A stretch of DNA of 64,000 nt from Wenjunlia tyrosinilytica (GTDB taxonomy: Bacteria > Actinomycetota > Actinomycetes > Streptomycetales > Streptomycetaceae): contig NZ_BMMS01000002.1 in NCBI RefSeq assembly GCF_014646055.1, forward strand, positions 17,729 through 81,728, read 5' to 3'. The position numbers and the translations under genes are program-made. The notes under the pieces are model-generated. The model saw nothing but the letters and a program-made list of their open reading frames with translations. It searched no databases and was not told the DNA's origin. Shown in pieces: positions 1 to 64,000 of the stretch (positions are counted from its first letter, which is position 1; the number at the start of each line of letters is the position of its first letter).

Positions 1-81
1 GAGGCCGCCGCCTCGGCGTTCGCCCACCCGGTCCTGCGCGGGGTGGTCCTCGCACGGGGGCCGGTCAGCTCTGGCGCATGA
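1..81 (+). CDS. C-terminal end of an unidentified protein (partial)
   Basis: Frame 1 is open from the window edge and gives 26 residues ending in RGPVSSGA before a TGA. Third codon positions are G/C-rich, as in real genes here. The stop lies inside the 3' end of the oppositely oriented FHA/ABC gene, so the two would be convergent and overlap by 17 bases. There is too little sequence to name a family, and the reading frame could be spurious. Confidence 0.3.
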   Translation, partial: EAAASAFAHPVLRGVVLARGPVSSGA

Positions 82-2641
82 CCTCGGGCTCGTGGCGGCG
101 CAGCAGCCGGACCACGATGAACCCGCAGATGACACCGAGCAGGAGCAGCACGGCGGAGTCGAACACCCACTGGCTCGCCGCGTGGTCCCACAGCGGGTCG
201 GTCGCCGTCGGGTTCGACTTGTCCTGCGGACCCATGAGCCTGCCCAGGTCGACCGTGGTGCCCTCGGCGGCGATGGCCCAGCGCGAGGGCATCAGCCACG
301 CGACCTGCTCGACACCGGGGCTGCTGAACAACCGGAACAGGATGCCGGTGAAGACGACCTGGACGATGGCGAAGAGCACCAGCAGAGGCATGGTCTTCTC
401 GGCGGTCTTGACCAGCGAGGAGATGACCAGGCCGAACATCATCGAGGTGAAGCCCAGGAGCATGATGACCAGCGTCATCTCGATGGTCGGGTTCTTCGCG
501 AGCAGGCCCTCCGCGGGCAGGTCGCGCGGGAAGAAGCCGATGGCGCAGATGATGATGCCCTGAAGGCCGGTGATCAGGCCCAGGACGATCACCTTCGACA
601 TCAGGTACGCCGACCTGGACAGCCCGGTCGCGCGTTCGCGTTCGTAGATCACCCGTTCCTTGATCAGCTCACGCACCGAGTTCGCCGCTCCGGAGAAGCA
701 GGCGCCGATGGCGAGGATGAGCAGGATGGTGCCCGAGTCCGCGTTGAACCGGGACGGCGGCTTGGGCGGGCCCAGGCCGAAGTCGGACGGGATCAAGGTG
801 CTCACGAAGCCGAGGATCGCGGGCAGAATGACCATCAGGGCGATGAAGCCCCGGTCGGAGGCGATCACCGACACATAGCGCCGGATGAGCGTCCACAGCT
901 GGGAGCCCCAGCTCTGCGGCTTCGGCGGCCGGCTCTGGGTGGGCTGGACGGGCACCGACTGCGGCGCCACGGCGTCGATGTCGGCGGCGTACTTCTGGTA
1001 GTGCATGGAGCCGTGCCAGCGGCCGCCCCAGTCGTGGTCCCGGTAGGTCTCGAACGCCTGGAAGACATCCGCCCAGGTCCCGTACCCGAAGAACTCCAGC
1101 GCCTCGTTCGGCGGACCGAAGTAGGCCACCGAGCCACCGGGGGCCATCACGAGAAGCCGGTCGCACAGTGCCAGCTCGGCGACCGAGTGGGTCACCACGA
1201 GCACGGTGCGGCCGTCGTCCGCGAGGCCGCGCAGCAACTGCATGACGTCACGGTCCATCCCCGGGTCGAGGCCGGAGGTCGGCTCGTCCAGGAAGATCAG
1301 CGACGGCTTGGTGAGGAGCTCCAGCGCGACGGAGACGCGCTTGCGCTGGCCACCGGAGAGGGAGGTGATGCGCTTGTCGGCGTGGATGTCGAGCTTGAGC
1401 TCGCCCAGCACCTCCTCGACGCGGCGGTTGCGCTCGGCGGCCTCGGTGTCACCGGGGAAGCGGAGCTTGGCCGCGTAGCGCAGCGCGGTGCGCACGGTGA
1501 GCTGGGCGTGCAGGATGTCGTCCTGCGGGACCAGGCCTATGCGCTGGCGCAGCTCGGCGAACTGCTTGTACAGATTGCGGTTGTCGTAGAGGACGTCGCC
1601 CTCGTCCGCCGGCCGGTAGCCGGTGAGCGCGCGCAGGAGCGTGGACTTGCCGGACCCGGAGGGGCCGATGACGCCGATGAGCGACTTCTCGGGAACACCG
1701 AAGCTGACGTTGTTCAGCAGGATCTTCTCGCCGTTGCCGTGCTTGACCTTGACGGTCAGGCGGCGCGAGGAGAAGGAGACCGCTCCGGTGTCGACGAACT
1801 CCTCGAGGCGGTCGCCGACGAGGCGGAACGTGGAGTGGCCGACACCGACGATGTCCTCGGGCCGCAGCAGGTGACGCTGGATCGGCTGGCCGTTGACGTA
1901 GGTGCCGTTGTGGCTGCCCAGGTCGACGATCTCGTAGCGGCCGTCGGCGGTGGTCCGGAACTCCGCGTGGTAGCGCGAGACCTGGAGGTCGGCGACGACC
2001 AGTTCGTTGTCGAGCGCACGGCCGATGCGGGTGGTCCTCGTGGTGAGGTTGCGGATCATGGTCGGTTCCGCCCGGCTGCCCAGCGGGGACGGCGCGCCGC
2101 CGCCCTGCGGCTGACGCTGCGGCACACCCGGGCCCGGGGACTGCTGGTGCGGAACCTGCGGCGGCTGGAAGGGCGGCTGCTGCTGGGGCGGCTGGAACGG
2201 CGGCTGTTGCGGCGGCTGGAAGGGCGGCTGCTGGGGCGGGGCCTGCGGCGGCGCGTAGCCGGGGCCGACGCCCGGGGCCATGGCCGTGGGCGCGCTGTAG
2301 ACATCGGCGCGCGCGGCGCTGAAGTTCAGCCGCGGACCGTCGGTCCCGTTGCCGAGGTGGATCGCCGAACCCGGGCCGACCGGCGCCTGGTTGACGCGCC
2401 GGCCCTGGGAGTACGTGCCATTGGTGCTGCCCTGGTCGTCGATGACCCAGCTGTGGCCGTTCCACCCGATGCTCGCGTGGCGCCAGGAGACCCGGGAGTC
2501 GTTGATCACCACGTCCGCCTGCGGATCACGGCCGATCACAAAGGGCCTGGACGGGTCAAGTGTCCAGGTCTGTCCGTTCAATTCAAGTACGAGTTCCGGC
2601 ACTCCATGCCCCACATAGTTGTCCCCCGAAAGATCCCCCAT
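65..2641 (-). CDS. Double-FHA-domain ABC transporter, fused ATPase and permease
   Basis: An 858-residue one-protein ABC half-transporter. An FHA domain lies at about residues 25-108, then a proline/glutamine-rich linker with repeated PPFQPPQ at about 125-180, then a second FHA domain at about 200-280 with an SRYH and SHNGTYVNG core. The ABC ATPase follows: Walker A GPSGSGKST at 326-334, signature LSGGQRKR, Walker B LIFLDEPTSGLDP. An ABC2-type permease with about six membrane segments fills 590-858. FHA domains bind phosphothreonine, so transport is probably controlled by Ser/Thr kinases (inference). The ATG at 2641 has no clear ribosome site. A GTG at 2602, just before PELVLELNG, is an alternative start. 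The substrate is unknown. It is divergent from the Streptophobe gene. Confidence 0.9.
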   Translation of the reverse strand: MGDLSGDNYVGHGVPELVLELNGQTWTLDPSRPFVIGRDPQADVVINDSRVSWRHASIGWNGHSWVIDDQGSTNGTYSQGRRVNQAPVGPGSAIHLGNGTDGPRLNFSAARADVYSAPTAMAPGVGPGYAPPQAPPQQPPFQPPQQPPFQPPQQQPPFQPPQVPHQQSPGPGVPQRQPQGGGAPSPLGSRAEPTMIRNLTTRTTRIGRALDNELVVADLQVSRYHAEFRTTADGRYEIVDLGSHNGTYVNGQPIQRHLLRPEDIVGVGHSTFRLVGDRLEEFVDTGAVSFSSRRLTVKVKHGNGEKILLNNVSFGVPEKSLIGVIGPSGSGKSTLLRALTGYRPADEGDVLYDNRNLYKQFAELRQRIGLVPQDDILHAQLTVRTALRYAAKLRFPGDTEAAERNRRVEEVLGELKLDIHADKRITSLSGGQRKRVSVALELLTKPSLIFLDEPTSGLDPGMDRDVMQLLRGLADDGRTVLVVTHSVAELALCDRLLVMAPGGSVAYFGPPNEALEFFGYGTWADVFQAFETYRDHDWGGRWHGSMHYQKYAADIDAVAPQSVPVQPTQSRPPKPQSWGSQLWTLIRRYVSVIASDRGFIALMVILPAILGFVSTLIPSDFGLGPPKPPSRFNADSGTILLILAIGACFSGAANSVRELIKERVIYERERATGLSRSAYLMSKVIVLGLITGLQGIIICAIGFFPRDLPAEGLLAKNPTIEMTLVIMLLGFTSMMFGLVISSLVKTAEKTMPLLVLFAIVQVVFTGILFRLFSSPGVEQVAWLMPSRWAIAAEGTTVDLGRLMGPQDKSNPTATDPLWDHAASQWVFDSAVLLLLGVICGFIVVRLLRRHEPEVMRQS

Positions 2642-2656
2642 GAGGGGAGTCTAGGG

Positions 2657-4564
2657 ATGCTGAACATCGGGTGGAACTATTCCAGGCTCTTCGCGGGAAC
2701 GGGAGGCCGGGTTGGGGGGAGACTGGTTTCGGGCGGTTCCGACAACTTCGGCGCATTGCACTCGGGGGGCGGGATGGGCGGGTATGGGGGTTCACGGCTG
2801 AGATGGGGAAGCGTCGTGCTCTCCGCGGTGGCCGCGGTGAGTTGGGCGTTTCTGGCGATGGCGGGTGTCGCGGCGCTCGGGCTGCACCTGCTGGGGGCGG
2901 ACACGGCGGGCTCATTGGGCCCGATGACGGCGGCGGTCGTCGCGATGGCGGCCGGGGGCTCGGTGAGCCCGTCGGGAGACATGTCCGTCTTCGGGATGTC
3001 ACCGGCCGGGGCGCAGGGCGGCATCGGCATCATGCCGCTGGGGGTGAGCCTGGTCGGGGCGCTCCTGCTGGCGTGGGTGTTCCTGCGTCCGCTGCGCACG
3101 GGCCCGGTGGCCGTCGGTGAGCTGGTCGCGCGGGTGGTGAGCACGGCGGCGCTGTTCGTCGCGGTGCTCGGCGGTCTGGCGTGGGCCGGGCACGACACGG
3201 TCTCCATCGACGGCTCGGCGCTGGGCGGCGCAGGAGGCAAAGGCGGGGGCGGGGGCGGAGGTCTGCTGGACGGCATCCCCGGAATCGGCGGCTCGGGGGA
3301 TCTCGGCGATCTCGGTGACCTGGGCGACTTCGGCGACGGGCTCGAGGATTTGGTGAAGTCCCATTCCTCCGTGGGCTTCCACGTCAATACCGGTGCCACG
3401 CTCCTGCGGGGACTGGTGTGGGTGCTCGCGGTGGTGGTGATCGCGCTGGTCGCGTCGCGCCGCACCGCGCTGCCTCGCGGCTGGGAATTCGTCTCGCGCG
3501 CCGTCCGGCCCGCGGCGTCCGCGCTGGTGAGGGTCCTGCTGATGGCGGCGCTCGCGGGCGCGGCGGCGGGGCTCTACGCGGCGGCCACCGGCGACGAGCC
3601 GGGGAGGATCACCGGAGGCGTCCTGCTCGGGGCGCCCAACGGTGCCTGGCTGGCGGTGCCGCTGGGGCTGTTCGTCCCGTGGGACGGCTCCGTCTCGGGG
3701 CCCCTCGCACAATTCCTGCCCGCACCGGTGGACCGGCTGCTGAACGGCCATCCGGGCGGGCGGCAGATCACCTTGAGCCGTCTCGCGGAGCTGGACGGGA
3801 GGGTGTGGCTCCTCCCCGTGGCCGTGGTGCTGATGATGCTGACCGCCGGCGTGCTCAACGCGGCGAATGCGCCGCTCCCGCAGGGCGGCCGACCGGGGAC
3901 ACTGCGCCTGGCCGCGTCGGCGGCGGTACGGCTGGGGGTGGCCACGGCGGTGGCCCTGCCCCTGCTGGTGCGGGTGACCGGGGTATCGGTGGACGCGAAT
4001 GTGTCGGTCTTCGGGATCGACGCGGTCGGTGCGGGTCTGAAGCTCAACGGGGACGCGGTGACGGCGGTGGCGCTGGGTGCGGTGTGGGGGGCCGCGGCGG
4101 GGTTCGCCGGGGCACTGATGTTCGCAGCCGCGGGCGCCGGACGCGGGCGTGAACGAGCCGGGGAGGATTGGGCGGGGCAGACGGCGGCCGCGAAGGCGCC
4201 TGCCGGGCAGGCGGCCGCGCAGATGCGGGCCGGGCAGGTGGGAGGAGGGGCGGCCCCGGCGGCGTCGGCTCAGGCGAGACCCGGGCAGGGGGCGGCAGCC
4301 GGGCAGAGGTCACCCTGGCACGGGGCGGCAGCCGGGGAGGCGGCCGCGCAGGCCCAGCAGCCGGGGCCCTACAACCCCCGGCCTCCGTACCGTCCCGAAG
4401 GGCCCGAGCACAATCCCTACCGGGACGACCGGGGCTCCACGCAGCCACCGGACCACGGCCGGAGTCAGGGCGGGGACCAAGGCCGCAGTGAGGGCGCGGC
4501 AGAGCCGCCCGCGAGGAACGACTCCCCCACCCTTCCGGACGTACGGCGGCCTCGGGACCGCTGA
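2657..4564 (+). CDS. Streptophobe family polytopic membrane protein
   Basis: About 635 residues. The first two thirds carry roughly ten hydrophobic segments rich in Ala, Val, Leu and Gly, including the conserved AALGLHLLGAD stretch typical of the Streptophobe family. An extracytoplasmic-looking Gly/Asp-rich loop (repeated GDLGDLGD) splits the first and second membrane blocks. The last 150 residues are an Ala/Gln/Pro-rich, probably disordered tail. ATG 2657 has GAGGGGAG upstream but leaves only 15 bases to the divergent FHA/ABC start. ATG 2774 (MGGYGGSR) would give a more normal promoter space, so the start is uncertain. The function of the family is unknown. Confidence 0.8.
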   Translation: MLNIGWNYSRLFAGTGGRVGGRLVSGGSDNFGALHSGGGMGGYGGSRLRWGSVVLSAVAAVSWAFLAMAGVAALGLHLLGADTAGSLGPMTAAVVAMAAGGSVSPSGDMSVFGMSPAGAQGGIGIMPLGVSLVGALLLAWVFLRPLRTGPVAVGELVARVVSTAALFVAVLGGLAWAGHDTVSIDGSALGGAGGKGGGGGGGLLDGIPGIGGSGDLGDLGDLGDFGDGLEDLVKSHSSVGFHVNTGATLLRGLVWVLAVVVIALVASRRTALPRGWEFVSRAVRPAASALVRVLLMAALAGAAAGLYAAATGDEPGRITGGVLLGAPNGAWLAVPLGLFVPWDGSVSGPLAQFLPAPVDRLLNGHPGGRQITLSRLAELDGRVWLLPVAVVLMMLTAGVLNAANAPLPQGGRPGTLRLAASAAVRLGVATAVALPLLVRVTGVSVDANVSVFGIDAVGAGLKLNGDAVTAVALGAVWGAAAGFAGALMFAAAGAGRGRERAGEDWAGQTAAAKAPAGQAAAQMRAGQVGGGAAPAASAQARPGQGAAAGQRSPWHGAAAGEAAAQAQQPGPYNPRPPYRPEGPEHNPYRDDRGSTQPPDHGRSQGGDQGRSEGAAEPPARNDSPTLPDVRRPRDR

Positions 4565-4670
4565 GGGGCGGCTTCCGGTTGAAGACCAGGTGAAAGGTAC
4601 CGGTACAAGTGTCCGCCCACCGGGACGCTCGGCGCCGGTCCGAGTCACGCCCGCTAACGTGGGGCCTACC

Positions 4671-5888
4671 ATGAACGATTCCACCGCTCGAGCGGAATTC
4701 CCCACCCTGCTCGTCAAGATCTTCGGCAAGGACCGTCCAGGTATCACGGCCGGCCTGTTCGACACCCTGGCGGAGTTCGACCTCGACGTGGTCGACATCG
4801 AGCAGGTGGTCACGCGGGGCCGGCTGGTGCTGTGCGCGCTGGTCACGGTGCCCGCCGAGGGCACGGCCACCGAGGGGGAGCTGCGCGCCACCGTGCACCG
4901 CTGGGCGGAGTCGATGAAGCTCCAGGCGGAGATCCTCTCCGGTGTCGGCGACAACCGGCCGCGTGCCGAGGGACGCTCGCACGTCACCGTCCTCGGCCAC
5001 CCCCTGACCTCGGAGTCCACGGCCGCCATAGCCGCCCGTATAGCCGAGGTCGGCGGCAATATCGACCGTATCTTCCGGCTGGCGAAGTACCCGGTGACCG
5101 CGGTGGAGTTCGCCGTCTCCGGTGTCGCCACCGAGCCCCTGCGCAGCGCGCTCGCCGCCGAGGCCGCCAAACGCGGGGTCGATGTCGCCGTGGTCAGCGC
5201 GGGTCTGCACCGCAGGGCGCAGCGCCTGGTCGTGATGGACGTGGACTCCACCTTGATCCAGGACGAGGTGATCGAGCTGTTCGCCGCCCACGCGGGCTGC
5301 GAGGACCGCGTCGCCGAGGTCACCGCGGCGGCGATGCGCGGGGAACTGGATTTCGAGCAGTCGCTGCATGCCCGGGTGACGCTGCTGGGCGGACTCGACG
5401 CGAGTGTGGTGGACAAGGTCCGGGCGGAGGTCCGGCTGACCCCGGGGGCCCGCACACTCATCCGTACGCTCAAGAGGCTCGGCTATCTGGTCGGTGTGGT
5501 CTCGGGTGGCTTCACCCAGGTGACCGACGACCTCAAGGACCGGCTGGGACTGGACTTCGCGGCGGCGAACACGCTCGAGGTCGTGGACGGGAAGCTGACC
5601 GGCCGGGTCATCGGCGAGGTCGTGGACCGGGCGGGCAAGGCGCGGATACTGGCCAGGTTCGCGCAGGAGGCCGGGGTGCCGCTGTCGCAGACCGTCGCGA
5701 TCGGTGACGGGGCCAACGATCTGGACATGCTCAACGCGGCGGGGCTGGGGGTCGCCTTCAACGCCAAGCCGGTGGTGCGCGAGGCGGCGCACACGGCGGT
5801 CAATGTCCCCTTCCTGGACACGGTCCTCTATCTGCTGGGGATCACCCGGGAAGAGGTCGAGGCCGCGGACCTGGCGGACGGGTCCTGA
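4671..5888 (+). CDS. serB: Phosphoserine phosphatase SerB
   Basis: A 405-residue enzyme for the last step of serine synthesis, hydrolysing O-phosphoserine to L-serine. An ACT domain occupies about residues 10-85 and a second ACT-like region about 100-175. The HAD phosphatase domain starts at about 185, with motif I DVDSTL (D190 nucleophile, D192), motif II in VVSGGFTQV, and the metal-binding GDGANDLDM near residue 348. The two ACT domains suggest serine feedback, as in other actinobacterial SerB proteins. The start ATG follows a 106-base gap from the preceding gene, so it may have its own promoter. Length and all catalytic motifs are normal for the family. Confidence 0.95.
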   Translation: MNDSTARAEFPTLLVKIFGKDRPGITAGLFDTLAEFDLDVVDIEQVVTRGRLVLCALVTVPAEGTATEGELRATVHRWAESMKLQAEILSGVGDNRPRAEGRSHVTVLGHPLTSESTAAIAARIAEVGGNIDRIFRLAKYPVTAVEFAVSGVATEPLRSALAAEAAKRGVDVAVVSAGLHRRAQRLVVMDVDSTLIQDEVIELFAAHAGCEDRVAEVTAAAMRGELDFEQSLHARVTLLGGLDASVVDKVRAEVRLTPGARTLIRTLKRLGYLVGVVSGGFTQVTDDLKDRLGLDFAAANTLEVVDGKLTGRVIGEVVDRAGKARILARFAQEAGVPLSQTVAIGDGANDLDMLNAAGLGVAFNAKPVVREAAHTAVNVPFLDTVLYLLGITREEVEAADLADGS

Positions 5889-5960
5889 GCCCCCTCCCCG
5901 AGCAGCCCCGTCCCTGAGCCCGTATCCCCCCGCAGGACCACGGAAAGACCACGGAAAGAC

Positions 5961-5988
5961 CACGAGGGGCCCCGCGGGGCCCCTCGTG
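5961..5988. terminator. Bidirectional terminator between serB and sixA-like gene
   Basis: A perfect 28-base palindrome (14-base arms beginning CACGAGGGGCCCCG) lies between two convergent genes. No U-tract follows, as is usual in Streptomyces. The position suits termination in both directions. Confidence 0.75.
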
Positions 5989-6026
5989 CGCTTCTCCGTA
6001 CGCGTCCGGCTCCGTACGCGTCCCGG

Positions 6027-6551
6027 TCAGTCGTGCGGCGCCCAGAAGGTCGTCAGCCGTCCGGCACCGTGCTCGACGGATTTCCAGGAGCCGGTGAAGG
6101 TGATCACGGCCGCGGCGGAGGTCGGGAATCCCTGACGGCGCATCCTGACCACCGTGTCACCGTCGGCCTCGCCCGCGAGCGCGTCGGCGAGGGCGTGCAT
6201 GCCGGGGTTGTGGCCCACCACGACGAGATCCGTCACGTCGTCGTCCTGTTCGGCCAGCAGGGCGAGCAGGTCGCCGAGACTCGCCTCGTACAGCCGCTCC
6301 TCGTAGACGGTCCTGGGTCTGTGCTCGAGCTCGTGGACGACCAGCTTCCAGGTCTCACGGGTGCGTACGGAGGTCGAGCACAGGGCGAGGTCGGGTTCGA
6401 TACCGGTCCCGGCGAGCCAGCGTCCGGCGGCGGGTGCGTCCCTGCGGCCGCGCTCGGCGAGCGGCCGCTCATGATCGGGGACGGACGGCCAGTCGGCCTT
6501 GGCATGCCGGAGAAGAACGATCCTGCGGGGCGTTTCGGCGCTCATACCCAT
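6027..6551 (-). CDS. SixA-type histidine phosphatase
   Basis: A 174-residue member of the histidine phosphatase superfamily. The catalytic RHA motif is at residues 15-17 (IVLLRHAKADW), the second arginine region is in STSVRTRETW, and the second catalytic histidine is in VVVGHNPGM. It resembles SixA, which removes phosphate from phosphohistidine in signalling proteins. The real substrate here is unknown. GGAAAG eight bases upstream supports ATG 6551 over the in-frame ATG six bases later. It is convergent with serB and separated from it by a strong hairpin. Confidence 0.85.
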   Translation of the reverse strand: MGMSAETPRRIVLLRHAKADWPSVPDHERPLAERGRRDAPAAGRWLAGTGIEPDLALCSTSVRTRETWKLVVHELEHRPRTVYEERLYEASLGDLLALLAEQDDDVTDLVVVGHNPGMHALADALAGEADGDTVVRMRRQGFPTSAAAVITFTGSWKSVEHGAGRLTTFWAPHD

Positions 6552-6831
6552 CAGCTTTCCAGAAAACCTGCGAAGCGGCGCGGCCCCTGGAGGAGTACCT
6601 CCGGGCCTGTCCTATGGGTCACTGCGGGGCTCGCGACGCCCGGCACCCCGCCTGGCGGCGTCGCCGGACCGTCCCAGAAGACCCGCCCTCCTTGCCCGCC
6701 GACAGGCAGGAAGCGCCCCGAGGACGGCCGGGAGGACGGCTCGGCGCCTTGCCGACCGGGCGCCAACCGCCGCTCGCCGTCCGACAAGACCCATCCGACG
6801 AGACCCGTCCGACAAGACCCTTGAGACAGCC

Positions 6832-7047
6832 CTAGCCGAAAAGGCTGATCAGGACCTGCGGGAGGACCTTCTCTATGCGCTGGAGGCCCGGATACGGCGA
6901 GTAGTGCCGCTCCCCGGCCTGCGCGGGCGAGGCCAGCAGGCAGAACAGCGTGGTGAACACGGCGAGCGGCAGGGCGACGGCCCACCAGCGCACCCTCGTC
7001 TGCTGCCTGGGGCGCGACGCTTGGGCGTACTGCTGACGGGGCGACAT
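6832..7047 (-). CDS. Small exported hypothetical protein
   Basis: A 71-residue protein. A basic N-terminus (RQQTRVRW) is followed by a hydrophobic segment at about residues 24-42 ending in SPAQA, which looks like a signal peptide with cleavage after AQA. The mature part would be only about 25 residues (start GERHYSPYP, end QVLISLFG). A GGGAG ribosome site lies in front of ATG 7047. No family was recognised. It could instead stay membrane-anchored. Confidence 0.6.
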   Translation of the reverse strand: MSPRQQYAQASRPRQQTRVRWWAVALPLAVFTTLFCLLASPAQAGERHYSPYPGLQRIEKVLPQVLISLFG

Positions 7048-7241
7048 GGCTGCTCCCTTTGGGGTGGGCTTCGGACGGGGCCGGTGTGGGCTCCACCGGT
7101 CGTTCCGGCGTGCTTCGACGCTACGGCGACCGACGTCCCCAACCCACCGGGCGAGCCACCCAGTTACCCCTGACCTACCCCCCATATCCATGGTGGGGTT
7201 AACCCCACCCCCACTCCCCCGGGCGCCGCCGAGTGACCCGC

Positions 7242-7302
7242 CCGGCCCCACCCGTCCCGCCCGGCCCCACCCGTCCCGCTCAGGCCCCACCCGTCCCGCT
7301 CA
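7242..7302. repeat. Three copies of a 19-20 base C-rich repeat
   Basis: Three nearly identical copies of GGCCCCACCCGTCCCGC run up to the stop codon of the MFS gene at 7300. The segment is almost purely C and G on the plus strand, with no gene inside it. Confidence 0.7.
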
Positions 7303-8793
7303 GACCTCGTCCTCGATGTGCCGGACCCGCCCCGCGAGTATCCCGACCACGATCTGCGGCACGAGCAGGCCCGCGATCAGCGTGATGGGCAGGCTCCATC
7401 CGCCGGAGTGCTCGTAGAGGGCGCCAACCGCGATGGGCCCCGGGATGGAGATCAGGTAACCGACGCCCTGCGCGAAGGCGGACAGCTTCACCACGCCGGC
7501 CGTGCTCCGCGAGCGCAGGCCGACCATGGTGAGGGCGAGGGGAAACGCGCAGTTGGACACACCGAGCAGGAGCGACCACACCCAGGGTGCGGCGGCCGGA
7601 GCCAGCGCCAGGCCGAGGTAGCCGGTGATGCCGAACAGGCCGAGGGCGGCGGCAAACGGGCCCTGGTGCCGGTAGCGGGCGGCGAGCGCCGGAAGAACGA
7701 AGGACAGCGGAACGCCGACCCCCATCGTCACCGCAAGGAGCACTCCGGCCTGCCCGGCCGGGATCCCGGCGTCATGGAAGATCTGCGGCAGCCAGCCCAT
7801 GGTGATGTAGGCGCCGGTGGCCTGGAGGCCGAAGAAGACACCGAGAGCCCAGGCGGTGCGGCTGCGGGTGATCCGCATCGGGGCGTCGGTCCCGGCGGCC
7901 GCGGCCCCCTCGTTCCGGCCCCGGCTCCCGCCGCGGCTCTGGCGAGGGACGCGGCCCGCGGCCCGCTCACCGCGCCCACCGCTCCCCCGGTCACGGAGCA
8001 CCACCGGCAGCCACGGCAGTACGGCGAGGGCGGCCAGGACCGCCCACACGCCCAGTCCGGCCCGCCAACTGCCGCCGAGGGCCTGTGTGAGGGGCACGGT
8101 GACGGCCGCCGCCGAGGAGGTGCCCAGGGCCAGCGCCATCGAGTACAGGCCGGTCATCGCCCCGACCCGCTCGGGGAAGTACCGCTTGATGATCACGGGA
8201 ACCAGGACGTTGCCCATCGCGATTCCAGCGAGCGCCAGGGCGCTGACGGCCACGAACGCGGCCGTAGTTCCGACCAGCGAGCGCACGGCCAGTCCCACCG
8301 CGATCGCGGCCATGCCCGCCCCCACCACCGTCACCGGGCCGTAGCGCCTGGCCAGGCGGGGAGCGGTGACGCCGAAGACGGCGAAGCACAGGGCGGGAAC
8401 CGAGGTGAGCATCCCGGCGGCCGTGCCGCTCATGTGCAGGCCGTGCCGGACTTCCTCCATGAGGGCGCCGAGGCTGGTGATCGCCGGGCGCAGATTGAGC
8501 GCCGTCATGACGAGGCCGGCCATCACCAGGCGGGGCATCCATCCGGGGACCGCCCGGTCGGCCAGGAGCCCGACACCGAACGGTGCGCCGCCGAGGGGCC
8601 GATCACCGAGGGATCGGCTGGCGGGGGATCGGCTGCCGAGGGGGCGCCCGCCGAGGAGTCGCCCGTCGGTCCGGCCCACGGGCCCCGGCCGGGCCCGCCG
8701 CCGCGGGTGACCTCCGGTGACGGTCTCTTCCTCGGTCTCGGTCTCTTCTCCGGTCGCGGTCTGTTCCTTGGTGGCGGTCTCTTCCTCAGACAT
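7300..8793 (-). CDS. CynX/NimT-type MFS transporter
   Basis: About 497 residues with roughly twelve membrane segments. The core starts near LVMAGLVMTALNLRPAITSLG, and the NLRPAI motif is typical of the CynX/NimT (cyanate/nitroimidazole) branch of the major facilitator superfamily. The first 75 or so residues are an unusual hydrophilic extension rich in Glu and Thr, then Arg and Gly. In-frame ATG codons at 8805, 8802 and 8793 make the exact start uncertain. The gene is divergent from a GntR regulator, and an 8-3-8 palindrome covers its start region, so the regulator probably controls it. The substrate is unknown. Confidence 0.85.
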   Translation of the reverse strand: MSEEETATKEQTATGEETETEEETVTGGHPRRRARPGPVGRTDGRLLGGRPLGSRSPASRSLGDRPLGGAPFGVGLLADRAVPGWMPRLVMAGLVMTALNLRPAITSLGALMEEVRHGLHMSGTAAGMLTSVPALCFAVFGVTAPRLARRYGPVTVVGAGMAAIAVGLAVRSLVGTTAAFVAVSALALAGIAMGNVLVPVIIKRYFPERVGAMTGLYSMALALGTSSAAAVTVPLTQALGGSWRAGLGVWAVLAALAVLPWLPVVLRDRGSGGRGERAAGRVPRQSRGGSRGRNEGAAAAGTDAPMRITRSRTAWALGVFFGLQATGAYITMGWLPQIFHDAGIPAGQAGVLLAVTMGVGVPLSFVLPALAARYRHQGPFAAALGLFGITGYLGLALAPAAAPWVWSLLLGVSNCAFPLALTMVGLRSRSTAGVVKLSAFAQGVGYLISIPGPIAVGALYEHSGGWSLPITLIAGLLVPQIVVGILAGRVRHIEDEV

Positions 8794-8797
8794 GAAG

Positions 8798-8816
8798 CCC
8801 ATCATAGAATGATGGG
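8798..8816. promoter_or_regulatory. Candidate GntR operator and promoter between MFS and GntR genes
   Basis: The perfect inverted repeat CCCATCAT-AGA-ATGATGGG overlaps the translation start region of the MFS gene. TAGAAT at 8805-8810, inside it, could serve as a -10 box for the GntR gene. Short palindromes with a three-base centre in a divergent promoter are typical operator sites of FadR-subfamily GntR regulators. Binding by the neighbouring regulator is inferred. Confidence 0.55.
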
Positions 8817-8884
8817 ATGATTCTCTCTCCACTGGGTTCCGCCCCTCCCGGCCGTCCTGGTTCCAGGCTCGTCCCGGGAGCGCC

Positions 8885-9550
8885 ATGCCACTGACCTCGC
8901 CCAGGCGCTCGGCCCTCGCCGACCAGGTGATCGCGCAGCTCAGGGGACAGATCACCTCGGGCGAGTGGCCGGTCGGCTCACGTATCCCGACCGAACCCGA
9001 GCTGGTCGAGCGGCTCGGAGTGGCCCGCAACACCGTGCGGGAGGCGGTACGCGCCCTCGCCCACAACGGGCTGCTGGACATCCGCCAGGGCTCCGGCACA
9101 TACGTCCTCGCCACATCCGAGCTCGCCGGTGTGATGCACCGCCGCTTCGCCGACGCCGATCCCGCGCACGTCGCGGAGCTGCGCAGCGCGCTGGAGACGA
9201 CCGCCGCCCGCCTCGCCGCTCAGCGCCGCACCGACGCGGACATGGCGATACTCGACACCGCGCTGGAGCGGCGCGAGCGGGCCTGGGACTCGGGCCACGC
9301 GGAGGCGTTCGTGCAGGCCGACGCCTCCTTGCACCAGGCGGTGGTGGCGGCCTCGCACAATGACATCCTGGCCGAGCTCTACGCGGACCTCGGGGAGGTC
9401 CTGAGGGACTTCCTGCGATGGGACGTGGGCTCGAGACTCGATCCCGAGCAGCATCTGGACCACTCGCGGCTGATCGAGGCGGTCAGGGCGGGCGACGCCG
9501 GTACCGCCGCCGCCGAGGCGGGCTCCTACGCCACTCGCTGCCGTTCCTGA
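8885..9550 (+). CDS. GntR-family regulator, FadR/FCD subfamily
   Basis: A 221-residue repressor-like protein. The N-terminal winged helix-turn-helix (about residues 8-75) has the classic GntR pattern RIPTEPELVERLGVARNTVR and RQGSGTYV. An all-helical FCD ligand-binding domain follows at about 85-210, with the usual RSALETTAARLAA start and metal-ligand-type His and Asp residues (LHQAVVAASHN, DHSRLIEAV). FCD regulators usually sense small organic acids. It is divergent from the MFS exporter and probably regulates both that gene and itself through the palindrome at 8798-8816. Confidence 0.88.
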   Translation: MPLTSPRRSALADQVIAQLRGQITSGEWPVGSRIPTEPELVERLGVARNTVREAVRALAHNGLLDIRQGSGTYVLATSELAGVMHRRFADADPAHVAELRSALETTAARLAAQRRTDADMAILDTALERRERAWDSGHAEAFVQADASLHQAVVAASHNDILAELYADLGEVLRDFLRWDVGSRLDPEQHLDHSRLIEAVRAGDAGTAAAEAGSYATRCRS

Positions 9551-9566
9551 CGGAGCACCGGAACGT

Positions 9567-9602
9567 GAGCGAGCCCGGCCCCCACGGGTGCCGGGCTCGC
9601 TC
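9567..9602. terminator. Terminator hairpin after the GntR gene
   Basis: A perfect 13-base stem (GAGCGAGCCCGGC) with a 10-base loop starts 17 bases after the GntR stop. It lies between convergent genes (GntR on plus, fabI on minus). Confidence 0.75.
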
Positions 9603-9610
9603 GGAAACTC

Positions 9611-9675
9611 GAAAACGCGAAACGCGAAACGCGAAAAAACGAGAATTCGGAAACGCAGAAACGCAGAAACGCGGA
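9611..9675. repeat. GAAACGC heptamer/octamer repeat, locally A-rich
   Basis: Six copies or variants of GAAACGC or GAAACGCA, with a GAAAAAACGAGAATTCG interruption, fill the space between the GntR terminator and the end of fabI. The stretch is far richer in A than its surroundings. Confidence 0.7.
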
Positions 9676-9682
9676 ATACCGG

Positions 9683-10450
9683 TCAGGCGCCGATCGCGTG
9701 CAGGCCGCCGTCCACGTGGACGATCTCGCCGGTCGTCTTCGGGAACCAGTCGGACAGCAGTGCCACCACACCGCGGGCGGCGGGCTCGGGGTCGGCGAGG
9801 TCCCAGGTCAGCGGCGCGCGGTCGTCCCAGACCTTCGCCAGCTCCTCGAAGCCCGGGATGGACTTGGCGGCCATGGACTTGATCGGGCCGGCCGAGACCA
9901 GGTTGACCCGGATGTTCTCCTTGCCCAGGTCACGGGCGAGGTAGCGGGAGGTCGACTCCAGCGCCGCCTTGGCCACGCCCATCCAGTCGTACTGCGGCCA
10001 GGCCACGGTGGCGTCGAAGTCCATGCCGACGACCGAGCCGCCGTTCTCGAACAGCGGCAGCGTCGCCATGGTCAGCGACTTCAGCGAGTACGCCGAGACC
10101 TGGACGGCGGTGGCGACCGACTCCCAGGGGGTGTTCAGGAAGTTGCCGCCGAGCGCGTCCTGCGGGGCGAAGCCGATGGAGTGCACGACGCCGTCGAGCC
10201 CGTCCACGTGCTGGCGCACCCGGTCGGCGAGGGTGTCGAGGTGCTCGGTGTTCGCCACGTCCAGCTCGATGACCGGGGCGGGCTTGGGCAGCCGGTTGGC
10301 GATGCGCTCGACGAGGCTGAGGCGGCCGAAACCGGTCAGCACGACCTCGGCGCCCTGCTCCTGCGCGAGCTTGGCGGTGTGGAAGGCGATCGACGATTCC
10401 AGGAGGACGCCGGTGACCAGGATCCGCTTGCCGTTGAGAAGTCCACTCAT
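9683..10450 (-). CDS. fabI: Enoyl-[acyl-carrier-protein] reductase (NADH), FabI/InhA type
   Basis: A 255-residue reductase that performs the last step of each type II fatty-acid elongation cycle. It has the N-terminal nucleotide-binding pattern VTGVLLESSIAFHTAK of FabI/InhA rather than the TGxxxGIG of other SDRs. The active-site residues are Y154, M157 and K161 in YDWMGVAKAAL, the InhA spacing. GGSVVGMDFDA is also conserved with InhA. It starts five bases after the fabG stop and is almost certainly translated from the same mRNA. It would be a target for triclosan or isoniazid-type inhibitors by family membership. Confidence 0.95.
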   Translation of the reverse strand: MSGLLNGKRILVTGVLLESSIAFHTAKLAQEQGAEVVLTGFGRLSLVERIANRLPKPAPVIELDVANTEHLDTLADRVRQHVDGLDGVVHSIGFAPQDALGGNFLNTPWESVATAVQVSAYSLKSLTMATLPLFENGGSVVGMDFDATVAWPQYDWMGVAKAALESTSRYLARDLGKENIRVNLVSAGPIKSMAAKSIPGFEELAKVWDDRAPLTWDLADPEPAARGVVALLSDWFPKTTGEIVHVDGGLHAIGA

Positions 10451-10455
10451 GATGA

Positions 10456-11175
10456 TCAGTGACCCATGCCCAATCCACCGTCGACAGGAATGACGGCTCC
10501 AGTGATGTATGCGGCGTCGTCGGAGGCGAGGAAGCGCACGGAGGCGGCGACCTCCTCCGGCTGCGCGTAGCGCCCTGCCGGGATGTTCTTGAGGATCTCC
10601 TCCTTGCGCTCGCCGCCGAGCACCTGCGTCATCGCCGTGTCGACGAAGCCGGGGGCGACCACGTTGACGGTGATGTTCCGCGAGCCCAGCTCGTGCGCCA
10701 GCGACCGGGCGAAGCCGACGAGGCCGGCCTTGGAGGCCGCGTAGTTCGCCTGGCCGGGAGATCCCTTGAGGCCGACCACGGAGGAGATCAGGACGATCCG
10801 GCCCTTGCGGGCGCGCAGCATGCCCCGGGAGGCGCGCTTGACCACGCGGAAGGTGCCGGTGAGGTTGGTGTCCAGGACGGAGGTGAAGTCCTCCTCGGAC
10901 ATCCGCAGGAGCAGCTGGTCACGGGTGACGCCGGCGTTGGCCACCAGCACCTCGACCGCTCCGTGCTGCTCTTCGATGGTCTTGTAGGCGGTGTCGACCT
11001 GCTCGGCGTCGGTGATGTCGCACCGGACCGGCAGGACACCGAGCTTGGTCAGCTCCTCCGGTGGCTCACCCGTGCGGAAGGTGACGGCCACCTTGTCGCC
11101 GTTGTCTGCGAACGCGCGCGCGATGGCGAGGCCGATGCCCCTGTTGCCTCCGGTGACGAGAACCGAGCGGCTCAA
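10456..11175 (-). CDS. fabG: 3-oxoacyl-[acyl-carrier-protein] reductase FabG
   Basis: A 239-residue NADPH-dependent SDR that reduces 3-oxoacyl-ACP. It has TGGNRGIG for cofactor binding, the catalytic serine at S132, Y145 and K149 (NYAASKAG), and the C-terminal ITGAVIPVDGGLGMGH. The start is a TTG at 11175, chosen because a strong AGGAGGGG lies seven or eight bases upstream and the protein then begins MSRSVLVTGG, as in other actinobacterial FabG proteins. It is the first gene of the fabG-fabI pair and is divergent from tldD. Confidence 0.95.
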   Translation of the reverse strand: MSRSVLVTGGNRGIGLAIARAFADNGDKVAVTFRTGEPPEELTKLGVLPVRCDITDAEQVDTAYKTIEEQHGAVEVLVANAGVTRDQLLLRMSEEDFTSVLDTNLTGTFRVVKRASRGMLRARKGRIVLISSVVGLKGSPGQANYAASKAGLVGFARSLAHELGSRNITVNVVAPGFVDTAMTQVLGGERKEEILKNIPAGRYAQPEEVAASVRFLASDDAAYITGAVIPVDGGLGMGH

Positions 11176-11294
11176 CGGACCACCCCTCCTGTTTGGGAGA
11201 ACCCGTGCGGTCGAGCACGGTATGTACCTGAGAAAACTATCGGTCCCACCCCCTCGAGCGGGAATCGGGCCCCGACAGGGGCTGAGGTCCGCCA

Positions 11295-11311
11295 CTGTTG
11301 GGATCCAACAG
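11295..11311. promoter_or_regulatory. Palindrome in the fabG-tldD divergent promoter region
   Basis: CTGTTGG-GAT-CCAACAG is a perfect inverted repeat with seven-base arms in the 209-base divergent spacer. It has the size and symmetry of a dimeric regulator site. No regulator is known for it from this sequence. Confidence 0.4.
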
Positions 11312-11384
11312 AAATCAGTGGGCGGCACCCCTGTCGGCGCGACATGATTCACTTCGACCGGCCCGACACCGAACGGAGGCACCC

Positions 11385-12911
11385 GTGCCCCATCAGATCG
11401 ATCCGGCGTTCCTGGCGTATCCCTTGCGCAGACTCGCCGACGCCGCGCTGACCCGCACCCGTGAGCTGGGGTCCGAGCACGCCGACTTCCGGTTCGAGAG
11501 GGTGCGCAGCGCCTCGTGGCGATTGCGTGACGCCAAGCCCTCGGGCTCGTCCGACACCACGGATGTCGGTTTCGCGGTGCGGGTGGTGCACGGCGGGGCG
11601 TGGGGCTTCGCGTCCGGGGTGGATCTGACCCCGGACGCCGCGGCGAGGGTGGCCGAGCAGGCGGTGGCGATGGCGCGGCTGTCCGCGGGGGTGATCGCGG
11701 CGGCGGGCTCCGACGAGAGGGTGGAGCTGGCAGGGGAGCCGGTGCACGCGGACGCCACCTGGGTCTCCTCGTACGAGGTGGACCCCTTCGACGTGCCGGA
11801 CGCGGAGAAGACCGCGCTGCTGGCCGGGTGGAGCGAGCGGCTGCTGGCGGCCGAGGGCGTCTCCCATGTGGACGCCTCGCTCATGACCGTTCACGAGAAC
11901 AAGTTCTATGCGGACACGGCGGGAACGAGCACCACCCAGCAGCGGGTACGGCTGCATCCGTCGCTGACCGCCGTGTCGGTGGACCCCCGCACGGGCGAGT
12001 TCGACTCGATGCGCACCCTGGCGCCCCCGGTGGGGCGCGGCTGGGAGTACCTGACCACGGACCGGACCTGGGACTGGGACCGCGAGCTCGCCGAGATCCC
12101 CGAGCTGCTGGCCGAGAAGATGCGGGCGCCCAGTGTGGAGGCGGGCCGCTACGACGTGGTCGTGGACCCGTCGAATCTGTGGCTGACCATCCACGAGTCC
12201 ATCGGGCACGCCACCGAGCTGGACCGGGCGCTGGGCTACGAGGCGGCGTACGCGGGCACCTCGTTCGCGACCTTCGACAAGCTGGGCACGCTCGCGTACG
12301 GGTCACGGCTGATGAATGTCACCGGGGACCGCACCGCCGAGCACGGCCTCGCCACCATCGGCTACGACGACGAGGGCGTGGCCGGGCAGTCGTGGGACCT
12401 GGTCAAGGACGGCACACTCGTCGGCTACCAGCTGGACCGCCGGATCGCCCGTCTGCAGGGCTTCGAGCGCTCCAACGGCTGCGCCTACGCCGACTCCCCC
12501 GGCCATGTGCCCGTGCAGCGCATGGCGAATGTCTCGCTCCAGCCCGACCCCGAGGGTCCGTCCACGCGGGGGCTGATCGAGGGTGTCGAGCGCGGTGTCT
12601 ACATCGTCGGGGACCGCTCGTGGTCGATCGACATGCAGCGCTACAACTTCCAGTTCACCGGTCAGCGGTTCTTCAGGATCGAGAACGGCCGGCTGGCGGG
12701 CCAGCTCAAGGACGTCGCCTACCAGGCGAGCACCACCGACTTCTGGGGCTCGATGGAGGCGGTCGGCGGCCCCGGCACCTATGTCCTCGGCGGCGCGTTC
12801 AACTGCGGCAAGGCCCAGCCGGGCCAGGTCGCCGCGGTCTCCCACGGCTGCCCGTCCGCGCTGTTCCGCGGTGTCAACATCCTCAATACGGCACAGGAGG
12901 CCGGGCGATGA
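11385..12911 (+). CDS. tldD: TldD family metallopeptidase
   Basis: A 508-residue TldD subunit. The zinc-binding motif HESIGHATELD (HExxxH form) lies near residue 270, and the C-terminal FNCGKAQPGQ and G-rich region match the family. TldD with TldE forms a heteromeric protease that trims unfolded peptides and modified leader peptides in other bacteria. The start is GTG 11385, with GGAGG seven to eight bases upstream. The stop overlaps the tldE start (ATGA), so the two subunits are translationally coupled. Confidence 0.93.
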   Translation: MPHQIDPAFLAYPLRRLADAALTRTRELGSEHADFRFERVRSASWRLRDAKPSGSSDTTDVGFAVRVVHGGAWGFASGVDLTPDAAARVAEQAVAMARLSAGVIAAAGSDERVELAGEPVHADATWVSSYEVDPFDVPDAEKTALLAGWSERLLAAEGVSHVDASLMTVHENKFYADTAGTSTTQQRVRLHPSLTAVSVDPRTGEFDSMRTLAPPVGRGWEYLTTDRTWDWDRELAEIPELLAEKMRAPSVEAGRYDVVVDPSNLWLTIHESIGHATELDRALGYEAAYAGTSFATFDKLGTLAYGSRLMNVTGDRTAEHGLATIGYDDEGVAGQSWDLVKDGTLVGYQLDRRIARLQGFERSNGCAYADSPGHVPVQRMANVSLQPDPEGPSTRGLIEGVERGVYIVGDRSWSIDMQRYNFQFTGQRFFRIENGRLAGQLKDVAYQASTTDFWGSMEAVGGPGTYVLGGAFNCGKAQPGQVAAVSHGCPSALFRGVNILNTAQEAGR

Positions 12912-14311
12912 GCGAGGTTTCCGGAACGACCGCGCCGCACGAGACCGTCGAGCGGGCGCTGAAGCTCTCCCGCGCCGACGGCTGCGTGGTCATCGCCGAC
13001 GAGGACTCCACCGCCAATCTGCGGTGGGCGGGGAACGCGCTGACGACCAACGGGGTCACCCGCGGCCGCACCCTCACCGTCATCTCGACGGTCGACGGCG
13101 CCCGGGGCACCGCCTCCGGCGTGGTCTCGCGCTCGGCCGTGACCGCCGACGAGCTGGAGTCCCTGGTGCGTGCCTCGGAGGCCGCCGCCCGTGAGACCGG
13201 TCCTGCCGAGGACGCCCAGCCGCTGGTCTCCGGCGTCCCGAGCTCCCCCGATTTCACCGACGCCCCCGTGGAGACCTCGGTCGAGGTGTTCGGGGCGTTC
13301 GCTCCCGCCCTCGGCGAGGCTTTCGCCCGCGCCAGGGGCGGGGGCCGGGAGCTGTACGGCTTCGCCGAGCACCGGTTCACCTCGACGTACCTCGGCTCCT
13401 CGACGGGTCTTCGGCTGCGGCACGACCAGCCGACCGGCTCGGTCGAGCTCAACGCCAAGTCACCGGACCGCACCCGCTCCGCGTGGGCGGGAGCGGCGAC
13501 CCGCGACTTCACCGATGTGGACCTGGCCTCGCTCGACGAGGGTCTGGCGCAGCGCCTGAAGTGGGCCGAGCGCAAGATCGACCTGCCCGCGGGGCGCTAC
13601 GAGACACTGCTGCCGCCGACCGCGGTCGCCGACCTGCTGATCTACCAGATGTGGTCGTCCGGGGGCCGTGACGCCGCCGAGGGCCGCACCGTCTTCAGCC
13701 GGCCCGGCGGGGGCACCCGGGTGGGCGAGAAGCTCTCGCCGCTGCCGCTCACGCTCGCCAGCGACCCGGCCGAGCGGGGCCTGGAGGCTGCGCCGTTCGT
13801 CATCGCGCACACCTCCGGCGACGACTCGTCGGTCTTCGACAACGGGCTGCCGCTCGCGCCGACCGAGTGGATCCGCGAGGGGGTGCTGACCTCGCTGCCG
13901 ACCACCCGGCACTCGGCGGGACTGACCGGCCTTCCGGTCGCCCCCGGCATCGACAATCTCTGCCTGCGCAGCCCCGACGGGGCCAAGTCCCTCGAGGAGA
14001 TGGTGGCCGGGACCCGGCGCGGACTGCTGCTGACCTGCCTGTGGTACATCCGCGAGGTGGACCCTGCGACCCTCCTGCTGACCGGGCTGACCCGCGACGG
14101 GGTGTACCTCGTCGAGGACGGCGAGGTCGTGGGCGCGGTGAACAACTTCCGGTTCAACGAGTCGCCGGTGGATCTGCTCGGCCGCGCGAGCGAGGTGGGC
14201 CGCACCGAGCGGACGCTGCCGCGCGAGTGGGGCGACTACTTCACCCGGGCCGCCATGCCGGCGATGCGGGTGCCGGACTTCAATATGAGCTCGGTCAGTC
14301 AGGGGGTCTAG
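12908..14311 (+). CDS. TldE/PmbA family metallopeptidase subunit
   Basis: A 467-residue partner of TldD. It lacks the HExxxH motif, as expected for the TldE/PmbA subunit, but has the family C-terminal half (LLLTCLWYIREVDPATLLLTG and VNNFRFNESP). The start ATG overlaps the tldD stop. In the TldD/E complex only TldD carries the metal site, and this subunit forms the other half of the chamber. Six bases separate it from the RNA 2'-phosphotransferase gene. Confidence 0.9.
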   Translation: MSEVSGTTAPHETVERALKLSRADGCVVIADEDSTANLRWAGNALTTNGVTRGRTLTVISTVDGARGTASGVVSRSAVTADELESLVRASEAAARETGPAEDAQPLVSGVPSSPDFTDAPVETSVEVFGAFAPALGEAFARARGGGRELYGFAEHRFTSTYLGSSTGLRLRHDQPTGSVELNAKSPDRTRSAWAGAATRDFTDVDLASLDEGLAQRLKWAERKIDLPAGRYETLLPPTAVADLLIYQMWSSGGRDAAEGRTVFSRPGGGTRVGEKLSPLPLTLASDPAERGLEAAPFVIAHTSGDDSSVFDNGLPLAPTEWIREGVLTSLPTTRHSAGLTGLPVAPGIDNLCLRSPDGAKSLEEMVAGTRRGLLLTCLWYIREVDPATLLLTGLTRDGVYLVEDGEVVGAVNNFRFNESPVDLLGRASEVGRTERTLPREWGDYFTRAAMPAMRVPDFNMSSVSQGV

Positions 14312-14317
14312 CGGTCC

Positions 14318-14884
14318 ATGGAGGAGAAGCGGGCGGTCAGGATCTCCAAGTTCCTGTCGCTGGTGCTGCGGCACGATCCCGGCGCTGTCGGGATCGTGCT
14401 GGACGACGCCGGCTGGGTGGGCGTGGACGATCTGATGGCCGCCTGTGCGGCGAAGGGCCGCCGCTTCTCCCGTGCCGAGCTCGAGCACGTCGTCGCCACG
14501 AACAACAAGAAGCGCTTCGCGTTCTGCGAGGACGGCACCCGGATCAGGGCGAGCCAGGGCCACTCGGTGGAGGTGGACCTCGGGCTCGAGCGCGCCGTCC
14601 CGCCCGATGTGCTCTTCCACGGCACCGGGGCGCGGACCGTCCCGGTGATCATGCGGGAGGGGCTGCGCCCGATGTCCCGCCAGGACGTCCACCTGTCCGC
14701 CGATGTGCGGACGGCACTGCGGGTGGGCGCGCGGCACGGTCGGCCGGTGGTGCTGGCCGTGGACGCGGCGGCCCTGGGGAGGGAAGGGCATGCCTTCCGG
14801 GTCAGCGCCAACGGGGTGTGGCTGACGGACCATGTACCCCCCGAGCGGCTGCGGCTCCACCACGAGGACGGCGCGAGGGGCTGA
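14318..14884 (+). CDS. kptA: RNA 2'-phosphotransferase, Tpt1/KptA family
   Basis: A 188-residue enzyme that uses NAD+ to remove an internal 2'-phosphate from RNA, releasing ADP-ribose cyclic phosphate. The N-terminal winged-helix domain has ISKFLSLVLRHDP, and the catalytic domain has ASQGHSVEVDL, LFHGTG and HLSADVRTA, which hold the conserved Arg-His-Arg-Arg residues. In bacteria its natural substrate is unclear, since most lack the yeast-type tRNA splicing ligase. It lies six bases after tldE, so it is probably in the same operon. Confidence 0.9.
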   Translation: MEEKRAVRISKFLSLVLRHDPGAVGIVLDDAGWVGVDDLMAACAAKGRRFSRAELEHVVATNNKKRFAFCEDGTRIRASQGHSVEVDLGLERAVPPDVLFHGTGARTVPVIMREGLRPMSRQDVHLSADVRTALRVGARHGRPVVLAVDAAALGREGHAFRVSANGVWLTDHVPPERLRLHHEDGARG

Positions 14885-14917
14885 AGGGCAGCGGTCGCCG
14901 CCCGTCGGCCCGCGGGA

Positions 14918-15202
14918 TCAGCGGACCACCCGTCCGCGTGAACCGCCCTTCCACGAGTGGTACAGCGGTGTGCCGACGGCCACGAGCAGGACCGCGCCAG
15001 CGATCTGCAGGATGTGCCGGATCCAGTCGACGCCCCTGGTCTCGCCCACCCCGGACCAGATCGCCACCGCGTTGCCGAGGATCCCGCCGAGCGTTCCGAG
15101 GACGACGGTCAGCCACAGCGGGATCGCCTGCTTGCCCGGAAGGATCCCCTTGGCCAGCAGCCCGAGGACGAAGCCGACGATGATGGCCCACAAGAACGAC
15201 AT
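14918..15202 (-). CDS. GlsB/YeaQ/YmgE-like small membrane protein
   Basis: A 94-residue protein with three hydrophobic segments. The first two carry the glycine-rich pattern FVLGLLAKGILPGKQ and VVLGTLGGILGNAVA, typical of the transglycosylase-associated GlsB/YeaQ/YmgE stress family. The third helix and basic tail are family variation. GGGAGG sits seven bases before ATG 15202. It is convergent with kptA. Its role is probably envelope stress tolerance, by family only. Confidence 0.75.
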   Translation of the reverse strand: MSFLWAIIVGFVLGLLAKGILPGKQAIPLWLTVVLGTLGGILGNAVAIWSGVGETRGVDWIRHILQIAGAVLLVAVGTPLYHSWKGGSRGRVVR

Positions 15203-15406
15203 GCCGCCTCCCGAGGTCTGTCCGCCCGGACGGGGACGTGCCGGTGCGCCTCGGTTCCAGTGTCCGCGGGGAGCCTGGGCACCGCATGTCGGCGCTGCCG
15301 GACGGCTTACGGCCGCCGGTACCCGGCCTGTGGCACCGACGGGGCGCGGCGTAACGTGGGAACGTTGGAGGCGGGAGTCCTCCGGAGTTCGATCGGGCGG
15401 CGGGTG

Positions 15407-15769
15407 ATGGCGATGCACAGGCACGGGAGCGGGAACGAGGTCTTCCGCATCACGGGTGCGGCGGCCGGTCTCTCCGAGGACGTGCGTGGGCGGCAGCGGC
15501 GTTACGTCATCTCGATGAGCATCCGCACGGTGTGCGTGATCCTGGCGGTGACGCTGTGGAGCGTGGAGCGGCCGCTCGCGTGGGCCGCCCTGGTGGCCGG
15601 GGGTGTGCTCCCCTACATCGCGGTGGTGATCGCCAACGCGGGCCGGGAGAACGCCAAGGATCTGCCCGGCGCGGTGATCACTCCGACCCCGCCTCCCGAG
15701 CTCGAGTCCCATCCGCATCAGGTGGAGGAACGGGATCCGGATCAGCACCGGGAATACGACGCGCGTTGA
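15407..15769 (+). CDS. DUF3099 family membrane protein
   Basis: About 120 residues. The conserved N-terminal GLSEDVRGRQRRYVISMSIR is followed by two membrane helices (RTVCVILAVTLWSV and AALVAGGVLPYIAVVIANA) and the family signature AGRENA. The C-terminal tail is Pro/Glu-rich. Either of the ATG codons at 15407 and 15413 could be the start. The function is unknown. The following 246 bases hold a two-copy GGGCCCCTTTTCCCTCCG-like repeat at about 15940-15980. Confidence 0.75.
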   Translation: MAMHRHGSGNEVFRITGAAAGLSEDVRGRQRRYVISMSIRTVCVILAVTLWSVERPLAWAALVAGGVLPYIAVVIANAGRENAKDLPGAVITPTPPPELESHPHQVEERDPDQHREYDAR

Positions 15770-16015
15770 CCGACCGTTGTACGTTTGTACCTCAGGAAAA
15801 GCTCAACACAATCGCCGGGATCCAGTGCCCCGCGGCAGTCTCTGCGTGCCATACTTCGATACGCGCTCCGCATCCCCCGTCGGGGCGATGGACCGACGCC
15901 GGGCGGCTCCCCCCGTGGTTGCCCGGCGTCGCCCCATGTCCGGGCCCCTTTTCCCTCCGGGCCCTTTTCCCTCCGGACCGAACTGAACGCAAGGCGAGTC
16001 CACCAGGTGAGTCCC

Positions 16016-16267
16016 ATGCTCCGTCCCGAGCCCGAAGAGCCGATCTGCTCGGCCAAGGACTGCCGCGAGCCCGCCGAGTGGGTACTGGCGTGGAACAACC
16101 CCAAGATCCATCAGCCGGAGCGGCGCAAGACCTGGCTCGCCTGCGAGGCGCACCGTGAGCATCTGTCGAAGTTCCTGGGTGTGCGCGGCTTCCTGAAGGA
16201 CGTGGTCCCGTTCGCCGAGTGGACCGAGCGCGAGTCCCGGCCCGGGGCCGAGCGCGACGCCACGTAG
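16016..16267 (+). CDS. Small putative zinc-binding protein
   Basis: An 83-residue soluble protein of unknown function. C11, C16, C43 and H46 (SAKDC and LACEAHREHL) are spaced to bind one zinc ion. The C-terminal part is helical, with GVRGFLKDVVPF. ATG 16016 has AGGTGAG six bases upstream. GTG 16007 in the same frame is an alternative start. It is convergent with moaA, with 67 bases between. No family was recognised with certainty. Confidence 0.7.
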   Translation: MLRPEPEEPICSAKDCREPAEWVLAWNNPKIHQPERRKTWLACEAHREHLSKFLGVRGFLKDVVPFAEWTERESRPGAERDAT

Positions 16268-16334
16268 CCGAGCGCGAGCGCCGCGCCCTACCGGGGCTCG
16301 CCGCACAGGGCACAGCGCGGGTCCGGCGGCCGCC

Positions 16335-17339
16335 TCAGCCTCCGATGGCCGACATCGGCCGCTGGGGCTGGAGGAACGAGGGGTCGTCGAGCCCGCTGCC
16401 CGCCTTCTTGCCCCACATCGCAACCCTCCACAGATCCGCGACCTGCGCGTCGGAGGCGCCCGAGCGCAGGCCGCCGCGCAGATCGGACTCCTCGCGTGCG
16501 AACAGGCAGGTGCGCACCTGGCCGTCCGCGGTGAGCCGGGTCCGGTCGCAGGCGCGGCAGAACGGCCGGGTCACGCTCGCGATGACACCGACCCTGGCGG
16601 GCCCTCCGTCGACCAGCCAGCGCTCGGCCGGGGCCGAGCCGCGGTCCTGCGACGGCTCCGGGGTGAGGCTGAAGCGGGTGGCGAGGCTGCGCAGGATCTC
16701 CTCGGCAGTCACCATGTTGTCGCGCTTCCAGCCGTGCTGGGCGTCGAGCGGCATCTGCTCGATGAAGCGCAGCTCGTAGCCGTTCGCCAGGGCCCAGCCG
16801 AGCAGGTCGGGGGCCTCGTCGTCGTTGATGCCGCGCATCAGCACCGTGTTGACCTTGACCGGGGCGAGCCCGGCGGCACGGGCGGCGTCGAGGCCGCCGA
16901 TCACGTCGTGGTGGCGCTTGCGGCGGGTGAGGGTCTGGAAGACATCGGGGCGCAGGGTGTCGAGTGAGACATTGACCCGGTCCAGCCCCGCCTCGCGCAG
17001 CGCCGAGGCGGTGCGCTCGAGGCCGATGCCATTGGTGGTGAGGGAGATCCTGGGGCGGGGGTCGAGCTCGGCGCAGGCGGCGACGATGGAGACCAGCCCG
17101 GGGCGCAGCAGCGGCTCGCCGCCGGTGAAGCGGACCTCGCGGATGCCGAGGTCGGCCACGGCTATCCGGATGAGTCGGACGATCTCGTCGTCGGTGAGGA
17201 GTTCGGGCTTGGCCAGCCATTGCAGGCCCTCTTCCGGCATGCAGTACGTGCAGCGCAGATTGCACCGGTCGGTGAGGGAGACCCGCAGATCGGTGGCCAC
17301 GCGCCCGTAGGTGTCGAGAAGAACGGCGTCCACCTCCAC
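16335..17339 (-). CDS. moaA: GTP 3',8-cyclase MoaA
   Basis: A 334-residue radical-SAM enzyme that converts GTP to 3',8-cyclo-GTP, the first step of molybdenum cofactor synthesis. The N-terminal cluster motif CNLRCTYC gives C26, C30 and C33. The C-terminal second [4Fe-4S] cluster has CRACDRTRLTADGQVRTC, and the essential GG dipeptide closes the protein. The GTG at 17339 is used here. GTG 17333 is an equally plausible start because no clear ribosome site separates them. No other moa gene is nearby. Confidence 0.95.
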   Translation of the reverse strand: MEVDAVLLDTYGRVATDLRVSLTDRCNLRCTYCMPEEGLQWLAKPELLTDDEIVRLIRIAVADLGIREVRFTGGEPLLRPGLVSIVAACAELDPRPRISLTTNGIGLERTASALREAGLDRVNVSLDTLRPDVFQTLTRRKRHHDVIGGLDAARAAGLAPVKVNTVLMRGINDDEAPDLLGWALANGYELRFIEQMPLDAQHGWKRDNMVTAEEILRSLATRFSLTPEPSQDRGSAPAERWLVDGGPARVGVIASVTRPFCRACDRTRLTADGQVRTCLFAREESDLRGGLRSGASDAQVADLWRVAMWGKKAGSGLDDPSFLQPQRPMSAIGG

Positions 17340-17418
17340 TCAGGGGGCGCGTCGACAGCGCCCGTACTCCTACCAGCCTATGTCCGCGGTACGACATTCC
17401 CGGTGGGGCCGAGCGCTC

Positions 17419-17456
17419 GCGGCGGGACAGCGGGCATGGAGCCGCTGTCCCGCCGC
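17419..17456. terminator. Strong hairpin between actP-like gene and moaA
   Basis: A perfect 15-base stem GCGGCGGGACAGCGG with an eight-base loop lies about 110 bases after the symporter stop and about 80 bases before the moaA start on the minus strand. It probably ends the symporter operon transcript. Confidence 0.7.
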
Positions 17457-17566
17457 AGCGTACGCGATGGGTCGGAAGCTACAACACTTTGTTTAAGCGC
17501 GCTGCCCTCGCGGCGCCCTCGCGGCCTCGCCGTGCCTTCACCGCGGCCCCGTCGCGTCCTGGCCGG

Positions 17567-19228
17567 TCAGACGGCACCCGCCCCCGTGAGCGAGCGGACC
17601 TCCAGTTCCGCGTACTTGCCGGCGTCCGGCTCCTCCTTGGACAGCAGGGTGGCGACCCACCCGAGCAGGAAGCCGAGCGGGATGGAGACCAGACCTGGGT
17701 TCTCCAGCGGGAACCAGTCGAAGTCCATCCCCGGGAAGAGCGCCTTGGGGTTGCCGGACACGACCGGCGAGAAGATCACCAGCGTGACCGAGCAGGTGAG
17801 GCCGCCGTAGATGCTCCACACCGCGCCCTGGGTGGTGAACCGCTTCCAGAACAGGCTGTAGAGCAGTGTCGGCAGGTTCGCCGAGGCGGCCACGGCGAAG
17901 GCCAGCGCCACCAGCGCCGCCGTGTTGAGCTTGTCCGCGAAGATGCCCAGCACGATGGCGATGACCCCGATGATGGCGGCCGCGATCTTGGCGACCCCCA
18001 CCTCCTCCTTCTCGCTGGTCCTGCCCTTGCGGATCACATTGGCCCACAGGTCGTGGGCGAACGAGGCCGAGGAGGCCAGCGTCAGGCCCGCCACCACCGC
18101 GAGGATCGTGGCGAACGCGATGGCGGAGATCGTCGCCAGCAGGATGGCGCCCCAGGTGCTGTCCGCGCCGCCGCCGAGTTCCTGGGCGAGCTGCGGCGCC
18201 GCGGTGTTGCCTGCCGCGTTGGCCGCGGAGATGGCCTTCGGGCCCACCAGGGCGGCGGCGCCGAAGCCGAGGGCGATCGTCATCAGGTAGAAGCCGCCGA
18301 TGATGCCGATGGCCCAGTTGACCGACTTCCGGGCGGCCTTGGAGGTGGGCACGGTGTAGAAGCGCACAAGGATGTGCGGCAGCCCGGCGGTGCCGAGTAC
18401 GAGCGCGAGGCCGAGGGAGACGAAGTCCAGCTTCGAGGTGCTGTCCGCGCCGTAGCGCAGGCCCGGCTCCAGGAAGGACTTGCCCTGGCCGCTGGCGTCG
18501 GCGGCGGCGCCGAGCAGCGAGGAGATGTTCCAGTCGAACTTGTTGAGCACCAGGACGGTGATCAGGAGGGTGCCCAGGATGAGGAGCACGGCCTTGATGA
18601 TCTGCACCCAGGTGGTGCCCTTCATCCCGCCGATGATCACGTACAAGACCATCACCAGACCGACCAGCGCGATGATCCAGCGGCGCGGCCCCTCGCCCGT
18701 GACGCCGAGCAGGAGGGCCACCAGCGAGCCCGCGCCGACCATCTGGGCGAGCAGGTAGAAGATGGAGACCACGATCGTGGAGGTGCCCGCCGCCGTGCGC
18801 ACGGGACGCTGCCGCATGCGGAAGGCGAGCACGTCGGCCATGGTGAACCGGCCGGAGTTGCGCAGCGGCTCCGCCACGAGCAGGAGCGCGACGAGCCAGG
18901 CGACCAGGAAGCCGATGGAGTACAGGAAGCCGTCGTACCCGTAGAGGGAGATGGCGCCCGCGATACCGAGGAACGACGCGGCCGACATGTAGTCGCCGGA
19001 GATCGCCACACCGTTCTGGAAGCCGGTGAACGAGCGGCCGCCCGCGTAGAAGTCGGTGGCGTCCTTGGTCTGCCGCCCCGCCCACACCGTGATGCCGAGG
19101 GTGATCAGGACGAACACCGAGAAGAGCGAGATGATCAGCGTGCGGTGGTCTCCGGCGTCGGAGGCTGCGAGCGGGTTCAGCGCTCCGGCGCCGTGGGACA
19201 TGGCGTGTGCCATGGTCTGCCCGGTCAT
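17567..19228 (-). CDS. actP: Cation/acetate symporter, ActP-like (SSS family)
   Basis: A 553-residue sodium:solute symporter with about thirteen membrane helices. Family signatures include DFYAGGRSFTGFQNG, ISGDYMSAASFLGIAG and GTAGLPHILVRFYTVP, the pattern of the acetate permease branch. It takes up short-chain monocarboxylates such as acetate by analogy with ActP. Its ATG overlaps the stop of the upstream DUF485 gene by four bases, so the two are coupled, the usual actP arrangement. A CRP-like palindrome lies upstream of the operon. Confidence 0.88.
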   Translation of the reverse strand: MTGQTMAHAMSHGAGALNPLAASDAGDHRTLIISLFSVFVLITLGITVWAGRQTKDATDFYAGGRSFTGFQNGVAISGDYMSAASFLGIAGAISLYGYDGFLYSIGFLVAWLVALLLVAEPLRNSGRFTMADVLAFRMRQRPVRTAAGTSTIVVSIFYLLAQMVGAGSLVALLLGVTGEGPRRWIIALVGLVMVLYVIIGGMKGTTWVQIIKAVLLILGTLLITVLVLNKFDWNISSLLGAAADASGQGKSFLEPGLRYGADSTSKLDFVSLGLALVLGTAGLPHILVRFYTVPTSKAARKSVNWAIGIIGGFYLMTIALGFGAAALVGPKAISAANAAGNTAAPQLAQELGGGADSTWGAILLATISAIAFATILAVVAGLTLASSASFAHDLWANVIRKGRTSEKEEVGVAKIAAAIIGVIAIVLGIFADKLNTAALVALAFAVAASANLPTLLYSLFWKRFTTQGAVWSIYGGLTCSVTLVIFSPVVSGNPKALFPGMDFDWFPLENPGLVSIPLGFLLGWVATLLSKEEPDAGKYAELEVRSLTGAGAV

Positions 19229-19644
19229 GCGTCGCCCTCCTTGCCGCTCAGGGTGCCGGTGGGGCCGCTCAGGGTGCCGGTGGGCTCGGACTGCCGCTGG
19301 TGCGGCACCTCCAGCGCCTCACGGAGGGCGTCGGCCTTCGGGTCGAGCCGGGAGTCGGCGTACCGGGCGTAGAGCCAGGCGATGACGAAGGTGGTCAGGA
19401 ACTGCAGCAGCCCGAGGACGAAGGCCACGTTGATGTTGCCGACCACGGTGGTGCCCATGAAGCCGCCCGCGTAGTTCGACAGCAGCACGTACAGCAGGTA
19501 CCAGGAGATGAAACCGACCGTGAGGGGGAAGGCGAAGTTGCGGAAGGAACGGCGCAGTTCGGCGAACTCCGGGCCCTCGTGGACCTGCGCGTAGCGTTCG
19601 ACGCCGGGGGGTCCCTGGCTCGCTCGGGTGTGTTCGGTAGTCAC
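19225..19644 (-). CDS. DUF485 family membrane protein, partner of the acetate symporter
   Basis: A 139-residue protein with two membrane helices (FPLTVGFISWYLLYVLLSNY and FVLGLLQFLTTFVIAWLYARYA), the YjcH/DUF485 fold that accompanies ActP transporters. The C-terminus contains a two-copy PTGTLSG repeat from a 21-base tandem duplication at about 19250-19291. It is the first gene of the two-gene operon. Its role in transport is not established. Confidence 0.85.
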   Translation of the reverse strand: MTTEHTRASQGPPGVERYAQVHEGPEFAELRRSFRNFAFPLTVGFISWYLLYVLLSNYAGGFMGTTVVGNINVAFVLGLLQFLTTFVIAWLYARYADSRLDPKADALREALEVPHQRQSEPTGTLSGPTGTLSGKEGDA

Positions 19645-20166
19645 TCGGTCTCCTCACGGCGGGGCCCGCGGGCAGCGGAACGGGGGAACTGAGAGCAAGG
19701 CGCACCGGGGGAACGTGATACGGATCACGTCCCCGAACGGTCCCGCGCATGTTAGGGGCGCCGAAGAGTGATCCAACAGGGATGGCCGGACGACTTGGGC
19801 TCAAGGGCCGCAACGGCTCGATGAACGGTTCGTTCTACAGGATGAGCGGCACGCGGCTCGCAGTTCGCCCGTTCGACCGACAACCGCCGTCCCGAGGCCC
19901 CCGGCGCGGCTCACCGGCGGGGGGATCGGGGGCGGCGGCCCGCGGGTACCGCCACCGTGCGCCGCCTCCGCCGCCTCCGCCGAGCATCGCGGCGCTCCCG
20001 GTGCCCTGTGAGAAGGACTCATTTTCCGTATTCCGAACGGAGATCCAGGAACAAACACTCGGAATCCATTGAATCGGGCCGATGGTCGGCGGTAGCTTCG
20101 CTCGTCATGTACCCGCCCAGGGCAATCACGCCCACGGGCGGTTTTTCAGGACGAATTGGAGATCCG
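19645..20166. promoter_or_regulatory. 522-base divergent spacer with acetate-operon promoter and CRP-like site
   Basis: No gene was found. On the minus strand TTGGAT (19771-19776) and TAACAT (19749-19754), with a 16-base spacer, form a plausible promoter for the DUF485-actP operon. The palindrome ACGTGAT-ACGG-ATCACGT at 19713-19730, which contains GTGA-N6-TCAC, lies just downstream of the predicted start of transcription. The remainder is G/C-rich spacer leading to the subtilase gene. Confidence 0.5.
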
Positions 20167-21714
20167 ATGGCTCCTGTCCCACCCCGGCGCAGACGTGTCG
20201 CCGCGGTTCCGCTGAGCTTCGCCGTGGCGGGGGCACTCGCCTGCCTGCCGCTCGCCGCCTCCACGGCGTCGGCCGCCGGCCACCAGGAGAAAGCCGCGGA
20301 CGGCCCGGCCCTGAGCTACGTGGTGAACACCAAGGCCAACCACGGCTATGTGAAGAAGGTCGAGCAGGCGGTACGTGACGCCGGCGGCACCGTGGTGATC
20401 TCGTACGAGCAGATAGGCGTCGTAGTCGCGCACTCGGCCAACACCGACTTCGCGAAGGAACTGCGCGGGGTCCGCGGTGTGCAGTCCGCGGGCGCCACCC
20501 GCACCGCTCCGCTCCAGTCCGCGGCCACCACCGAGGTCGGCGTGCCGGAGAAGGTGGACGCGAAGACGGCGGCCGCGCTGGCCCCCAAGTCCGCCAAGGC
20601 CTCGAAGGCGGGTCTCACGCGGGAACCGCTCGAGCCGCTCCAGTGGGACCTCGGCGCCATCAAGGCCGACAAGGCCCACGAGAAGACACTGGGCAGCCGC
20701 AAGGTCACCGTCGGTGTCATCGACACGGGTGTCGACGACAGCCACCCGGACCTCGCCCCGAACTTCGACAAGCGGGACTCGGTGAACTGCGTCGGCGGCA
20801 AGCCGGACGCCTCCGACGGCGCCTGGCGGCCCTACCCGGACTCGGCCGGCAACTACCACGGCACCCACGTGGCCGGGACGATAGCCGCGGCCCGCAACGG
20901 CATCGGCGTCTCGGGCGTCGCTCCGGGTGTGAAGGTCGCCGCGATCAAGGTGTCCCAGCCGGGCGACAGCCTCTTCTACCCGGAGAGCGTGGTCTGCGGC
21001 TTCGTCTGGGCCGGTGAGCACGGCATCGACGTGACGAACAACAGCTACTACGTGGACCCGTGGTACTTCAACTGCGTCGAGGACCCCGACCAGAAGGCGA
21101 TAGTCGACGCCATCGGCCGGGCCACCCGGTTCGCCGAGCACAAGGGCACGGTCAACGTCGCCTCGGCGGGCAATTCCAACTGGGACCTCGACGCCGACTC
21201 CATCGAGGACACCACCAGCCCCGACGACGGCACCCCGACCCCGCGGACCGTCGACCCGCACAAGTGCTTCGACGTCCCCACGCAGCTGCCGGGCGTGGTC
21301 TCGGTCTCGGCCACCGGCGCCAAGGCCGGCAAGTCCTACTACTCCAACTACGGCCTCGGCGTGATCGATGTCGCCGCCCCCGGTGGCGACCGCCGGGTGC
21401 TGCCGGACGCCCCGGCCGTGGACGGCCGGATCCTGTCCACCCTGCCGGACAACCAGTACGGGTACCTCCAGGGCACCTCGATGGCCGGTCCGCATGTCGC
21501 GGGCGTGGCGGCCCTGATCAAGAGCACCCACCCGTGGGCTCCTTCGGCCGTCGTACAGGCCCTGCTCAAGTTCGAGGCGGACGACGTGGCCTGCCCCACC
21601 CTCTACGACAGCGACGGCGACGGTGTCGCCGACGCCGTGTGCAAGGGCGGCAAGAGCTACAACGGCTTCTACGGCCACGGCATCGTGGACGCGCTGGACG
21701 CCGTCGAGAAGTAG
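20167..21714 (+). CDS. Secreted S8 family (subtilisin-like) serine peptidase
   Basis: A 515-residue secreted protease. A signal peptide covers about residues 1-37 (RRRR, then a hydrophobic core ending STASA). An inhibitor-type propeptide follows at about 45-150. The catalytic triad lies in VIDTGVDDSHPD (Asp), NYHGTHVAGT (His) and GTSMAGPHVAG (Ser). ASAGN provides the oxyanion asparagine. The start ATG has a GGAG ribosome site. The enzyme ends shortly after the catalytic domain, with a DSDGDGVAD calcium-binding-like loop and no C-terminal P-domain. It probably degrades extracellular protein. Confidence 0.92.
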   Translation: MAPVPPRRRRVAAVPLSFAVAGALACLPLAASTASAAGHQEKAADGPALSYVVNTKANHGYVKKVEQAVRDAGGTVVISYEQIGVVVAHSANTDFAKELRGVRGVQSAGATRTAPLQSAATTEVGVPEKVDAKTAAALAPKSAKASKAGLTREPLEPLQWDLGAIKADKAHEKTLGSRKVTVGVIDTGVDDSHPDLAPNFDKRDSVNCVGGKPDASDGAWRPYPDSAGNYHGTHVAGTIAAARNGIGVSGVAPGVKVAAIKVSQPGDSLFYPESVVCGFVWAGEHGIDVTNNSYYVDPWYFNCVEDPDQKAIVDAIGRATRFAEHKGTVNVASAGNSNWDLDADSIEDTTSPDDGTPTPRTVDPHKCFDVPTQLPGVVSVSATGAKAGKSYYSNYGLGVIDVAAPGGDRRVLPDAPAVDGRILSTLPDNQYGYLQGTSMAGPHVAGVAALIKSTHPWAPSAVVQALLKFEADDVACPTLYDSDGDGVADAVCKGGKSYNGFYGHGIVDALDAVEK

Positions 21715-22086
21715 CCGTCGTCACCCACTCGTCGCGAAGAGCGAGGCAGCGAGGCAGCGAAGTAACGAAATAGCGAGGCAGCGCAGCCTTCGGCGCGACA
21801 GCGGCCGGGCCGGGCGGGGATCGTTCCCCCTCCGGCCCGGCCGTGAACGTGCGTGCCGCCGGTCGCCGTTACGGCTCGACCAGCGTCTTCAGAGCGCTGC
21901 GGTCGTCCATGGAGGCGCGGCCAAGCATGCGAGACGGTCCGTCAGCAGCGGACGGCGACATGGCCTCGCGTTCCTGATGAACCATTACTCGCCCATCCGT
22001 CCTTCAATGTCCGTTCCATGCGCCGTACTTCACAAGGGCGACACTTCGGGAATCACTGTCGGCGGTGCCCCGTATCCTCTGGGATC
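21715..22086. other. 372-base spacer after the subtilase gene
   Basis: It starts with a degenerate GCGAGGCAGCGA-type repeat (about 21741-21785), then the terminator hairpin at 21802-21843. A possible minus-strand small ORF of 38 codons (21985 to 21869) is listed as an observation only. No other gene was seen before the exonuclease start. Confidence 0.5.
21802..21843. terminator. Terminator of the subtilase gene
   Basis: A perfect 12-base stem CGGCCGGGCCGG closes a loop that itself folds through GGGG and CCCC. It lies 88 bases after the protease stop. Confidence 0.75.
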
Positions 22087-23262
22087 ATGCCGGACCGAAT
22101 CGAAGCCGCACCGCCGACCGTTTGGCCCTCGGCGTACCCGGAGGGGTACGCGGTGGTGGACGTCGAGACCACCGGGCTCGGGCGCCACGACCGGATAGTC
22201 TCCGCGGCCGTCTACCGGCTCGACACGCGGGGGAACGTCCAGGACCACTGGTACTCCCCCGTCAATCCGCAGCGCGATCCGGGGCCGGTGTGGATCCATG
22301 GGCTCACCAGCGACATGCTCCAGGACGCCCCGCTCTTCCCGGAGATCGCCGACGAGCTGTCCGAACGGCTCGACGGACGGGTCCTGGTGGCGCACTACGC
22401 GGTCTTCGACTGGTCCATGATCGCCCGGGAGTACGCCCGCGCCGACCGTCAGGCACCCGTCGAGCAGCGGCTGTGCACCATCGAGCTGTCCAAGCAACTG
22501 CGCCTGCCCCTGCCGAACCAGAAGCTGGAATCCCTCGCCGCCCATTACGGCGTCGTCCAGGAGCGGGCTCACCACGCGCTCGACGACGCCCGGGTGTTGG
22601 CCGAGACCTTCCGCCCGAGCCTGCACCTGGCCGCCGCGGCGGGGCTGGCGCTTCCCCTGCTGGCGTGCCGCCCCGTGGAACTGCCGGCGCAGGTGGACGC
22701 GGAGTACCGCGCTGCCTCGTCCAGTTGGCGCACCTGGCGCGCCCCTCGCAAGCGCCCCGCCTGCCCCTATCCCAACCCCGGCCGTCTGGAGCCGGGCGGG
22801 CGGCTCACGCAGGGCATGAGGGTGGCGTTCTCCGGGGACACCGCCACGGACCGGGACACGCTGGAGGACCGGGCGACCGAGGCCGGGCTGCATGTGGCGA
22901 GCAGCATCAGCGGGCTGACCAGCCTGCTGGTCACCAATGACCCCGGGTCCTGGACGACGAAGGCACGCCGCGCCCGCGAGGTCGGCACCCCGATCGTGGA
23001 CGAGCACACCTTCGTGGAGCTGCTGGAGGACGTGGCTCCCGCCCCGGGCTCGGCCTCGGCCGACCTCGAGCCCGCCGCGGACCTCGAGCCCGCTGCCGAG
23101 CATGAACCGGCCCCGGCTGATCCTGGCGCCGCCCCGGCCGACCCTCCGGCCGCCCCGGCCGTACCCGTTCCCGAGCCCGTTCCCGAGCCCGTTCCCGAGC
23201 CCGTTCCCGAGGCCGCGGCCGAGTCCGCCGCCGAGTCCGCCGCCGCGGCTCCGGAGCGCTGA
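22087..23262 (+). CDS. DnaQ-like DEDDh exonuclease with BRCT-like domain
   Basis: A 391-residue protein. The 3'-5' exonuclease domain (about residues 18-190) has all DEDDh motifs: VVDVETTGLG (D25, E27), AHYAVFDWSMI, and HHALDDARV. A second domain at about 238-325 (GMRVAFSGDTATDRDTLEDR and TTKARRAREVGTPIVDEHTF) looks like a BRCT fold. A low-complexity tail of Ala, Glu and Pro with a repeated EPVP motif ends the protein. It probably trims DNA ends in repair or proofreading. Its partner polymerase is not indicated by context. Confidence 0.85.
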   Translation: MPDRIEAAPPTVWPSAYPEGYAVVDVETTGLGRHDRIVSAAVYRLDTRGNVQDHWYSPVNPQRDPGPVWIHGLTSDMLQDAPLFPEIADELSERLDGRVLVAHYAVFDWSMIAREYARADRQAPVEQRLCTIELSKQLRLPLPNQKLESLAAHYGVVQERAHHALDDARVLAETFRPSLHLAAAAGLALPLLACRPVELPAQVDAEYRAASSSWRTWRAPRKRPACPYPNPGRLEPGGRLTQGMRVAFSGDTATDRDTLEDRATEAGLHVASSISGLTSLLVTNDPGSWTTKARRAREVGTPIVDEHTFVELLEDVAPAPGSASADLEPAADLEPAAEHEPAPADPGAAPADPPAAPAVPVPEPVPEPVPEPVPEAAAESAAESAAAAPER

Positions 23263-23381
23263 GCGCCGTTCGGGTGGAGCCTCGGCGACGCGCCCGGCGA
23301 CCGATTGCTCCGGCGACCGGGGGCCACGCACCCTGGACGCCTCCCGGGGCACCCGGGGACCCCCGGTGAAAGGAAACTGCT

Positions 23382-23615
23382 GTGGCGCGGTGCGAGGTCT
23401 GCGGGAACGACTACGGGATGGCGTTCGAGGTCCACGCGCAGGGGGCGGTGCACGTCTTCGACTGCTTTGCCTGCGCGATCCACCGGATGGCGCCGATCTG
23501 CGAGCACTGCGGCGTCCGCATGGTCGGGCAGGGAGTGGAGGCGGACGGCCAGTGGTTCTGCGGCGCCCACTGCGCCCGCGCCGAGGGCAAGGTCGGCGTG
23601 GCCGACCACGTCTGA
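23382..23615 (+). CDS. Cysteine-rich small protein, metallothionein-like zinc binder
   Basis: A 77-residue soluble protein with eight cysteines: C4, C7, C28, C31, C40, C43, C60 and C64, plus H34 and H63 nearby. The pairs CEVC, CFAC, CEHC and CGAHC can form two zinc sites. The FCGAHCA ending resembles prokaryotic metallothionein-like families. GTG 23382 is preceded by AAAGGA, a good ribosome site. The function (zinc storage or a structural zinc-finger adaptor) cannot be decided from sequence. Confidence 0.75.
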   Translation: MARCEVCGNDYGMAFEVHAQGAVHVFDCFACAIHRMAPICEHCGVRMVGQGVEADGQWFCGAHCARAEGKVGVADHV

Positions 23616-23633
23616 CCCCGGCGACGGCATGTC

Positions 23634-23752
23634 CGGACCGGAGCCGGGCGGTGAGCCGGACCGGAGCCGGGCGGTGAGCCGGACCGGAGCCGGGCGGTAG
23701 CCGGACCGGAGCCGGGCGGTGAGCCGGACCGGAGCCGGGCGGTAGCCGGACC
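23634..23752. repeat. Tandem array of five 22-23 base repeats
   Basis: Five copies of CGGACCGGAGCCGGGCGGT(G)AGC plus a six-base partial copy run between the cysteine-rich gene and SURF1. Copies 1, 2 and 4 are 23 bases, and copies 3 and 5 lack one G. Otherwise they are identical, which points to recent slippage expansion. The array is probably variable between strains. Confidence 0.9.
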
Positions 23753-23764
23753 CTGGCTCGGTGA

Positions 23765-23793
23765 CCCCACGACCGGGAGGTACGGTCGTGGGG
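23765..23793 (+). promoter_or_regulatory. Hairpin that holds the SURF1 ribosome site in its loop
   Basis: A perfect 11-base inverted repeat (CCCCACGACCG / CGGTCGTGGGG) has GGAGGTA as its loop, and its last base is the G of the GTG start codon. The Shine-Dalgarno sequence is therefore the loop itself. It could act as translational control, as an attenuator, or as the terminator of the upstream gene. Confidence 0.5.
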
Positions 23794-24680
23794 TGTCGTA
23801 CCGCTTCCTGCTCTCGCGGCGATGGCTGATCCTCACCCTGGTCGCCGTCGCCCTGATCCCCACCATGATCAGGTTGGGTTTCTGGCAACTGCACCGCCAT
23901 GAGCACCGGGTGGCGAACAACCATCTCATCGCGGACAGCCTGGCCGCCGAGCCCGTACCCGTGCAGCGGCTCACCCGCCCCGGCGCCGATCTGCCGAAGA
24001 AGCTCACATGGCACCGGGTCACCGCCACCGGCCACTACGACAGCGCCCACCAGATCGTGGTCCGCCAGCGCACCGCCTCGGACGGCGGGCGCATCGGCTA
24101 CTACCTGATCACCCCGCTGGTCACCGCCGACGGCGACGCGGTCCTGGTCAACCGCGGCTGGATCGAGCCCGGCGACGACATCACCCGCTTCCCCCCGGTG
24201 CCCAGGACGGCGACCGGCGAGGTCTTCGTCGCCGGGCGGCTGCGCCCGGACGAGACCACGGCCTCCAGCGGCGTCAAGGACAAGTCCGGGATGCCCGACC
24301 GCCAGGTCATGCTGATCAGCAGCGTCAAGGCGGCCAAGTTGGTCCCGCACCGCCTGCTCAGCGGCTACATCGAGCTGACGGGCACCACTCCCCGTCCCCC
24401 GGCCGGGCAGCCCGAACTCGTCCCCGCCCCCGACCACTCGGGCATCGGCCCGCACTTCGCCTACGCGGTCCAGTGGTGGCTGTTCGCCTCGATGGTCCCG
24501 GTCGGCTGGGTCGTCCTGGCCAGGCGTGAGCGCAAGGACCTCCTGGAAGCCGCGGCGCGGCAGCAGGCCGGTGCAGGTCCCCGACCGGGCGGGAGCGACG
24601 ACGAGCCCGTTCCCGCCCCTGCCGCCTCCTCGGCAGGCGCCACCGCCGGCGCCTCCTCCCCCGGCTCCGCCTCCGAGTAG
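23793..24680 (+). CDS. SURF1 family cytochrome c oxidase assembly protein
   Basis: A 295-residue membrane protein with an N-terminal helix (WLILTLVAVALIPTMIRLGFWQLHR) and a C-terminal helix (YAVQWWLFASMVPVGWVVL) flanking the conserved soluble SURF1 domain (VLVNRGWIEPGDD; GYYLITPL). SURF1 assists insertion of heme a into cytochrome oxidase. The C-terminal 50 residues are an Ala/Pro/Ser/Gly tail with no predicted fold. The start is GTG with GGAGG upstream, inside a hairpin. No oxidase genes are adjacent. Confidence 0.9.
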   Translation: MSYRFLLSRRWLILTLVAVALIPTMIRLGFWQLHRHEHRVANNHLIADSLAAEPVPVQRLTRPGADLPKKLTWHRVTATGHYDSAHQIVVRQRTASDGGRIGYYLITPLVTADGDAVLVNRGWIEPGDDITRFPPVPRTATGEVFVAGRLRPDETTASSGVKDKSGMPDRQVMLISSVKAAKLVPHRLLSGYIELTGTTPRPPAGQPELVPAPDHSGIGPHFAYAVQWWLFASMVPVGWVVLARRERKDLLEAAARQQAGAGPRPGGSDDEPVPAPAASSAGATAGASSPGSASE

Positions 24681-24755
24681 AAGGACTCCTGCGGGAAGAC
24701 GCTCGGTGCTCCTGGGCATCCACCAGCGTCCGGACCGGAGGAGGGGGCACCGCAC

Positions 24756-24878
24756 GTGCCGGGACTGATCGAGGACTACGCGCTCATCGGTGATCTGCAC
24801 ACCGCGGCGCTCGTCGGGCGGGACGGCTCGATCAACTGCCCGATCGGTCCCGCCCGTAGGCCCGCGGCAGTAGCCTGA
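24756..24878 (+). pseudogene. N-terminal remnant of a GH15 (glucoamylase/trehalase-like) gene
   Basis: A GTG start behind GGAGGAGGGGG opens a 40-codon frame beginning PGLIEDYALIGDLHTAALV and GRDGSINCP. This matches the conserved N-terminus of bacterial GH15 proteins (IEDYALIGD-TAALV--DGSIDW). After residue 29 the similarity stops and the frame ends in an unrelated TGA six bases before the next gene. All catalytic parts are gone, so this is a deletion remnant that kept its start signals. Confidence 0.75.
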
Positions 24879-24883
24879 GCGCC

Positions 24884-25645
24884 ATGGATCTTGGATTGGA
24901 AGGCCGGGTCTACATCGTCACCGGCGCCACTCGCGGGCTCGGCTTCGCCACCGCGCGCACGCTCGTCGACGAGGGCGCGCTCGTCGTCGCCACCGGACGC
25001 AAGGAGGAGTCCGTCGCCTCCGCCGTCACCGCGCTGGGCGGGTCCGAGCGGGTCCTCGGCATCCCCGCGGACAACGCCGACAGCGATACCGCGGAGCGCC
25101 TGATCGCCGCCGCCAGGAGCCGCTTCGGGCGCTTCGACGGCATCCTGATCAGCGTCGGCGGGCCTCCGGCGGGAGCCGTCACCGCCGTTGACGACGACCA
25201 GTGGCGCGACGCCTTCGAGAGCGTCTTCCTCGGCGCCGTCCGGCTCGCCCGCTCGGCCGCCCACGAGTTGGGCGAGGGCGGGGTCGTCGGCTTCGTGCTC
25301 TCCGGCTCGGTGCATGAGCCGATCCCGGGCCTGGCGGTCTCCAACGGCCTGCGGCCGGGCCTCGCCGGATTCGCCAAGACGCTCGCCGACGAGCTCGGCC
25401 CGCGCGGCATCCGGGTGGTCGGCCTGCTGCCCGCGCGGATCGACACCGACCGGGTGCGCGAGCTCGACGCGCTGTCGGGCGACGCCGAGGCCACGCACGA
25501 GCAGAACTGCTCGAGGATCCCGCTGCGCCGCTACGGCACACCGGAGGAGTTCGGCAGGACGGCGGCGTTCCTGCTCTCCCCCGCGGCCTCGTATCTGACG
25601 GGGCTGATGCTGCCGGTGGACGGCGGCGCCACTCGCGGCTGGTAG
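24884..25645 (+). CDS. SDR family oxidoreductase with altered catalytic residues
   Basis: A 253-residue short-chain dehydrogenase/reductase fold. The cofactor motif TGATRGLG and the C-terminal LPVDGG are intact. The active-site Tyr and Lys are missing: aligning GLRPGLAGFAKTLADELG with the helix of FabG places Ser153 at the Tyr position and Arg157 at the Lys position, with Ser140 at the usual 13-residue distance. It may be a non-classical SDR or a binding protein rather than a typical reductase. It starts six bases after the GH15 remnant stop. Confidence 0.85.
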   Translation: MDLGLEGRVYIVTGATRGLGFATARTLVDEGALVVATGRKEESVASAVTALGGSERVLGIPADNADSDTAERLIAAARSRFGRFDGILISVGGPPAGAVTAVDDDQWRDAFESVFLGAVRLARSAAHELGEGGVVGFVLSGSVHEPIPGLAVSNGLRPGLAGFAKTLADELGPRGIRVVGLLPARIDTDRVRELDALSGDAEATHEQNCSRIPLRRYGTPEEFGRTAAFLLSPAASYLTGLMLPVDGGATRGW

Positions 25646-25726
25646 GAGCGGCCGGCGCCGGGGCCCATGGCGGCCCCGGCCGCGCGGCCACTGGTCCCCG
25701 CCGCCCGCGGCCCCGCCGCCCGGCGG

Positions 25727-26323
25727 CTACTCGACCCGGGTGGCCGGGTGGCGGTCGCTGCGCAGGCGGACCTCGGAGGGCAGCACATCCAGGGCGACGG
25801 AGGCCCGGGCGTTGCCGAGCTGTTCCGTCTCCAGGGTCTCCAGGACACGTCCGGGTTCGGCATGGGCGGCGAGCGTGAGGGCGACCTTGACGCCGGGGAC
25901 GCCGCGCCGCCGGTGCAGGGTGACCTTGGCCCCGTCGACGCCCTCCATCCGGCGTGCCTCCATCTCGATCGCGTGCTCGAGCGCCGGGCCGCGCAGGAGC
26001 GCGTTCCCACCCTCGCCCACGTCGATCCTCAACTGGGCCAGGCGACGGTGGCGCACCTGCGCCAGCAGCCACCACAGCGTGAGAACCACCAGCGCGCCGA
26101 GGACGGCGAAGACGGTCGGCCACCACCAGCCCTCGTCCCGCCACCTGGTGCGCGAGGCGCGGCTCAGCACCGACTGGTCGGGGTCGTCCAGCGGCCACCA
26201 CGACGGCAGGGTGAACCCCCAGTGGCGCGGGAGGTCGAGGCCGCCGATGAGGACGAGCGCCCCTACGGCGAACAGGGCCAGGCCGATCAGCCCGAGCAGC
26301 ACACGGTTGACGATCTTGCGCAT
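25727..26323 (-). CDS. Alkaline shock response membrane anchor protein AmaP-like
   Basis: A 198-residue protein with two membrane helices (VLLGLIGLALFAVGALVLIGG and FAVLGALVVLTLWWLLAQV) and a C-terminal Asp23-like alpha/beta domain at about 110-185. AmaP anchors Asp23 to the membrane in Gram-positive bacteria. The start ATG lies five bases after the stop of the DUF6286 gene, with a GGGGA upstream. It is the last gene of the envelope-stress cluster. Confidence 0.8.
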   Translation of the reverse strand: MRKIVNRVLLGLIGLALFAVGALVLIGGLDLPRHWGFTLPSWWPLDDPDQSVLSRASRTRWRDEGWWWPTVFAVLGALVVLTLWWLLAQVRHRRLAQLRIDVGEGGNALLRGPALEHAIEMEARRMEGVDGAKVTLHRRRGVPGVKVALTLAAHAEPGRVLETLETEQLGNARASVALDVLPSEVRLRSDRHPATRVE

Positions 26324-26328
26324 TCCGC

Positions 26329-26973
26329 TCACTTCCCCTGTATCCGCCGCGCGGTCAGGGACAGGCGCAGCGGCCGTGCCGTGCGCATACGCTCGAGGTC
26401 CTCCTCGAGCACGGCCCTGAGCTCCTCGTGCACCTCGTCGATGTCCCGGAAGTTGACGTCCACGAGGGCCTTGACCCGGCGTCTGCCGACGGTCACCCGC
26501 GCCGCCGAGACTCCGGCGACCTGCAGGGCGCTGTCCCGCAGCACCAGAGCCGCCGCCTTGCGGTCGATTCCGGCCCGCATGTACGGGGACGGCGTGCGCA
26601 GGGGCAGCACCGCTCGCAGACCGGGGGTGGCGGTGAGCCAGATGAGCCACAGGCCGAGGATGACCGCCAGCCCCGCCGCGCCGAGCACCCAGGGGTCGTC
26701 CAGGGGGCGCTCGGCGAGCTGGTCGGCGATCCATCGACGCCACCGCCCGGCGGGGTGGTCGGCGCGCACGGCGGCGGTGTCGAACAGCAGCGCACCCGAG
26801 GCCACCAGGCACACAAAGGCCACGATCGCGGAAGGAAGGCGGCGGGCGGACCAGAAGCGGTGCGTCGGTCCGCTGGGCGGGGGCTGCGGCGTCCTGTCGT
26901 GCGGCGGGGGCAGCGTCTGTGTTCCGGACCCGGCTGCGCCACCCGCTCCTTCCCCCGGCTGCGGCTGCGTCAT
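26329..26973 (-). CDS. DUF6286-like membrane protein of the Asp23 cluster
   Basis: A 214-residue protein with a proline-rich cytoplasmic N-terminus (about 1-40), two membrane helices (SAIVAFVCLVASGALLF and VLGAAGLAVILGLWLIWL) and a C-terminal soluble domain with an Asp23-like secondary-structure pattern (VAGVSAARVTVGRRRVKALV). It overlaps the upstream Asp23-like gene by four bases (ATGA) and lies between it and AmaP, as in other Streptomyces clusters. The molecular function is unknown. Confidence 0.75.
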   Translation of the reverse strand: MTQPQPGEGAGGAAGSGTQTLPPPHDRTPQPPPSGPTHRFWSARRLPSAIVAFVCLVASGALLFDTAAVRADHPAGRWRRWIADQLAERPLDDPWVLGAAGLAVILGLWLIWLTATPGLRAVLPLRTPSPYMRAGIDRKAAALVLRDSALQVAGVSAARVTVGRRRVKALVDVNFRDIDEVHEELRAVLEEDLERMRTARPLRLSLTARRIQGK

Positions 26974-27365
26974 CGCACTCTCCCTGCCCGTTCCTCGGCC
27001 TCGACCGCGGGGTGGAGCCGTTCGACCTGGACGACGACCTGGGGAACGTCCATACCCGTCAGCGTATGCACCCGCGTCGCCACCTCATGGCGCAGCGTGG
27101 CGCAGATGGCGGCGATGTCCACGGGATAGGCGAGCTCCACGGTGAGCCGGATACGGGCGACACCGGAGCGCACGGTGACCGACGCTCCGGCGGCGAGCGC
27201 GGCGAGCGCGCGGTGCCGCTCGGCCGCCGCGGACAGCACTTCCCGCGCCGTCCGTGAGGCGACCTTCGCCACCACCCGGTCGGCGATCCTGGTGGCACCC
27301 CGTTCAGCCGGGGGGATCCGCACGAGGGCGCGCGTATCCGTACGGGGTGCCGACACTCCGGTCAC
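26970..27365 (-). CDS. Asp23/Gls24-like protein
   Basis: A 131-residue soluble protein with the Asp23/Gls24 fold pattern: TRIADRVVAKVASRTAREVL near residue 25 and VRIRLTVELAYPVDIAAICATLRHEV, then VVVQVERL. The GTG start at 27365 overlaps the stop of the preceding small membrane gene (GTGA). These proteins form membrane-associated assemblies with AmaP and respond to envelope stress. It is shorter at the N-terminus than the paralogue at 28055. Confidence 0.75.
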   Translation of the reverse strand: MTGVSAPRTDTRALVRIPPAERGATRIADRVVAKVASRTAREVLSAAAERHRALAALAAGASVTVRSGVARIRLTVELAYPVDIAAICATLRHEVATRVHTLTGMDVPQVVVQVERLHPAVEAEERAGRVR

Positions 27366-27544
27366 CTCCGCCGGTCACGTGGGCGGAAGAAGTCGCCCGG
27401 CTCCAGGTCGCCGTCCAGGAATCGGCCGGCGATGAATCCAACGGCGCCCAGCGCCGCCACCAGCAGGAAGGCACCGAAGCCGCCGAAGTATCCGGCGAAT
27501 CCGAGCGCCATCCCGACCACCAGGCCGATCACGGCCATGCTCAT
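27362..27544 (-). CDS. Small membrane protein of the Asp23 cluster (DUF2273-like)
   Basis: A 60-residue protein with two glycine-rich helices (VIGLVVGMALGFAGYFGGFG and FLLVAALGAVGFIAGRFL) and a charged tail ending in RPRDRRR. Short two-helix DUF2273 proteins accompany Asp23 and AmaP in many Gram-positive bacteria. It is coupled to the next gene by a GTGA overlap. The family assignment rests on context as much as on sequence. Confidence 0.65.
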   Translation of the reverse strand: MSMAVIGLVVGMALGFAGYFGGFGAFLLVAALGAVGFIAGRFLDGDLEPGDFFRPRDRRR

Positions 27545-27642
27545 GGTGTGCTCCCTAGGTTCCGACGTCTCCGACCGTACTGCGGACCATACGGGCGAAC
27601 GCTGTCTCCATGCCCACTTCTGTCTGACACACCGACGTCCGG

Positions 27643-27909
27643 TCAGGTCACGCGAGTGCGCCGTCGTCGGCGTACCGCGGCGGCGACCGCACGACCGCAG
27701 CGCACCGGCCAGGGGCCCCGACGGTAGGCGGACACCCGGTGTCCGCCGGGCCCGGCGCCGGGGCTCGAGCCCCCGGCCAGCCGCGCCCGCCAGAGCAGCA
27801 GCTCCGCCGCGAACACCTCCGGGTCACCGCCCCGGTCGGGGTGGCAGGTGCGCACGAACACCCGGTACTCCTGGCGCAGTCTCGCCTGCGTCCCCTCACC
27901 AGCGGTCAA
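27643..27909 (-). CDS. Short protein with an incomplete J-domain-like motif
   Basis: An 88-residue basic protein. LRQEYRVFVRTCHPDRGGDPEVF carries an HPD tripeptide in the order found in DnaJ J-domains, preceded by the helix II-like LRQEYRVFV, but helix I is absent. The C-terminal half is Arg- and Gly-rich. The TTG start at 27909 is weakly supported. It lies between two Asp23-cluster genes on the same strand. If real, it could recruit an Hsp70 to the envelope-stress assembly (speculative). Confidence 0.45.
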   Translation of the reverse strand: MTAGEGTQARLRQEYRVFVRTCHPDRGGDPEVFAAELLLWRARLAGGSSPGAGPGGHRVSAYRRGPWPVRCGRAVAAAVRRRRRTRVT

Positions 27910-27982
27910 CGTCCACTGCCCATCCGTCGCCGAATCGTGCGGCCATGCGGTCGTGCGCCCACGCAGCCCTGGCCGGTGTCGT

Positions 27983-28027
27983 CGTGGCCCACGTAGCCGT
28001 GGCCCATGCGGTCGTGGCCCATGTATA
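27983..28027. repeat. Three 15-base CGTGGCCCA repeats
   Basis: Three tandem 15-base units starting CGTGGCCCA occupy the 145-base spacer upstream of the J-domain-like gene. The spacer holds no other visible feature. Confidence 0.7.
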
Positions 28028-28054
28028 CGCCGAAACGCCGCCCGTCCGCGCGGC

Positions 28055-28549
28055 CTAATGGATCCTGGGCTCGCCCTCCTCCTCGTCCTCCTCGTCCGGG
28101 AGTTTGACGTCGCCGACGGCGATGTTCACCTCGACGACCTCCAGCCCCGTCATCCGCTCCACGGCCGAGACGACATTCTCCCGGACGGCCCTCGCGACGT
28201 CGGCGATGGCCACCCCGTAGTCCACGACGATATTGATGTCCAGAGCCGTCTGTACCTCGCCGACCTCGGCCTTCACGCCCCGGGTGACGCTCGGCCGGCC
28301 ACCGGGCACCCTCTCGCGCACGGCTCCCAGGGTCCTGCCGAAGCCCGAGCCGAGCGCGTGCACACCCATCACGTCACGGGCGGCGAGGGCCGCGATCTTC
28401 TCCACCACACCGTCGGCGATGGTGGTCCTGCCGCGCTCGGCGGGAGCGGGGAGGCTGCGCTTGCCGCCGGGGGCCGACTTTCCCTGGACGGCTCCTCCGC
28501 CTTCCCTGACGACGGCCTCTGACGTGCCGCGTTCTCCACTGTCCGTCAT
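28055..28549 (-). CDS. Asp23/Gls24 family envelope stress response protein
   Basis: A 164-residue protein. The hydrophilic N-terminus (about 1-35) is followed by the Asp23 core: TTIADGVVEKIAALAARDV, then VKAEVGEVQTALDINIVVDYG and VVSAVERMTGLEVVEVNIAVGDV. The end is acidic (PDEEDEEEGEP). AAGGA lies nine bases before ATG 28549. It is the first gene of the cluster, reading toward AmaP, and is divergent from the Gls24-like gene at 28731. Confidence 0.85.
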   Translation of the reverse strand: MTDSGERGTSEAVVREGGGAVQGKSAPGGKRSLPAPAERGRTTIADGVVEKIAALAARDVMGVHALGSGFGRTLGAVRERVPGGRPSVTRGVKAEVGEVQTALDINIVVDYGVAIADVARAVRENVVSAVERMTGLEVVEVNIAVGDVKLPDEEDEEEGEPRIH

Positions 28550-28730
28550 AGCCAGTCCTTTCCAGCCAGTACGGTCAACCCTATGTGCGTCTGCCCCGGC
28601 GTGCCTCCGCAAATCCACGGCAGAGGCCCCCCGAACGGGTGACTCGGCATGTGGGGCCGACGCTCGAAGGAGGATCATTTATCCGCGGGCGGTGAATGGA
28701 CCGTCCGCGGTACGGAAGAGGGGCGTGGCC

Positions 28731-29501
28731 ATGGTCGAGGAGCAGGTGGCGCAGTCGGTGCGGCGCCAGATCGGGCTCGGCCGGATCGTCCCGCTGGGCG
28801 ATCCCGGGGACGGGTCCTGGATCACCGAGGCCGCGGCGGCGGGTGTGCTGCGCCGGGCGGCCGAGACGGCGGGCGGGGTCCTCGTCGAGAAGCTGCGGAT
28901 CGGTCTAGCGGACGCCGGGGCGGCCGCGGAGCCGGTGGTGCCCGCACCGCCGAGCGCGCTGCCGCCGGGGCCGTTGAGGGTGACAGCCCGTCTGCGGGCC
29001 ACGGTGGAGCGGCCCCTGCCCGCGACCGCCGAGGTCGTGCGGGCCGCCGTCGAGGAGGCCGCGGACCGGCGGCTCGGCCTGGTCGTCCAGGCGGTCGACC
29101 TCGAGGTGACCGGGCTGCTGGAGAGCGAGCCGTGGAGGTCCGCGGGGGCCCGGGCCGGCCGGGCCGAGGGGGCCGGGGAGCCGTCCGGGTGGGCGGTGGA
29201 GGGCGAGGGACCCGCGCGGGCCGCCGCGCGGGCGGCGCTGGCCGTGCCGGGGGTGGCGCGTCTGGATCCCGCACTCGACAGCCCGTTCCCCTCGATGACG
29301 GCTTCGGGTGTACCGGGGGTGCGGGTGGCGGACGGCGATCAGCCGCCGTCCCGCCATGTGCTGGTCCAGCCGGCGGTGGACCCGGCCCATCGGGCGCTGG
29401 ACGTGGCGAGGGCGGTGCGTACGGCGGTGGCGGCCGCGGTGAGCGCCGACGCCCCCGGGCCGGTGACCGTGGCGGTCCTGGTCACCGGCGCCGGGAGCTG
29501 A
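28731..29501 (+). CDS. Hypothetical protein linked to the Asp23 cluster (P10-like annotation)
   Basis: A 256-residue protein of unknown function, divergent from the Asp23 operon. Conserved-looking blocks are RRQIGLGRIVPLGDPGDGSW near the N-terminus, PSALPPGPLRV, and VDLEVTGLLE. The repeated pattern of small alpha/beta units (ARAALAVPGVARLD, then VLVQPAVDPAHRALDVARAV) is reminiscent of the Asp23 fold. Streptomyces orthologues are often labelled nucleopolyhedrovirus P10 family, which tells nothing about function. ATG 28731 was chosen. GTG 28725 is possible. Confidence 0.65.
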   Translation: MVEEQVAQSVRRQIGLGRIVPLGDPGDGSWITEAAAAGVLRRAAETAGGVLVEKLRIGLADAGAAAEPVVPAPPSALPPGPLRVTARLRATVERPLPATAEVVRAAVEEAADRRLGLVVQAVDLEVTGLLESEPWRSAGARAGRAEGAGEPSGWAVEGEGPARAAARAALAVPGVARLDPALDSPFPSMTASGVPGVRVADGDQPPSRHVLVQPAVDPAHRALDVARAVRTAVAAAVSADAPGPVTVAVLVTGAGS

Positions 29502-29529
29502 CGGCTCAGGACATGGCTCGCAGCGGCGC

Positions 29530-30348
29530 TCAGTCGCCGATGCCCGCCAGATCGCGCAGCCGACGGGCCTGGGCGGCCCGTTCGGCTGCCCGCTGATCGT
29601 CGTAGACTCGCCCGCCGCCCTCGCGCAGCAGGGCCTTGGTCTCGATCACGGCGTCGCGCGGGGCGGCGAGCAGGGCGGCGGCGAGGTCCTCGGCCGCGGC
29701 GTCGAGCTCGGCGCGGGGCACCACGAGGTTGGCGAGGCCGGTACGTTCGGCCTCCTCGGCGTGGACCCACCGGCCGGTGGCGCAGATCTCCAGTGCGCGG
29801 GCGTAGCCGACGAGGTCGAGCAGCGGTTTGGTCCCGGCGAGGTCGGGCACCAGGCCCAGACCGGTCTCGCGCATGGCGAACTGCACATCGTCGGCGACGA
29901 CCCGCAGGTCGCAGGCGAGGGCGAGCTGGAAGCCCGCGCCCACGGCGTGGCCCTGGACGGCGGCGATGCTCACGACGTCATTGCGCCGCCACCAGGTGAA
30001 GGCCCCCTGGAACGAGGCGATGACCTCGTCCAGCTCGGCGTCCGAACTCGAGGCGAGCTCGGTGAACGACTTCTCCCCCTCGATGCCCTCGGGGGTGAAC
30101 ATCCGCCGGTCCAGACCGGCGGAGAACGAGACACCTTCGGCCCGCAGCACGACCACGCGCACGTCGCCGGGGAGCCGTTGACCGGCCTCGATGAGCGCAC
30201 GCCAGGTGGCGGGGGTCTGCGCGTTGCGGCGCTCGCCACGGCACAAGGTGACCGTGGCGAGAGGGCCGGACACGGCGAGACGGACGCCGTCCCGCTCCAA
30301 CTCCACCTTGGACTCCCCAAGGGAGTCGCTACCGGACGGAACGGGCAT
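29530..30348 (-). CDS. Enoyl-CoA hydratase/isomerase family protein
   Basis: A 272-residue crotonase-fold enzyme. The first oxyanion-hole segment is VSFSAGLDRRMF and the second is QGHAVGAGFQLALACDLRV. The catalytic glutamate of E. coli-type hydratases is represented by RETGLGLVPDL, with one acidic residue. GGAGGT sits six to eight bases before ATG 30348. The likely role is beta-oxidation or a related acyl-CoA conversion. The substrate is unknown. Confidence 0.85.
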   Translation of the reverse strand: MPVPSGSDSLGESKVELERDGVRLAVSGPLATVTLCRGERRNAQTPATWRALIEAGQRLPGDVRVVVLRAEGVSFSAGLDRRMFTPEGIEGEKSFTELASSSDAELDEVIASFQGAFTWWRRNDVVSIAAVQGHAVGAGFQLALACDLRVVADDVQFAMRETGLGLVPDLAGTKPLLDLVGYARALEICATGRWVHAEEAERTGLANLVVPRAELDAAAEDLAAALLAAPRDAVIETKALLREGGGRVYDDQRAAERAAQARRLRDLAGIGD

Positions 30349-30473
30349 GCGGCACCTCCGACTTCAGTTCGGCTCAGCATTGATTCATGTGCTTACCGAA
30401 CAGTAACCACCCGGCCACCACCACCGTGCGCCCGGGTGGGCACCGCTGAAGCCGTCGGGGGAGACGCAGGGCT

Positions 30474-30695
30474 TTAGGCCGACGCCTTCGCCTTGCCGCG
30501 CGTCGCCCCGCCCCGCCCGCGCAGGGTCACTCCGGACTCACTGAGCATCCGGTGGACGAAGCCGTACGAGCGACCGGTCTCTTCGGCCAGCGCCCGGATG
30601 CTTGCCCCGGAGTCGTACTTCTTTTTCAGGTCAGCCGCGAGCTTCTCGCGCGCGGCACCGGTTACCCGGCTGCCCTTCTTCAGAGTCTCGGCCAC
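30474..30695 (-). CDS. Small helix-turn-helix protein
   Basis: A 73-residue basic protein. SIRALAEETGRSYGFVHRML at about residues 32-51 is a helix-turn-helix of the homeodomain-like/Hin type. The C-terminus is Arg/Gly/Lys-rich (LRGRGGATRGKAKA), suggesting extra DNA or RNA contact. The GTG start at 30695 has a near-perfect GAGGAGG six to eight bases upstream. Conserved small proteins of this type are common in Streptomyces. The target is unknown. Confidence 0.8.
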   Translation of the reverse strand: MAETLKKGSRVTGAAREKLAADLKKKYDSGASIRALAEETGRSYGFVHRMLSESGVTLRGRGGATRGKAKASA

Positions 30696-31059
30696 CCGTG
30701 CCTCCTCATGGGAAGTGCGCTCTGGGTTCCCATGATCACCCCTGCCGCGCTTCCTGGCCACCCATTCGACAAGGTCCGTGCGACAACATTGACCACGGTC
30801 CGCCCGCGAATCGCAGACCCGCGCGGACCGGTCGGCGGCCGTACCGCCCCCAATGCCTGCCCCACCCCTCACCGAGCGTGGAGAACCAGCAGGTCAACGA
30901 AGCGGAAAGGGGCGCTCCAGCAGGGCGGGAATTACCCCTTGAGCGGCCATTTTCCCGCCGATGCGCAAGCCCGTCCCAGGATGAACTCTTCTGGTCCAGA
31001 TGGTGGATCACCCGTCGGTCGAATGATCGACATGACCGGCGGACAGCCGGATGGGGACG
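30696..31059. other. 364-base spacer upstream of the HTH gene
   Basis: No gene was seen. An inverted repeat GGCGGGAA (30924-30931) and TTCCCGCC (30952-30959) lies about 100 bases after the ABC-F stop and may terminate it. The remainder should contain the promoter of the HTH gene, but no clear -35/-10 pair is visible. Confidence 0.35.
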
Positions 31060-32658
<1,599 letters not shown>

Positions 32659-33013
32659 GGGTGGGAAGGCTCCGGGGCGTGGGACGGCAGGGACGTCTCG
32701 GACCGGCCAGGGCGCCTGTTCGCGCCCATGACCGCGCGCCGTCTAATGCACGAGGAGAGCTGCCATGGACGCCAGTCTACCGGTGTCCGTCCAACGCTTT
32801 TGCGCCCACGGGGCTTCCCGGCGGCGGGCGCGGGCCGGGCCGGACCCGGAGACCGGTGCCTTCCGGCCGACTTCACGGGGGCTCAGACGGCTTGTTCCCG
32901 GGGTGCGGGGTGGGGCTCGGGGGCCTCCTACGGGCTCGCCGACGGGGTCGGCCAACAGGGCTCACCAACGGGGCTCACCGACAGGGCTCGCCCGCTCGGC
33001 GAAGGGCGGCGCC
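32659..33013. other. 355-base spacer upstream of the ABC-F gene
   Basis: No convincing gene was seen. A plus-strand ATG at 32765 has a good GAGGAG site but the frame behind it has non-coding codon use. The right half contains degenerate GGGGCTCACC-type repeats (about 32890-33000). Confidence 0.4.
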
Positions 33014-33733
33014 TCAGCGCGGTAGGGGCGGTCGGGGCGGACGGCCGCCGCGCTCGGCCGAGACCTTCCCGTCCTCGCCGATCGCCACGACCTGCACCGG
33101 CCAGGATGCCCCGGGATCGCCGCACGGCTGCGCGATCATCGCGTATCCGCCGAGCCGGACCGAGCGGGACGGTTCGAACGAGCAGCCGCGGTGAGCGGGC
33201 ATGACCCAGCGCAGATCACCGTCGTGCAGGCGGTACGCGGCCACCCGGCGGGGAGTGACCACGGCCAGCATGCGCCCGCCGGGGCCCAGCGGCTGGAGGA
33301 CCCCCGCTCCCCGGTGCCCGGAGTGGGAGGCGAGCCACCCGGCCACCTCGGGCACCGCCCGGTGCCAGCGGACGGAGGCGCTGCGCGGGTCGGTGCCGGT
33401 GACCACGCCGTCGTTCCACAGGGTGACCGCGCGGCCGGAGGTGAGCAGGACATGGACGGGGGTGCGGCCGGAGCGCGCGTACGTCCAGCGGCGCTCGCCG
33501 GTGTCGGGCTCGTACGCCTGGACGGCCGGTCCGGTGCGCAGACGCGGTGGCAGATCGCCCTTCCCGGCCGGGGCGTGGACGGTCACACGGTCCCCGTAGG
33601 CGGCGGGGCGGGCCCGGTGGACGGCGGAGGCCAGCGGCAGGGACAGCACGACGGCCACGGCAGGCAGCACGACCCTCAGGGCACGCCGCACCCCGGCCGG
33701 CCGATCGGTCGCCACGCCCACGGTCACCCCCAT
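33014..33733 (-). CDS. Membrane-anchored PQQ-like beta-propeller protein, hypothetical
   Basis: About 239 residues. An N-terminal helix (RVVLPAVAVVLSLPLASAV) should anchor the protein, with the remainder outside. Several beta-strand units have the PQQ-repeat pattern (VQAYEPDTGERRWTYAR, VVTGTDPRSASVRWHRAV, VAAYRLHDGDLRWV), enough for part of a propeller. Two cysteines near the C-terminus (GCSF and QPCG) could form a disulfide. The start is uncertain: ATG 33733 or a later GTG. Confidence 0.55.
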   Translation of the reverse strand: MGVTVGVATDRPAGVRRALRVVLPAVAVVLSLPLASAVHRARPAAYGDRVTVHAPAGKGDLPPRLRTGPAVQAYEPDTGERRWTYARSGRTPVHVLLTSGRAVTLWNDGVVTGTDPRSASVRWHRAVPEVAGWLASHSGHRGAGVLQPLGPGGRMLAVVTPRRVAAYRLHDGDLRWVMPAHRGCSFEPSRSVRLGGYAMIAQPCGDPGASWPVQVVAIGEDGKVSAERGGRPPRPPLPR

Positions 33734-33791
33734 CGTCTCGGCGGCGAGCGTAACGGCGGGCGCCCCCCGCCACGGACGCGCCGCGCCGGTC

Positions 33792-33935
33792 CGGTCTGCG
33801 GGCAACGGGTCCCGTCCGCGGGCAACGGGTCCGGCCCGGGAGGCGGGCAGCGGGTCCGGTCGGCAGACAGCGGGTCCCGTCCGCGGGCAACGGTCCCCTC
33901 GGCGGGGAGCGGATCCCGTCGGCGGGCAGCGGGTC
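33792..33935. repeat. Seven degenerate 20-base repeats
   Basis: About seven imperfect copies of GTCCGCGGGCAACGGGTCCC-like units (mostly 19-20 bases, one 25) lie between the propeller gene and the ynfA remnant. Copies differ by several bases, so the array is older than the one at 23634. Confidence 0.65.
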
Positions 33936-33965
33936 CGCAATCGGGCGGTCCGTAGTGTGCCGCCA

Positions 33966-34102
33966 TGACGATCGCCCGCTCCGTACTCCTGTTCGTCCTC
34001 GCCGGGGTCGCCGAGATCGGCGGGTGACGGGGGCCGCGGTGTGCCTCGCCGCGGTGTGCCCGGCGGCAGCTGCGCTGGTCATGTACGCACCGAGCGGCTG
34101 AC
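33966..34102 (+). pseudogene. Internally deleted ynfA (UPF0060/SMR-like) gene
   Basis: The first 20 codons (MTIARSVLLFVLAGVAEIGG) match the start of YnfA/UPF0060 small membrane proteins, but TGA follows at once. One base earlier in another frame, VTGAAVCLAAVCPAA leads to LVMYAPSG, the conserved C-terminal helix and end of the same family (GALVCLAGMALIMYAPR in intact members). About 60 central residues are missing and the join is out of frame, so no functional product is expected. Confidence 0.75.
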
Positions 34103-34162
34103 GGCGCGTCGGGCCTGGGGCGTGCCCGCCCGGAACGCGGTTGTCGGACCCTCGTGCGAGGC

Positions 34163-34178
34163 TGTGACCACGCTCACA
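34163..34178. promoter_or_regulatory. Perfect CRP-type palindrome upstream of the VOC gene
   Basis: TGTGA-CCACGC-TCACA is an exact match to the classical cAMP-receptor-protein consensus TGTGA-N6-TCACA. It lies 67 bases before the VOC start codon. Streptomyces has a Crp protein with a related recognition site, so binding is plausible. A -10 box could not be placed with confidence. Confidence 0.55.
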
Positions 34179-34244
34179 TCCACCCGGGGGAGAAGCCCCA
34201 GGAGGAAGACCCCGGAAGAAGACCTCGGAGAAGGAGTGGTCACC

Positions 34245-34661
34245 ATGTCGGACGGCGCTGCCAGCAGGCCCACGGTCTACCCGACGCTGCGCTACCGGGA
34301 CGCCCGCGCGGCCATCGATTTCCTCAAGAACGCCTTCGGCTTCACCGAGGTCGCGGTCCACGGGGAAGACGAAGGGCCGGTCCACCACGCCGAGATGGCC
34401 TACGGCAATGGGCTGGTCATGTTCGGATCCGCCGTGGAGCGCGGCGACTTCTCCAAGGCGGCCAGGGATCTCGGGCCCGCCTCGGTCTACGTGGTCGTCG
34501 AGGACACCGACAAGCACCACGCCCGCGCGGTGGCGGCGGGCGCCGAGATCGTCGTGCCCGTCACCGACCAGGACTACGGATCGCGGGACTACACCGCCAA
34601 GGACCCCGAGGGGAATCTATGGACCTTCGGCACCTATACGCCCGACTTCACCGCGACATGA
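34245..34661 (+). CDS. VOC family (glyoxalase/bleomycin-resistance fold) protein
   Basis: A 138-residue protein of the vicinal-oxygen-chelate fold: two beta-alpha-beta-beta-beta units, the first with YPTLRYRDARAAIDFLKNAFGF, the second ending RDYTAKDPEGNLWTFGTY. Metal-ligand-like residues include the His/Glu of HHAEMAYG and the Glu of DPEGNLW. The usual length is 120-140. A GGAG-rich region precedes ATG 34245. The substrate is unknown. PhnB-like or lyase roles are possible. Confidence 0.85.
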   Translation: MSDGAASRPTVYPTLRYRDARAAIDFLKNAFGFTEVAVHGEDEGPVHHAEMAYGNGLVMFGSAVERGDFSKAARDLGPASVYVVVEDTDKHHARAVAAGAEIVVPVTDQDYGSRDYTAKDPEGNLWTFGTYTPDFTAT

Positions 34662-34678
34662 TCCCGGCCGCCCCGCGC

Positions 34679-36118
34679 TCAGCTCCCCGTGTGCACCTGG
34701 AAGGCGGCCCGGCGCACCACCTTGGCGAGCACGGGGTCGGGGTGCGCGGCGGCCAGGGCCACCAGCACCTGCACGGTCCTCGGATGGTCCACCTCCCGCA
34801 GTTCCTCCAGCAGTTGGAGCACGGAGCCCTGGGCCGCCGACTGGAGGTGCCGCACGAGCAGTTGCCCCTCGCCGTGGTCGACGACGGCTGCCGCGGTGTC
34901 CACCCACAGCCATGTCGCCTCCTGGCGGCTGAGCAGATCGGCGGGGACCTCCTCACCGTCGAGCTCCGCCAGCCACAGCAGCGCGTAGGGGCGCAGGTGG
35001 GGCTCCTCGCCGGCCGAGCGCACGGCCGACTCGGCCGCGCCGCCGACCACACGCAGGGCCTCGAAGGCCAGGCCGCGCAGGAGCGGGTCCTCGCCGCGGG
35101 CCACTTCGAGGAGTTCGTCGACCGCCTGCCCGACCGGTCGGGCGGCCAGCCAAGCGCGGTACTCGGCCCGTGCGGGACCGGGCGAATAGCGGGCGCACGC
35201 GCGTAGAAGTTCCTCGGCGGGCTGCTCGATGTGCCCGGCGACGCTCTGTGCCGCCACGCAGATCTGTTCGATCTTGGTCCACACCGCCCAGTTCCCGAGG
35301 CCGCTCAGGGACACGGTGTGCCCCTGCCTGTCGCGGCCCAGTGCCCCCACCGCCGCGAGGGCGTCGAGGAGCCAGTCGAGCAGCCGGGTCAGCTCGTCGG
35401 CGTCGTCCGTCCCGCCCGGCTCGGGCAGGTCGGGCTCGCTCCGGGACACGCGCAGCTCGGCGACGCGCTGGGCGAGCAGCTCCAGCAGCCCGGCGACGGG
35501 CAGGGGATCCGAGGTCAGATGGAGCAGGGAGAGCAGCTGCGGCGCGCTCTCGACCACCTCGGCCACCAGGGCAGGGTCGCTGCCCTCGGGCGCCGCACTG
35601 GCGAGGGACCACGCGTCGAACAGGGCCACCCAGCCCCGGAGCACGGCCCCGTTGTCCGTGTCCCACACCCGCAGCCGCCAGCCGGGACGGGCCAGGCCCT
35701 CACGCAGTTCGAGCAGTCCGGCGAGCCGGGCGTGCTCCCACGCGGTACGCACCCCTTCCGCCGTCAGTTCCAGGGCCTCGGCGGCCCTTCGGGCCTCGAC
35801 GGCCGGCAGGGTCACGGACGAGGACACCCGGATGGCCACGGGGCCGTGGGGCGTCCCATCGGCCCAGCGGGCGAGCCGTACCGCGTCGGCGAGTTGGGAG
35901 CGGGCGTGGGCGGCCAGTTCGGACTGGCTCGGCATGCCCTCCGGAGGGCGGGCGGAAGCCGCCCGCCGGGCGCTGCGCCGGTGAGCGGTGGCGCCCTCGG
36001 CCTGGAGCGCTCGGGCCGCCTCCACCCTGCGGCTGGGGACGGGGCGCAGTGATGCTGTGTCTCGCGGAGTACGGGACGTCACGACAGCAGTCTGTCGGGT
36101 CTTGGCCCGGAATCCCAA
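34679..36118 (-). CDS. Hypothetical protein, mostly alpha-helical
   Basis: A long open frame of 479 residues from TTG 36118, or about 419 if translation starts at ATG 35935 (MPSQSELAAHARSQL). No family was recognised. It is mostly helical, Leu/Ala-rich and slightly acidic. ALELTAEGVRTAWEHARLAGLLE resembles a winged-helix segment, and the C-terminal third looks like HEAT-type repeats (VLQLLEELREVDHPRTVQVLVALAAAH). Cysteines are few and there are no membrane segments. Coding statistics are clearly those of a real gene. Confidence 0.65.
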   Translation of the reverse strand: MGFRAKTRQTAVVTSRTPRDTASLRPVPSRRVEAARALQAEGATAHRRSARRAASARPPEGMPSQSELAAHARSQLADAVRLARWADGTPHGPVAIRVSSSVTLPAVEARRAAEALELTAEGVRTAWEHARLAGLLELREGLARPGWRLRVWDTDNGAVLRGWVALFDAWSLASAAPEGSDPALVAEVVESAPQLLSLLHLTSDPLPVAGLLELLAQRVAELRVSRSEPDLPEPGGTDDADELTRLLDWLLDALAAVGALGRDRQGHTVSLSGLGNWAVWTKIEQICVAAQSVAGHIEQPAEELLRACARYSPGPARAEYRAWLAARPVGQAVDELLEVARGEDPLLRGLAFEALRVVGGAAESAVRSAGEEPHLRPYALLWLAELDGEEVPADLLSRQEATWLWVDTAAAVVDHGEGQLLVRHLQSAAQGSVLQLLEELREVDHPRTVQVLVALAAAHPDPVLAKVVRRAAFQVHTGS

Positions 36119-36163
36119 ACGAGTACGTGCGGCGCCGGGTTCACACCCCTTCCGGCGCCGATC

Positions 36164-37276
36164 TCACACGAGCGGGACGAGGAAGCGGCGGACCACGTCG
36201 GGGTAGTCGGGGTCGGCGTTCCACATGGCGGCGTGCTCCGCCCGGGACACGCTGTGCAGGACCACGCGGTCCGGGCGGGCGTCGGCCAGCTCCCGCGAGG
36301 GCTGCCAGGGGGCGATGGTGTCGTCCGGGCCGTGCAGGATGAGCGTGGGCAGGTTGAGTGTCCGCGGATTCGCCGCCTGGGCGAGCCGGTCGCCGTGCAG
36401 CCCGGTGCGCCCTTCGCAGGCGCGCACGCCCAGGGGCAGGAGCGGCCCGGGCACCCCGAGGGCGGCCGCTCTCCTGCGCAGGGTCAGCTGCCAGTCCAGG
36501 ATGGGCGAGTCGAGCACCAGGCCGCGCACCGCCCCGCGCAGGTGCGAGCGGTCGGCCGCCAGCAGCGCCATGGTGGCGCCGACCGACCAGCCGTACAGGA
36601 CGAGCCCCGTGGCGCCCTCCTCCACGGCGAAGCGCATCGCCGCGTCCAGGTCGCGCCACTCGGTGTCGCCGAGGTGGCCGAGATGGTCCGGGGACCGGGG
36701 CGCGCCGGGGTCGTTGCGGTAGCTGATGTCGAGGACGGGCACTTCGAGGGCCTGGAGGTCGGGGAGGATCGACAGCGGCTGCTCGCGGGTGGCGCCGAGC
36801 CCGTGGGCGGTGATCACCCACACCTGGCGCAGTCCGGGCAGGTACCAGGCGGGCATCGGCCCGAGCTCCCCCTGGATCTTCACTTCCTCGTAGTCCAGGT
36901 CCAGCGCGGAGCGGGGGTCGCCGGTGTACACCTGCGGGCTGAACAGGACCCGGGTGCCGGTGGGGAGGACACCTCGGACGACGCTCACGAGGCGCCGGGT
37001 GACGGAGTCGGCGGAGGTGGAGATCACCTCGCCCACCACGGCGTGGGTGGCGGCTCCGGTGAGCGCGTACCGTCCCGGCCGGGAGGTCGCGGGGGTGCGG
37101 CTGATGGTGACCTGCCCGGCGGCGGTGCTGTGGACCGTGACCTCCTCGGTCCCCGGCGGCCCGTACTTGGGGGGCTTGAGGGCGATGTCGCAGACGTACC
37201 GCCCGGCCGCTATCGCGGCCGCGCCCGCACCCGCCGCCGTGGCGGCCGTGACGGCTGCCGCTGTACCCCATCGCAT
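36164..37276 (-). CDS. Alpha/beta hydrolase fold protein with N-terminal signal or anchor
   Basis: A 370-residue protein. The N-terminus (TAAAVTAATAAGAGAAAIAAG) is a signal peptide or membrane anchor. The hydrolase core has the nucleophile elbow GWSVGATMALL, the acid in HGPDDTIAPW and the histidine in SRAEHAAMWN. The region before the core (about 35-150) is a separate beta-rich domain. It is probably an exported esterase or peptidase-like enzyme. The start ATG has no ribosome site and lies within the inverted repeat 37261-37287. Confidence 0.75.
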   Translation of the reverse strand: MRWGTAAAVTAATAAGAGAAAIAAGRYVCDIALKPPKYGPPGTEEVTVHSTAAGQVTISRTPATSRPGRYALTGAATHAVVGEVISTSADSVTRRLVSVVRGVLPTGTRVLFSPQVYTGDPRSALDLDYEEVKIQGELGPMPAWYLPGLRQVWVITAHGLGATREQPLSILPDLQALEVPVLDISYRNDPGAPRSPDHLGHLGDTEWRDLDAAMRFAVEEGATGLVLYGWSVGATMALLAADRSHLRGAVRGLVLDSPILDWQLTLRRRAAALGVPGPLLPLGVRACEGRTGLHGDRLAQAANPRTLNLPTLILHGPDDTIAPWQPSRELADARPDRVVLHSVSRAEHAAMWNADPDYPDVVRRFLVPLV

Positions 37277-37287
37277 AGTGGGTACAG
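37261..37287. promoter_or_regulatory. Inverted repeat spanning the hydrolase start codon
   Basis: CTGTACCC (37261-37268) and GGGTACAG (37280-37287) are exact inverse complements around the start codon of the alpha/beta hydrolase gene. It could be an operator or an mRNA hairpin that controls a start lacking a ribosome site. Confidence 0.4.
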
Positions 37288-37361
37288 TCTCCGGCTCCGC
37301 CCGGCGGGGGGCCACCCGGCGCGGTGCGGCCGGGTGACGCCGGGCGCCGGCGGCCTTGCGG

Positions 37362-38066
37362 CTACTGGCCCGAAGGGCGCTGGGACGGTTGGCCGTAGGT
37401 GCGCAGTCTCTCCACCACATGCTCGATCTCATACCCAGGAAGCAGGCTGGGATTGCCCGCGCTCCTGGCGGCGAGCCAGACCCTGCACATCCACTCGAGC
37501 TGCTCGGTGCGGGCGTAGGCGGAGTCGAGGTCGGCGCCGTAGGTGACGGTGCCGTGGTTGCGCAGCAGGCATCCGGTCCGGTCGCGCAGGGCGGTGAGCA
37601 TGGCGTCGGCCAGTTCCCGCGTGCCGTAGGTGGCGTAGGGAGCGACCCGGACGATGCCGCCGAGGGCGGCGGTCATGTAGTGGATGGCGGGCAGCTCGTC
37701 GACGAGGGTGGAGACGGCGGTCGCGTGCACGGCGTGGGTGTGCACCACGGCGCGCGCGGGGGTGTGCCGGTAGAGCGCCAGGTGCATGGGCAGTTCGCTG
37801 GTGGGGCGCAGCCGCCCCCGCACCTGCCTGCCGTCGAGGTCCACCACCGCCAGGTCGTCGGGGCCGAGTGCGTCGTACCGCACTCCGGTGGGGGTGACGA
37901 CGACGAGGTCGCCGACGCGGGCGGAGACATTGCCCGAGGTACCCACGACGAGCCCTTCGGCGACCGTGCGCCGCGCGGTGGCGGCGACACCGGCCCAGGC
38001 CCGCTCCACATCGTCCTGTGCCATGTCGGGTTCGACCTCCGGGTCGGCGTCCGGCTTCGATTCCAT
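37362..38066 (-). CDS. Class II aldolase/adducin family protein
   Basis: A 234-residue member of the fuculose-phosphate aldolase/ribulose-phosphate epimerase-like family. Metal ligands are in VVHTHAVHA (H109, H111), and LLRNHGTVTYG supplies the third histidine. SGNVSARVGD and the catalytic-base region TSELPMHLAL (E91) are present. ATG 38066 is used, and an internal ATG (MAQDDVERAW) is an alternative. It is divergent from the flavin oxidase. The substrate is a sugar phosphate or related compound by family. Confidence 0.85.
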   Translation of the reverse strand: MESKPDADPEVEPDMAQDDVERAWAGVAATARRTVAEGLVVGTSGNVSARVGDLVVVTPTGVRYDALGPDDLAVVDLDGRQVRGRLRPTSELPMHLALYRHTPARAVVHTHAVHATAVSTLVDELPAIHYMTAALGGIVRVAPYATYGTRELADAMLTALRDRTGCLLRNHGTVTYGADLDSAYARTEQLEWMCRVWLAARSAGNPSLLPGYEIEHVVERLRTYGQPSQRPSGQ

Positions 38067-38194
38067 GGGCGAACCCTACGGTGGCCTACGAGTCGCATCG
38101 ATCCTCCGGCCATGTCTTCCACTGTGTCCATTGATCGCAGTGATGGGGTCACGTAGCGTCCCGGCAACGATCCGATCAGGGCAGGGCGAATCCC

Positions 38195-39589
38195 ATGGGC
38201 AGTACCACCGTCAACGGCGGCATCTCCTTCTGGTACGCGCAGACGGGCGTGCCGCCACGCCGGGAGCCGCTGCCGGGCGACGGCAGCGCCGATGTGTGCG
38301 TCGTCGGCGGCGGATACACGGGTCTGTGGACGGCGTACTACCTGAAGAAGGCCGTGCCGTTCCTGAGGATCACGGTGCTGGAGGCGGAGTTCTGCGGGTA
38401 CGGCGCCTCGGGCCGCAATGGCGGCTGGCTCTACAACGGCATCGCGGGCCGCGACCGTTACGCCGGGCTGCACGGCCGCGAGGCGGCGGCGGACCTCCAG
38501 CGGGCGATGAACGAGACCGTGGACGAGGTGGTCCGCGTCTGCGCCGAGGAGGCCATCGACGCCGACATCGTCAAGGGCGGTGTCCTGGAGGTGGCGTACT
38601 CCCCCGCCCAGCTCGCCCGGCTCAGGGCGTTCCACGAGGCGGAGGTGGCGTTCGGCGAGAAGGACCGGGTGCTGCTGTCCGCCCGGGAGACGGCCGGGCG
38701 CATCCGTGTGGCGCGGGCGCTCGGCGGAAGCTGGACCCCGCACGGCGCCAGGATCCACCCGGCCAAGCTGGTGCGCGGCCTGGCCGACGCGGTGGAGGCG
38801 CTGGGAGTGACCGTCCACGAGTCGACTCCGGTCACCGAGATCCGGCCGAAGCACGTGCTCACCCCGCACGGCACCGTGCGGGCCCCCTATGTCCTGCGCT
38901 GCACGGAGGGCTTCACCGCGGGGATCAAGGGCAGCAAGCGGGCCTGGCTGCCCATGAACTCCTCGATGATCGCCACCGAGCCGCTGCCCGCCGAGGTGTG
39001 GGAGGAGATCGGCTGGGAGGGCCGCGAGACCCTGGGCGACATGGCGCACGCCTATATGTACGCGCAGCGCACGGCGGACGACCGGATCGCGCTCGGCGGT
39101 CGGGGCATCCCCTACCGGTTCGGATCGCGGACGGACAACGACGGGCGCACCCAGGACAGGACGGTCGAGGCGCTGCGCGAGATCCTGGTCCGCTTCTTCC
39201 CCTCGACGGCCTCGGCCGCGATCGACCATGCCTGGTCGGGGGTGCTCGGTGTGCCCCGCGACTGGTGCGCGAGCGTCGACCTGGACCGCGCGACCGGCCT
39301 CGGCTGGGCGGGCGGCTATGTCGGCAGCGGGGTCGCGACGGCGAACCTGGCGGCCAGGACCCTGCGCGACCTGGTCCAGCAGGACTCCGGGCAGGGCGGG
39401 AGGACCGAGCTGACCGCACTGCCGTGGGTGGGGCACCGGGTGCGGCGGTGGGAGCCGGAGCCATTGCGCTGGCTCGGGGTGCACGGCCTGTACGCGGCCT
39501 ACCGCGCGGCCGACCGCCAGGAGCTGGCGGGGCGGGCGGACACCGCGCCGCTGGCGAGGGTCGCCGACCGGATCTCCGGGCGGCACTGA
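38195..39589 (+). CDS. FAD-dependent amine/amino-acid oxidase (DAO family)
   Basis: A 464-residue flavoprotein. The N-terminal dinucleotide-binding motif is DVCVVGGGYTGLWTAYYL. The family block GASGRNGGWLYNG follows, and the C-terminal GWAGGYVGSGVATANLAARTL closes the FAD site. The pattern fits gamma-glutamylputrescine oxidase-like proteins of polyamine catabolism, but the neighbours do not support a pathway, so the substrate is open. It is probably cytoplasmic. Confidence 0.85.
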   Translation: MGSTTVNGGISFWYAQTGVPPRREPLPGDGSADVCVVGGGYTGLWTAYYLKKAVPFLRITVLEAEFCGYGASGRNGGWLYNGIAGRDRYAGLHGREAAADLQRAMNETVDEVVRVCAEEAIDADIVKGGVLEVAYSPAQLARLRAFHEAEVAFGEKDRVLLSARETAGRIRVARALGGSWTPHGARIHPAKLVRGLADAVEALGVTVHESTPVTEIRPKHVLTPHGTVRAPYVLRCTEGFTAGIKGSKRAWLPMNSSMIATEPLPAEVWEEIGWEGRETLGDMAHAYMYAQRTADDRIALGGRGIPYRFGSRTDNDGRTQDRTVEALREILVRFFPSTASAAIDHAWSGVLGVPRDWCASVDLDRATGLGWAGGYVGSGVATANLAARTLRDLVQQDSGQGGRTELTALPWVGHRVRRWEPEPLRWLGVHGLYAAYRAADRQELAGRADTAPLARVADRISGRH

Positions 39590-39799
39590 GCCCTCCGGCG
39601 TTCGATTCCAGGGCGGTTGGGGACCCCGTTGGGCTCAGCGAACGCCGACGGGTCCGACGTCCTTTGCCCGAGGGCTCACCGGCGGTCCGCGCAGGGGCTC
39701 CTGACACCCCCGCAGACGACGCTGACATGCATGATATATGCGGGCAAAAGCCGCAAAACCATGGGAGCGCTCAACCCGAGCACCACCAGGACAGACCTA

Positions 39800-39832
39800 G
39801 TTCATCTTCCGTTCACTCAGGGTCCCTACCTT
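39800..39832 (+). promoter_or_regulatory. PHO box upstream of the phosphate transporter
   Basis: Three adjacent 11-base direct repeats, GTTCATCTTCC, GTTCACTCAGG and GTCCCTACCTT, match the PhoP-binding consensus (GTTCACC in 11-base units). They end 40 bases before the pit start codon. Phosphate-starvation control by PhoP is therefore likely, either as activator or repressor. Confidence 0.65.
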
Positions 39833-39872
39833 CGCTACCGTCACCAACCCCTCTGAATGATTGCCTGGGTGC

Positions 39873-41078
39873 ATGGAACACATCACGCTTCTCATCGGGA
39901 TCGTGATCATTACGGCTCTCGTGTTCGACTTCACGAACGGCTTCCACGACACAGCCAACGCCATGGCAACGACCATCTCGACAGGGGCACTCAAGCCCAA
40001 GGTCGCGGTCGCCATGTCCGCTGTGCTCAACCTCGTCGGCGCCTTCCTGTCCGTGGAGGTGGCCAAGACCATCTCCGGCGGGATCATCGACGAGGGGTCC
40101 GGCATCAGACCCGAGGTGATCTTCGCCGGGCTCGTCGGCGCGATCGTGTGGAACCTGCTGACCTGGCTCGCAGGACTGCCGTCCAGTTCCTCGCACGCCC
40201 TCTTCGGCGGTCTGATCGGCGCCACCCTCGTCGCCGTCGGCCCCTCCGGCGTGCACGGTGACGCGGTGGTCATGAAGGTCCTCATTCCCGCCGTCTGCGC
40301 CCCGATCGTCGCGGGCCTCGCCGCGGCGGCCGCGACCCGCCTGACCTACCGCCTCGGCCGCAAGGCCGACGAGAAGGCCACCGCGAAGGGCTACCGCGCC
40401 GGGCAGATAGCCTCGGCCGGCCTGGTCTCCCTCGCCCACGGCACCAACGACGCCCAGAAGACGATGGGTGTCATCACCCTCGCCCTGATCACCGGCGGTG
40501 CCGTCTCCCCGCACTCCGACCCCCCGCTGTGGGTGATCGTCTCGGCCGGTACGGCCATAGCACTCGGCACCTACATCGGTGGCTGGCGGATCATCCGCAC
40601 GATGGGCAGGGGCATCACCGACATCGCGCCCCCGCAGGGCTTCTCCGCCCAGACCGGCGCCGCCGCGGTGATCCTGTCCTCCTCGCACATCGGCTTCGCG
40701 CTCTCCACCACCCAGGTGTGCTCCGGCTCGATCCTGGGCTCCGGCGTGGGCCGCAAGGGCGCCAGCGTGCGCTGGAGCACCGCGGGCCGCATGCTCGCCG
40801 CCTGGGGCCTGACCCTGCCGGCGGCCGGAACCGTCGCCGCGGGAGCCGCGCTCCTCGCCGACCAGGGCAGCGTCGGAGTCTGCGCCGTCGCCGTACTGGC
40901 CGCCGCCGCCTGCGCGGGCATCTGGTACGCCTCGCGCCGCAAGCCGGTGCACGCGAGCAACGTCAACGAGCTTCCGGACCTCATCGTCCAGCCCGTCGAC
41001 GTCGCCCCCAACCCCGCTCCGGCCAAGGTCAACGTTCCGACCGCCGAGCCCTCCCGGGCCACCGCGCCGACCGTCTAA
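39873..41078 (+). CDS. Inorganic phosphate transporter, Pit family
   Basis: A 401-residue low-affinity phosphate permease with about ten helices. The two family signatures are VFDFTNGFHDTANAMAT (N-terminal) and ASAGLVSLAHGTNDAQKTMG (middle). SSSSHALFGGLIGA is also conserved. ATG 39873 gives the usual MEHITLL start of the family. An upstream TTG (39861) would add four residues. A PHO box precedes it, and a small membrane gene follows after 12 bases. Confidence 0.93.
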   Translation: MEHITLLIGIVIITALVFDFTNGFHDTANAMATTISTGALKPKVAVAMSAVLNLVGAFLSVEVAKTISGGIIDEGSGIRPEVIFAGLVGAIVWNLLTWLAGLPSSSSHALFGGLIGATLVAVGPSGVHGDAVVMKVLIPAVCAPIVAGLAAAAATRLTYRLGRKADEKATAKGYRAGQIASAGLVSLAHGTNDAQKTMGVITLALITGGAVSPHSDPPLWVIVSAGTAIALGTYIGGWRIIRTMGRGITDIAPPQGFSAQTGAAAVILSSSHIGFALSTTQVCSGSILGSGVGRKGASVRWSTAGRMLAAWGLTLPAAGTVAAGAALLADQGSVGVCAVAVLAAAACAGIWYASRRKPVHASNVNELPDLIVQPVDVAPNPAPAKVNVPTAEPSRATAPTV

Positions 41079-41090
41079 GGAAGACCATCC

Positions 41091-41324
41091 ATGAGCATCG
41101 ACTGGGCTGCCCTCGGCCAGGTCTTCGGCGTCAGCGTCGGCGTGACCGTCGGTCTGGTGGGCCTGTTCACCCTCGGCATCGTCTGGCTCTCCAGGACCGA
41201 GGAGACCCCGGACCAGGTGGCCGTCTCCGGCGGTTCCGCCGCCCTCGCCCGCACCGGCGCCTACACCTGCTTCGCCCTGTGCGCGGCGGCCGTCGCCTAC
41301 GGGATCTGGATCATCGTCAACTGA
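41091..41324 (+). CDS. Small membrane protein paired with the Pit transporter
   Basis: A 77-residue protein with two helices (GQVFGVSVGVTVGLVGLFTLGIVWL and AYTCFALCAAAVAYGIWIIV). It starts 12 bases after pit behind GGAAGA and is surely co-transcribed. Small proteins of this kind often follow pit genes in Streptomyces. A transport-accessory role is inferred from position only. Confidence 0.75.
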   Translation: MSIDWAALGQVFGVSVGVTVGLVGLFTLGIVWLSRTEETPDQVAVSGGSAALARTGAYTCFALCAAAVAYGIWIIVN

Positions 41325-41820
41325 CGACCGACGTCCCCCGGTGAGCGGGGTGCGCCCGAGCCGTCCGCGGCCGTGGCGCACCCCCGCTCACCACGCCCGC
41401 GCACCCCGGTGGCATTCCGGTGGCACACCGGCAGGCCGTGCGGCTCGGTCGCGCGCCGCCCGGCGCACCCCCCGTGTGCGTTCCCGCACACCTCGCGCCG
41501 CAGGTCACAGTGAGGTTGACGGCCGTTCCCGCTGCGTGGTGGTATCGGAGCCGCCAAACGGCGGCAGGGGAGGAAGCCGGTGAGAATCCGGCGCGGTCCC
41601 GCCACTGTCACCGGGGAGCGCCCCTCCATGACACGGTCACGGTCCACTCGGCTGGAAGACCGGAGGACGCGCCGATCCGGGAGCCAGGAGACTCTCACCG
41701 CCGGTTACGTCGAACCAGGGCGCGGACCCTGAGTGAGGACAACCGCCATGCCCGGCACCCGCCGACCACGCCCAGCCTGCCCCCGGCCGCCGCACGAGGC
41801 TCCCTGACGGGCTGACGCGG
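41325..41820. other. 496-base spacer holding the cob operon promoter and leader
   Basis: Apart from the riboswitch, a five-base-stem hairpin (CAGGG/CCCTG, 41717-41732) lies just before a GTGAGGAC site and a possible 19-codon leader ORF at 41748-41807. No other gene was seen. Confidence 0.6.
41535..41705 (+). promoter_or_regulatory. Cobalamin (B12) riboswitch
   Basis: The leader of the cob operon contains the conserved core of the cobalamin riboswitch: AAGCCGGTGAGAATCCGGC, then GCGGTCCCGCCACTGT, a GGAAGACCGGAGGACGC segment and the B12-box GAGCCAGGAGACTC at 41681-41694. TTGACG at 41516-41521 may be the -35 of its promoter. Cobalamin binding should switch off the downstream genes. Borders are approximate. 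Confidence 0.92.
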
Positions 41821-42852
41821 ATGCAGCCAGGAGTCTTCGGAGCCGGCGCCGCCGCCGGCTTCCTCGGCGACCTCGTCTTCGCCGACCCCCGCCGCGCCCA
41901 TCCGGTGGCCGCCTTCGGGAGGGCCGCTTCCGCGGTGGAGCGGCGCCTGTGGCACGACCACCGAGGCGCGGGAGCCCTGCACACCGCCGTGTGCGCGGGC
42001 ACGGTCGCGGCGGCCTCCGCCCTGCTGGCCTCCCGCACCCGAGGGGCGCTGCCGGGCGCCGCACTCACCGCCGCCGCCACCTGGGCCGTCCTCGGCGGAA
42101 CCTCGCTCGGCCGTGAGGCCCGGATCATCGCCGCCGCGCTGGATGCCGGGGACCTCACCGCGGCGAGGCGGCGGCTGCCGCATCTGTGCGGGCGCGATCC
42201 GCAGGCGCTGGACGCCGATCAGATGGCCAGGGCCGTGGTCGAGTCCGTCGCCGAGAACACCTCCGACGCGGTGGTGGGCGCCCTGGTCTGGGGCGCGCTG
42301 GCAGGAGTACCGGGGCTGCTGGGCTTCCGCGCGGTCAACACCCTCGACGCGATGGTGGGTCACACATCGCCGAGATACCGGCGTTTCGGCTGGGCCTCGG
42401 CCCGCCTCGACGACGTCGTGGGCTGGCCGGGGGCACGGCTGACGGCCGCACTGGCCACCCTTGCCGGTCCCGATCCCGCCGGGGCGTGGCGGGTGTGGCG
42501 CCGGGATGCCGCGAGCCACCCGAGCCCGAACGCCGGACACGCCGAGGCCGCCTTCGCGGGCGCCCTGGGGGTGAGGCTGGGCGGCACGCTCGCCTACGGC
42601 GGCAGGGTCGAGCACCGGCCGGTGCTCGGCGGTGAGGGCCGCCCGGTGGCGGTCGCGGACGTCGAGCGGGCCGTGCGGCTCTCACGCCGCGTCGGCGCGC
42701 TGGCGTTGGGCGCTTCGGTGCTGGGCAGGTTCGCGGTGGCGCGGGCGAGGATCGGGCGGAGCACGACGAGCGGGCCGAACGCCAGGACCGGGCCGAACGC
42801 CAGGGCCGGTGGCCGGGCAAGCGGGCCGGGCACGAGGAGGGGGCCGCGGTGA
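41821..42852 (+). CDS. cobD: Adenosylcobinamide-phosphate synthase CobD/CbiB
   Basis: A 343-residue membrane protein that joins aminopropanol (phosphate) to adenosylcobyric acid. Conserved blocks are [50 protein letters not shown] and [23 protein letters not shown]. It is the first gene behind the riboswitch. The C-terminal 50 residues ([13 protein letters not shown]) are a low-complexity extension. Its TGA overlaps the cobQ GTG. Confidence 0.93.
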
Positions 42853-44387
42853 GCGGTGGGGGGCTGCTGGTCGCTGGGACGACCTCGGACGCCGGCAAGA
42901 GCGTGGTGACGGCGGGGATCTGCCGCTGGCTCGTGCGCAAGGGGGTGCGGGTCGCCCCGTTCAAGGCGCAGAACATGTCGCTCAACTCCTTCGTCACCCG
43001 GGAGGGCGCGGAGATCGGCCGGGCGCAGGCCATGCAGGCGCAGGCCGCCCGGATCGAGCCGACGGCGGCGATGAACCCCGTCCTGCTCAAGCCCGGCAGC
43101 GACCGCAGCAGCCAGGTGGTCCTCCTCGGCAGGCCGGTGGGCGAGCTGAGCGCCCGCGGCTACCACCAGGGGCGCCGGCAGGACCTGATGGGCACGGTGC
43201 TGGACTGCCTGGACGAGCTGCGCCGTGAGTACGACGCGGTCATCTGCGAGGGCGCGGGAAGCCCCGCGGAGATCAATCTTCGGCACACCGACATCGTCAA
43301 CATGGGCCTGGCCACCCGGGCGGCGCTCCCGGTCGTGCTGGTCGGCGACATCGACCGGGGCGGGGTCTTCGCCTCGCTCTTCGGCAGCGTCGCCCTGCTG
43401 TCGCCGGAGGACCAGCGGCACATCGCGGGATTCGTGATCAATAAGTTCCGGGGCGATGTGACGCTGCTGGAACCGGGCCTGGAGATGCTGCGCGGCCTGA
43501 CCGGGCGGCCGACCGTCGGGGTGCTCCCGATGCTCCACGGGCTGGGCATCGACGAGGAGGACGGCCTGCGGCTGTCGCTGCGGGGATCGGTGCGCGAGAG
43601 CGCGGTGTCGCCGCCGCACGGCGCGCAGGTGCTGCGGGTCGCCGTGGCCGCCGTGCCGTTGATGTCGAACTTCACGGACGTCGACGCGCTGGCCGCCGAG
43701 CCGGGCGTCGCCGTGCGGTTCGTGGACCGCCCCGAGGAACTGGCCGACGCCGATCTCGTGGTGCTGCCGGGCACCCGCGGCACCGTGCGCGCGCTGGAGT
43801 GGCTGCGGGCGCGCGGTCTCGCCGACGCCGTGGCGCGCCGCGCCGCCGAGGGCCGCCCCGTCCTCGGCATCTGCGGCGGCTACCAGCTCCTCGGCGAGCG
43901 GATCGAGGACGATGTCGAGTCCAGGACCGGTGAGGTGCCGGGTCTCGGCCTGCTGCCGACCCGCACGGTGTTCGCCGCGGACAAGACCCTGGCCCGCCCG
44001 GTGGGCGAGGCGCTGGGCGAACGGGTCCACGGCTACGAGATCCACCACGGCGTGGTGGACGTGCTCGGCGGCGAGCCCTTCCTCGACGGCTGCCGCGAGG
44101 GCTCCGTGTGGGGCACGACCTGGCACGGGGCGCTGGAGAACGACGCCTTCCGGCGGGCCTTCCTGACGCGGGTGGCGGCCGACGCCGGGCGGTCCTTCGT
44201 CCCCGCGCCCGACACCCGCTTCGGCGAGCTGCGCGAGGAACAGCTCGACCGCCTCGGCGACCTGATCGAGGAACACGCCGACACCGACGCGCTCCTGCGC
44301 CTGATCGAGGACGGCATCCCGGACGGACTCCCCTTCATCGCACCGGGGGCACCGGCCGTACCCACGCGACCCGAGGGGAACCACTGA
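42849..44387 (+). CDS. cobQ: Cobyric acid synthase CobQ/CbiP
   Basis: A 512-residue ATP-dependent amidotransferase that amidates four side chains of adenosylcobyrinic acid a,c-diamide. The N-terminal P-loop-like [11 protein letters not shown] and [13 protein letters not shown] bind ATP and substrate. The C-terminal class I glutaminase domain has [10 protein letters not shown] (nucleophile Cys) and VHGYEIHHG. The GTG start overlaps the cobD stop by four bases, and the stop overlaps the next small ORF by one base. Confidence 0.95.
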
Positions 44388-44458
44388 TGAGCGAGCGAAC
44401 CACCACACGGCGCGCGACGGGCGAGGGCAGTGCCCGTCGCCGGGCGGGGCGCGCATGA
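44387..44458 (+). CDS. 23-residue Arg/Thr-rich coupling ORF between cobQ and chelatase gene
   Basis: The [23 protein letters not shown] plus three residues has GAGGGG upstream. Its ATG shares a base with the cobQ stop (TGATG) and its TGA overlaps the next ATG (ATGA), so ribosomes could pass from cobQ to the chelatase gene through it. It may only serve translation coupling, or be what remains after a gene loss. Confidence 0.4.
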
Positions 44459-46656
44459 GCCCGCACTACCCGTTCACCGCGATCGTCGGTATGGAGGAGC
44501 TTCGGCTCGGCCTGCTCCTCAACGCGGTGTCGCCGTCGGTCGGCGGGGTCCTCGTCAGGGGTGAGAAGGGCACCGCCAAGTCGACGATGGTGCGCGCGCT
44601 CGCCGGCCTTCTGCCGTCCATCGACGTGGTCGAGGGATGCCGGTTCGCCTGCGACCCGGCGTCACCGGACCGCAGGTGCCCGGACGGTCCGCACGAGGCG
44701 GGCCCGCGGGAGAAAGATCCGCAGGAGGCCGACCCGCAGGAGAGGGACCCGCAGAAGGCCGGGGCGCCCGGCCGGAGCCGCCCCGCCAACCTCGTCGAGC
44801 TGCCCGTGGGTGTCTCCGAGGACCGCGTCGTCGGCTCGCTGGACCTCGAGCGGGCGCTGTCCGAGGGGGTGAAGGCCTACGAGCCGGGCCTGCTGGCGCA
44901 GGCGCACCGCGGTGTCCTCTACATCGACGAGGTCAACCTCCTCCACGACCACCTCGTGGACCTCCTGCTCGACGCGGCGGCGATGGGGCAGTCCTTCGTC
45001 GAGCGCGAGGGCGTCTCCGTCCGGCACGCGGCCCGCTTCCTGCTCGTCGGGACGATGAACCCCGAGGAGGGCGAGCTGCGCCCGCAGCTGCTCGACCGGT
45101 TCGGGCTCACGGTGGAGATCGCGGCGACACGGGACCCGCAGGAGAGGGCCGAGGTGGTGCGCCGCCGTCTCGCCTACGACGCGGACCCCGAGGCCTTCGC
45201 CGCGCGCTGGGCGCAGGAGGAACGGTCGCTGGCCGAGCGCATCACCCGGGCGCGCGCCCTACTGCCGCAGGTCGTCCTCACCGACACGGCACTGCGTCGG
45301 ATCACCGCGGTCTGCGCCGCCTTCGAGGTGGACGGGCTGCGCGCGGACATCGTCATGGCCCGCACCGCGGTGGCACTGGCGGCATGGGCGGGGCGCACCG
45401 AGGTCGACGCGGAGGATGTGCGCACCGCGGCTCAGCTGGCGCTGCCGCACCGGCGGCGCAGGAATCCCTTCGACGCCCCGGGGCTGGACCAGCGGCAGTT
45501 GGACGAGACCCTGGAGCAGTTCGAGGACGACGACCCGGACCCCGGGCCGGACGGTCCTGACGGCCCCGAGGGCGGTCCTGACGACGCCGGTCCGGACGGA
45601 GGCGGTCCCGACGGGGGCGGTCCCGACGGGGGCGGTCCCGACGGGGGCGGTCCCGACGGGGGCGGTCCCGACGGTGGTCCCGGTGGCGGGGCTCCCGGCG
45701 ACGGTGGTCCGGACGCGGGCCAGGAGGCGCCGCTCGACAGTGCCTCGCAGCCCTCGGTCCCCCCGCAGGGCGCCCCCTCCGAGAACGGCGCGCAGGACCC
45801 CGGCCGCACAGCACCGCGTTCCTCTCCCGTCGCGGCCGCGGACCCGTTCCGCACCAAGCTGTTCAAGGTCCCGGGCCTCGGGCGGGGCGCCCAGGGCCGC
45901 CGTTCGCGGGCCGAGACGGACGGCGGGCACACCATCCGTTCGCGTCGCCCCTCCGGCGCGCTGGCCAGGCTCCATCTGACGGCCACCCTCCGGGCGGCGG
46001 CGCCGCACCAGCACGCCAGGGGCAGGACCGGCCGTGCCCTCGTGGTGCGCCGTGACGATCTGCGCGAACCCGTCCGCGAGGGGCGCGAGTCCAATCTCGT
46101 GCTCTTCGTCGTGGACGCCTCGGGCTCGATGGCGGCCCGCAAGCGGATGAGCGCGGTCAAGGGCGCGGTCCTCTCTCTCCTGCTGGACGCCTATCAGCGC
46201 CGGGACAAGGTCGGACTGATCACCTTCCGGGGACGGGAGGCCGATCTGGCCCTGCCTCCCACCTCCTCGGTGGAGGTGGGGGCGGCCCGCCTGGACCGGC
46301 TGCCGACCGGTGGCCGCACCCCGCTGGCGGCGGGCCTGCTGCGGGCGCACGAGGTGCTGGCGGTGGAACGGCTGCGCGATCCGCAGCGGCGCCCGCTGGT
46401 CGTGGTGGTCACGGACGGCCGCGCCACGGGGGGCGAGGACGCGCTCGGCGACGCCCGCCGCGCCGCCGGTCTGCTGGCCGCCAGAGGCACGGCGTCGATC
46501 GTCCTGGACTGCGAGAGCGGACCGGTCCGGCTGGGCCTGGCCCAGACCCTGGCCGTGGACCTGAACGCGACCGCCGTACGGCTGGAGGACCTGCGTGCCG
46601 AGGGCGTGGCCGCATTGGTGAGGGACAGCCGGAACACGATGAGATCAGCCGCCTGA
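44455..46656 (+). CDS. Magnesium-chelatase-like ATPase/VWA fusion (cobaltochelatase subunit)
   Basis: A 733-residue ChlI-ChlD fusion. The AAA+ domain (about 1-350) has Walker [11 protein letters not shown], Walker [12 protein letters not shown] and [11 protein letters not shown] flexible linker includes five GGPDG repeats from a 15-base tandem repeat (45601-45675). The C-terminal integrin-like VWA domain has a MIDAS motif DASGSM. An insertion at about 65-105 (ADPQERDPQ) is also low complexity. It should drive cobalt insertion with a CobN-type subunit, which is not encoded in this operon. Confidence 0.88.
45601..45675. repeat. Five 15-base GGCGGTCCCGACGGG repeats within the chelatase gene
   Basis: The in-frame tandem repeat encodes GGPDG units in the hinge between AAA+ and VWA domains. 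Copies are identical except for the last base, so length variation between strains is likely. Confidence 0.9.
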
Positions 46657-46689
46657 GCGGCGGAGCGAAGAACACGAAAGGGCCCCGCA

Positions 46690-47286
46690 ATGCCCCAAGG
46701 CAAGCCCGCCGTCGTCCCCGACGACGGCCTGACGACGCGGCAGCGCCGCAACCGCCCCCTTCTGCTGGTCCACACCGGACCCGGCAAGGGCAAGTCCACC
46801 GCCGCCTTCGGGCTGGCGCTGCGCGCCTGGAACCAGGGGTGGCCCATCGGAGTGTTCCAGTTCGTCAAGTCCGCCAAGTGGAAGGTCGGCGAGGAGCGCG
46901 CCCTTCGCATACTCGGCGCCAGCGGCGAGGGCGGCACCGTCGTCTGGAACAAGATGGGCGAGGGCTGGTCCTGGGTGCAGCGCGACCTGGCGGACAGCGA
47001 GGAGGCGGCCCGCGAGGGTTGGGAGCAGGTCAAGCGCGACATCGCCGCCGAGACCTACAGGCTGCTGGTGCTGGATGAGTTCGCCTACCCGATGCACTGG
47101 GGCTGGGTGCCGACCGAGGAGGTCGTCCACGTGCTCCGGGACCGCCCCGGCACCCAGCATGTGGTGATCACCGGGCGCAACGCCCCCCGGGAACTGCTCG
47201 ACGCGGCCGACCTGGTGACGGAGATGACCAAGGTCAAGCACCCGATGGACACCGGCCAGAAGGGCCAGAGAGGTATCGAGTGGTGA
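46690..47286 (+). CDS. cobO: Cob(I)yrinic acid a,c-diamide adenosyltransferase CobO
   Basis: A 198-residue enzyme that adds the 5'-deoxyadenosyl group to cobalt. The N-terminal VHTGPGKGKSTAAFGLALRA is the characteristic P-loop, followed by GVFQFVKSAKWKVGEE and LLVLDEFAYPM. The C-terminal TEMTKVKHP is the family ending. It lies 33 bases after the chelatase gene behind GAAAGGG. Confidence 0.95.
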   Translation: MPQGKPAVVPDDGLTTRQRRNRPLLLVHTGPGKGKSTAAFGLALRAWNQGWPIGVFQFVKSAKWKVGEERALRILGASGEGGTVVWNKMGEGWSWVQRDLADSEEAAREGWEQVKRDIAAETYRLLVLDEFAYPMHWGWVPTEEVVHVLRDRPGTQHVVITGRNAPRELLDAADLVTEMTKVKHPMDTGQKGQRGIEW

Positions 47287-48632
47287 ACCCGCTCCCCCGC
47301 CTGGTCATCGCCGCGCCGTCCAGCGGAAGCGGCAAGACCACGGTGGCCACGGGTCTGATGGCCGCGTTCGCCGAACGCGGACTGGAGGTCTCCCCGCACA
47401 AGGTGGGCCCGGACTACATCGACCCCGGCTACCACGCCCTCGCCACCGGACGCCCCGGCCGCAACCTCGACGCGTACATCTGCGGCCCCGAACGCGTCGC
47501 GCCGCTGTTCGCGCACGGCGCCCGGGGAGCGGACCTGGCGGTGGTGGAGGGGGTGATGGGCCTGTTCGACGGGGCGACCGGCTTCGGCGAGCTTGCCTCC
47601 ACCGCGCATGTGGCCAAGCTTCTGCGCGCTCCCGTCGTCCTGGTCGTGGACGGTTCCTCCCAGTCCCGTTCGGTGGCGGCGCTGGTGCACGGCTTCGCCT
47701 CGTGGGACCCCGAGGTGCGCCTCGCCGGGGTGATCCTCAACAAGGTGGGCTCCGAGCGGCACGAGGAACTGATGCGTGAGGCGCTGGACCACTCGGGGGT
47801 GCCGGTGCTGGGGGCGCTTCGGCGCGAGCAGTCGGTGGGGACCCCGAGCCGCCACCTCGGCCTGGTACCGGTGGCGGAGCGCCGTCAGGACGCCGTGGAG
47901 GCGGTGCGCCGACTGGCCGGACAGGTGCGCCGCTCCTGCGATCTGGACGCGCTGCTGGCGCTGGCCCGCAGTGCCCCCTGGCTGCCCGACTCCCCCTGGG
48001 AGCCTGAAGCCGAGGTCACCCGTGCGGCGCGCCGTCCCAGGATCGCGGTCGCGTCCGGCGCGGCATTCACCTTCTCCTACGCGGAGCACACCGAACTGCT
48101 GGAGGCCGCGGGCGCCGAGGTGGTCCCGTTCGATCCGCTGCGCGACGAGGGCCTGCCGGACGGCGTGGGCGCACTGGTCGTCGGCGGCGGCTTCCCCGAG
48201 GTGTACACGCCGGAGCTGTCGGCCAACGAGCCGCTGCGCAAGGCCGTCGCCGATCTGGCCGCCTCTGGGGCGCCCGTCGCCGCCGAATGCGCCGGGCTGC
48301 TCTATCTGTCGCGCTCGCTGGACGGCAGGCCCATGTGCGGCGTCCTCGACGCCGAGGCCCGGATGACGGAACGGCTCACCCTCGGCTACCGCGAGGCGGT
48401 GGCCGTACGGGACAACGTGCTGGCACCGGCCGGCACCAGGGTGCGCGGCCATGAGTTCCACCGCACGGTGTGCGAACCGGGCTCGGGCCCGAACCCGGCC
48501 TGGGGCGTGGTGCATCCGCGGCGTCTGGCGGAGGGGTTCGCCGAAGGCAATGTGCACGCCTCCTATCTGCATGTGCACTGGGCCGGAGCACCGCTGATCG
48601 CCCAGCGGCTCGTCGAACGCGCCCTCCGGTGA
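47283..48632 (+). CDS. cobB: Cobyrinate/hydrogenobyrinate a,c-diamide synthase CobB/CbiA
   Basis: A 449-residue glutamine amidotransferase. The N-terminal ATPase domain has APSSGSGKTTVATGL and PHKVGPDYIDPGYH. The C-terminal glutaminase domain has VAAECAGLLYLSR with the nucleophilic Cys, and GHEFHRT. GTG 47283 is preferred because it overlaps the cobO stop by four bases (GTGA). GTG 47280 is just upstream. It forms the a,c-diamide for CobO and CobQ. Confidence 0.95.
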   Translation: MNPLPRLVIAAPSSGSGKTTVATGLMAAFAERGLEVSPHKVGPDYIDPGYHALATGRPGRNLDAYICGPERVAPLFAHGARGADLAVVEGVMGLFDGATGFGELASTAHVAKLLRAPVVLVVDGSSQSRSVAALVHGFASWDPEVRLAGVILNKVGSERHEELMREALDHSGVPVLGALRREQSVGTPSRHLGLVPVAERRQDAVEAVRRLAGQVRRSCDLDALLALARSAPWLPDSPWEPEAEVTRAARRPRIAVASGAAFTFSYAEHTELLEAAGAEVVPFDPLRDEGLPDGVGALVVGGGFPEVYTPELSANEPLRKAVADLAASGAPVAAECAGLLYLSRSLDGRPMCGVLDAEARMTERLTLGYREAVAVRDNVLAPAGTRVRGHEFHRTVCEPGSGPNPAWGVVHPRRLAEGFAEGNVHASYLHVHWAGAPLIAQRLVERALR

Positions 48633-49039
48633 TCGTCGTCGGGGTCGGTGCCTCCCGGGGCGTCACCGCCGAGGAGTTGCTCGACCTGGTCCAGGACACC
48701 CTGGCCGGCCTCGGGCTTGAGCTGCGGGCCGTCGGCCGTCTGGCCACGGTGGAAGGCAAGGGCGACGAGGAGGGGCTGGTCGAGGCCGCCCGGGTACTCG
48801 GCGTCCCGCTCGTCACCCACTCCGCGGCGGCGCTTGCGGCGGTGAACGTGCCCAACCCCTCCGACGCCGCGCTCGCCGCCGTGGGGACCCCCAGCGTCTG
48901 CGAGGCGGCGGCCCTCATCGAGACTGGAGCCCACCTTCTCGTCCCGAAGCGGAGGTCCAGCCCGTCCAACGGTCCCGCTCTGTGCACCATCGCCGTGGCG
49001 CGTACGGCAGAACACCCCAGCAAGGAGAACCACCCGTGA
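48629..49039 (+). CDS. CobE/CbiG C-terminal domain protein
   Basis: A 136-residue protein with the CobE/CbiG-C fold: VVGVGASRGVTAEELLDLV at the N-terminus, VEGKGDEEGLVEAARVLGVPLV in the middle and CEAAALIETGAHLLVPKR near the C-terminus. It is thought to help C-5 deacylation or similar steps of corrin synthesis. The GTG start overlaps the cobB stop by four bases, and the stop overlaps the next GTG start. Confidence 0.85.
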   Translation: MIVVGVGASRGVTAEELLDLVQDTLAGLGLELRAVGRLATVEGKGDEEGLVEAARVLGVPLVTHSAAALAAVNVPNPSDAALAAVGTPSVCEAAALIETGAHLLVPKRRSSPSNGPALCTIAVARTAEHPSKENHP

Positions 49040-49575
49040 ACCCGCCAGCTCCGCTCTCCGCCCTCGAGCGCCGTATCGACGCGGCCCTCGGCGCCACGCA
49101 GGACGCCGAGGCCCCGCACCGCGACGCGTCCGGCTCCTTTGCGCCGGGCTCCGCCCGCAGAAGCCCGGGGGACCGGGCCGCCACCACGGTTCTGCTCGTC
49201 GGCCGGGGCTCGACCGACCCGGAGGCGAACGCGGAGCTGTGCAGGGTGGCCCGGCTGCTGTGGGAGGGCCGGGGGCTCGCGGGTGTCGAGACGGCGTTCG
49301 TGTCGGTCGCCGCGCCGGACGTCCCGGCCGGACTCGACCGCTGCCACCTGCTCGGCGCGCGGCGCGTTGTCCTGGTGCCGTTCCTCCTCGCCGACGAGGC
49401 CCTCAGCCGGCGGGCCCGGCTTCAGGCGGAGGGCTGGGCGGAGGCCCACCCGGAGGTCGAGTTGCGCTTCGCCGCCGCTGTCGGCCCGGAGGAGGACGAG
49501 GACGAGGGGGCCGCCGACGACCCCGACGGCCCCGACGGCCCCGACGGCATGGACAGCCGTGCACGCGCCCGCTGA
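49036..49575 (+). CDS. Truncated CbiX-like sirohydrochlorin chelatase fragment
   Basis: A 179-residue protein with one CbiX-like domain (about 50-150): TTVLLVGRGSTDPEANAEL, TAFVSVAAPDVPAGLDRC and LGARRVVLVPFLL. Full-length Streptomyces proteins have a first half with the metal-binding histidine (GHGTRD type) and a cysteine-bearing C-terminus. Here the N-terminal half is reduced to LSALERRIDAALG and the C-terminus diverges into an Asp/Gly-rich tail (DPDGPDGPDG). It is probably impaired or non-catalytic. The start overlaps the preceding stop. Confidence 0.6.
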   Translation: MNPPAPLSALERRIDAALGATQDAEAPHRDASGSFAPGSARRSPGDRAATTVLLVGRGSTDPEANAELCRVARLLWEGRGLAGVETAFVSVAAPDVPAGLDRCHLLGARRVVLVPFLLADEALSRRARLQAEGWAEAHPEVELRFAAAVGPEEDEDEGAADDPDGPDGPDGMDSRARAR

Positions 49576-49594
49576 GCCGGAGTCCCCAGGGTGC

Positions 49595-50725
49595 ATGGCA
49601 GCGGGCTTCGCGGACGTGGACCCCGCCGAAGCGGAGGCCGCCGAAGCGGGAGTCGCGAAGGCGGAGTTCGAGGTCGCCGGGGAGGTCGGGGTCATGGAGG
49701 CCTTCGATCTGCGCCATCACGGCGACACGGAGGTCGGCGACGGCCTGACCGACCTGGCCGTGAACGTCCGCTGGGGCACTCCTCCCCCCTGGCTGGCCAA
49801 GCGGCTCGCGGCGTCGCTCGGCGATCTGGCGGCCTATCCGGACGGACGGGCGGCCCGTGAGGCGGTGGCCGTGCGCCACCGCCGCCCCGTCGACGAGGTC
49901 CTGCTCACCGCGGGCGCCGCCGAGGCGTTCGTCCTGCTGGCCCGCGCCCTGGAACCCCGCCACGCGGTGGTGGTCCACCCGCAGTTCACCGAGCCGGAGG
50001 CGGCCCTGCGGGACGCGGGCCACGCGGTGGAACGGGTCCTGCTGCGCGAGGAGGACGGCTTCCGGCTCGACAACGCGGCCGTCCCCGAGGACGCCGATCT
50101 GGTCGTCGTGGGCAACCCCACCAACCCCACCTCGGTCCTGCACCCGGCCCCCGCCATCGCCTCCCTGGCCCGGCCGGGACGCACGCTCGTCGTGGACGAG
50201 GCGTTCATGGACACCGTGCCGGGCGAGGCCGAGTCACTGGCCTCGTGGCGGCATGTGCCGGGCCTGGTGGTCCTGCGCAGCCTCACCAAGACCTGGGGGC
50301 TGGCCGGGCTTCGGGTCGGCTATGCGCTGGGGCCGTCCGGCACCCTCGGACGGCTGGAGCGTGCCCAGCCGCTGTGGCCGGTGTCCACCCCCGCGCTCGC
50401 GGCGGTCGAGGCCTGCTGTTCCCCGTCGGCGCTGGCCGAGGCGGAGCAGTCGGCACGGAGCCTTGTCGGCGACCGGGCCCATCTGGTCGAGCGGCTCGGG
50501 CGGTTGGAGGCGGTGGAGGTGCCCGGCTCCCCCGCGGCGTCGTTCGTCCTGGTGCGGACACCGGGCGCGGCGGCGGTGAGGCGGCGGCTGCGGGAGCGCG
50601 GTTTCGCCGTGCGCAGGGGCGACACCTTTCCCGGCCTCGGGGAGGACTGGCTTCGGATCGCGGTGAGGGACCGGGCGACCACGGACCGGCTCTGCGCCGC
50701 GCTCGCGGAAGTCCTCGCTCTCTGA
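49595..50725 (+). CDS. PLP-dependent CobC-like protein
   Basis: A 376-residue fold-type I aminotransferase related to L-threonine-O-3-phosphate decarboxylase (CobC/CobD), which supplies aminopropanol phosphate. Conserved elements are LAAYPDGRAAREAVA, VVVGNPTNPTSV, TLVVDEAFMDT and the PLP lysine in SLTKTWGLAGLRVGY. The first 33 residues (AEAEAAEAG) are low complexity. ATG 49694 (MEAFDLRHHGDTEVGDG), behind GGGGAGG, is probably the true start. It is the last gene of the cob operon. Confidence 0.8.
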   Translation: MAAGFADVDPAEAEAAEAGVAKAEFEVAGEVGVMEAFDLRHHGDTEVGDGLTDLAVNVRWGTPPPWLAKRLAASLGDLAAYPDGRAAREAVAVRHRRPVDEVLLTAGAAEAFVLLARALEPRHAVVVHPQFTEPEAALRDAGHAVERVLLREEDGFRLDNAAVPEDADLVVVGNPTNPTSVLHPAPAIASLARPGRTLVVDEAFMDTVPGEAESLASWRHVPGLVVLRSLTKTWGLAGLRVGYALGPSGTLGRLERAQPLWPVSTPALAAVEACCSPSALAEAEQSARSLVGDRAHLVERLGRLEAVEVPGSPAASFVLVRTPGAAAVRRRLRERGFAVRRGDTFPGLGEDWLRIAVRDRATTDRLCAALAEVLAL

Positions 50726-50850
50726 GACCCCTTGGAGGACGCCGGGGACCGGTCCTTTCGGCCCGGCGTGTCCGCCGGGGTCTGCCCGACGTGTCCGCCG
50801 GGGCTCCGATGCGGCCCCGGGCGCCCGGCGCGCTCCGGGCACCCGGGCGG

Positions 50851-53800
50851 CTACTTCAGCCCGAGCGCCTGGAGGTCGATACCGCCCAGCGCCGGCTGGA
50901 TGTAGGCATTGGTCAGGCGCGGACCGCGGTAGTTGAGCTGGCGGTCATGGATGATCGGCACCATCACCGCGTCCCACATCAGGGACTCGTCCACCTTCCG
51001 CCAGGTCTTGTCCGCCTTGGCCCGGTCCTTCTCGCGCTCGGCGTCGTCCATCAGGCCGTCGATGTCCCAGTCGACCAGCCCGGAGTAGTTGTAGGCGCTG
51101 TCCTTGCCGACGAGGGGGCGCAGGAATCCGGCGGGCGCCGGCCAGTCGGAGGACCAGGCGGTGAGCGCGACGGCCCATTTCTTCTTCTTCACCACCGAGG
51201 CCCTGCCCAGGTTGGTGTAGTAGTCGGCGCCGCTGATCATCTCGATGTCCGCCTTGATGCCGACCTTCTTGAGATTCCCCTGAAGGACCTCGAGGACTTC
51301 GCGGTTCCTGGGGTTGGCCGAGCTGGCCACGAGCTTGGTGGAGAAGCCCTTCGGCTTGTCGCAGGCGTCCAGCGACCGCTTCGCCTCGAGGATCTGCGGA
51401 CCGGCCTTGGTGCCGTAGGGGTCGAGGCTCTTGTCGAAGCCGCGGATCGTGGGCGGGAGCATCCCCGAGGCGATGTCTCCCCCGGCGGTCCGGCCGCCGA
51501 GCACCGCGCGCATATCGGGCTTGTCCACGGCGTACTCGACCGCGCGGCGGCAGTTGACGTTGTCGAAAGGCGGCACGGTGGTCTGAATGCTGAAGTAGCG
51601 CACTCCGCCGGTGTAGGCGGCGTCGGACCGCGCCTTGAGCTTGTCGCTGTTCTGGATGCTGGTCTGCGCCGTCTCGCCCACGCCGAGCTGCGCCGCGTCG
51701 ACGTCCACCTCCCCGTTGAGCAGCGCCTGGTCCACCGCGTCCTGCCCTCCCGAGGGGAAGCTGAACTCGATCTCGTCGGGCAGGGCGGTGCGAACGGGGT
51801 CGGTGGAGGCGTCCCACTGGTCGTTGCGGACCAGGCGCAGGGACTGGGCGCCGGAGGAGGTGAAGGGCGCCTGGAGCTTGTAGGGGCCGCTGGCGACGGG
51901 CTTCTTCTCGTACTCCTTCTGCGTGTCCTTGTCCTTGGGCACGGGGGCCGCGATCGACATGGCCAGAACGTAGGGGAAGTCGGGGAACGGGTCCTTCAGC
52001 TTGAAGACGATCGTGCTGTCGTCCGGAGTGGTGACCGAGCGAAGACCCAGCTTCTGCGGATCGCTGTCCTTGTACGGGCCGGGGTAGTGCTGGCCCTGGT
52101 CGAGCAGGTCCACCAGGTGGCTGGGGCCGGTGCCGTAGACGTCCTGGGCGAAGGTGCGCTCGATGCCGTACTTCACGTCCCTGGACGTGATCGTGGTGCC
52201 GTCCTCGAACCGCAGGCCCCGCTTGAGCTCGAATGTGTAGGTCTTGCCGTCGGCGGAGACCTCACCGGTGCTGGTGGCGAGGTCCGGCCTGAGCTTCGTC
52301 CCGGCCTCTCCGGGCATGGGTGCGTAGTCGACGAGCTTGCGCAGGTAGATGCGCTGGAGGTTCCAGGCCATGCTGGTGTAGGAGCGGGCCGGGTCGAGCG
52401 AGTCGGGCGGGTAGGCGGAGGCGATCTTGAGAGTGCCGCCCTTCTTCTTGGAGGGGTTCACCGCGCCGGTCAGTGCCCCGTTGAAGCCACTGGTGCTCCT
52501 GCGGTCCTTGACGATGTCCCCGGTCTTGCCGTCGTGGGACTTGTCGTTCGTGGCGCGGTCCTTGGTGTCGCCGCTTCCGCCGAACGGATGGAAGACCAGG
52601 GCGGCCGTCGTCAGCAGCCCCGCGACGGCGACCGCGGCGCCCGCGACCATCCAGCGGCGCCGTGCCCCGCGCGTGGAGGGGGGCGCCTGGGGCGGCGCCG
52701 GCGGGTAGGCGAGCGGGGAGGGGCCGGGGCGGATGTCCCGCAGGGCGGGGTGAACGGCGCCGGGGTCCCTCAACGGCGGGACCGGGATCTGCTGGGGCGG
52801 CGAGGAGTGGGGTGGCAGGGGACCAGCCGCCCCGGCGGCCGCGGCCGCCGCTCCCGCCGCCGAGACGGCGGCGGGACCGCCCTCCTTGACGAACAGGAAC
52901 ATCGTCCGGGGATCGGGAGTGCCCGAACCCCCACTGCCGACAGCACCGCTGCCCGCGGCACCACTGGCGTCAGCACCGCTGCCCGCGGCACCACTGGCGT
53001 CAGCACCGCTGCCCGCGGCACCACTGGCGTCAGCGCCGCCGACCGCGTAGCCACCGGTGGCCGAACTGCCACTGGCCGCCGAACCGGCGGCCGAAGCACC
53101 ACTGCCGGAAGCACCACTGCCGGAAGCTCCACTGCCCGCGGCGCCACTGCCCGGAGCTCCCTCGGCGGCGGCACCGCCGGCCGCCTGGACATCGATCGCC
53201 CCACCGCCGACGGCGTTGCCGCCCACCGCCCCGCCGCCGGCCCCCTTGTCCAGGGCCACCCGCTCGGCGTCGGCTCTTCCCGCCTGGGGCCGTCCCGCCT
53301 CGGGCCGTCCCGCCAGCCACTCCCGCAGGGAGCCCCGCATCGTCACCGCGTCGACCGGACGTTCCTGCGGGTCCTTGGCCAGGGCCGCCAGCACGACGGC
53401 CTCGAGCTCCCTCGGCACCCGCGGGTTGCGCTCGGACAGGCTCGGCGGGGCCTGGTGGACATGCAGGTACATCACGTTCAGCGCGGAGTTGCCGGTGAAC
53501 GGCACCTCCCCGGTGAGGAGTTCGGTGAGCATGCAGCCCACCGCGTACAGATCGCTGCGGGCGTCCACATGGCGCCCGAGCACCTGCTCGGGCGCCATGT
53601 AGCCGGGGGTTCCCACGGTGAAGCCGGTGCCCGTCAGCCGGGTGGAGACCGAGTCGGCCACGCGCGCGATGCCGAAGTCCGCCACCTTCACCGCGCCGGA
53701 CTTGGTGATCATCACATTCGACGGCTTCACATCGCGGTGCACCGTCCCCCGCGAATGCGCGTGGGCCAGCGCGTCCAGCACATCGCAGGTGATGCGCACG

Positions 53801-54156
53801 GCGCGTTCGACGTCCATCGGCACTTCGGTCTTGGCGATGTCCTCGAGCGTGGAGCCGTCGATGTACTCCATGACCAGGTACGGCACTATGCCGTCCTCGT
53901 CGTGGACTTCGTTCTGGTCGTGGACGGTGACGATGCCGGGGTGGTTCAACGCGGCCGCGGCTCGGGCCTCGCGCGCGAATCTGCTGCGGGCCTCGGGGTC
54001 CCTGGCCAGCTCGGGATGCAGCGTCTTGAGCGCGACGATGCGCCCCAGCCTGGTGTCGCGCGCCCGGTGGACGCGGGCCATGCCGCCGGAGCCCAGCAGT
54101 TTCTGCAGTTCGAAGCGCGCTCCGAACAGCGCCCCACCCATGCGCGCCCCCGACAT
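50851..54156 (-). CDS. Transmembrane Ser/Thr protein kinase fused to an ABC-type solute-binding domain
   Basis: An 1101-residue protein. Kinase domain at about 15-275: GSGGMARV glycine loop, K44, HRDVKPSNV (D142), DFG 160-162, APE 188-190. A long Gly/Ala/Ser linker (about 305-415) includes three ADASGAAGSG repeats. A Pro-rich part follows, then a single membrane helix at 502-524 (WMVAGAAVAVAGLLTTAALV). Residues 570-1101 form a family 5 (peptide/nickel) solute-binding domain: GGTLKIASAYPPDSLDP, PVASGPYKLQAPF, CRRAVEYAVD, ADYYTNL. The domain should face outside. ATG 54141 is an alternative start. No transporter genes are adjacent. Confidence 0.85.
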   Translation of the reverse strand: MSGARMGGALFGARFELQKLLGSGGMARVHRARDTRLGRIVALKTLHPELARDPEARSRFAREARAAAALNHPGIVTVHDQNEVHDEDGIVPYLVMEYIDGSTLEDIAKTEVPMDVERAVRITCDVLDALAHAHSRGTVHRDVKPSNVMITKSGAVKVADFGIARVADSVSTRLTGTGFTVGTPGYMAPEQVLGRHVDARSDLYAVGCMLTELLTGEVPFTGNSALNVMYLHVHQAPPSLSERNPRVPRELEAVVLAALAKDPQERPVDAVTMRGSLREWLAGRPEAGRPQAGRADAERVALDKGAGGGAVGGNAVGGGAIDVQAAGGAAAEGAPGSGAAGSGASGSGASGSGASAAGSAASGSSATGGYAVGGADASGAAGSGADASGAAGSGADASGAAGSGAVGSGGSGTPDPRTMFLFVKEGGPAAVSAAGAAAAAAGAAGPLPPHSSPPQQIPVPPLRDPGAVHPALRDIRPGPSPLAYPPAPPQAPPSTRGARRRWMVAGAAVAVAGLLTTAALVFHPFGGSGDTKDRATNDKSHDGKTGDIVKDRRSTSGFNGALTGAVNPSKKKGGTLKIASAYPPDSLDPARSYTSMAWNLQRIYLRKLVDYAPMPGEAGTKLRPDLATSTGEVSADGKTYTFELKRGLRFEDGTTITSRDVKYGIERTFAQDVYGTGPSHLVDLLDQGQHYPGPYKDSDPQKLGLRSVTTPDDSTIVFKLKDPFPDFPYVLAMSIAAPVPKDKDTQKEYEKKPVASGPYKLQAPFTSSGAQSLRLVRNDQWDASTDPVRTALPDEIEFSFPSGGQDAVDQALLNGEVDVDAAQLGVGETAQTSIQNSDKLKARSDAAYTGGVRYFSIQTTVPPFDNVNCRRAVEYAVDKPDMRAVLGGRTAGGDIASGMLPPTIRGFDKSLDPYGTKAGPQILEAKRSLDACDKPKGFSTKLVASSANPRNREVLEVLQGNLKKVGIKADIEMISGADYYTNLGRASVVKKKKWAVALTAWSSDWPAPAGFLRPLVGKDSAYNYSGLVDWDIDGLMDDAEREKDRAKADKTWRKVDESLMWDAVMVPIIHDRQLNYRGPRLTNAYIQPALGGIDLQALGLK
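52941..53030. repeat. Three exact 30-base repeats in the kinase linker
   Basis: CAGCACCGCTGCCCGCGGCA plus ten further bases is repeated three times without change inside the kinase gene, encoding ADASGAAGSG. It lengthens the flexible link between kinase and membrane. Confidence 0.9.
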
Positions 54157-54322
54157 AAGCCATGCCCCCGCGCCTCTCGGCGCCCGCCCGTGACCAGCGC
54201 TCGCCACGTCACGGCGTCGCGAGCGCCCGCGAACAGAGTAGTGCGTGGGGCCGCGCGCGCGGGATCGGGTGGGTCCGGCCCGGACGCTGTACCGGTGTCC
54301 GGGCACGGGACCCGAGCCCCGG

Positions 54323-55258
54323 TCAGCGCCTGGAGGCCGACCCCCGGCGCCGCAGCCGCAGCAGCAGCGCACCACCCGCGACCAGTGACGCGCCGACGCC
54401 GCCGAGGGCGAGGCCGCTGCCGCCGCCGGTCTCGGCGAGGTGGTGGGTCTGGGGCTTGTCGACGACCGGCTCGGCGCTGGGCGACTGGCTCGGCTGGTCG
54501 GGCGTGATGGGCGTACGGCAGGTGGCCTCGGCGAGCACGATATCGCCCGCCACCTTGGCGACCCCGAGACGGAGCGGGTCGATCGAGACCTTGAGCCTGA
54601 GCGCGGTGGCGGCCGCGGTACGGCGAGTGGTGGTCTTCTGCGCAATCGCGAGTTTGACGTGTCCCACGCCCGGCACGTCGGCCTCGGTGGTTCCGGCGGT
54701 GTTCAGCGACAGGGGCCGGCCGAGGACCACGACCTTGCCCACGAGCCGGGAGTCGGCGACCGGTTCCTTGCCCGCGACACACAGGGCACGGGACTTGACG
54801 GCCTGCGCCCGGACCAGGGGGGTCAGGGGCAGTCCGGGGACATGGACATCGACGTCGGCGAGGTCGGCGCGCCCCTCGGCCCTGTCGCCCGAGGACCGGG
54901 CGGAGGTCCTGGCGACGTCGGCCCGGACGATCTCGACCGGCCTGCCCCCGTCGACGCCCCCGATCCTCGCGGTCAGCAGCGTCGCCGCGCTGTTGCGCGG
55001 GGCGTACACCTGGTTGAGCGAGAGGTTGACCGGGACGTCCACGCTCTTGCCGACCAGGGAGACGTCGAGGGCGACCCGTGCGGCGACCGCCGAGGCCCGG
55101 CCGGAGGCCTGGATGCCGGTGGCGTGTGCCGGGGCGGCGAGGACGGCGGACGGGAGTGCCGCGCCCAGGACCGCGGCTGCGGCGGCGGCCGTGGTGGACA
55201 CCGCCGGGCGGCGTGCGGGCAGGCCGAAGACATTCGTGTGCAAGTGAGAAACCCCCAC
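54323..55258 (-). CDS. LAETG-anchored cell-surface protein (SCO1860-like)
   Basis: A 311-residue surface protein. A signal peptide covers about 1-46 (AVSTTAAAAAAVLGAALPSAVLAAPAHA). The mature part is beta-rich with Ala/Val repeats. A Pro/Ser spacer (PDQPSQSPSAEP) leads to the sorting signal LAETGGGSG, a hydrophobic helix and the basic tail RLRRRGSASRR. LAETG is used by class E sortases of Streptomyces. The first codon is uncertain (GTG 55258 or a TTG 15 bases later). It is next to the kinase gene on the same strand, 166 bases apart. Confidence 0.8.
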   Translation of the reverse strand: MGVSHLHTNVFGLPARRPAVSTTAAAAAAVLGAALPSAVLAAPAHATGIQASGRASAVAARVALDVSLVGKSVDVPVNLSLNQVYAPRNSAATLLTARIGGVDGGRPVEIVRADVARTSARSSGDRAEGRADLADVDVHVPGLPLTPLVRAQAVKSRALCVAGKEPVADSRLVGKVVVLGRPLSLNTAGTTEADVPGVGHVKLAIAQKTTTRRTAAATALRLKVSIDPLRLGVAKVAGDIVLAEATCRTPITPDQPSQSPSAEPVVDKPQTHHLAETGGGSGLALGGVGASLVAGGALLLRLRRRGSASRR

Positions 55259-55472
55259 CTAGGGATGGAGTCACGGCGTGGCTGAAGGGGACAGCGTGCT
55301 CGCCGGTGACCTCGACCCGGCCATATTTACGCACCGAGCGTGACCGCGTGACTACATGGCGCCAGTTCACCCCAATGGGTGGTTTCTGACATGAAGTTCG
55401 AATTCTTTGACGCATTCGTTCTCCTGCGTCACACTGCTTGACCTGCTTCGGGTGCCCCTCATACCGTCCCAG

Positions 55473-55498
55473 GTAAAGTGTTAGGAAACTTTACTAAC
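55473..55498. promoter_or_regulatory. Overlapping palindromes upstream of the GH9 gene
   Basis: GTTAGGAAACTTTACTAAC (55480-55498) is a near-perfect 19-base palindrome, and GTAAAGT (55473-55479) with ACTTTAC (55488-55494) forms a second, overlapping one. Sites of this GTTAG-AAA-TTT-CTAAC type are seen upstream of Streptomyces secreted glycoside hydrolase genes and resemble ROK-type repressor sites. The site ends 20 bases before the GH9 start codon. Confidence 0.5.
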
Positions 55499-55517
55499 GT
55501 TCCCAGAGGGCAGGCGG

Positions 55518-57434
55518 ATGTATACACGGAGAACCACCTCGGCGACCGTCCTCGCCTACGCGGTGGTGGCCGCGGTGGCCGGCGTGAGCTCCTGCGGCTC
55601 CCCCGCACCGCGGACCAGGCCTGCCGCCGTGACGGGAGCGGTCCGGGTGAACCAGGTCGGCTACGCGGACTCCGGTTCCAAGGAAGCCTTCCTCCTCGCC
55701 AAAGGCGTCGTCTCCGGAGCCACCTGGAAGCTGCTGGACTCCCATGGCGCCCTCGCCGCGTCCGGGACCACCGGCAAGAGCCTGGGCAGCTGGAACAAGG
55801 CGTATCCGGCCGTCTACGGCATCGACTTCTCCTCGGTGAAGGGCGCGGGCACCTACCACCTCCGGGTGAGCGGCGCGGCGACCGCCTCATCGCCCTCGTT
55901 CACCATCGGGACGCCCAAGTCCGTCCACGGGAAGGTCGCGCGGGACGCGACGGCGTTCTTCCAGGCCCAGCGCGACGGCTCCGACGTGGTGCCGGGACAG
56001 CTCAAGCGCAAGCCCTCGCACCTGAACGACCGCAAGGCCGCGGTGTACAACCAGCCGTCGTTCACCTCGAGCGACGGCGACACCATCAAGAAGGCTCCGA
56101 CGAAGATCGCCGGGGTGGGCCCGGTGAACGCCGAGGGCGGCTGGTTCGACGCCGGGGACTATCTGAAGTTCACCGTCACCACCTCCTACGCCGCCGCCGC
56201 GCTGCAGATCGCCGCCCGCGAGAGCGGTGCGAGCCCCTCGTCGACGCTGGGCGAGGAGGCGCAGCACGGCCTCGACTGGCTGGACCGGATGTGGGACGAG
56301 AAGACGAAGACCCTCTACATCCAGGTGGGGCTGGGTTCGGGGACGGACAGCGGCAGCGTGGTCGGGGACCACGACGTGTGGCGGCTGCCCGAGAAGGACG
56401 ACGCCGACTCGGTGAAGGAGCACGCGTTCCTGAAGAACCGGCCGGTCTTCCGCGCCGGCGCTCCGGGGTCCCGGCTGAGCCCCAACCAGGCGGGCCGCCT
56501 CGCCGCCGACTTCGCCCTCGCCGCCCAGCGCCACGCGGCCTCGGACCCGGAGAAGGCGCGCGGCTACCTGAGGACGGCGGCACAGATCTACGCGCTGGCC
56601 GACACCACTCCGGGCAGGCTGGTCACCGCGGTGCCGTACGGCTACTACCCGGAGACCAGCTGGAAGGACGACCTGGCCTTCGGCGGCGCCGAGTTGGCGC
56701 TGGCCGGGCAGGCGCTGAAGGACTCACGCGCGTCGGGCTGGCTGTCGAAGGCGGCCTCCTGGGCGAAGGCGTACGACGAGGACGACGACCACGGCACGCT
56801 GAACATGTACGACACCAGTGCCCTGGCCTACGCGGACCTGGCGCGGGCGGTGAGGGCCGCGGGTGATCCCGAGGGCCTGCCGATCGGGTACGACGCCCTG
56901 GTGGCGGATCTGAGGGCGCAGCTCGCTCAGGGCAAGGCGCGGGCGGGCAAGGACCCGTTCCACGCGGGCGCGGTCTACGACGGCTTCGACGCGGACTCGC
57001 ACACCCTCGGCCTGGCCGCCTCGGCGCGGCTGTACCGGCGGCTGACCGGGGACACCTCGTTCAACCGCTTCGCCTCCCAGCAGCTCGGCTGGGTGCTGGG
57101 GGCCAACGCCTGGGGCACCTCGTTCATGGTCGGCGAGGGCTCGACCTTCCCCACGTGCACGGCGGGGCAGCTGGGCAACCTCGCGGGCGCACTGAACGGC
57201 AAGCCGCTGCTCGAGATCGGGGCGATCGTCAACGGCCCCAATGGGACCGAGCAGTTCGACGAAGGGCTCGGCGACTTCGGCGCCATGCGCAAGTGCCCGT
57301 CGGGAAGCGACCCCTTCAGCGCCTTCACGGGGCACGGCAGCAAGTACGTGGACGACGCGCGCTCGTGGCAGACCAGCGAACCGGCCCTCGACATGGATGC
57401 CTCGGGCCTGCTCGCGTTCACGCTGTCGAGCTAG
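55518..57434 (+). CDS. GH9 family glycoside hydrolase, probable lipoprotein
   Basis: A 638-residue secreted enzyme. The signal sequence ends in a lipobox-like GVSSC (C26). An N-terminal Ig-like CelD_N domain (VNQVGYADSGSKEAFL, about 42-130) precedes the (alpha/alpha)6 GH9 domain. GGWFDAGDYLKFT contains the catalytic Asp pair, and the C-terminal TSEPALDMDASGLL contains the proton-donor Glu region. GH9 enzymes are endo- or exo-beta-1,4-glucanases or glucosaminidases. No carbohydrate-binding module is present. Upstream palindromes suggest substrate-controlled expression. Confidence 0.9.
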   Translation: MYTRRTTSATVLAYAVVAAVAGVSSCGSPAPRTRPAAVTGAVRVNQVGYADSGSKEAFLLAKGVVSGATWKLLDSHGALAASGTTGKSLGSWNKAYPAVYGIDFSSVKGAGTYHLRVSGAATASSPSFTIGTPKSVHGKVARDATAFFQAQRDGSDVVPGQLKRKPSHLNDRKAAVYNQPSFTSSDGDTIKKAPTKIAGVGPVNAEGGWFDAGDYLKFTVTTSYAAAALQIAARESGASPSSTLGEEAQHGLDWLDRMWDEKTKTLYIQVGLGSGTDSGSVVGDHDVWRLPEKDDADSVKEHAFLKNRPVFRAGAPGSRLSPNQAGRLAADFALAAQRHAASDPEKARGYLRTAAQIYALADTTPGRLVTAVPYGYYPETSWKDDLAFGGAELALAGQALKDSRASGWLSKAASWAKAYDEDDDHGTLNMYDTSALAYADLARAVRAAGDPEGLPIGYDALVADLRAQLAQGKARAGKDPFHAGAVYDGFDADSHTLGLAASARLYRRLTGDTSFNRFASQQLGWVLGANAWGTSFMVGEGSTFPTCTAGQLGNLAGALNGKPLLEIGAIVNGPNGTEQFDEGLGDFGAMRKCPSGSDPFSAFTGHGSKYVDDARSWQTSEPALDMDASGLLAFTLSS

Positions 57435-57441
57435 ACACCGA

Positions 57442-57467
57442 CGGGCCGGTTCCGGCTGTCCGGCCCG
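57442..57467. terminator. Hairpin between GH9 and amidohydrolase genes
   Basis: CGGGCCGG and CCGGCCCG form an eight-base stem with a ten-base loop, eight bases after the GH9 stop and just after the convergent amidohydrolase stop. Confidence 0.55.
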
Positions 57468-57521
57468 GTCACGCCGTCGCGCCGGTTCGAGACGGAGAGC
57501 CGGGCCGCCGCCGACGGGCGA

Positions 57522-58610
57522 TCACACCACCCGCCCCCGCAGCACGATGCGCTGCGGGTCGGCGAGGACCCGGACGTCGTCGCGGGGGTCCTCGGCATAG
57601 ACCACCAGGTCCGCCGAGGCCCCCTCGGTGAGGCCGTCGCGACCGAGCCACTCGCGGGCCCCCCAGGTGGTCGCCGACAGCGCCTCGACCCGGCTCAGCC
57701 CGGCCATCACCAGCTCGGCGACCTCCTGGGCCACCAGGCCGTGCGGGAGCGAGCCGCCCGCGTCGGTACCGACGTAGACGGGGATTCCGGCGTCGAATGC
57801 TGAGCGCACGGTGTCGTAGCGGCGCTCCCACAGCCGCCGCATGTGGTCCGCGTACCGCGGGAACTTCGCCTCGCCCGCGGCGGCGATGTCCGGGAAGGTG
57901 GCGATGTTGACCAGGGTCGGGACGATCGCGACCTGCCGCTCGGCGAACAGCGGGATGGTCTCGTCGGTCAGCCCGGTGGCGTGCTCGACGCAGTCGATCC
58001 CGGCCTCGACGAGATCGGCGAGCGAGTCCTCGGCGAAGCAGTGGGCCGTGACCCGGGCGCCTTCCTCGTGCGCCGCGGCGATGGCCGCCTCGACCGCCTC
58101 GCGCGGCCAGCAGGGCGACAGGTCCCCCCGGTCGCGTTCGATCCAGTCGCCGACGAGCTTGACCCAGCCGTCGCCGCGCCGTGCCTCGCGCCGCACATAC
58201 GCGACGAGGTCCTCGGGCTCGATCTCGTGGGCGAAGTTGCGGATGTAGCGGCGGGGGCGGGCGATGTGGCGCCCGGCCCGGATGATCCTCGGCAGGTCCT
58301 CGCGGTCGTCGATCCAGCGGGTGTCCGCGGCCGAGCCGGCGTCGCGGATCAGCAGCGTCCCGGTCTCGCGGTCCTGGATGGCCTGCTTCTCAGCTGTGGC
58401 GGCGTCGACGGCGCCATGGGAGTCCAGGCCGACGTGGCAGTGGGCGTCGACGAGTCCGGGCAGGACCCATCCTCGGACGGTGCGGATGTCGCGGGCCAGC
58501 GAGGGCCGGTCGTAGGTGACGCGGCCGTCGACCACCCACATCTCGTCCCTGACGTCCTCGGGACCCACCAGGACCCGGCCCTCGATGTGCAGCACCGCGC
58601 GATCAGTCAT
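57522..58610 (-). CDS. Amidohydrolase family protein
   Basis: A 362-residue metal-dependent hydrolase. GLVDAHCHVGLD (H57, H59) is the first metal motif. VKLVGDWIERD supplies the carboxylated-Lys-like site, GARVTAHCFAED and GIDCVEHATGL the later histidines, and YVGTDAGGSL the final aspartate. The pattern is that of imidazolonepropionase/Xaa-Pro dipeptidase-like amidohydrolases. The substrate is unknown. The ATG at 58610 gives MTDRAVLHIEGRVL. It is divergent from ectA. Confidence 0.85.
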   Translation of the reverse strand: MTDRAVLHIEGRVLVGPEDVRDEMWVVDGRVTYDRPSLARDIRTVRGWVLPGLVDAHCHVGLDSHGAVDAATAEKQAIQDRETGTLLIRDAGSAADTRWIDDREDLPRIIRAGRHIARPRRYIRNFAHEIEPEDLVAYVRREARRGDGWVKLVGDWIERDRGDLSPCWPREAVEAAIAAAHEEGARVTAHCFAEDSLADLVEAGIDCVEHATGLTDETIPLFAERQVAIVPTLVNIATFPDIAAAGEAKFPRYADHMRRLWERRYDTVRSAFDAGIPVYVGTDAGGSLPHGLVAQEVAELVMAGLSRVEALSATTWGAREWLGRDGLTEGASADLVVYAEDPRDDVRVLADPQRIVLRGRVV

Positions 58611-58928
58611 GGCCGCACGATACGCCCAGGCGGCGCGACCCGGCATTGACGGTTGCCCGATGCGTCACGGCATTTTCCCGGGGCACTCCTTTCCAGAAGT
58701 CGCGGGGCTAAACAGACTTCTTTTCCACTGTCTCGTTCGACACTTTTTCCACGGCGCCGACCTGCGCCGTTATCCGACTGTAATCATTGGTCTCGACCAC
58801 CGTCAATATCCCGACATACCAGGGCATCACGGCGGCAATTTCACGCTCGCGCGATAACATATTCCGCTACGACACGGAACCCCGATGGCCCATGCATTCG
58901 AACTCGGCAATCGGTAGGTTCAACGCAC
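58611..58928. promoter_or_regulatory. 318-base spacer upstream of ectA
   Basis: The half next to ectA is much richer in A/T than the surrounding DNA (for example GATAACATATTCC at about 58852-58864), as expected of a regulated promoter. No certain -35/-10 pair or operator was identified. No gene was seen. Confidence 0.4.
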
Positions 58929-59462
58929 ATGACCGCTACAAAAATCATTGCGGACACCCAATTCAAGACACCCCCCGAGGCGCTGGGGCTCGACCATCCG
59001 GTGGTCGAGGACGGCGCCGCGATCTGGCGCATCGCGCGGGACTCCCGGGCGCTGGACCTGAACTCGTCGTACAGCTATCTGCTGTGGTGCCGGGACTTCG
59101 CCCGCAGCTCCGTCGTCGCGCGTGGCGAGGACGGTGAGCCGGTCGGCTTCGTCACCGGCTACGTCCGCCCCGACCGCCCGCACACCCTCGTGGTGTGGCA
59201 GGTCGCGGTCGACGACGGCCACCGCGGCCGGGGCCTGGCCGGGGCGATGCTGGACGGCCTGGTCCGGCGATTGGCGGCCAGCGGCATCCGGGAGCTGGAG
59301 ACCACGATCACCCCGGACAACGCCGCCTCCATCCGCCTGTTCACCTCCTTCGGCGCCCGCCACGGCGCTCAGGTCGAACGCGAGGTGCTGTTCGACGGCG
59401 GCCTCTTCCCGGACGGCCACCAGTCCGAGGTGCTCTACCGCATAGGCCCGCTGCCCGCATAG
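58929..59462 (+). CDS. ectA: L-2,4-diaminobutyrate N-acetyltransferase EctA
   Basis: A 177-residue GNAT enzyme that acetylates diaminobutyrate, the second ectoine-specific step. LDLNSSYSYLLWCRDF is the EctA signature, and VAVDDGHRGRGLAGAML is the acetyl-CoA-binding motif A. ITPDNAASIRLFTSF is also conserved. ATG 58929 fits the family start. It is the first gene of ectABCD. Length is normal for the family. Confidence 0.95.
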   Translation: MTATKIIADTQFKTPPEALGLDHPVVEDGAAIWRIARDSRALDLNSSYSYLLWCRDFARSSVVARGEDGEPVGFVTGYVRPDRPHTLVVWQVAVDDGHRGRGLAGAMLDGLVRRLAASGIRELETTITPDNAASIRLFTSFGARHGAQVEREVLFDGGLFPDGHQSEVLYRIGPLPA

Positions 59463-59560
59463 CAGGCCGCCCGCACGGGCCCTTCGCGGCGCTGCGCCCG
59501 AGCGCCCCGAACACCCGAACCCGGCCTTCGTCCGCCCGTTCCGGAAGGATTCCCACCCGC

Positions 59561-60829
59561 ATGACCATCGCCCCGCCCGCCCCGACCGTTTTCGAGACCC
59601 GCGAGTCCGAGGTCCGCAGCTATTGCCGCAACTGGCCGGTCGTGTTCGACAAGGCTCAGGGCAGCCACCTCTTCGACGAGGATGGCCGTGCCTACCTCGA
59701 CTTCTTCGCGGGTGCCGGGGCGCTCAACTACGGCCACAACAACCCGCTCCTCAAACGCGCGCTGCTGGAATACCTCGAACGCGACGGCATCACGCACAGC
59801 CTGGACATGGCCAGCACCGCCAAACGCACCTTCCTGGAGACGTTCGAGCGGCTGATCCTCGAGCCCCGCGGTCTGGACTACAAGGTCCAGTTCCCAGGCC
59901 CCACCGGCACCAACGCGGTCGAGTCCGCGCTCAAACTCGCGCGCAAGGTCAAGGGCCGTGAGTCGGTCGTCAGCTTCACCAACGCCTTCCACGGCATGTC
60001 CCTCGGCTCGCTGGCGGTGACCGGCAACTCCATGAAGCGCGCGGGCGCGGGCATCCCGCTGGTGCACGGCACGCCCATGCCGTTCGACAACTACCTCGAC
60101 GGCCGCACCCCCGACTTCCTGTGGTTCGAGCGCCTGCTGGAGGACAGCGGCTCGGGGCTGAACCACCCGGCAGCGGTCATCGTCGAGACCGTCCAGGGCG
60201 AGGGCGGTGTCAATGTCGCCCGCGCCGAGTGGCTGCGCAAGCTCGCCCAGCTGTGCGTGCGCCGCGACATGCTCCTGATCGTCGACGACGTGCAGATGGG
60301 CTGCGGACGCACCGGAGGCTTCTTCAGCTTCGAGGAGGCCGGGATCACCCCGGACATCGTCTGCCTGTCCAAGTCCATCGGCGGCTACGGGATGCCGATG
60401 TCGCTGACGCTGCTCAAGCCAGAGCTCGACGTCTGGGAGCCGGGCGAGCACAACGGCACCTTCCGCGGCCACAACCCGTCCTTCGTCACGTCCGCCGCCG
60501 CCCTGGACGCCTACTGGGCCGACGACCAGCTGGAGAAGCAGACACTGCTCAAGGGCCAGCAGGTCGAGGCGGCACTGGCGGCCGTCGCCGCCGAGAGCGC
60601 CGGCCTCGGCGGCTCCTACCGCGGCCGCGGCCTGATCTGGGGGCTGGCCTTCCCGGACAACGAGCGGGCGGGCGCGATCTGCAAGCGCGCCTTCGAGCTC
60701 GGGGTACTGCTGGAGACCTCCGGGCCGGAGAGCGAGGTCGTCAAGCTCATACCTGCGCTGACGATCACCCCGGACGAGCTCGACGAGGGCCTGGCCGTCC
60801 TCGGCCGCGCCGTGCGCGAGACCGCGTAG
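59561..60829 (+). CDS. ectB: Diaminobutyrate-2-oxoglutarate transaminase EctB
   Basis: A 422-residue class III aminotransferase that makes L-2,4-diaminobutyrate from aspartate semialdehyde and glutamate. [51 protein letters not shown] and the PLP lysine in [15 protein letters not shown] are intact. ATG 59561 sits 99 bases after ectA, behind CGGAAGGA. It is the first committed enzyme of ectoine synthesis. Confidence 0.97.
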
Positions 60830-60900
60830 CGACCGCTGGAGCGGGCAGCCGTCCCCGCGACGCGCGGGAGACACCCAGACACACGAGAGGTACTGCGACT

Positions 60901-61308
60901 GTGATCGTCCGATCCCTGGCCGACATCGAGGGCACCGACCGCGATGTGCGCTCCGAGAGCGGCACTTGGCGCAGCAAGCGCATCGTCCTCGCCAAGGAGC
61001 GCGTGGGCTTCTCGATGCACGAGACCGTGCTCTACGCGGGCACCGAGACCAATATGTGGTACGCGAACCACTACGAGGCCGTGCTCTGCGTCGAGGGCGA
61101 GGCGGAGCTGACCGACCACGAGACGGGGCAGACGCACCTGATCACCCCGGGCACGCTCTACCTCCTCGACGGGCACGAGCGGCACACCCTGCGGCCGAAG
61201 ACGGACTTCCGCTGCGTCTGCGTGTTCAACCCGCCGGTCACCGGGCGCGAGGACCACGACGAGAACGGCGTGTACCCGCTGCTGACCGAGCCCGAGCCGA
61301 CCGCCTGA
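60901..61308 (+). CDS. ectC: L-ectoine synthase EctC
   Basis: A 135-residue cupin that closes the ring of N-gamma-acetyl-diaminobutyrate to ectoine. The metal and substrate residues are in [33 protein letters not shown] and [11 protein letters not shown]. The GTG start at 60901 is preceded by GAGAGG. Length matches the family. It lies 71 bases after ectB. Confidence 0.96.
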
Positions 61309-61316
61309 AGCGGAAA

Positions 61317-61374
61317 GCGCGACACGTACCAGCGCGACACGTACCAGAAGGAAGCACCGAGAAGGAAGCACCAA
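61317..61374. repeat. Two small tandem duplications between ectC and ectD
   Basis: GCGCGACACGTACCA occurs twice (period 15, 61317-61346), followed by GAAGGAAGCACC-GA/AA twice (period 14, 61347-61374). The second pair leads into the GGAGG ribosome site of ectD. Confidence 0.8.
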
Positions 61375-61385
61375 GGAGGCAGCGT

Positions 61386-62288
61386 ATGACCCTGGCGCCC
61401 GAGCGATCCGCGGACCTGTACCCCACCCGCACGGTGGAGCCGGTGCTCACGCCCCGCCAGGACCCGGTGGTGTGGTCCTCACCCGCCGCCGGCGGTCCGA
61501 TCGTCCCCACCGATCTGGCGGCCTATGAGCGCGACGGCTTCCTGACCGTCGACCAGTTGATCACGCCGGACGAGGTGGAACGATTCCGCGCCGAGCTGGA
61601 GCGGCTCTCCGCCGACCCCTCGGTCCGTGCCGACGAGCGCTCGGTCATCGAGCCGAAGTCCGAGGAGATCCGGTCGATCTTCGAGGTGCACAAGCTCAGC
61701 GAGGTCTTCGCCTCACTGGTGGACGACCCGCGGGTGCTCGACCGCGCCCGCCAGATCCTCGGCTCCGAGGTCTACGTCCACCAGAGCCGCGTCAACGTCA
61801 AACCCGGCTTCGGCGCGTCCGGCTTCTACTGGCACTCGGACTTCGAGACCTGGCACGCCGAGGACGGGCTGCCGCGGATGCGCGCGGTCAGCATCTCGAT
61901 CGCGCTGACCGAGAACCTCGACACCAATGGCGGTCTGATGATCATGCCAGGCTCCCACAAGACGTTTGTGGGCTGCGCGGGTGAGACCCCGGAGGACAAC
62001 TACCGGCAGTCCCTCAAGCGCCAGGAGCTCGGCACTCCCTCCCCTCGGGCGCTGAGGTCCCTCGCGGACGAGCACGGCATCAAGCTGTTCACCGGCAAGG
62101 CCGGTTCGGCGACGATGTTCGACTGCAACTGCATGCACGGGTCCGGCGACAACATCACGCCCTACCCGCGCAGCAATGTCTTCATCGTCTTCAACAGCGT
62201 GGAGAACGCCGCCGAGGAGCCCTTCGCCGCGCCGGGACGCCGACCGGAGTTCATCGGGGCACGGGACTTCACCCCCGTGGGGGCGTAG
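61386..62288 (+). CDS. ectD: Ectoine 5-hydroxylase EctD
   Basis: A 300-residue Fe(II)/2-oxoglutarate dioxygenase that hydroxylates ectoine to 5-hydroxyectoine. The iron ligands are H150 and D152 (YWHSDFETWHAEDG) and H251 (CMHGSGDN). The family block QSRVNVKPGFGASGFYWHSD is complete. GGAGG precedes ATG 61386. It is the last gene of the ectoine operon. Length is normal. Confidence 0.96.
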   Translation: MTLAPERSADLYPTRTVEPVLTPRQDPVVWSSPAAGGPIVPTDLAAYERDGFLTVDQLITPDEVERFRAELERLSADPSVRADERSVIEPKSEEIRSIFEVHKLSEVFASLVDDPRVLDRARQILGSEVYVHQSRVNVKPGFGASGFYWHSDFETWHAEDGLPRMRAVSISIALTENLDTNGGLMIMPGSHKTFVGCAGETPEDNYRQSLKRQELGTPSPRALRSLADEHGIKLFTGKAGSATMFDCNCMHGSGDNITPYPRSNVFIVFNSVENAAEEPFAAPGRRPEFIGARDFTPVGA

Positions 62289-62297
62289 GCACGGCAA

Positions 62298-62359
62298 CCG
62301 CGGGGTGAATCCCGCGGCAGCGCGCGCAGGGGCGGGACCGTTCGTAGGCCCCGCCCCTG
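62298..62359. terminator. Two consecutive hairpins after ectD
   Basis: CCGCGGG/CCCGCGG (62298-62317) and CAGGGGCGGG/CCCGCCCCTG (62327-62359) form seven- and ten-base stems between ectD and the convergent ABC gene. They should terminate transcription from both sides. Confidence 0.7.
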
Positions 62360-62372
62360 TCCGTGGTGCCTC

Positions 62373-63245
62373 CTAGGCCGCCCGGTCGATGGAGGTCATC
62401 CTCTCCTCCAGGGTCGCGGGCACCTGCCGGACCTCCGCCCTGAGCCCCGCCCGCTCCAGCGCCTCGCCGACGCGCGGGAGCGCGGTGTCGGCCACCCGGA
62501 CATGGCGCCCGGCCAGCGTCGCGGGCAGGCCCGCGTCGATCAGGGCGTCGAACGCGCGGGCCCACGCGTCGGTGCGCACCTCGACCGCCGTGGTCGGGCC
62601 GATGATGTCCTTCTCGGTGCCCGCCGCCACCTGCCTGCCCCGGGACATGAGCACCAGGCGGTCGCACTGCTGGGCTTCCTGCATGTAGTGGGTGGTGACC
62701 AGGACGCCGGTGCCCGAGTCCGCCTGCTCGTGGACGGTGTCCCACAGCCGGGCCCTGGCGAGCGGGTCGACCCCGGAGGTCGGCTCGTCCAGCACCAGCA
62801 GCTTGGGACCGTGGCCGAGGGCGGCGACGAACGCGAGCTGCCGCTGGAGCCCCCAGCCGATCTCACCGACGAGCCGGTCCTCGGTGCCGCGCAGCGGACC
62901 GGGCAGCTCGGACGGCCGTGGCCTGCCGAACGCCTCGGCGACGAACGCGAGGTTCTCCCTCACCGTCAGATCCGCGTACAGCCCCAGTCCCTGGGCCACG
63001 TATCCCAGTTGCCGCCGGGTCTGGCGCGAGGGCTCCCGGCCGAAGAGGCGCAGCGTGCCGCCGGTGGGGGCGATCAGGCCGAGGACCATCTTGATCAGCG
63101 TGGTCTTCCCGGCGCCGTTGGCGCCGAGCAGGCCGACGATCTCACCGCGTTCCACCCGCATGGAGACGTTGTCCACGGCGGTGAACGAGCCGAAGCGGCG
63201 CGTGGCGCCCTCGACCTCCACCAGCGGGGCATCGGGTGTGCTCAT
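62373..63245 (-). CDS. ABC transporter ATP-binding protein
   Basis: A 290-residue ATPase of the drug-exporter (CcmA/DrrA) type. Walker A is LLGANGAGKTT and Walker B is LLVLDEPTSGVDPLAR. The signature is degenerate: IGWGLQRQLAFVAAL takes the place of LSGGxxQR. A C-terminal extension of about 60 residues follows the H-loop (VTTHYMQEA). GGGGAGGAA lies before ATG 63245, which overlaps the stop of the upstream ATPase gene by four bases. It presumably works with a permease encoded outside the window. Confidence 0.85.
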   Translation of the reverse strand: MSTPDAPLVEVEGATRRFGSFTAVDNVSMRVERGEIVGLLGANGAGKTTLIKMVLGLIAPTGGTLRLFGREPSRQTRRQLGYVAQGLGLYADLTVRENLAFVAEAFGRPRPSELPGPLRGTEDRLVGEIGWGLQRQLAFVAALGHGPKLLVLDEPTSGVDPLARARLWDTVHEQADSGTGVLVTTHYMQEAQQCDRLVLMSRGRQVAAGTEKDIIGPTTAVEVRTDAWARAFDALIDAGLPATLAGRHVRVADTALPRVGEALERAGLRAEVRQVPATLEERMTSIDRAA

Positions 63246-64000
63246 GCGTTCCTCCCCTCGGAGCCGGCGGCCTCGGCGCGGACGGCGCCGTTGTCGCTGT
63301 TCGGATCGCGGCCGGTCGGGCCGGCGTCGGCGATGTCCTCCCGGTCCTCGCCGGTCCGGGCGCCACCGCCTGCTCGGGCCGCCCGGTCGGCGAGGGCGGC
63401 GGCGATCACCGCGTCCTCCATGTCCGGCTCCAGTGGCCGCTCCCCCGGCCCGGGCGGACCCGGATGCCAGGTGTGGAACTCGTGCCCGCGCCGCCACGAG
63501 TACCCGCGATCGACCGGGGCGGCAGTGGTGGGGCTTCCATGGTTCGCTTCTCCGCCCGCGAGGCGAGAGTCCCGATCCGCCGCCCCCTGCAGACGGGCAG
63601 CCTCGCGTGCGACGCTCACACCTCCATGGTTCGCTTCTCCGCCCGCGAGGCGAGAGTCCCGATCCGCCGCCCCCTGCAGACGGGCAGCCTCGCGTGCGAC
63701 GCTCACGGTCACGGTGCCGGGCGCCTGCGCCGTTACCTTCTCGGGCGGCCCGTACGCCAGGGTGCGGCCCTCGTCCAGGACGAGGACGGCCGCCGCCCGC
63801 TCCGCCTCGTCCAGATAGGTGGTGGCCATGGCCACGGCGGCTCCGTCAGCGGCGGCCCGCGCGATCAGGCGCCACAGGTCGACCCGGCTGACCGGGTCGA
63901 CACCCGTGCTGGGCTCGTCCAGCACCAGCAGCGTCGGCCGGTGGAGCATCGCGAGGGAGAAGGCGAGCTTCTGGCGCATACCGCCGGACAGCTGACCGGC
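63242..64000 (-). CDS. ABC transporter ATP-binding protein (5' part beyond window)
   Basis: The visible C-terminal 253 codons start at the ABC signature QLSGGMRQKLAFSLAML, followed by Walker B LLVLDEPSTGVDPVSR. The Walker A part lies past 64000. After the ATPase core comes a 28-residue segment (VSVAREAARLQGAADRDSR and on) duplicated in tandem, then a tail rich in Ala, Gly and Arg. The length after the ATPase core is unusual. It is coupled to the next ATPase gene through ATGA. Confidence 0.8.
   Translation of the reverse strand, partial: AGQLSGGMRQKLAFSLAMLHRPTLLVLDEPSTGVDPVSRVDLWRLIARAAADGAAVAMATTYLDEAERAAAVLVLDEGRTLAYGPPEKVTAQAPGTVTVSVAREAARLQGAADRDSRLAGGEANHGGVSVAREAARLQGAADRDSRLAGGEANHGSPTTAAPVDRGYSWRRGHEFHTWHPGPPGPGERPLEPDMEDAVIAAALADRAARAGGGARTGEDREDIADAGPTGRDPNSDNGAVRAEAAGSEGRNA
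63536..63706. repeat. Exact 84-base tandem duplication inside an ABC ATPase gene
   Basis: 63536-63619 and 63623-63706 are identical, separated by three bases (period 87, in frame). Each copy encodes the same 28 residues in the C-terminal extension. Full identity in an 84-base unit implies a recent event or gene conversion. Confidence 0.9.

Follow-up and report, generated by a model that had tools for sequence, protein, structure and literature searches.

A predicted receptor Ser/Thr kinase whose outside domain is a complete family 5 solute-binding protein

Introduction

What does a bacterial Ser/Thr kinase do with a complete solute-binding protein (SBP) on the far side of a membrane helix? 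The question is raised by a gene in the window, by which we mean the whole 64,000-nucleotide stretch of Wenjunlia tyrosinilytica DNA analysed here. An earlier note on this DNA had proposed that a receptor kinase made of one chain took its ligand sensor from the binding domain of an importer. The abstract of PMC6069109 calls the activation of bacterial Ser/Thr kinases an outstanding question. From its sequence, we predict that the protein is a single-chain, ligand-gated transmembrane receptor Ser/Thr kinase, a reading that we consider probable.

Results

The gene occupies positions 50851..54156 of the minus strand, where a frame of 1101 codons plus stop runs uninterrupted from an ATG at 54156 to a TAG at 50851, giving a protein of 1101 aa. 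The coordinates and description in the earlier note were right, with two corrections: the binding domain proper spans about residues 562-1101, and the true start may be M6 (54141), an alternative in-frame start where the match to the genus mate's protein sets in. GC3 in the coding frame is 0.90-0.98, except in the Ala/Gly/Ser linker at residues 301-420 (0.67-0.73), whose base composition would also allow for two frame errors that offset each other locally. The contiguity of kinase and SBP is independent of this stretch, because a single ORF encodes the same order of kinase, linker, helix and SBP in the genus mate as well as in many further genomes. It is exceedingly improbable that adjacent genes were fused by a sequencing or assembly error: GC3 is uninformative at these linker residues, but two genera show the same single ORF in genomes that were sequenced independently and in which the linkers differ while the helix matches, and judged by these homologues such an artefact can be regarded as already refuted for the architecture. 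The exception is one genome (G263, locus L220), in which the kinase and SBP halves lie in different frames, shifted within the linker; a sequencing error and a real split are both possible there. We conclude that the kinase-SBP protein is real and conserved, and that it is likely functional.

A Hanks-type Ser/Thr kinase domain covers residues 15-267 (53356..54114, minus strand; Pfam PF00069, E 6.4e-50, far above the cutoff). Its catalytic motifs are complete (K44, HRD 140-142, DFG 160-162, APE 188-190), bearing out the intact domain read earlier from K44, HRD and DFG, and K44, D142, N147, D160 and E190 are invariant in 13 of 13 fused proteins; the predicted activity is Ser/Thr phosphorylation. 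Identity as a PASTA kinase (Stk1/PknB) was rejected, since the NCBIfam model PknB_PASTA_kin (NF033483) scored 373 bits, below its cutoff of 450, and the Pfam search found no PASTA repeats in the protein. The earlier statement that such kinases carry PASTA repeats or no sensor proved too narrow: this same genome has kinases joined to SBP_bac_3, to PQQ propellers and to a penicillin-binding transpeptidase domain. The last is a single ORF on contig C6 of this genome (L171:970-3498, plus strand) that reads as a kinase, a PBP dimerisation domain and a penicillin-binding transpeptidase, apparently the fusion of a kinase with a cell-wall enzyme, and a gene on contig C16 (L175:618-2579, plus strand) joins a kinase to an SBP_bac_3 domain of the amino-acid type.

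The cytoplasmic linker (residues 290-500, 52657..53289, minus strand) is rich in Ala/Gly/Ser and then in Pro. It is of low complexity and about 200-230 residues long, and its length and sequence differ among homologues. It leads to the only strong hydrophobic stretch in the protein, a single membrane helix at residues 502-524 (52585..52653, minus strand; hydropathy 2.18) with a cluster of Arg on the kinase side. Both the helix itself and its presence in orthologues, on which the earlier note had staked its proposal, held up: all 13 fused homologues keep it, 45-60 residues ahead of the SBP, with 4-6 K/R before it and 0-2 after it. By the positive-inside rule, this predicts a single-pass receptor layout with the kinase inside and the sensor outside. 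The structure model of the whole chain is of low quality (pLDDT 54, pTM 0.33, linker pLDDT about 25); it leaves the helix unresolved and holds no information on the arrangement of the parts.

Residues 553-1101 (50854..52500, minus strand) comprise a juxtamembrane segment and the extracellular SBP_bac_5 domain. Pfam PF00496 matches residues 621-1021 (E 1.4e-67, 228.9 bits against a gathering score of 32.4), and several peptide and nickel SBP models of NCBIfam match below their cutoffs. The sensor is modelled with confidence (mean pLDDT 92.3), and the model predicts the full two-lobe fold of the family; the complete family 5 binding domain claimed earlier is thus supported by both the Pfam score and the structure prediction, in which the whole binding fold is kept. 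The closest solved structure is OppA2 (2wok/2wop), with a TM score of 0.94 and Z values of 48.6 and 48.4, the next being 36.3 (Foldseek, VIA-align). The superposition has an rmsd of 1.9 A over 538 residues, and OppA2 is 38-39% identical to the sensor.

W1001 and D1004 are invariant in 49 of 49 fused and unfused rows, and we take them to correspond to the W-x-x-D segment of OppA (Asp419). In OppA and DppA, the Asp binds the amino group of the peptide. Because OppA2 is nearest by a wide margin and these two residues are invariant, our first guess is that the candidate ligand is a peptide or amino-acid-like, which is likelier than a nickel complex. The peptide thus stands among the three ligands suggested previously (a peptide, an opine or a nickel-like complex), and nickel or an opine is not supported, the structural and sequence matches being weaker than for OppA2 (for NikA, Z 30.5 vs 48.6 and profile E 1e-22 vs 5e-188). 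Muropeptides would be a sensible second guess because the kinase is PASTA-like. Comparison with 33 lipoproteins identified 23 positions that are near-fixed in them but not constant in the fused clade (R886, Y594 and Y680 are examples), about as many positions that vary the opposite way and some 80 columns conserved in both groups. In the fused clade, the ligand preference may have changed or binding may have weakened. We rejected this drift as proof of lost transport, since the differences run both ways.

The relatives of the sensor point to its source. The nearest SBP in the same genome outside this gene is a lipoprotein, 44% identical, encoded between DppC- and DppB-type permeases (the C19 operon of G000). 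Across 80 named relatives and many further ones from genome surveys, those that are unfused nearly always have a lipobox and lie beside permease genes; the exceptions include a handful of Dactylosporangium genes with no permease nearby. The fused sequences of the window, the genus mate and the Actinacidiphila-type genus (hereafter clade A) have no lipobox upstream of the SBP and no adjoining permeases in the genomes examined, and the kinase domain occupies the N-terminus, where importer lipoproteins carry a signal peptide with the lipobox Cys. At this locus in the window, the flanking genes examined include no permease genes, as had been observed before. We therefore rejected the identity of an ABC importer binding lipoprotein, given the missing lipobox Cys and the missing DppB/DppC-type permeases beside the gene. 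The recruitment proposed in the earlier note agrees with all of these results: the domain groups with importer lipoproteins, is found without lipobox or permeases, retains the whole fold and has the expected topology.

We surveyed how widely this architecture is kept. In the genus mate, the same protein is encoded in one frame with an SBP that is 60% identical. The fusion is carried by 8 of 61 Streptomycetaceae genomes, namely both genomes of the window's own genus and six of the Actinacidiphila-type genus (g7). In the latter genus, the SBP is found at E 1e-160 or better in 28 of 35 genomes, in 25 of them in frames of at least 938 aa, and kinase and SBP share an ORF at 13 of the 13 long-frame loci opened, a set outside which the two short frames of G256 and G272 fall. 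The kinase-helix-SBP_bac_5 order is thus kept in the genus mate and in the Actinacidiphila-type genus. A class-wide survey of 198 genomes found no fusion close to this SBP outside the window's own genome among the loci opened, which exclude long frames in G061, G165 and G242. A scan of genome contigs with the single protein detected no relatives; the alignment-based scan found them.

Where fused genomes were compared, the kinase-SBP gene lies after an amidohydrolase gene (57522..58646 in the window, minus strand; Pfam PF01979), which is kept at the locus with or without the kinase. It runs towards a convergent cobC-like aminotransferase gene (49571..50725, start approximate, plus strand; named from a reading of the sequence and its position in a cobalamin cluster), the other border of the insertion site. 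A gene for an LAETG-anchored surface protein of the SCO1860 family (54323..55258, minus strand; NF041527, 274 bits against a cutoff of 200) precedes the kinase-SBP gene in seven of the eight fused genomes compared. Five genomes, three of them from the carriers' genus (G021, G038 and G050) and two others (G011 and G029), have the amidohydrolase, SCO1860-type and cobC-like genes and no kinase or SBP gene between the latter two. This pattern points to gain or loss of the kinase gene at a fixed site, with the LAETG gene present regardless. The LAETG protein had been suggested as a signalling partner; the suggestion does not fit its presence at the same locus in kinase-free relatives, nor the genus mate, where the kinase is present but neither an SCO1860 protein nor a cobC match could be detected at the locus. 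A GH9 cellulase-like gene (55518-57434, plus strand) lies between the LAETG and amidohydrolase genes only in the window among the genomes compared. The other suggested partner, a protein with two FHA domains, an ABC ATPase and an ABC-2 membrane domain (65-2641, minus strand), is encoded about 48 kb from the kinase, and we found no tie between the two.

Further fusions with family 5 domains were encountered. Kitasatospora phosalacinea has kinase-helix-SBP_bac_5 fusions (L101 and L125) that apparently arose independently of clade A and whose kinase belongs to a different group. Two Streptomyces plasmids carry a third, distant kinase-SBP_bac_5 type (L012:3992-6802 and L013:4007-6664), which is also present in the genome of another member of the Streptomycetaceae (L187 in G039); in both plasmid records, the fusion bears no other label than 'ABC transporter substrate-binding protein'. 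In Streptomyces sp. S465, a helix connects an EACC1-type caspase with an SBP_bac_5 domain that resembles OppA2 (L123:4828-7656, plus strand; NF047832), and a small overlapping upstream gene (4265-4831) could be the EACC1 partner of this protein.

In the SBP tree, the clade A domains form one group (SH-aLRT 100). The SBPs of the K. phosalacinea fusions group with Kitasatospora lipoproteins (100), that of the caspase fusion lies among Streptomyces and Embleya lipoproteins (99), and those of the plasmid fusions fall far outside. The starred branches of this tree force four changes of the lipoprotein label. In quick trees, with groups named after inspection of the data, clade A and K. phosalacinea as one group were modestly rejected (AU p 0.027), and clade A and the caspase fusion held together were rejected strongly (2e-13). 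In the kinase tree, the clade A kinases fall with this genome's PASTA kinases (SH-aLRT 93, below the starred level), the K. phosalacinea kinases join a different set of kinases from this genome (99) and the plasmid kinases stand apart. A common origin of the clade A and K. phosalacinea fusions was rejected on the AU value and the different kinase group. Fusions of kinases with family 5 domains thus probably arose at least twice, and perhaps three times.

Discussion

Beyond domain content and topology, everything in our account of the receptor is inference. The outside domain would close its two lobes on a peptide or amino-acid-like ligand, and closure would alter the distance or pairing of the kinase domains, a change passed on by the helix. 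The kinases would then phosphorylate each other and, next, cytosolic target proteins, so that ligand supply would be turned into a phosphorylation signal without transport. Ligand-induced dimerisation of PASTA kinases, leading to mutual phosphorylation, has been reported (PMC6213207), and solute-binding proteins activate receptors of other types by docking (PMC9602780). Rigid coupling is hard to picture across the flexible linker of 200 residues between kinase and helix.

Other readings of the same architecture have to be weighed. The SBP may bind peptidoglycan peptides and take the role of PASTA repeats, making the protein a sensor of the cell wall; this would be a special case of the receptor with another ligand, and we consider it unlikely. 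The grouping of the fused kinases with this genome's PASTA kinases speaks for it, although support for that grouping is below the starred level, and MppA and DppE, which bind murein peptides, have the same fold (Z 33.9 and 34.5) but are no closer than many family members, OppA2 being far closer. Rather more doubtful is a sensor coupled to a transporter, in which the tethered SBP would dock on an Opp permease encoded elsewhere and report transport. The related C19 operon in the same genome could supply such a permease, yet the clade A genomes examined have none at this locus, and the positions fixed in lipoproteins have drifted, though the drift is not decisive.

It is also improbable, in our view, that the outside domain has degenerated or plays a structural part only, with ligand binding lost. 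Several residues invariant in the lipoproteins are indeed lost, and in one genome the two halves of the protein lie in different frames; against this stand the columns that fused and unfused sequences both keep (W1001 and D1004 among them), the confident full fold and the retention of the domain across two genera. The ligand-gated receptor is the reading that we carry forward.

This receptor is of value because it can be tested and because such fusions have recurred. Its sensor is an entire binding protein for which a close crystal structure is available and the class of ligand is known, and therefore its ligand and the response of the kinase are accessible to ordinary binding screens and direct tests. 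We put forward, as a proposal that we judge about as likely as not, that the OppA2-like importer family is a plug-in receptor module which evolution has linked by a helix, more than once, to different enzymes inside the cell. These would be an EACC1-type caspase and the kinases of two lineages, clade A and K. phosalacinea, with a third kinase type using a more distant family 5 sensor. In Streptomyces sp. S465, a peptide outside the cell may be the signal on which the caspase acts. Such recurrent joining, to kinases as well as to a caspase, would mean that actinobacteria reuse parts of nutrient uptake as receptors. Database labels conceal this class of fusions.

In the literature searched, whose coverage is incomplete and includes few subscription journals, we found no published description of a kinase-SBP_bac_5 protein, and several known systems resemble it in part. 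OppA2 (ORF15), from the clavulanic acid cluster of Streptomyces clavuligerus, is the nearest solved relative of the sensor, and its crystals contain arginine or bradykinin; it differs in being a stand-alone protein without a kinase, and the fused clade deviates at the lipoprotein-fixed positions. PASTA kinases (PknB/PrkC) are the closest kinase group in this genome and share the layout of kinase, helix and outside sensor, whereas the PASTA domain is absent here. As described in part of PMC7159879, EACC1 systems include caspases with a transmembrane helix and an outer periplasmic-binding domain. They resemble our protein in joining enzyme, helix and binding domain, and L123 uses a near relative of the clade A SBP; however, the enzyme is the caspase of a two-gene system, and a kinase version with a family 5 sensor is not described in the portion of that survey on which we draw.

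The nearest parallel is GlnH-GlnX-PknG of Mycobacterium and Corynebacterium, a resemblance of function only, for which PMC6069109 and PMC9769921 propose that an outside SBP signals through a membrane protein to an inside Ser/Thr kinase. That system consists of three separate proteins with an amino-acid-binding SBP, whereas here one chain carries a family 5 domain. The kinase-SBP_bac_3 protein of the same genome likewise places a solute-binding domain after a kinase in one chain, but its binding domain is of the smaller family 3 and its kinase belongs to a different group. The joining of a kinase to a solute-binding domain is therefore of an already known kind, and the family 5 sensor is the new part.
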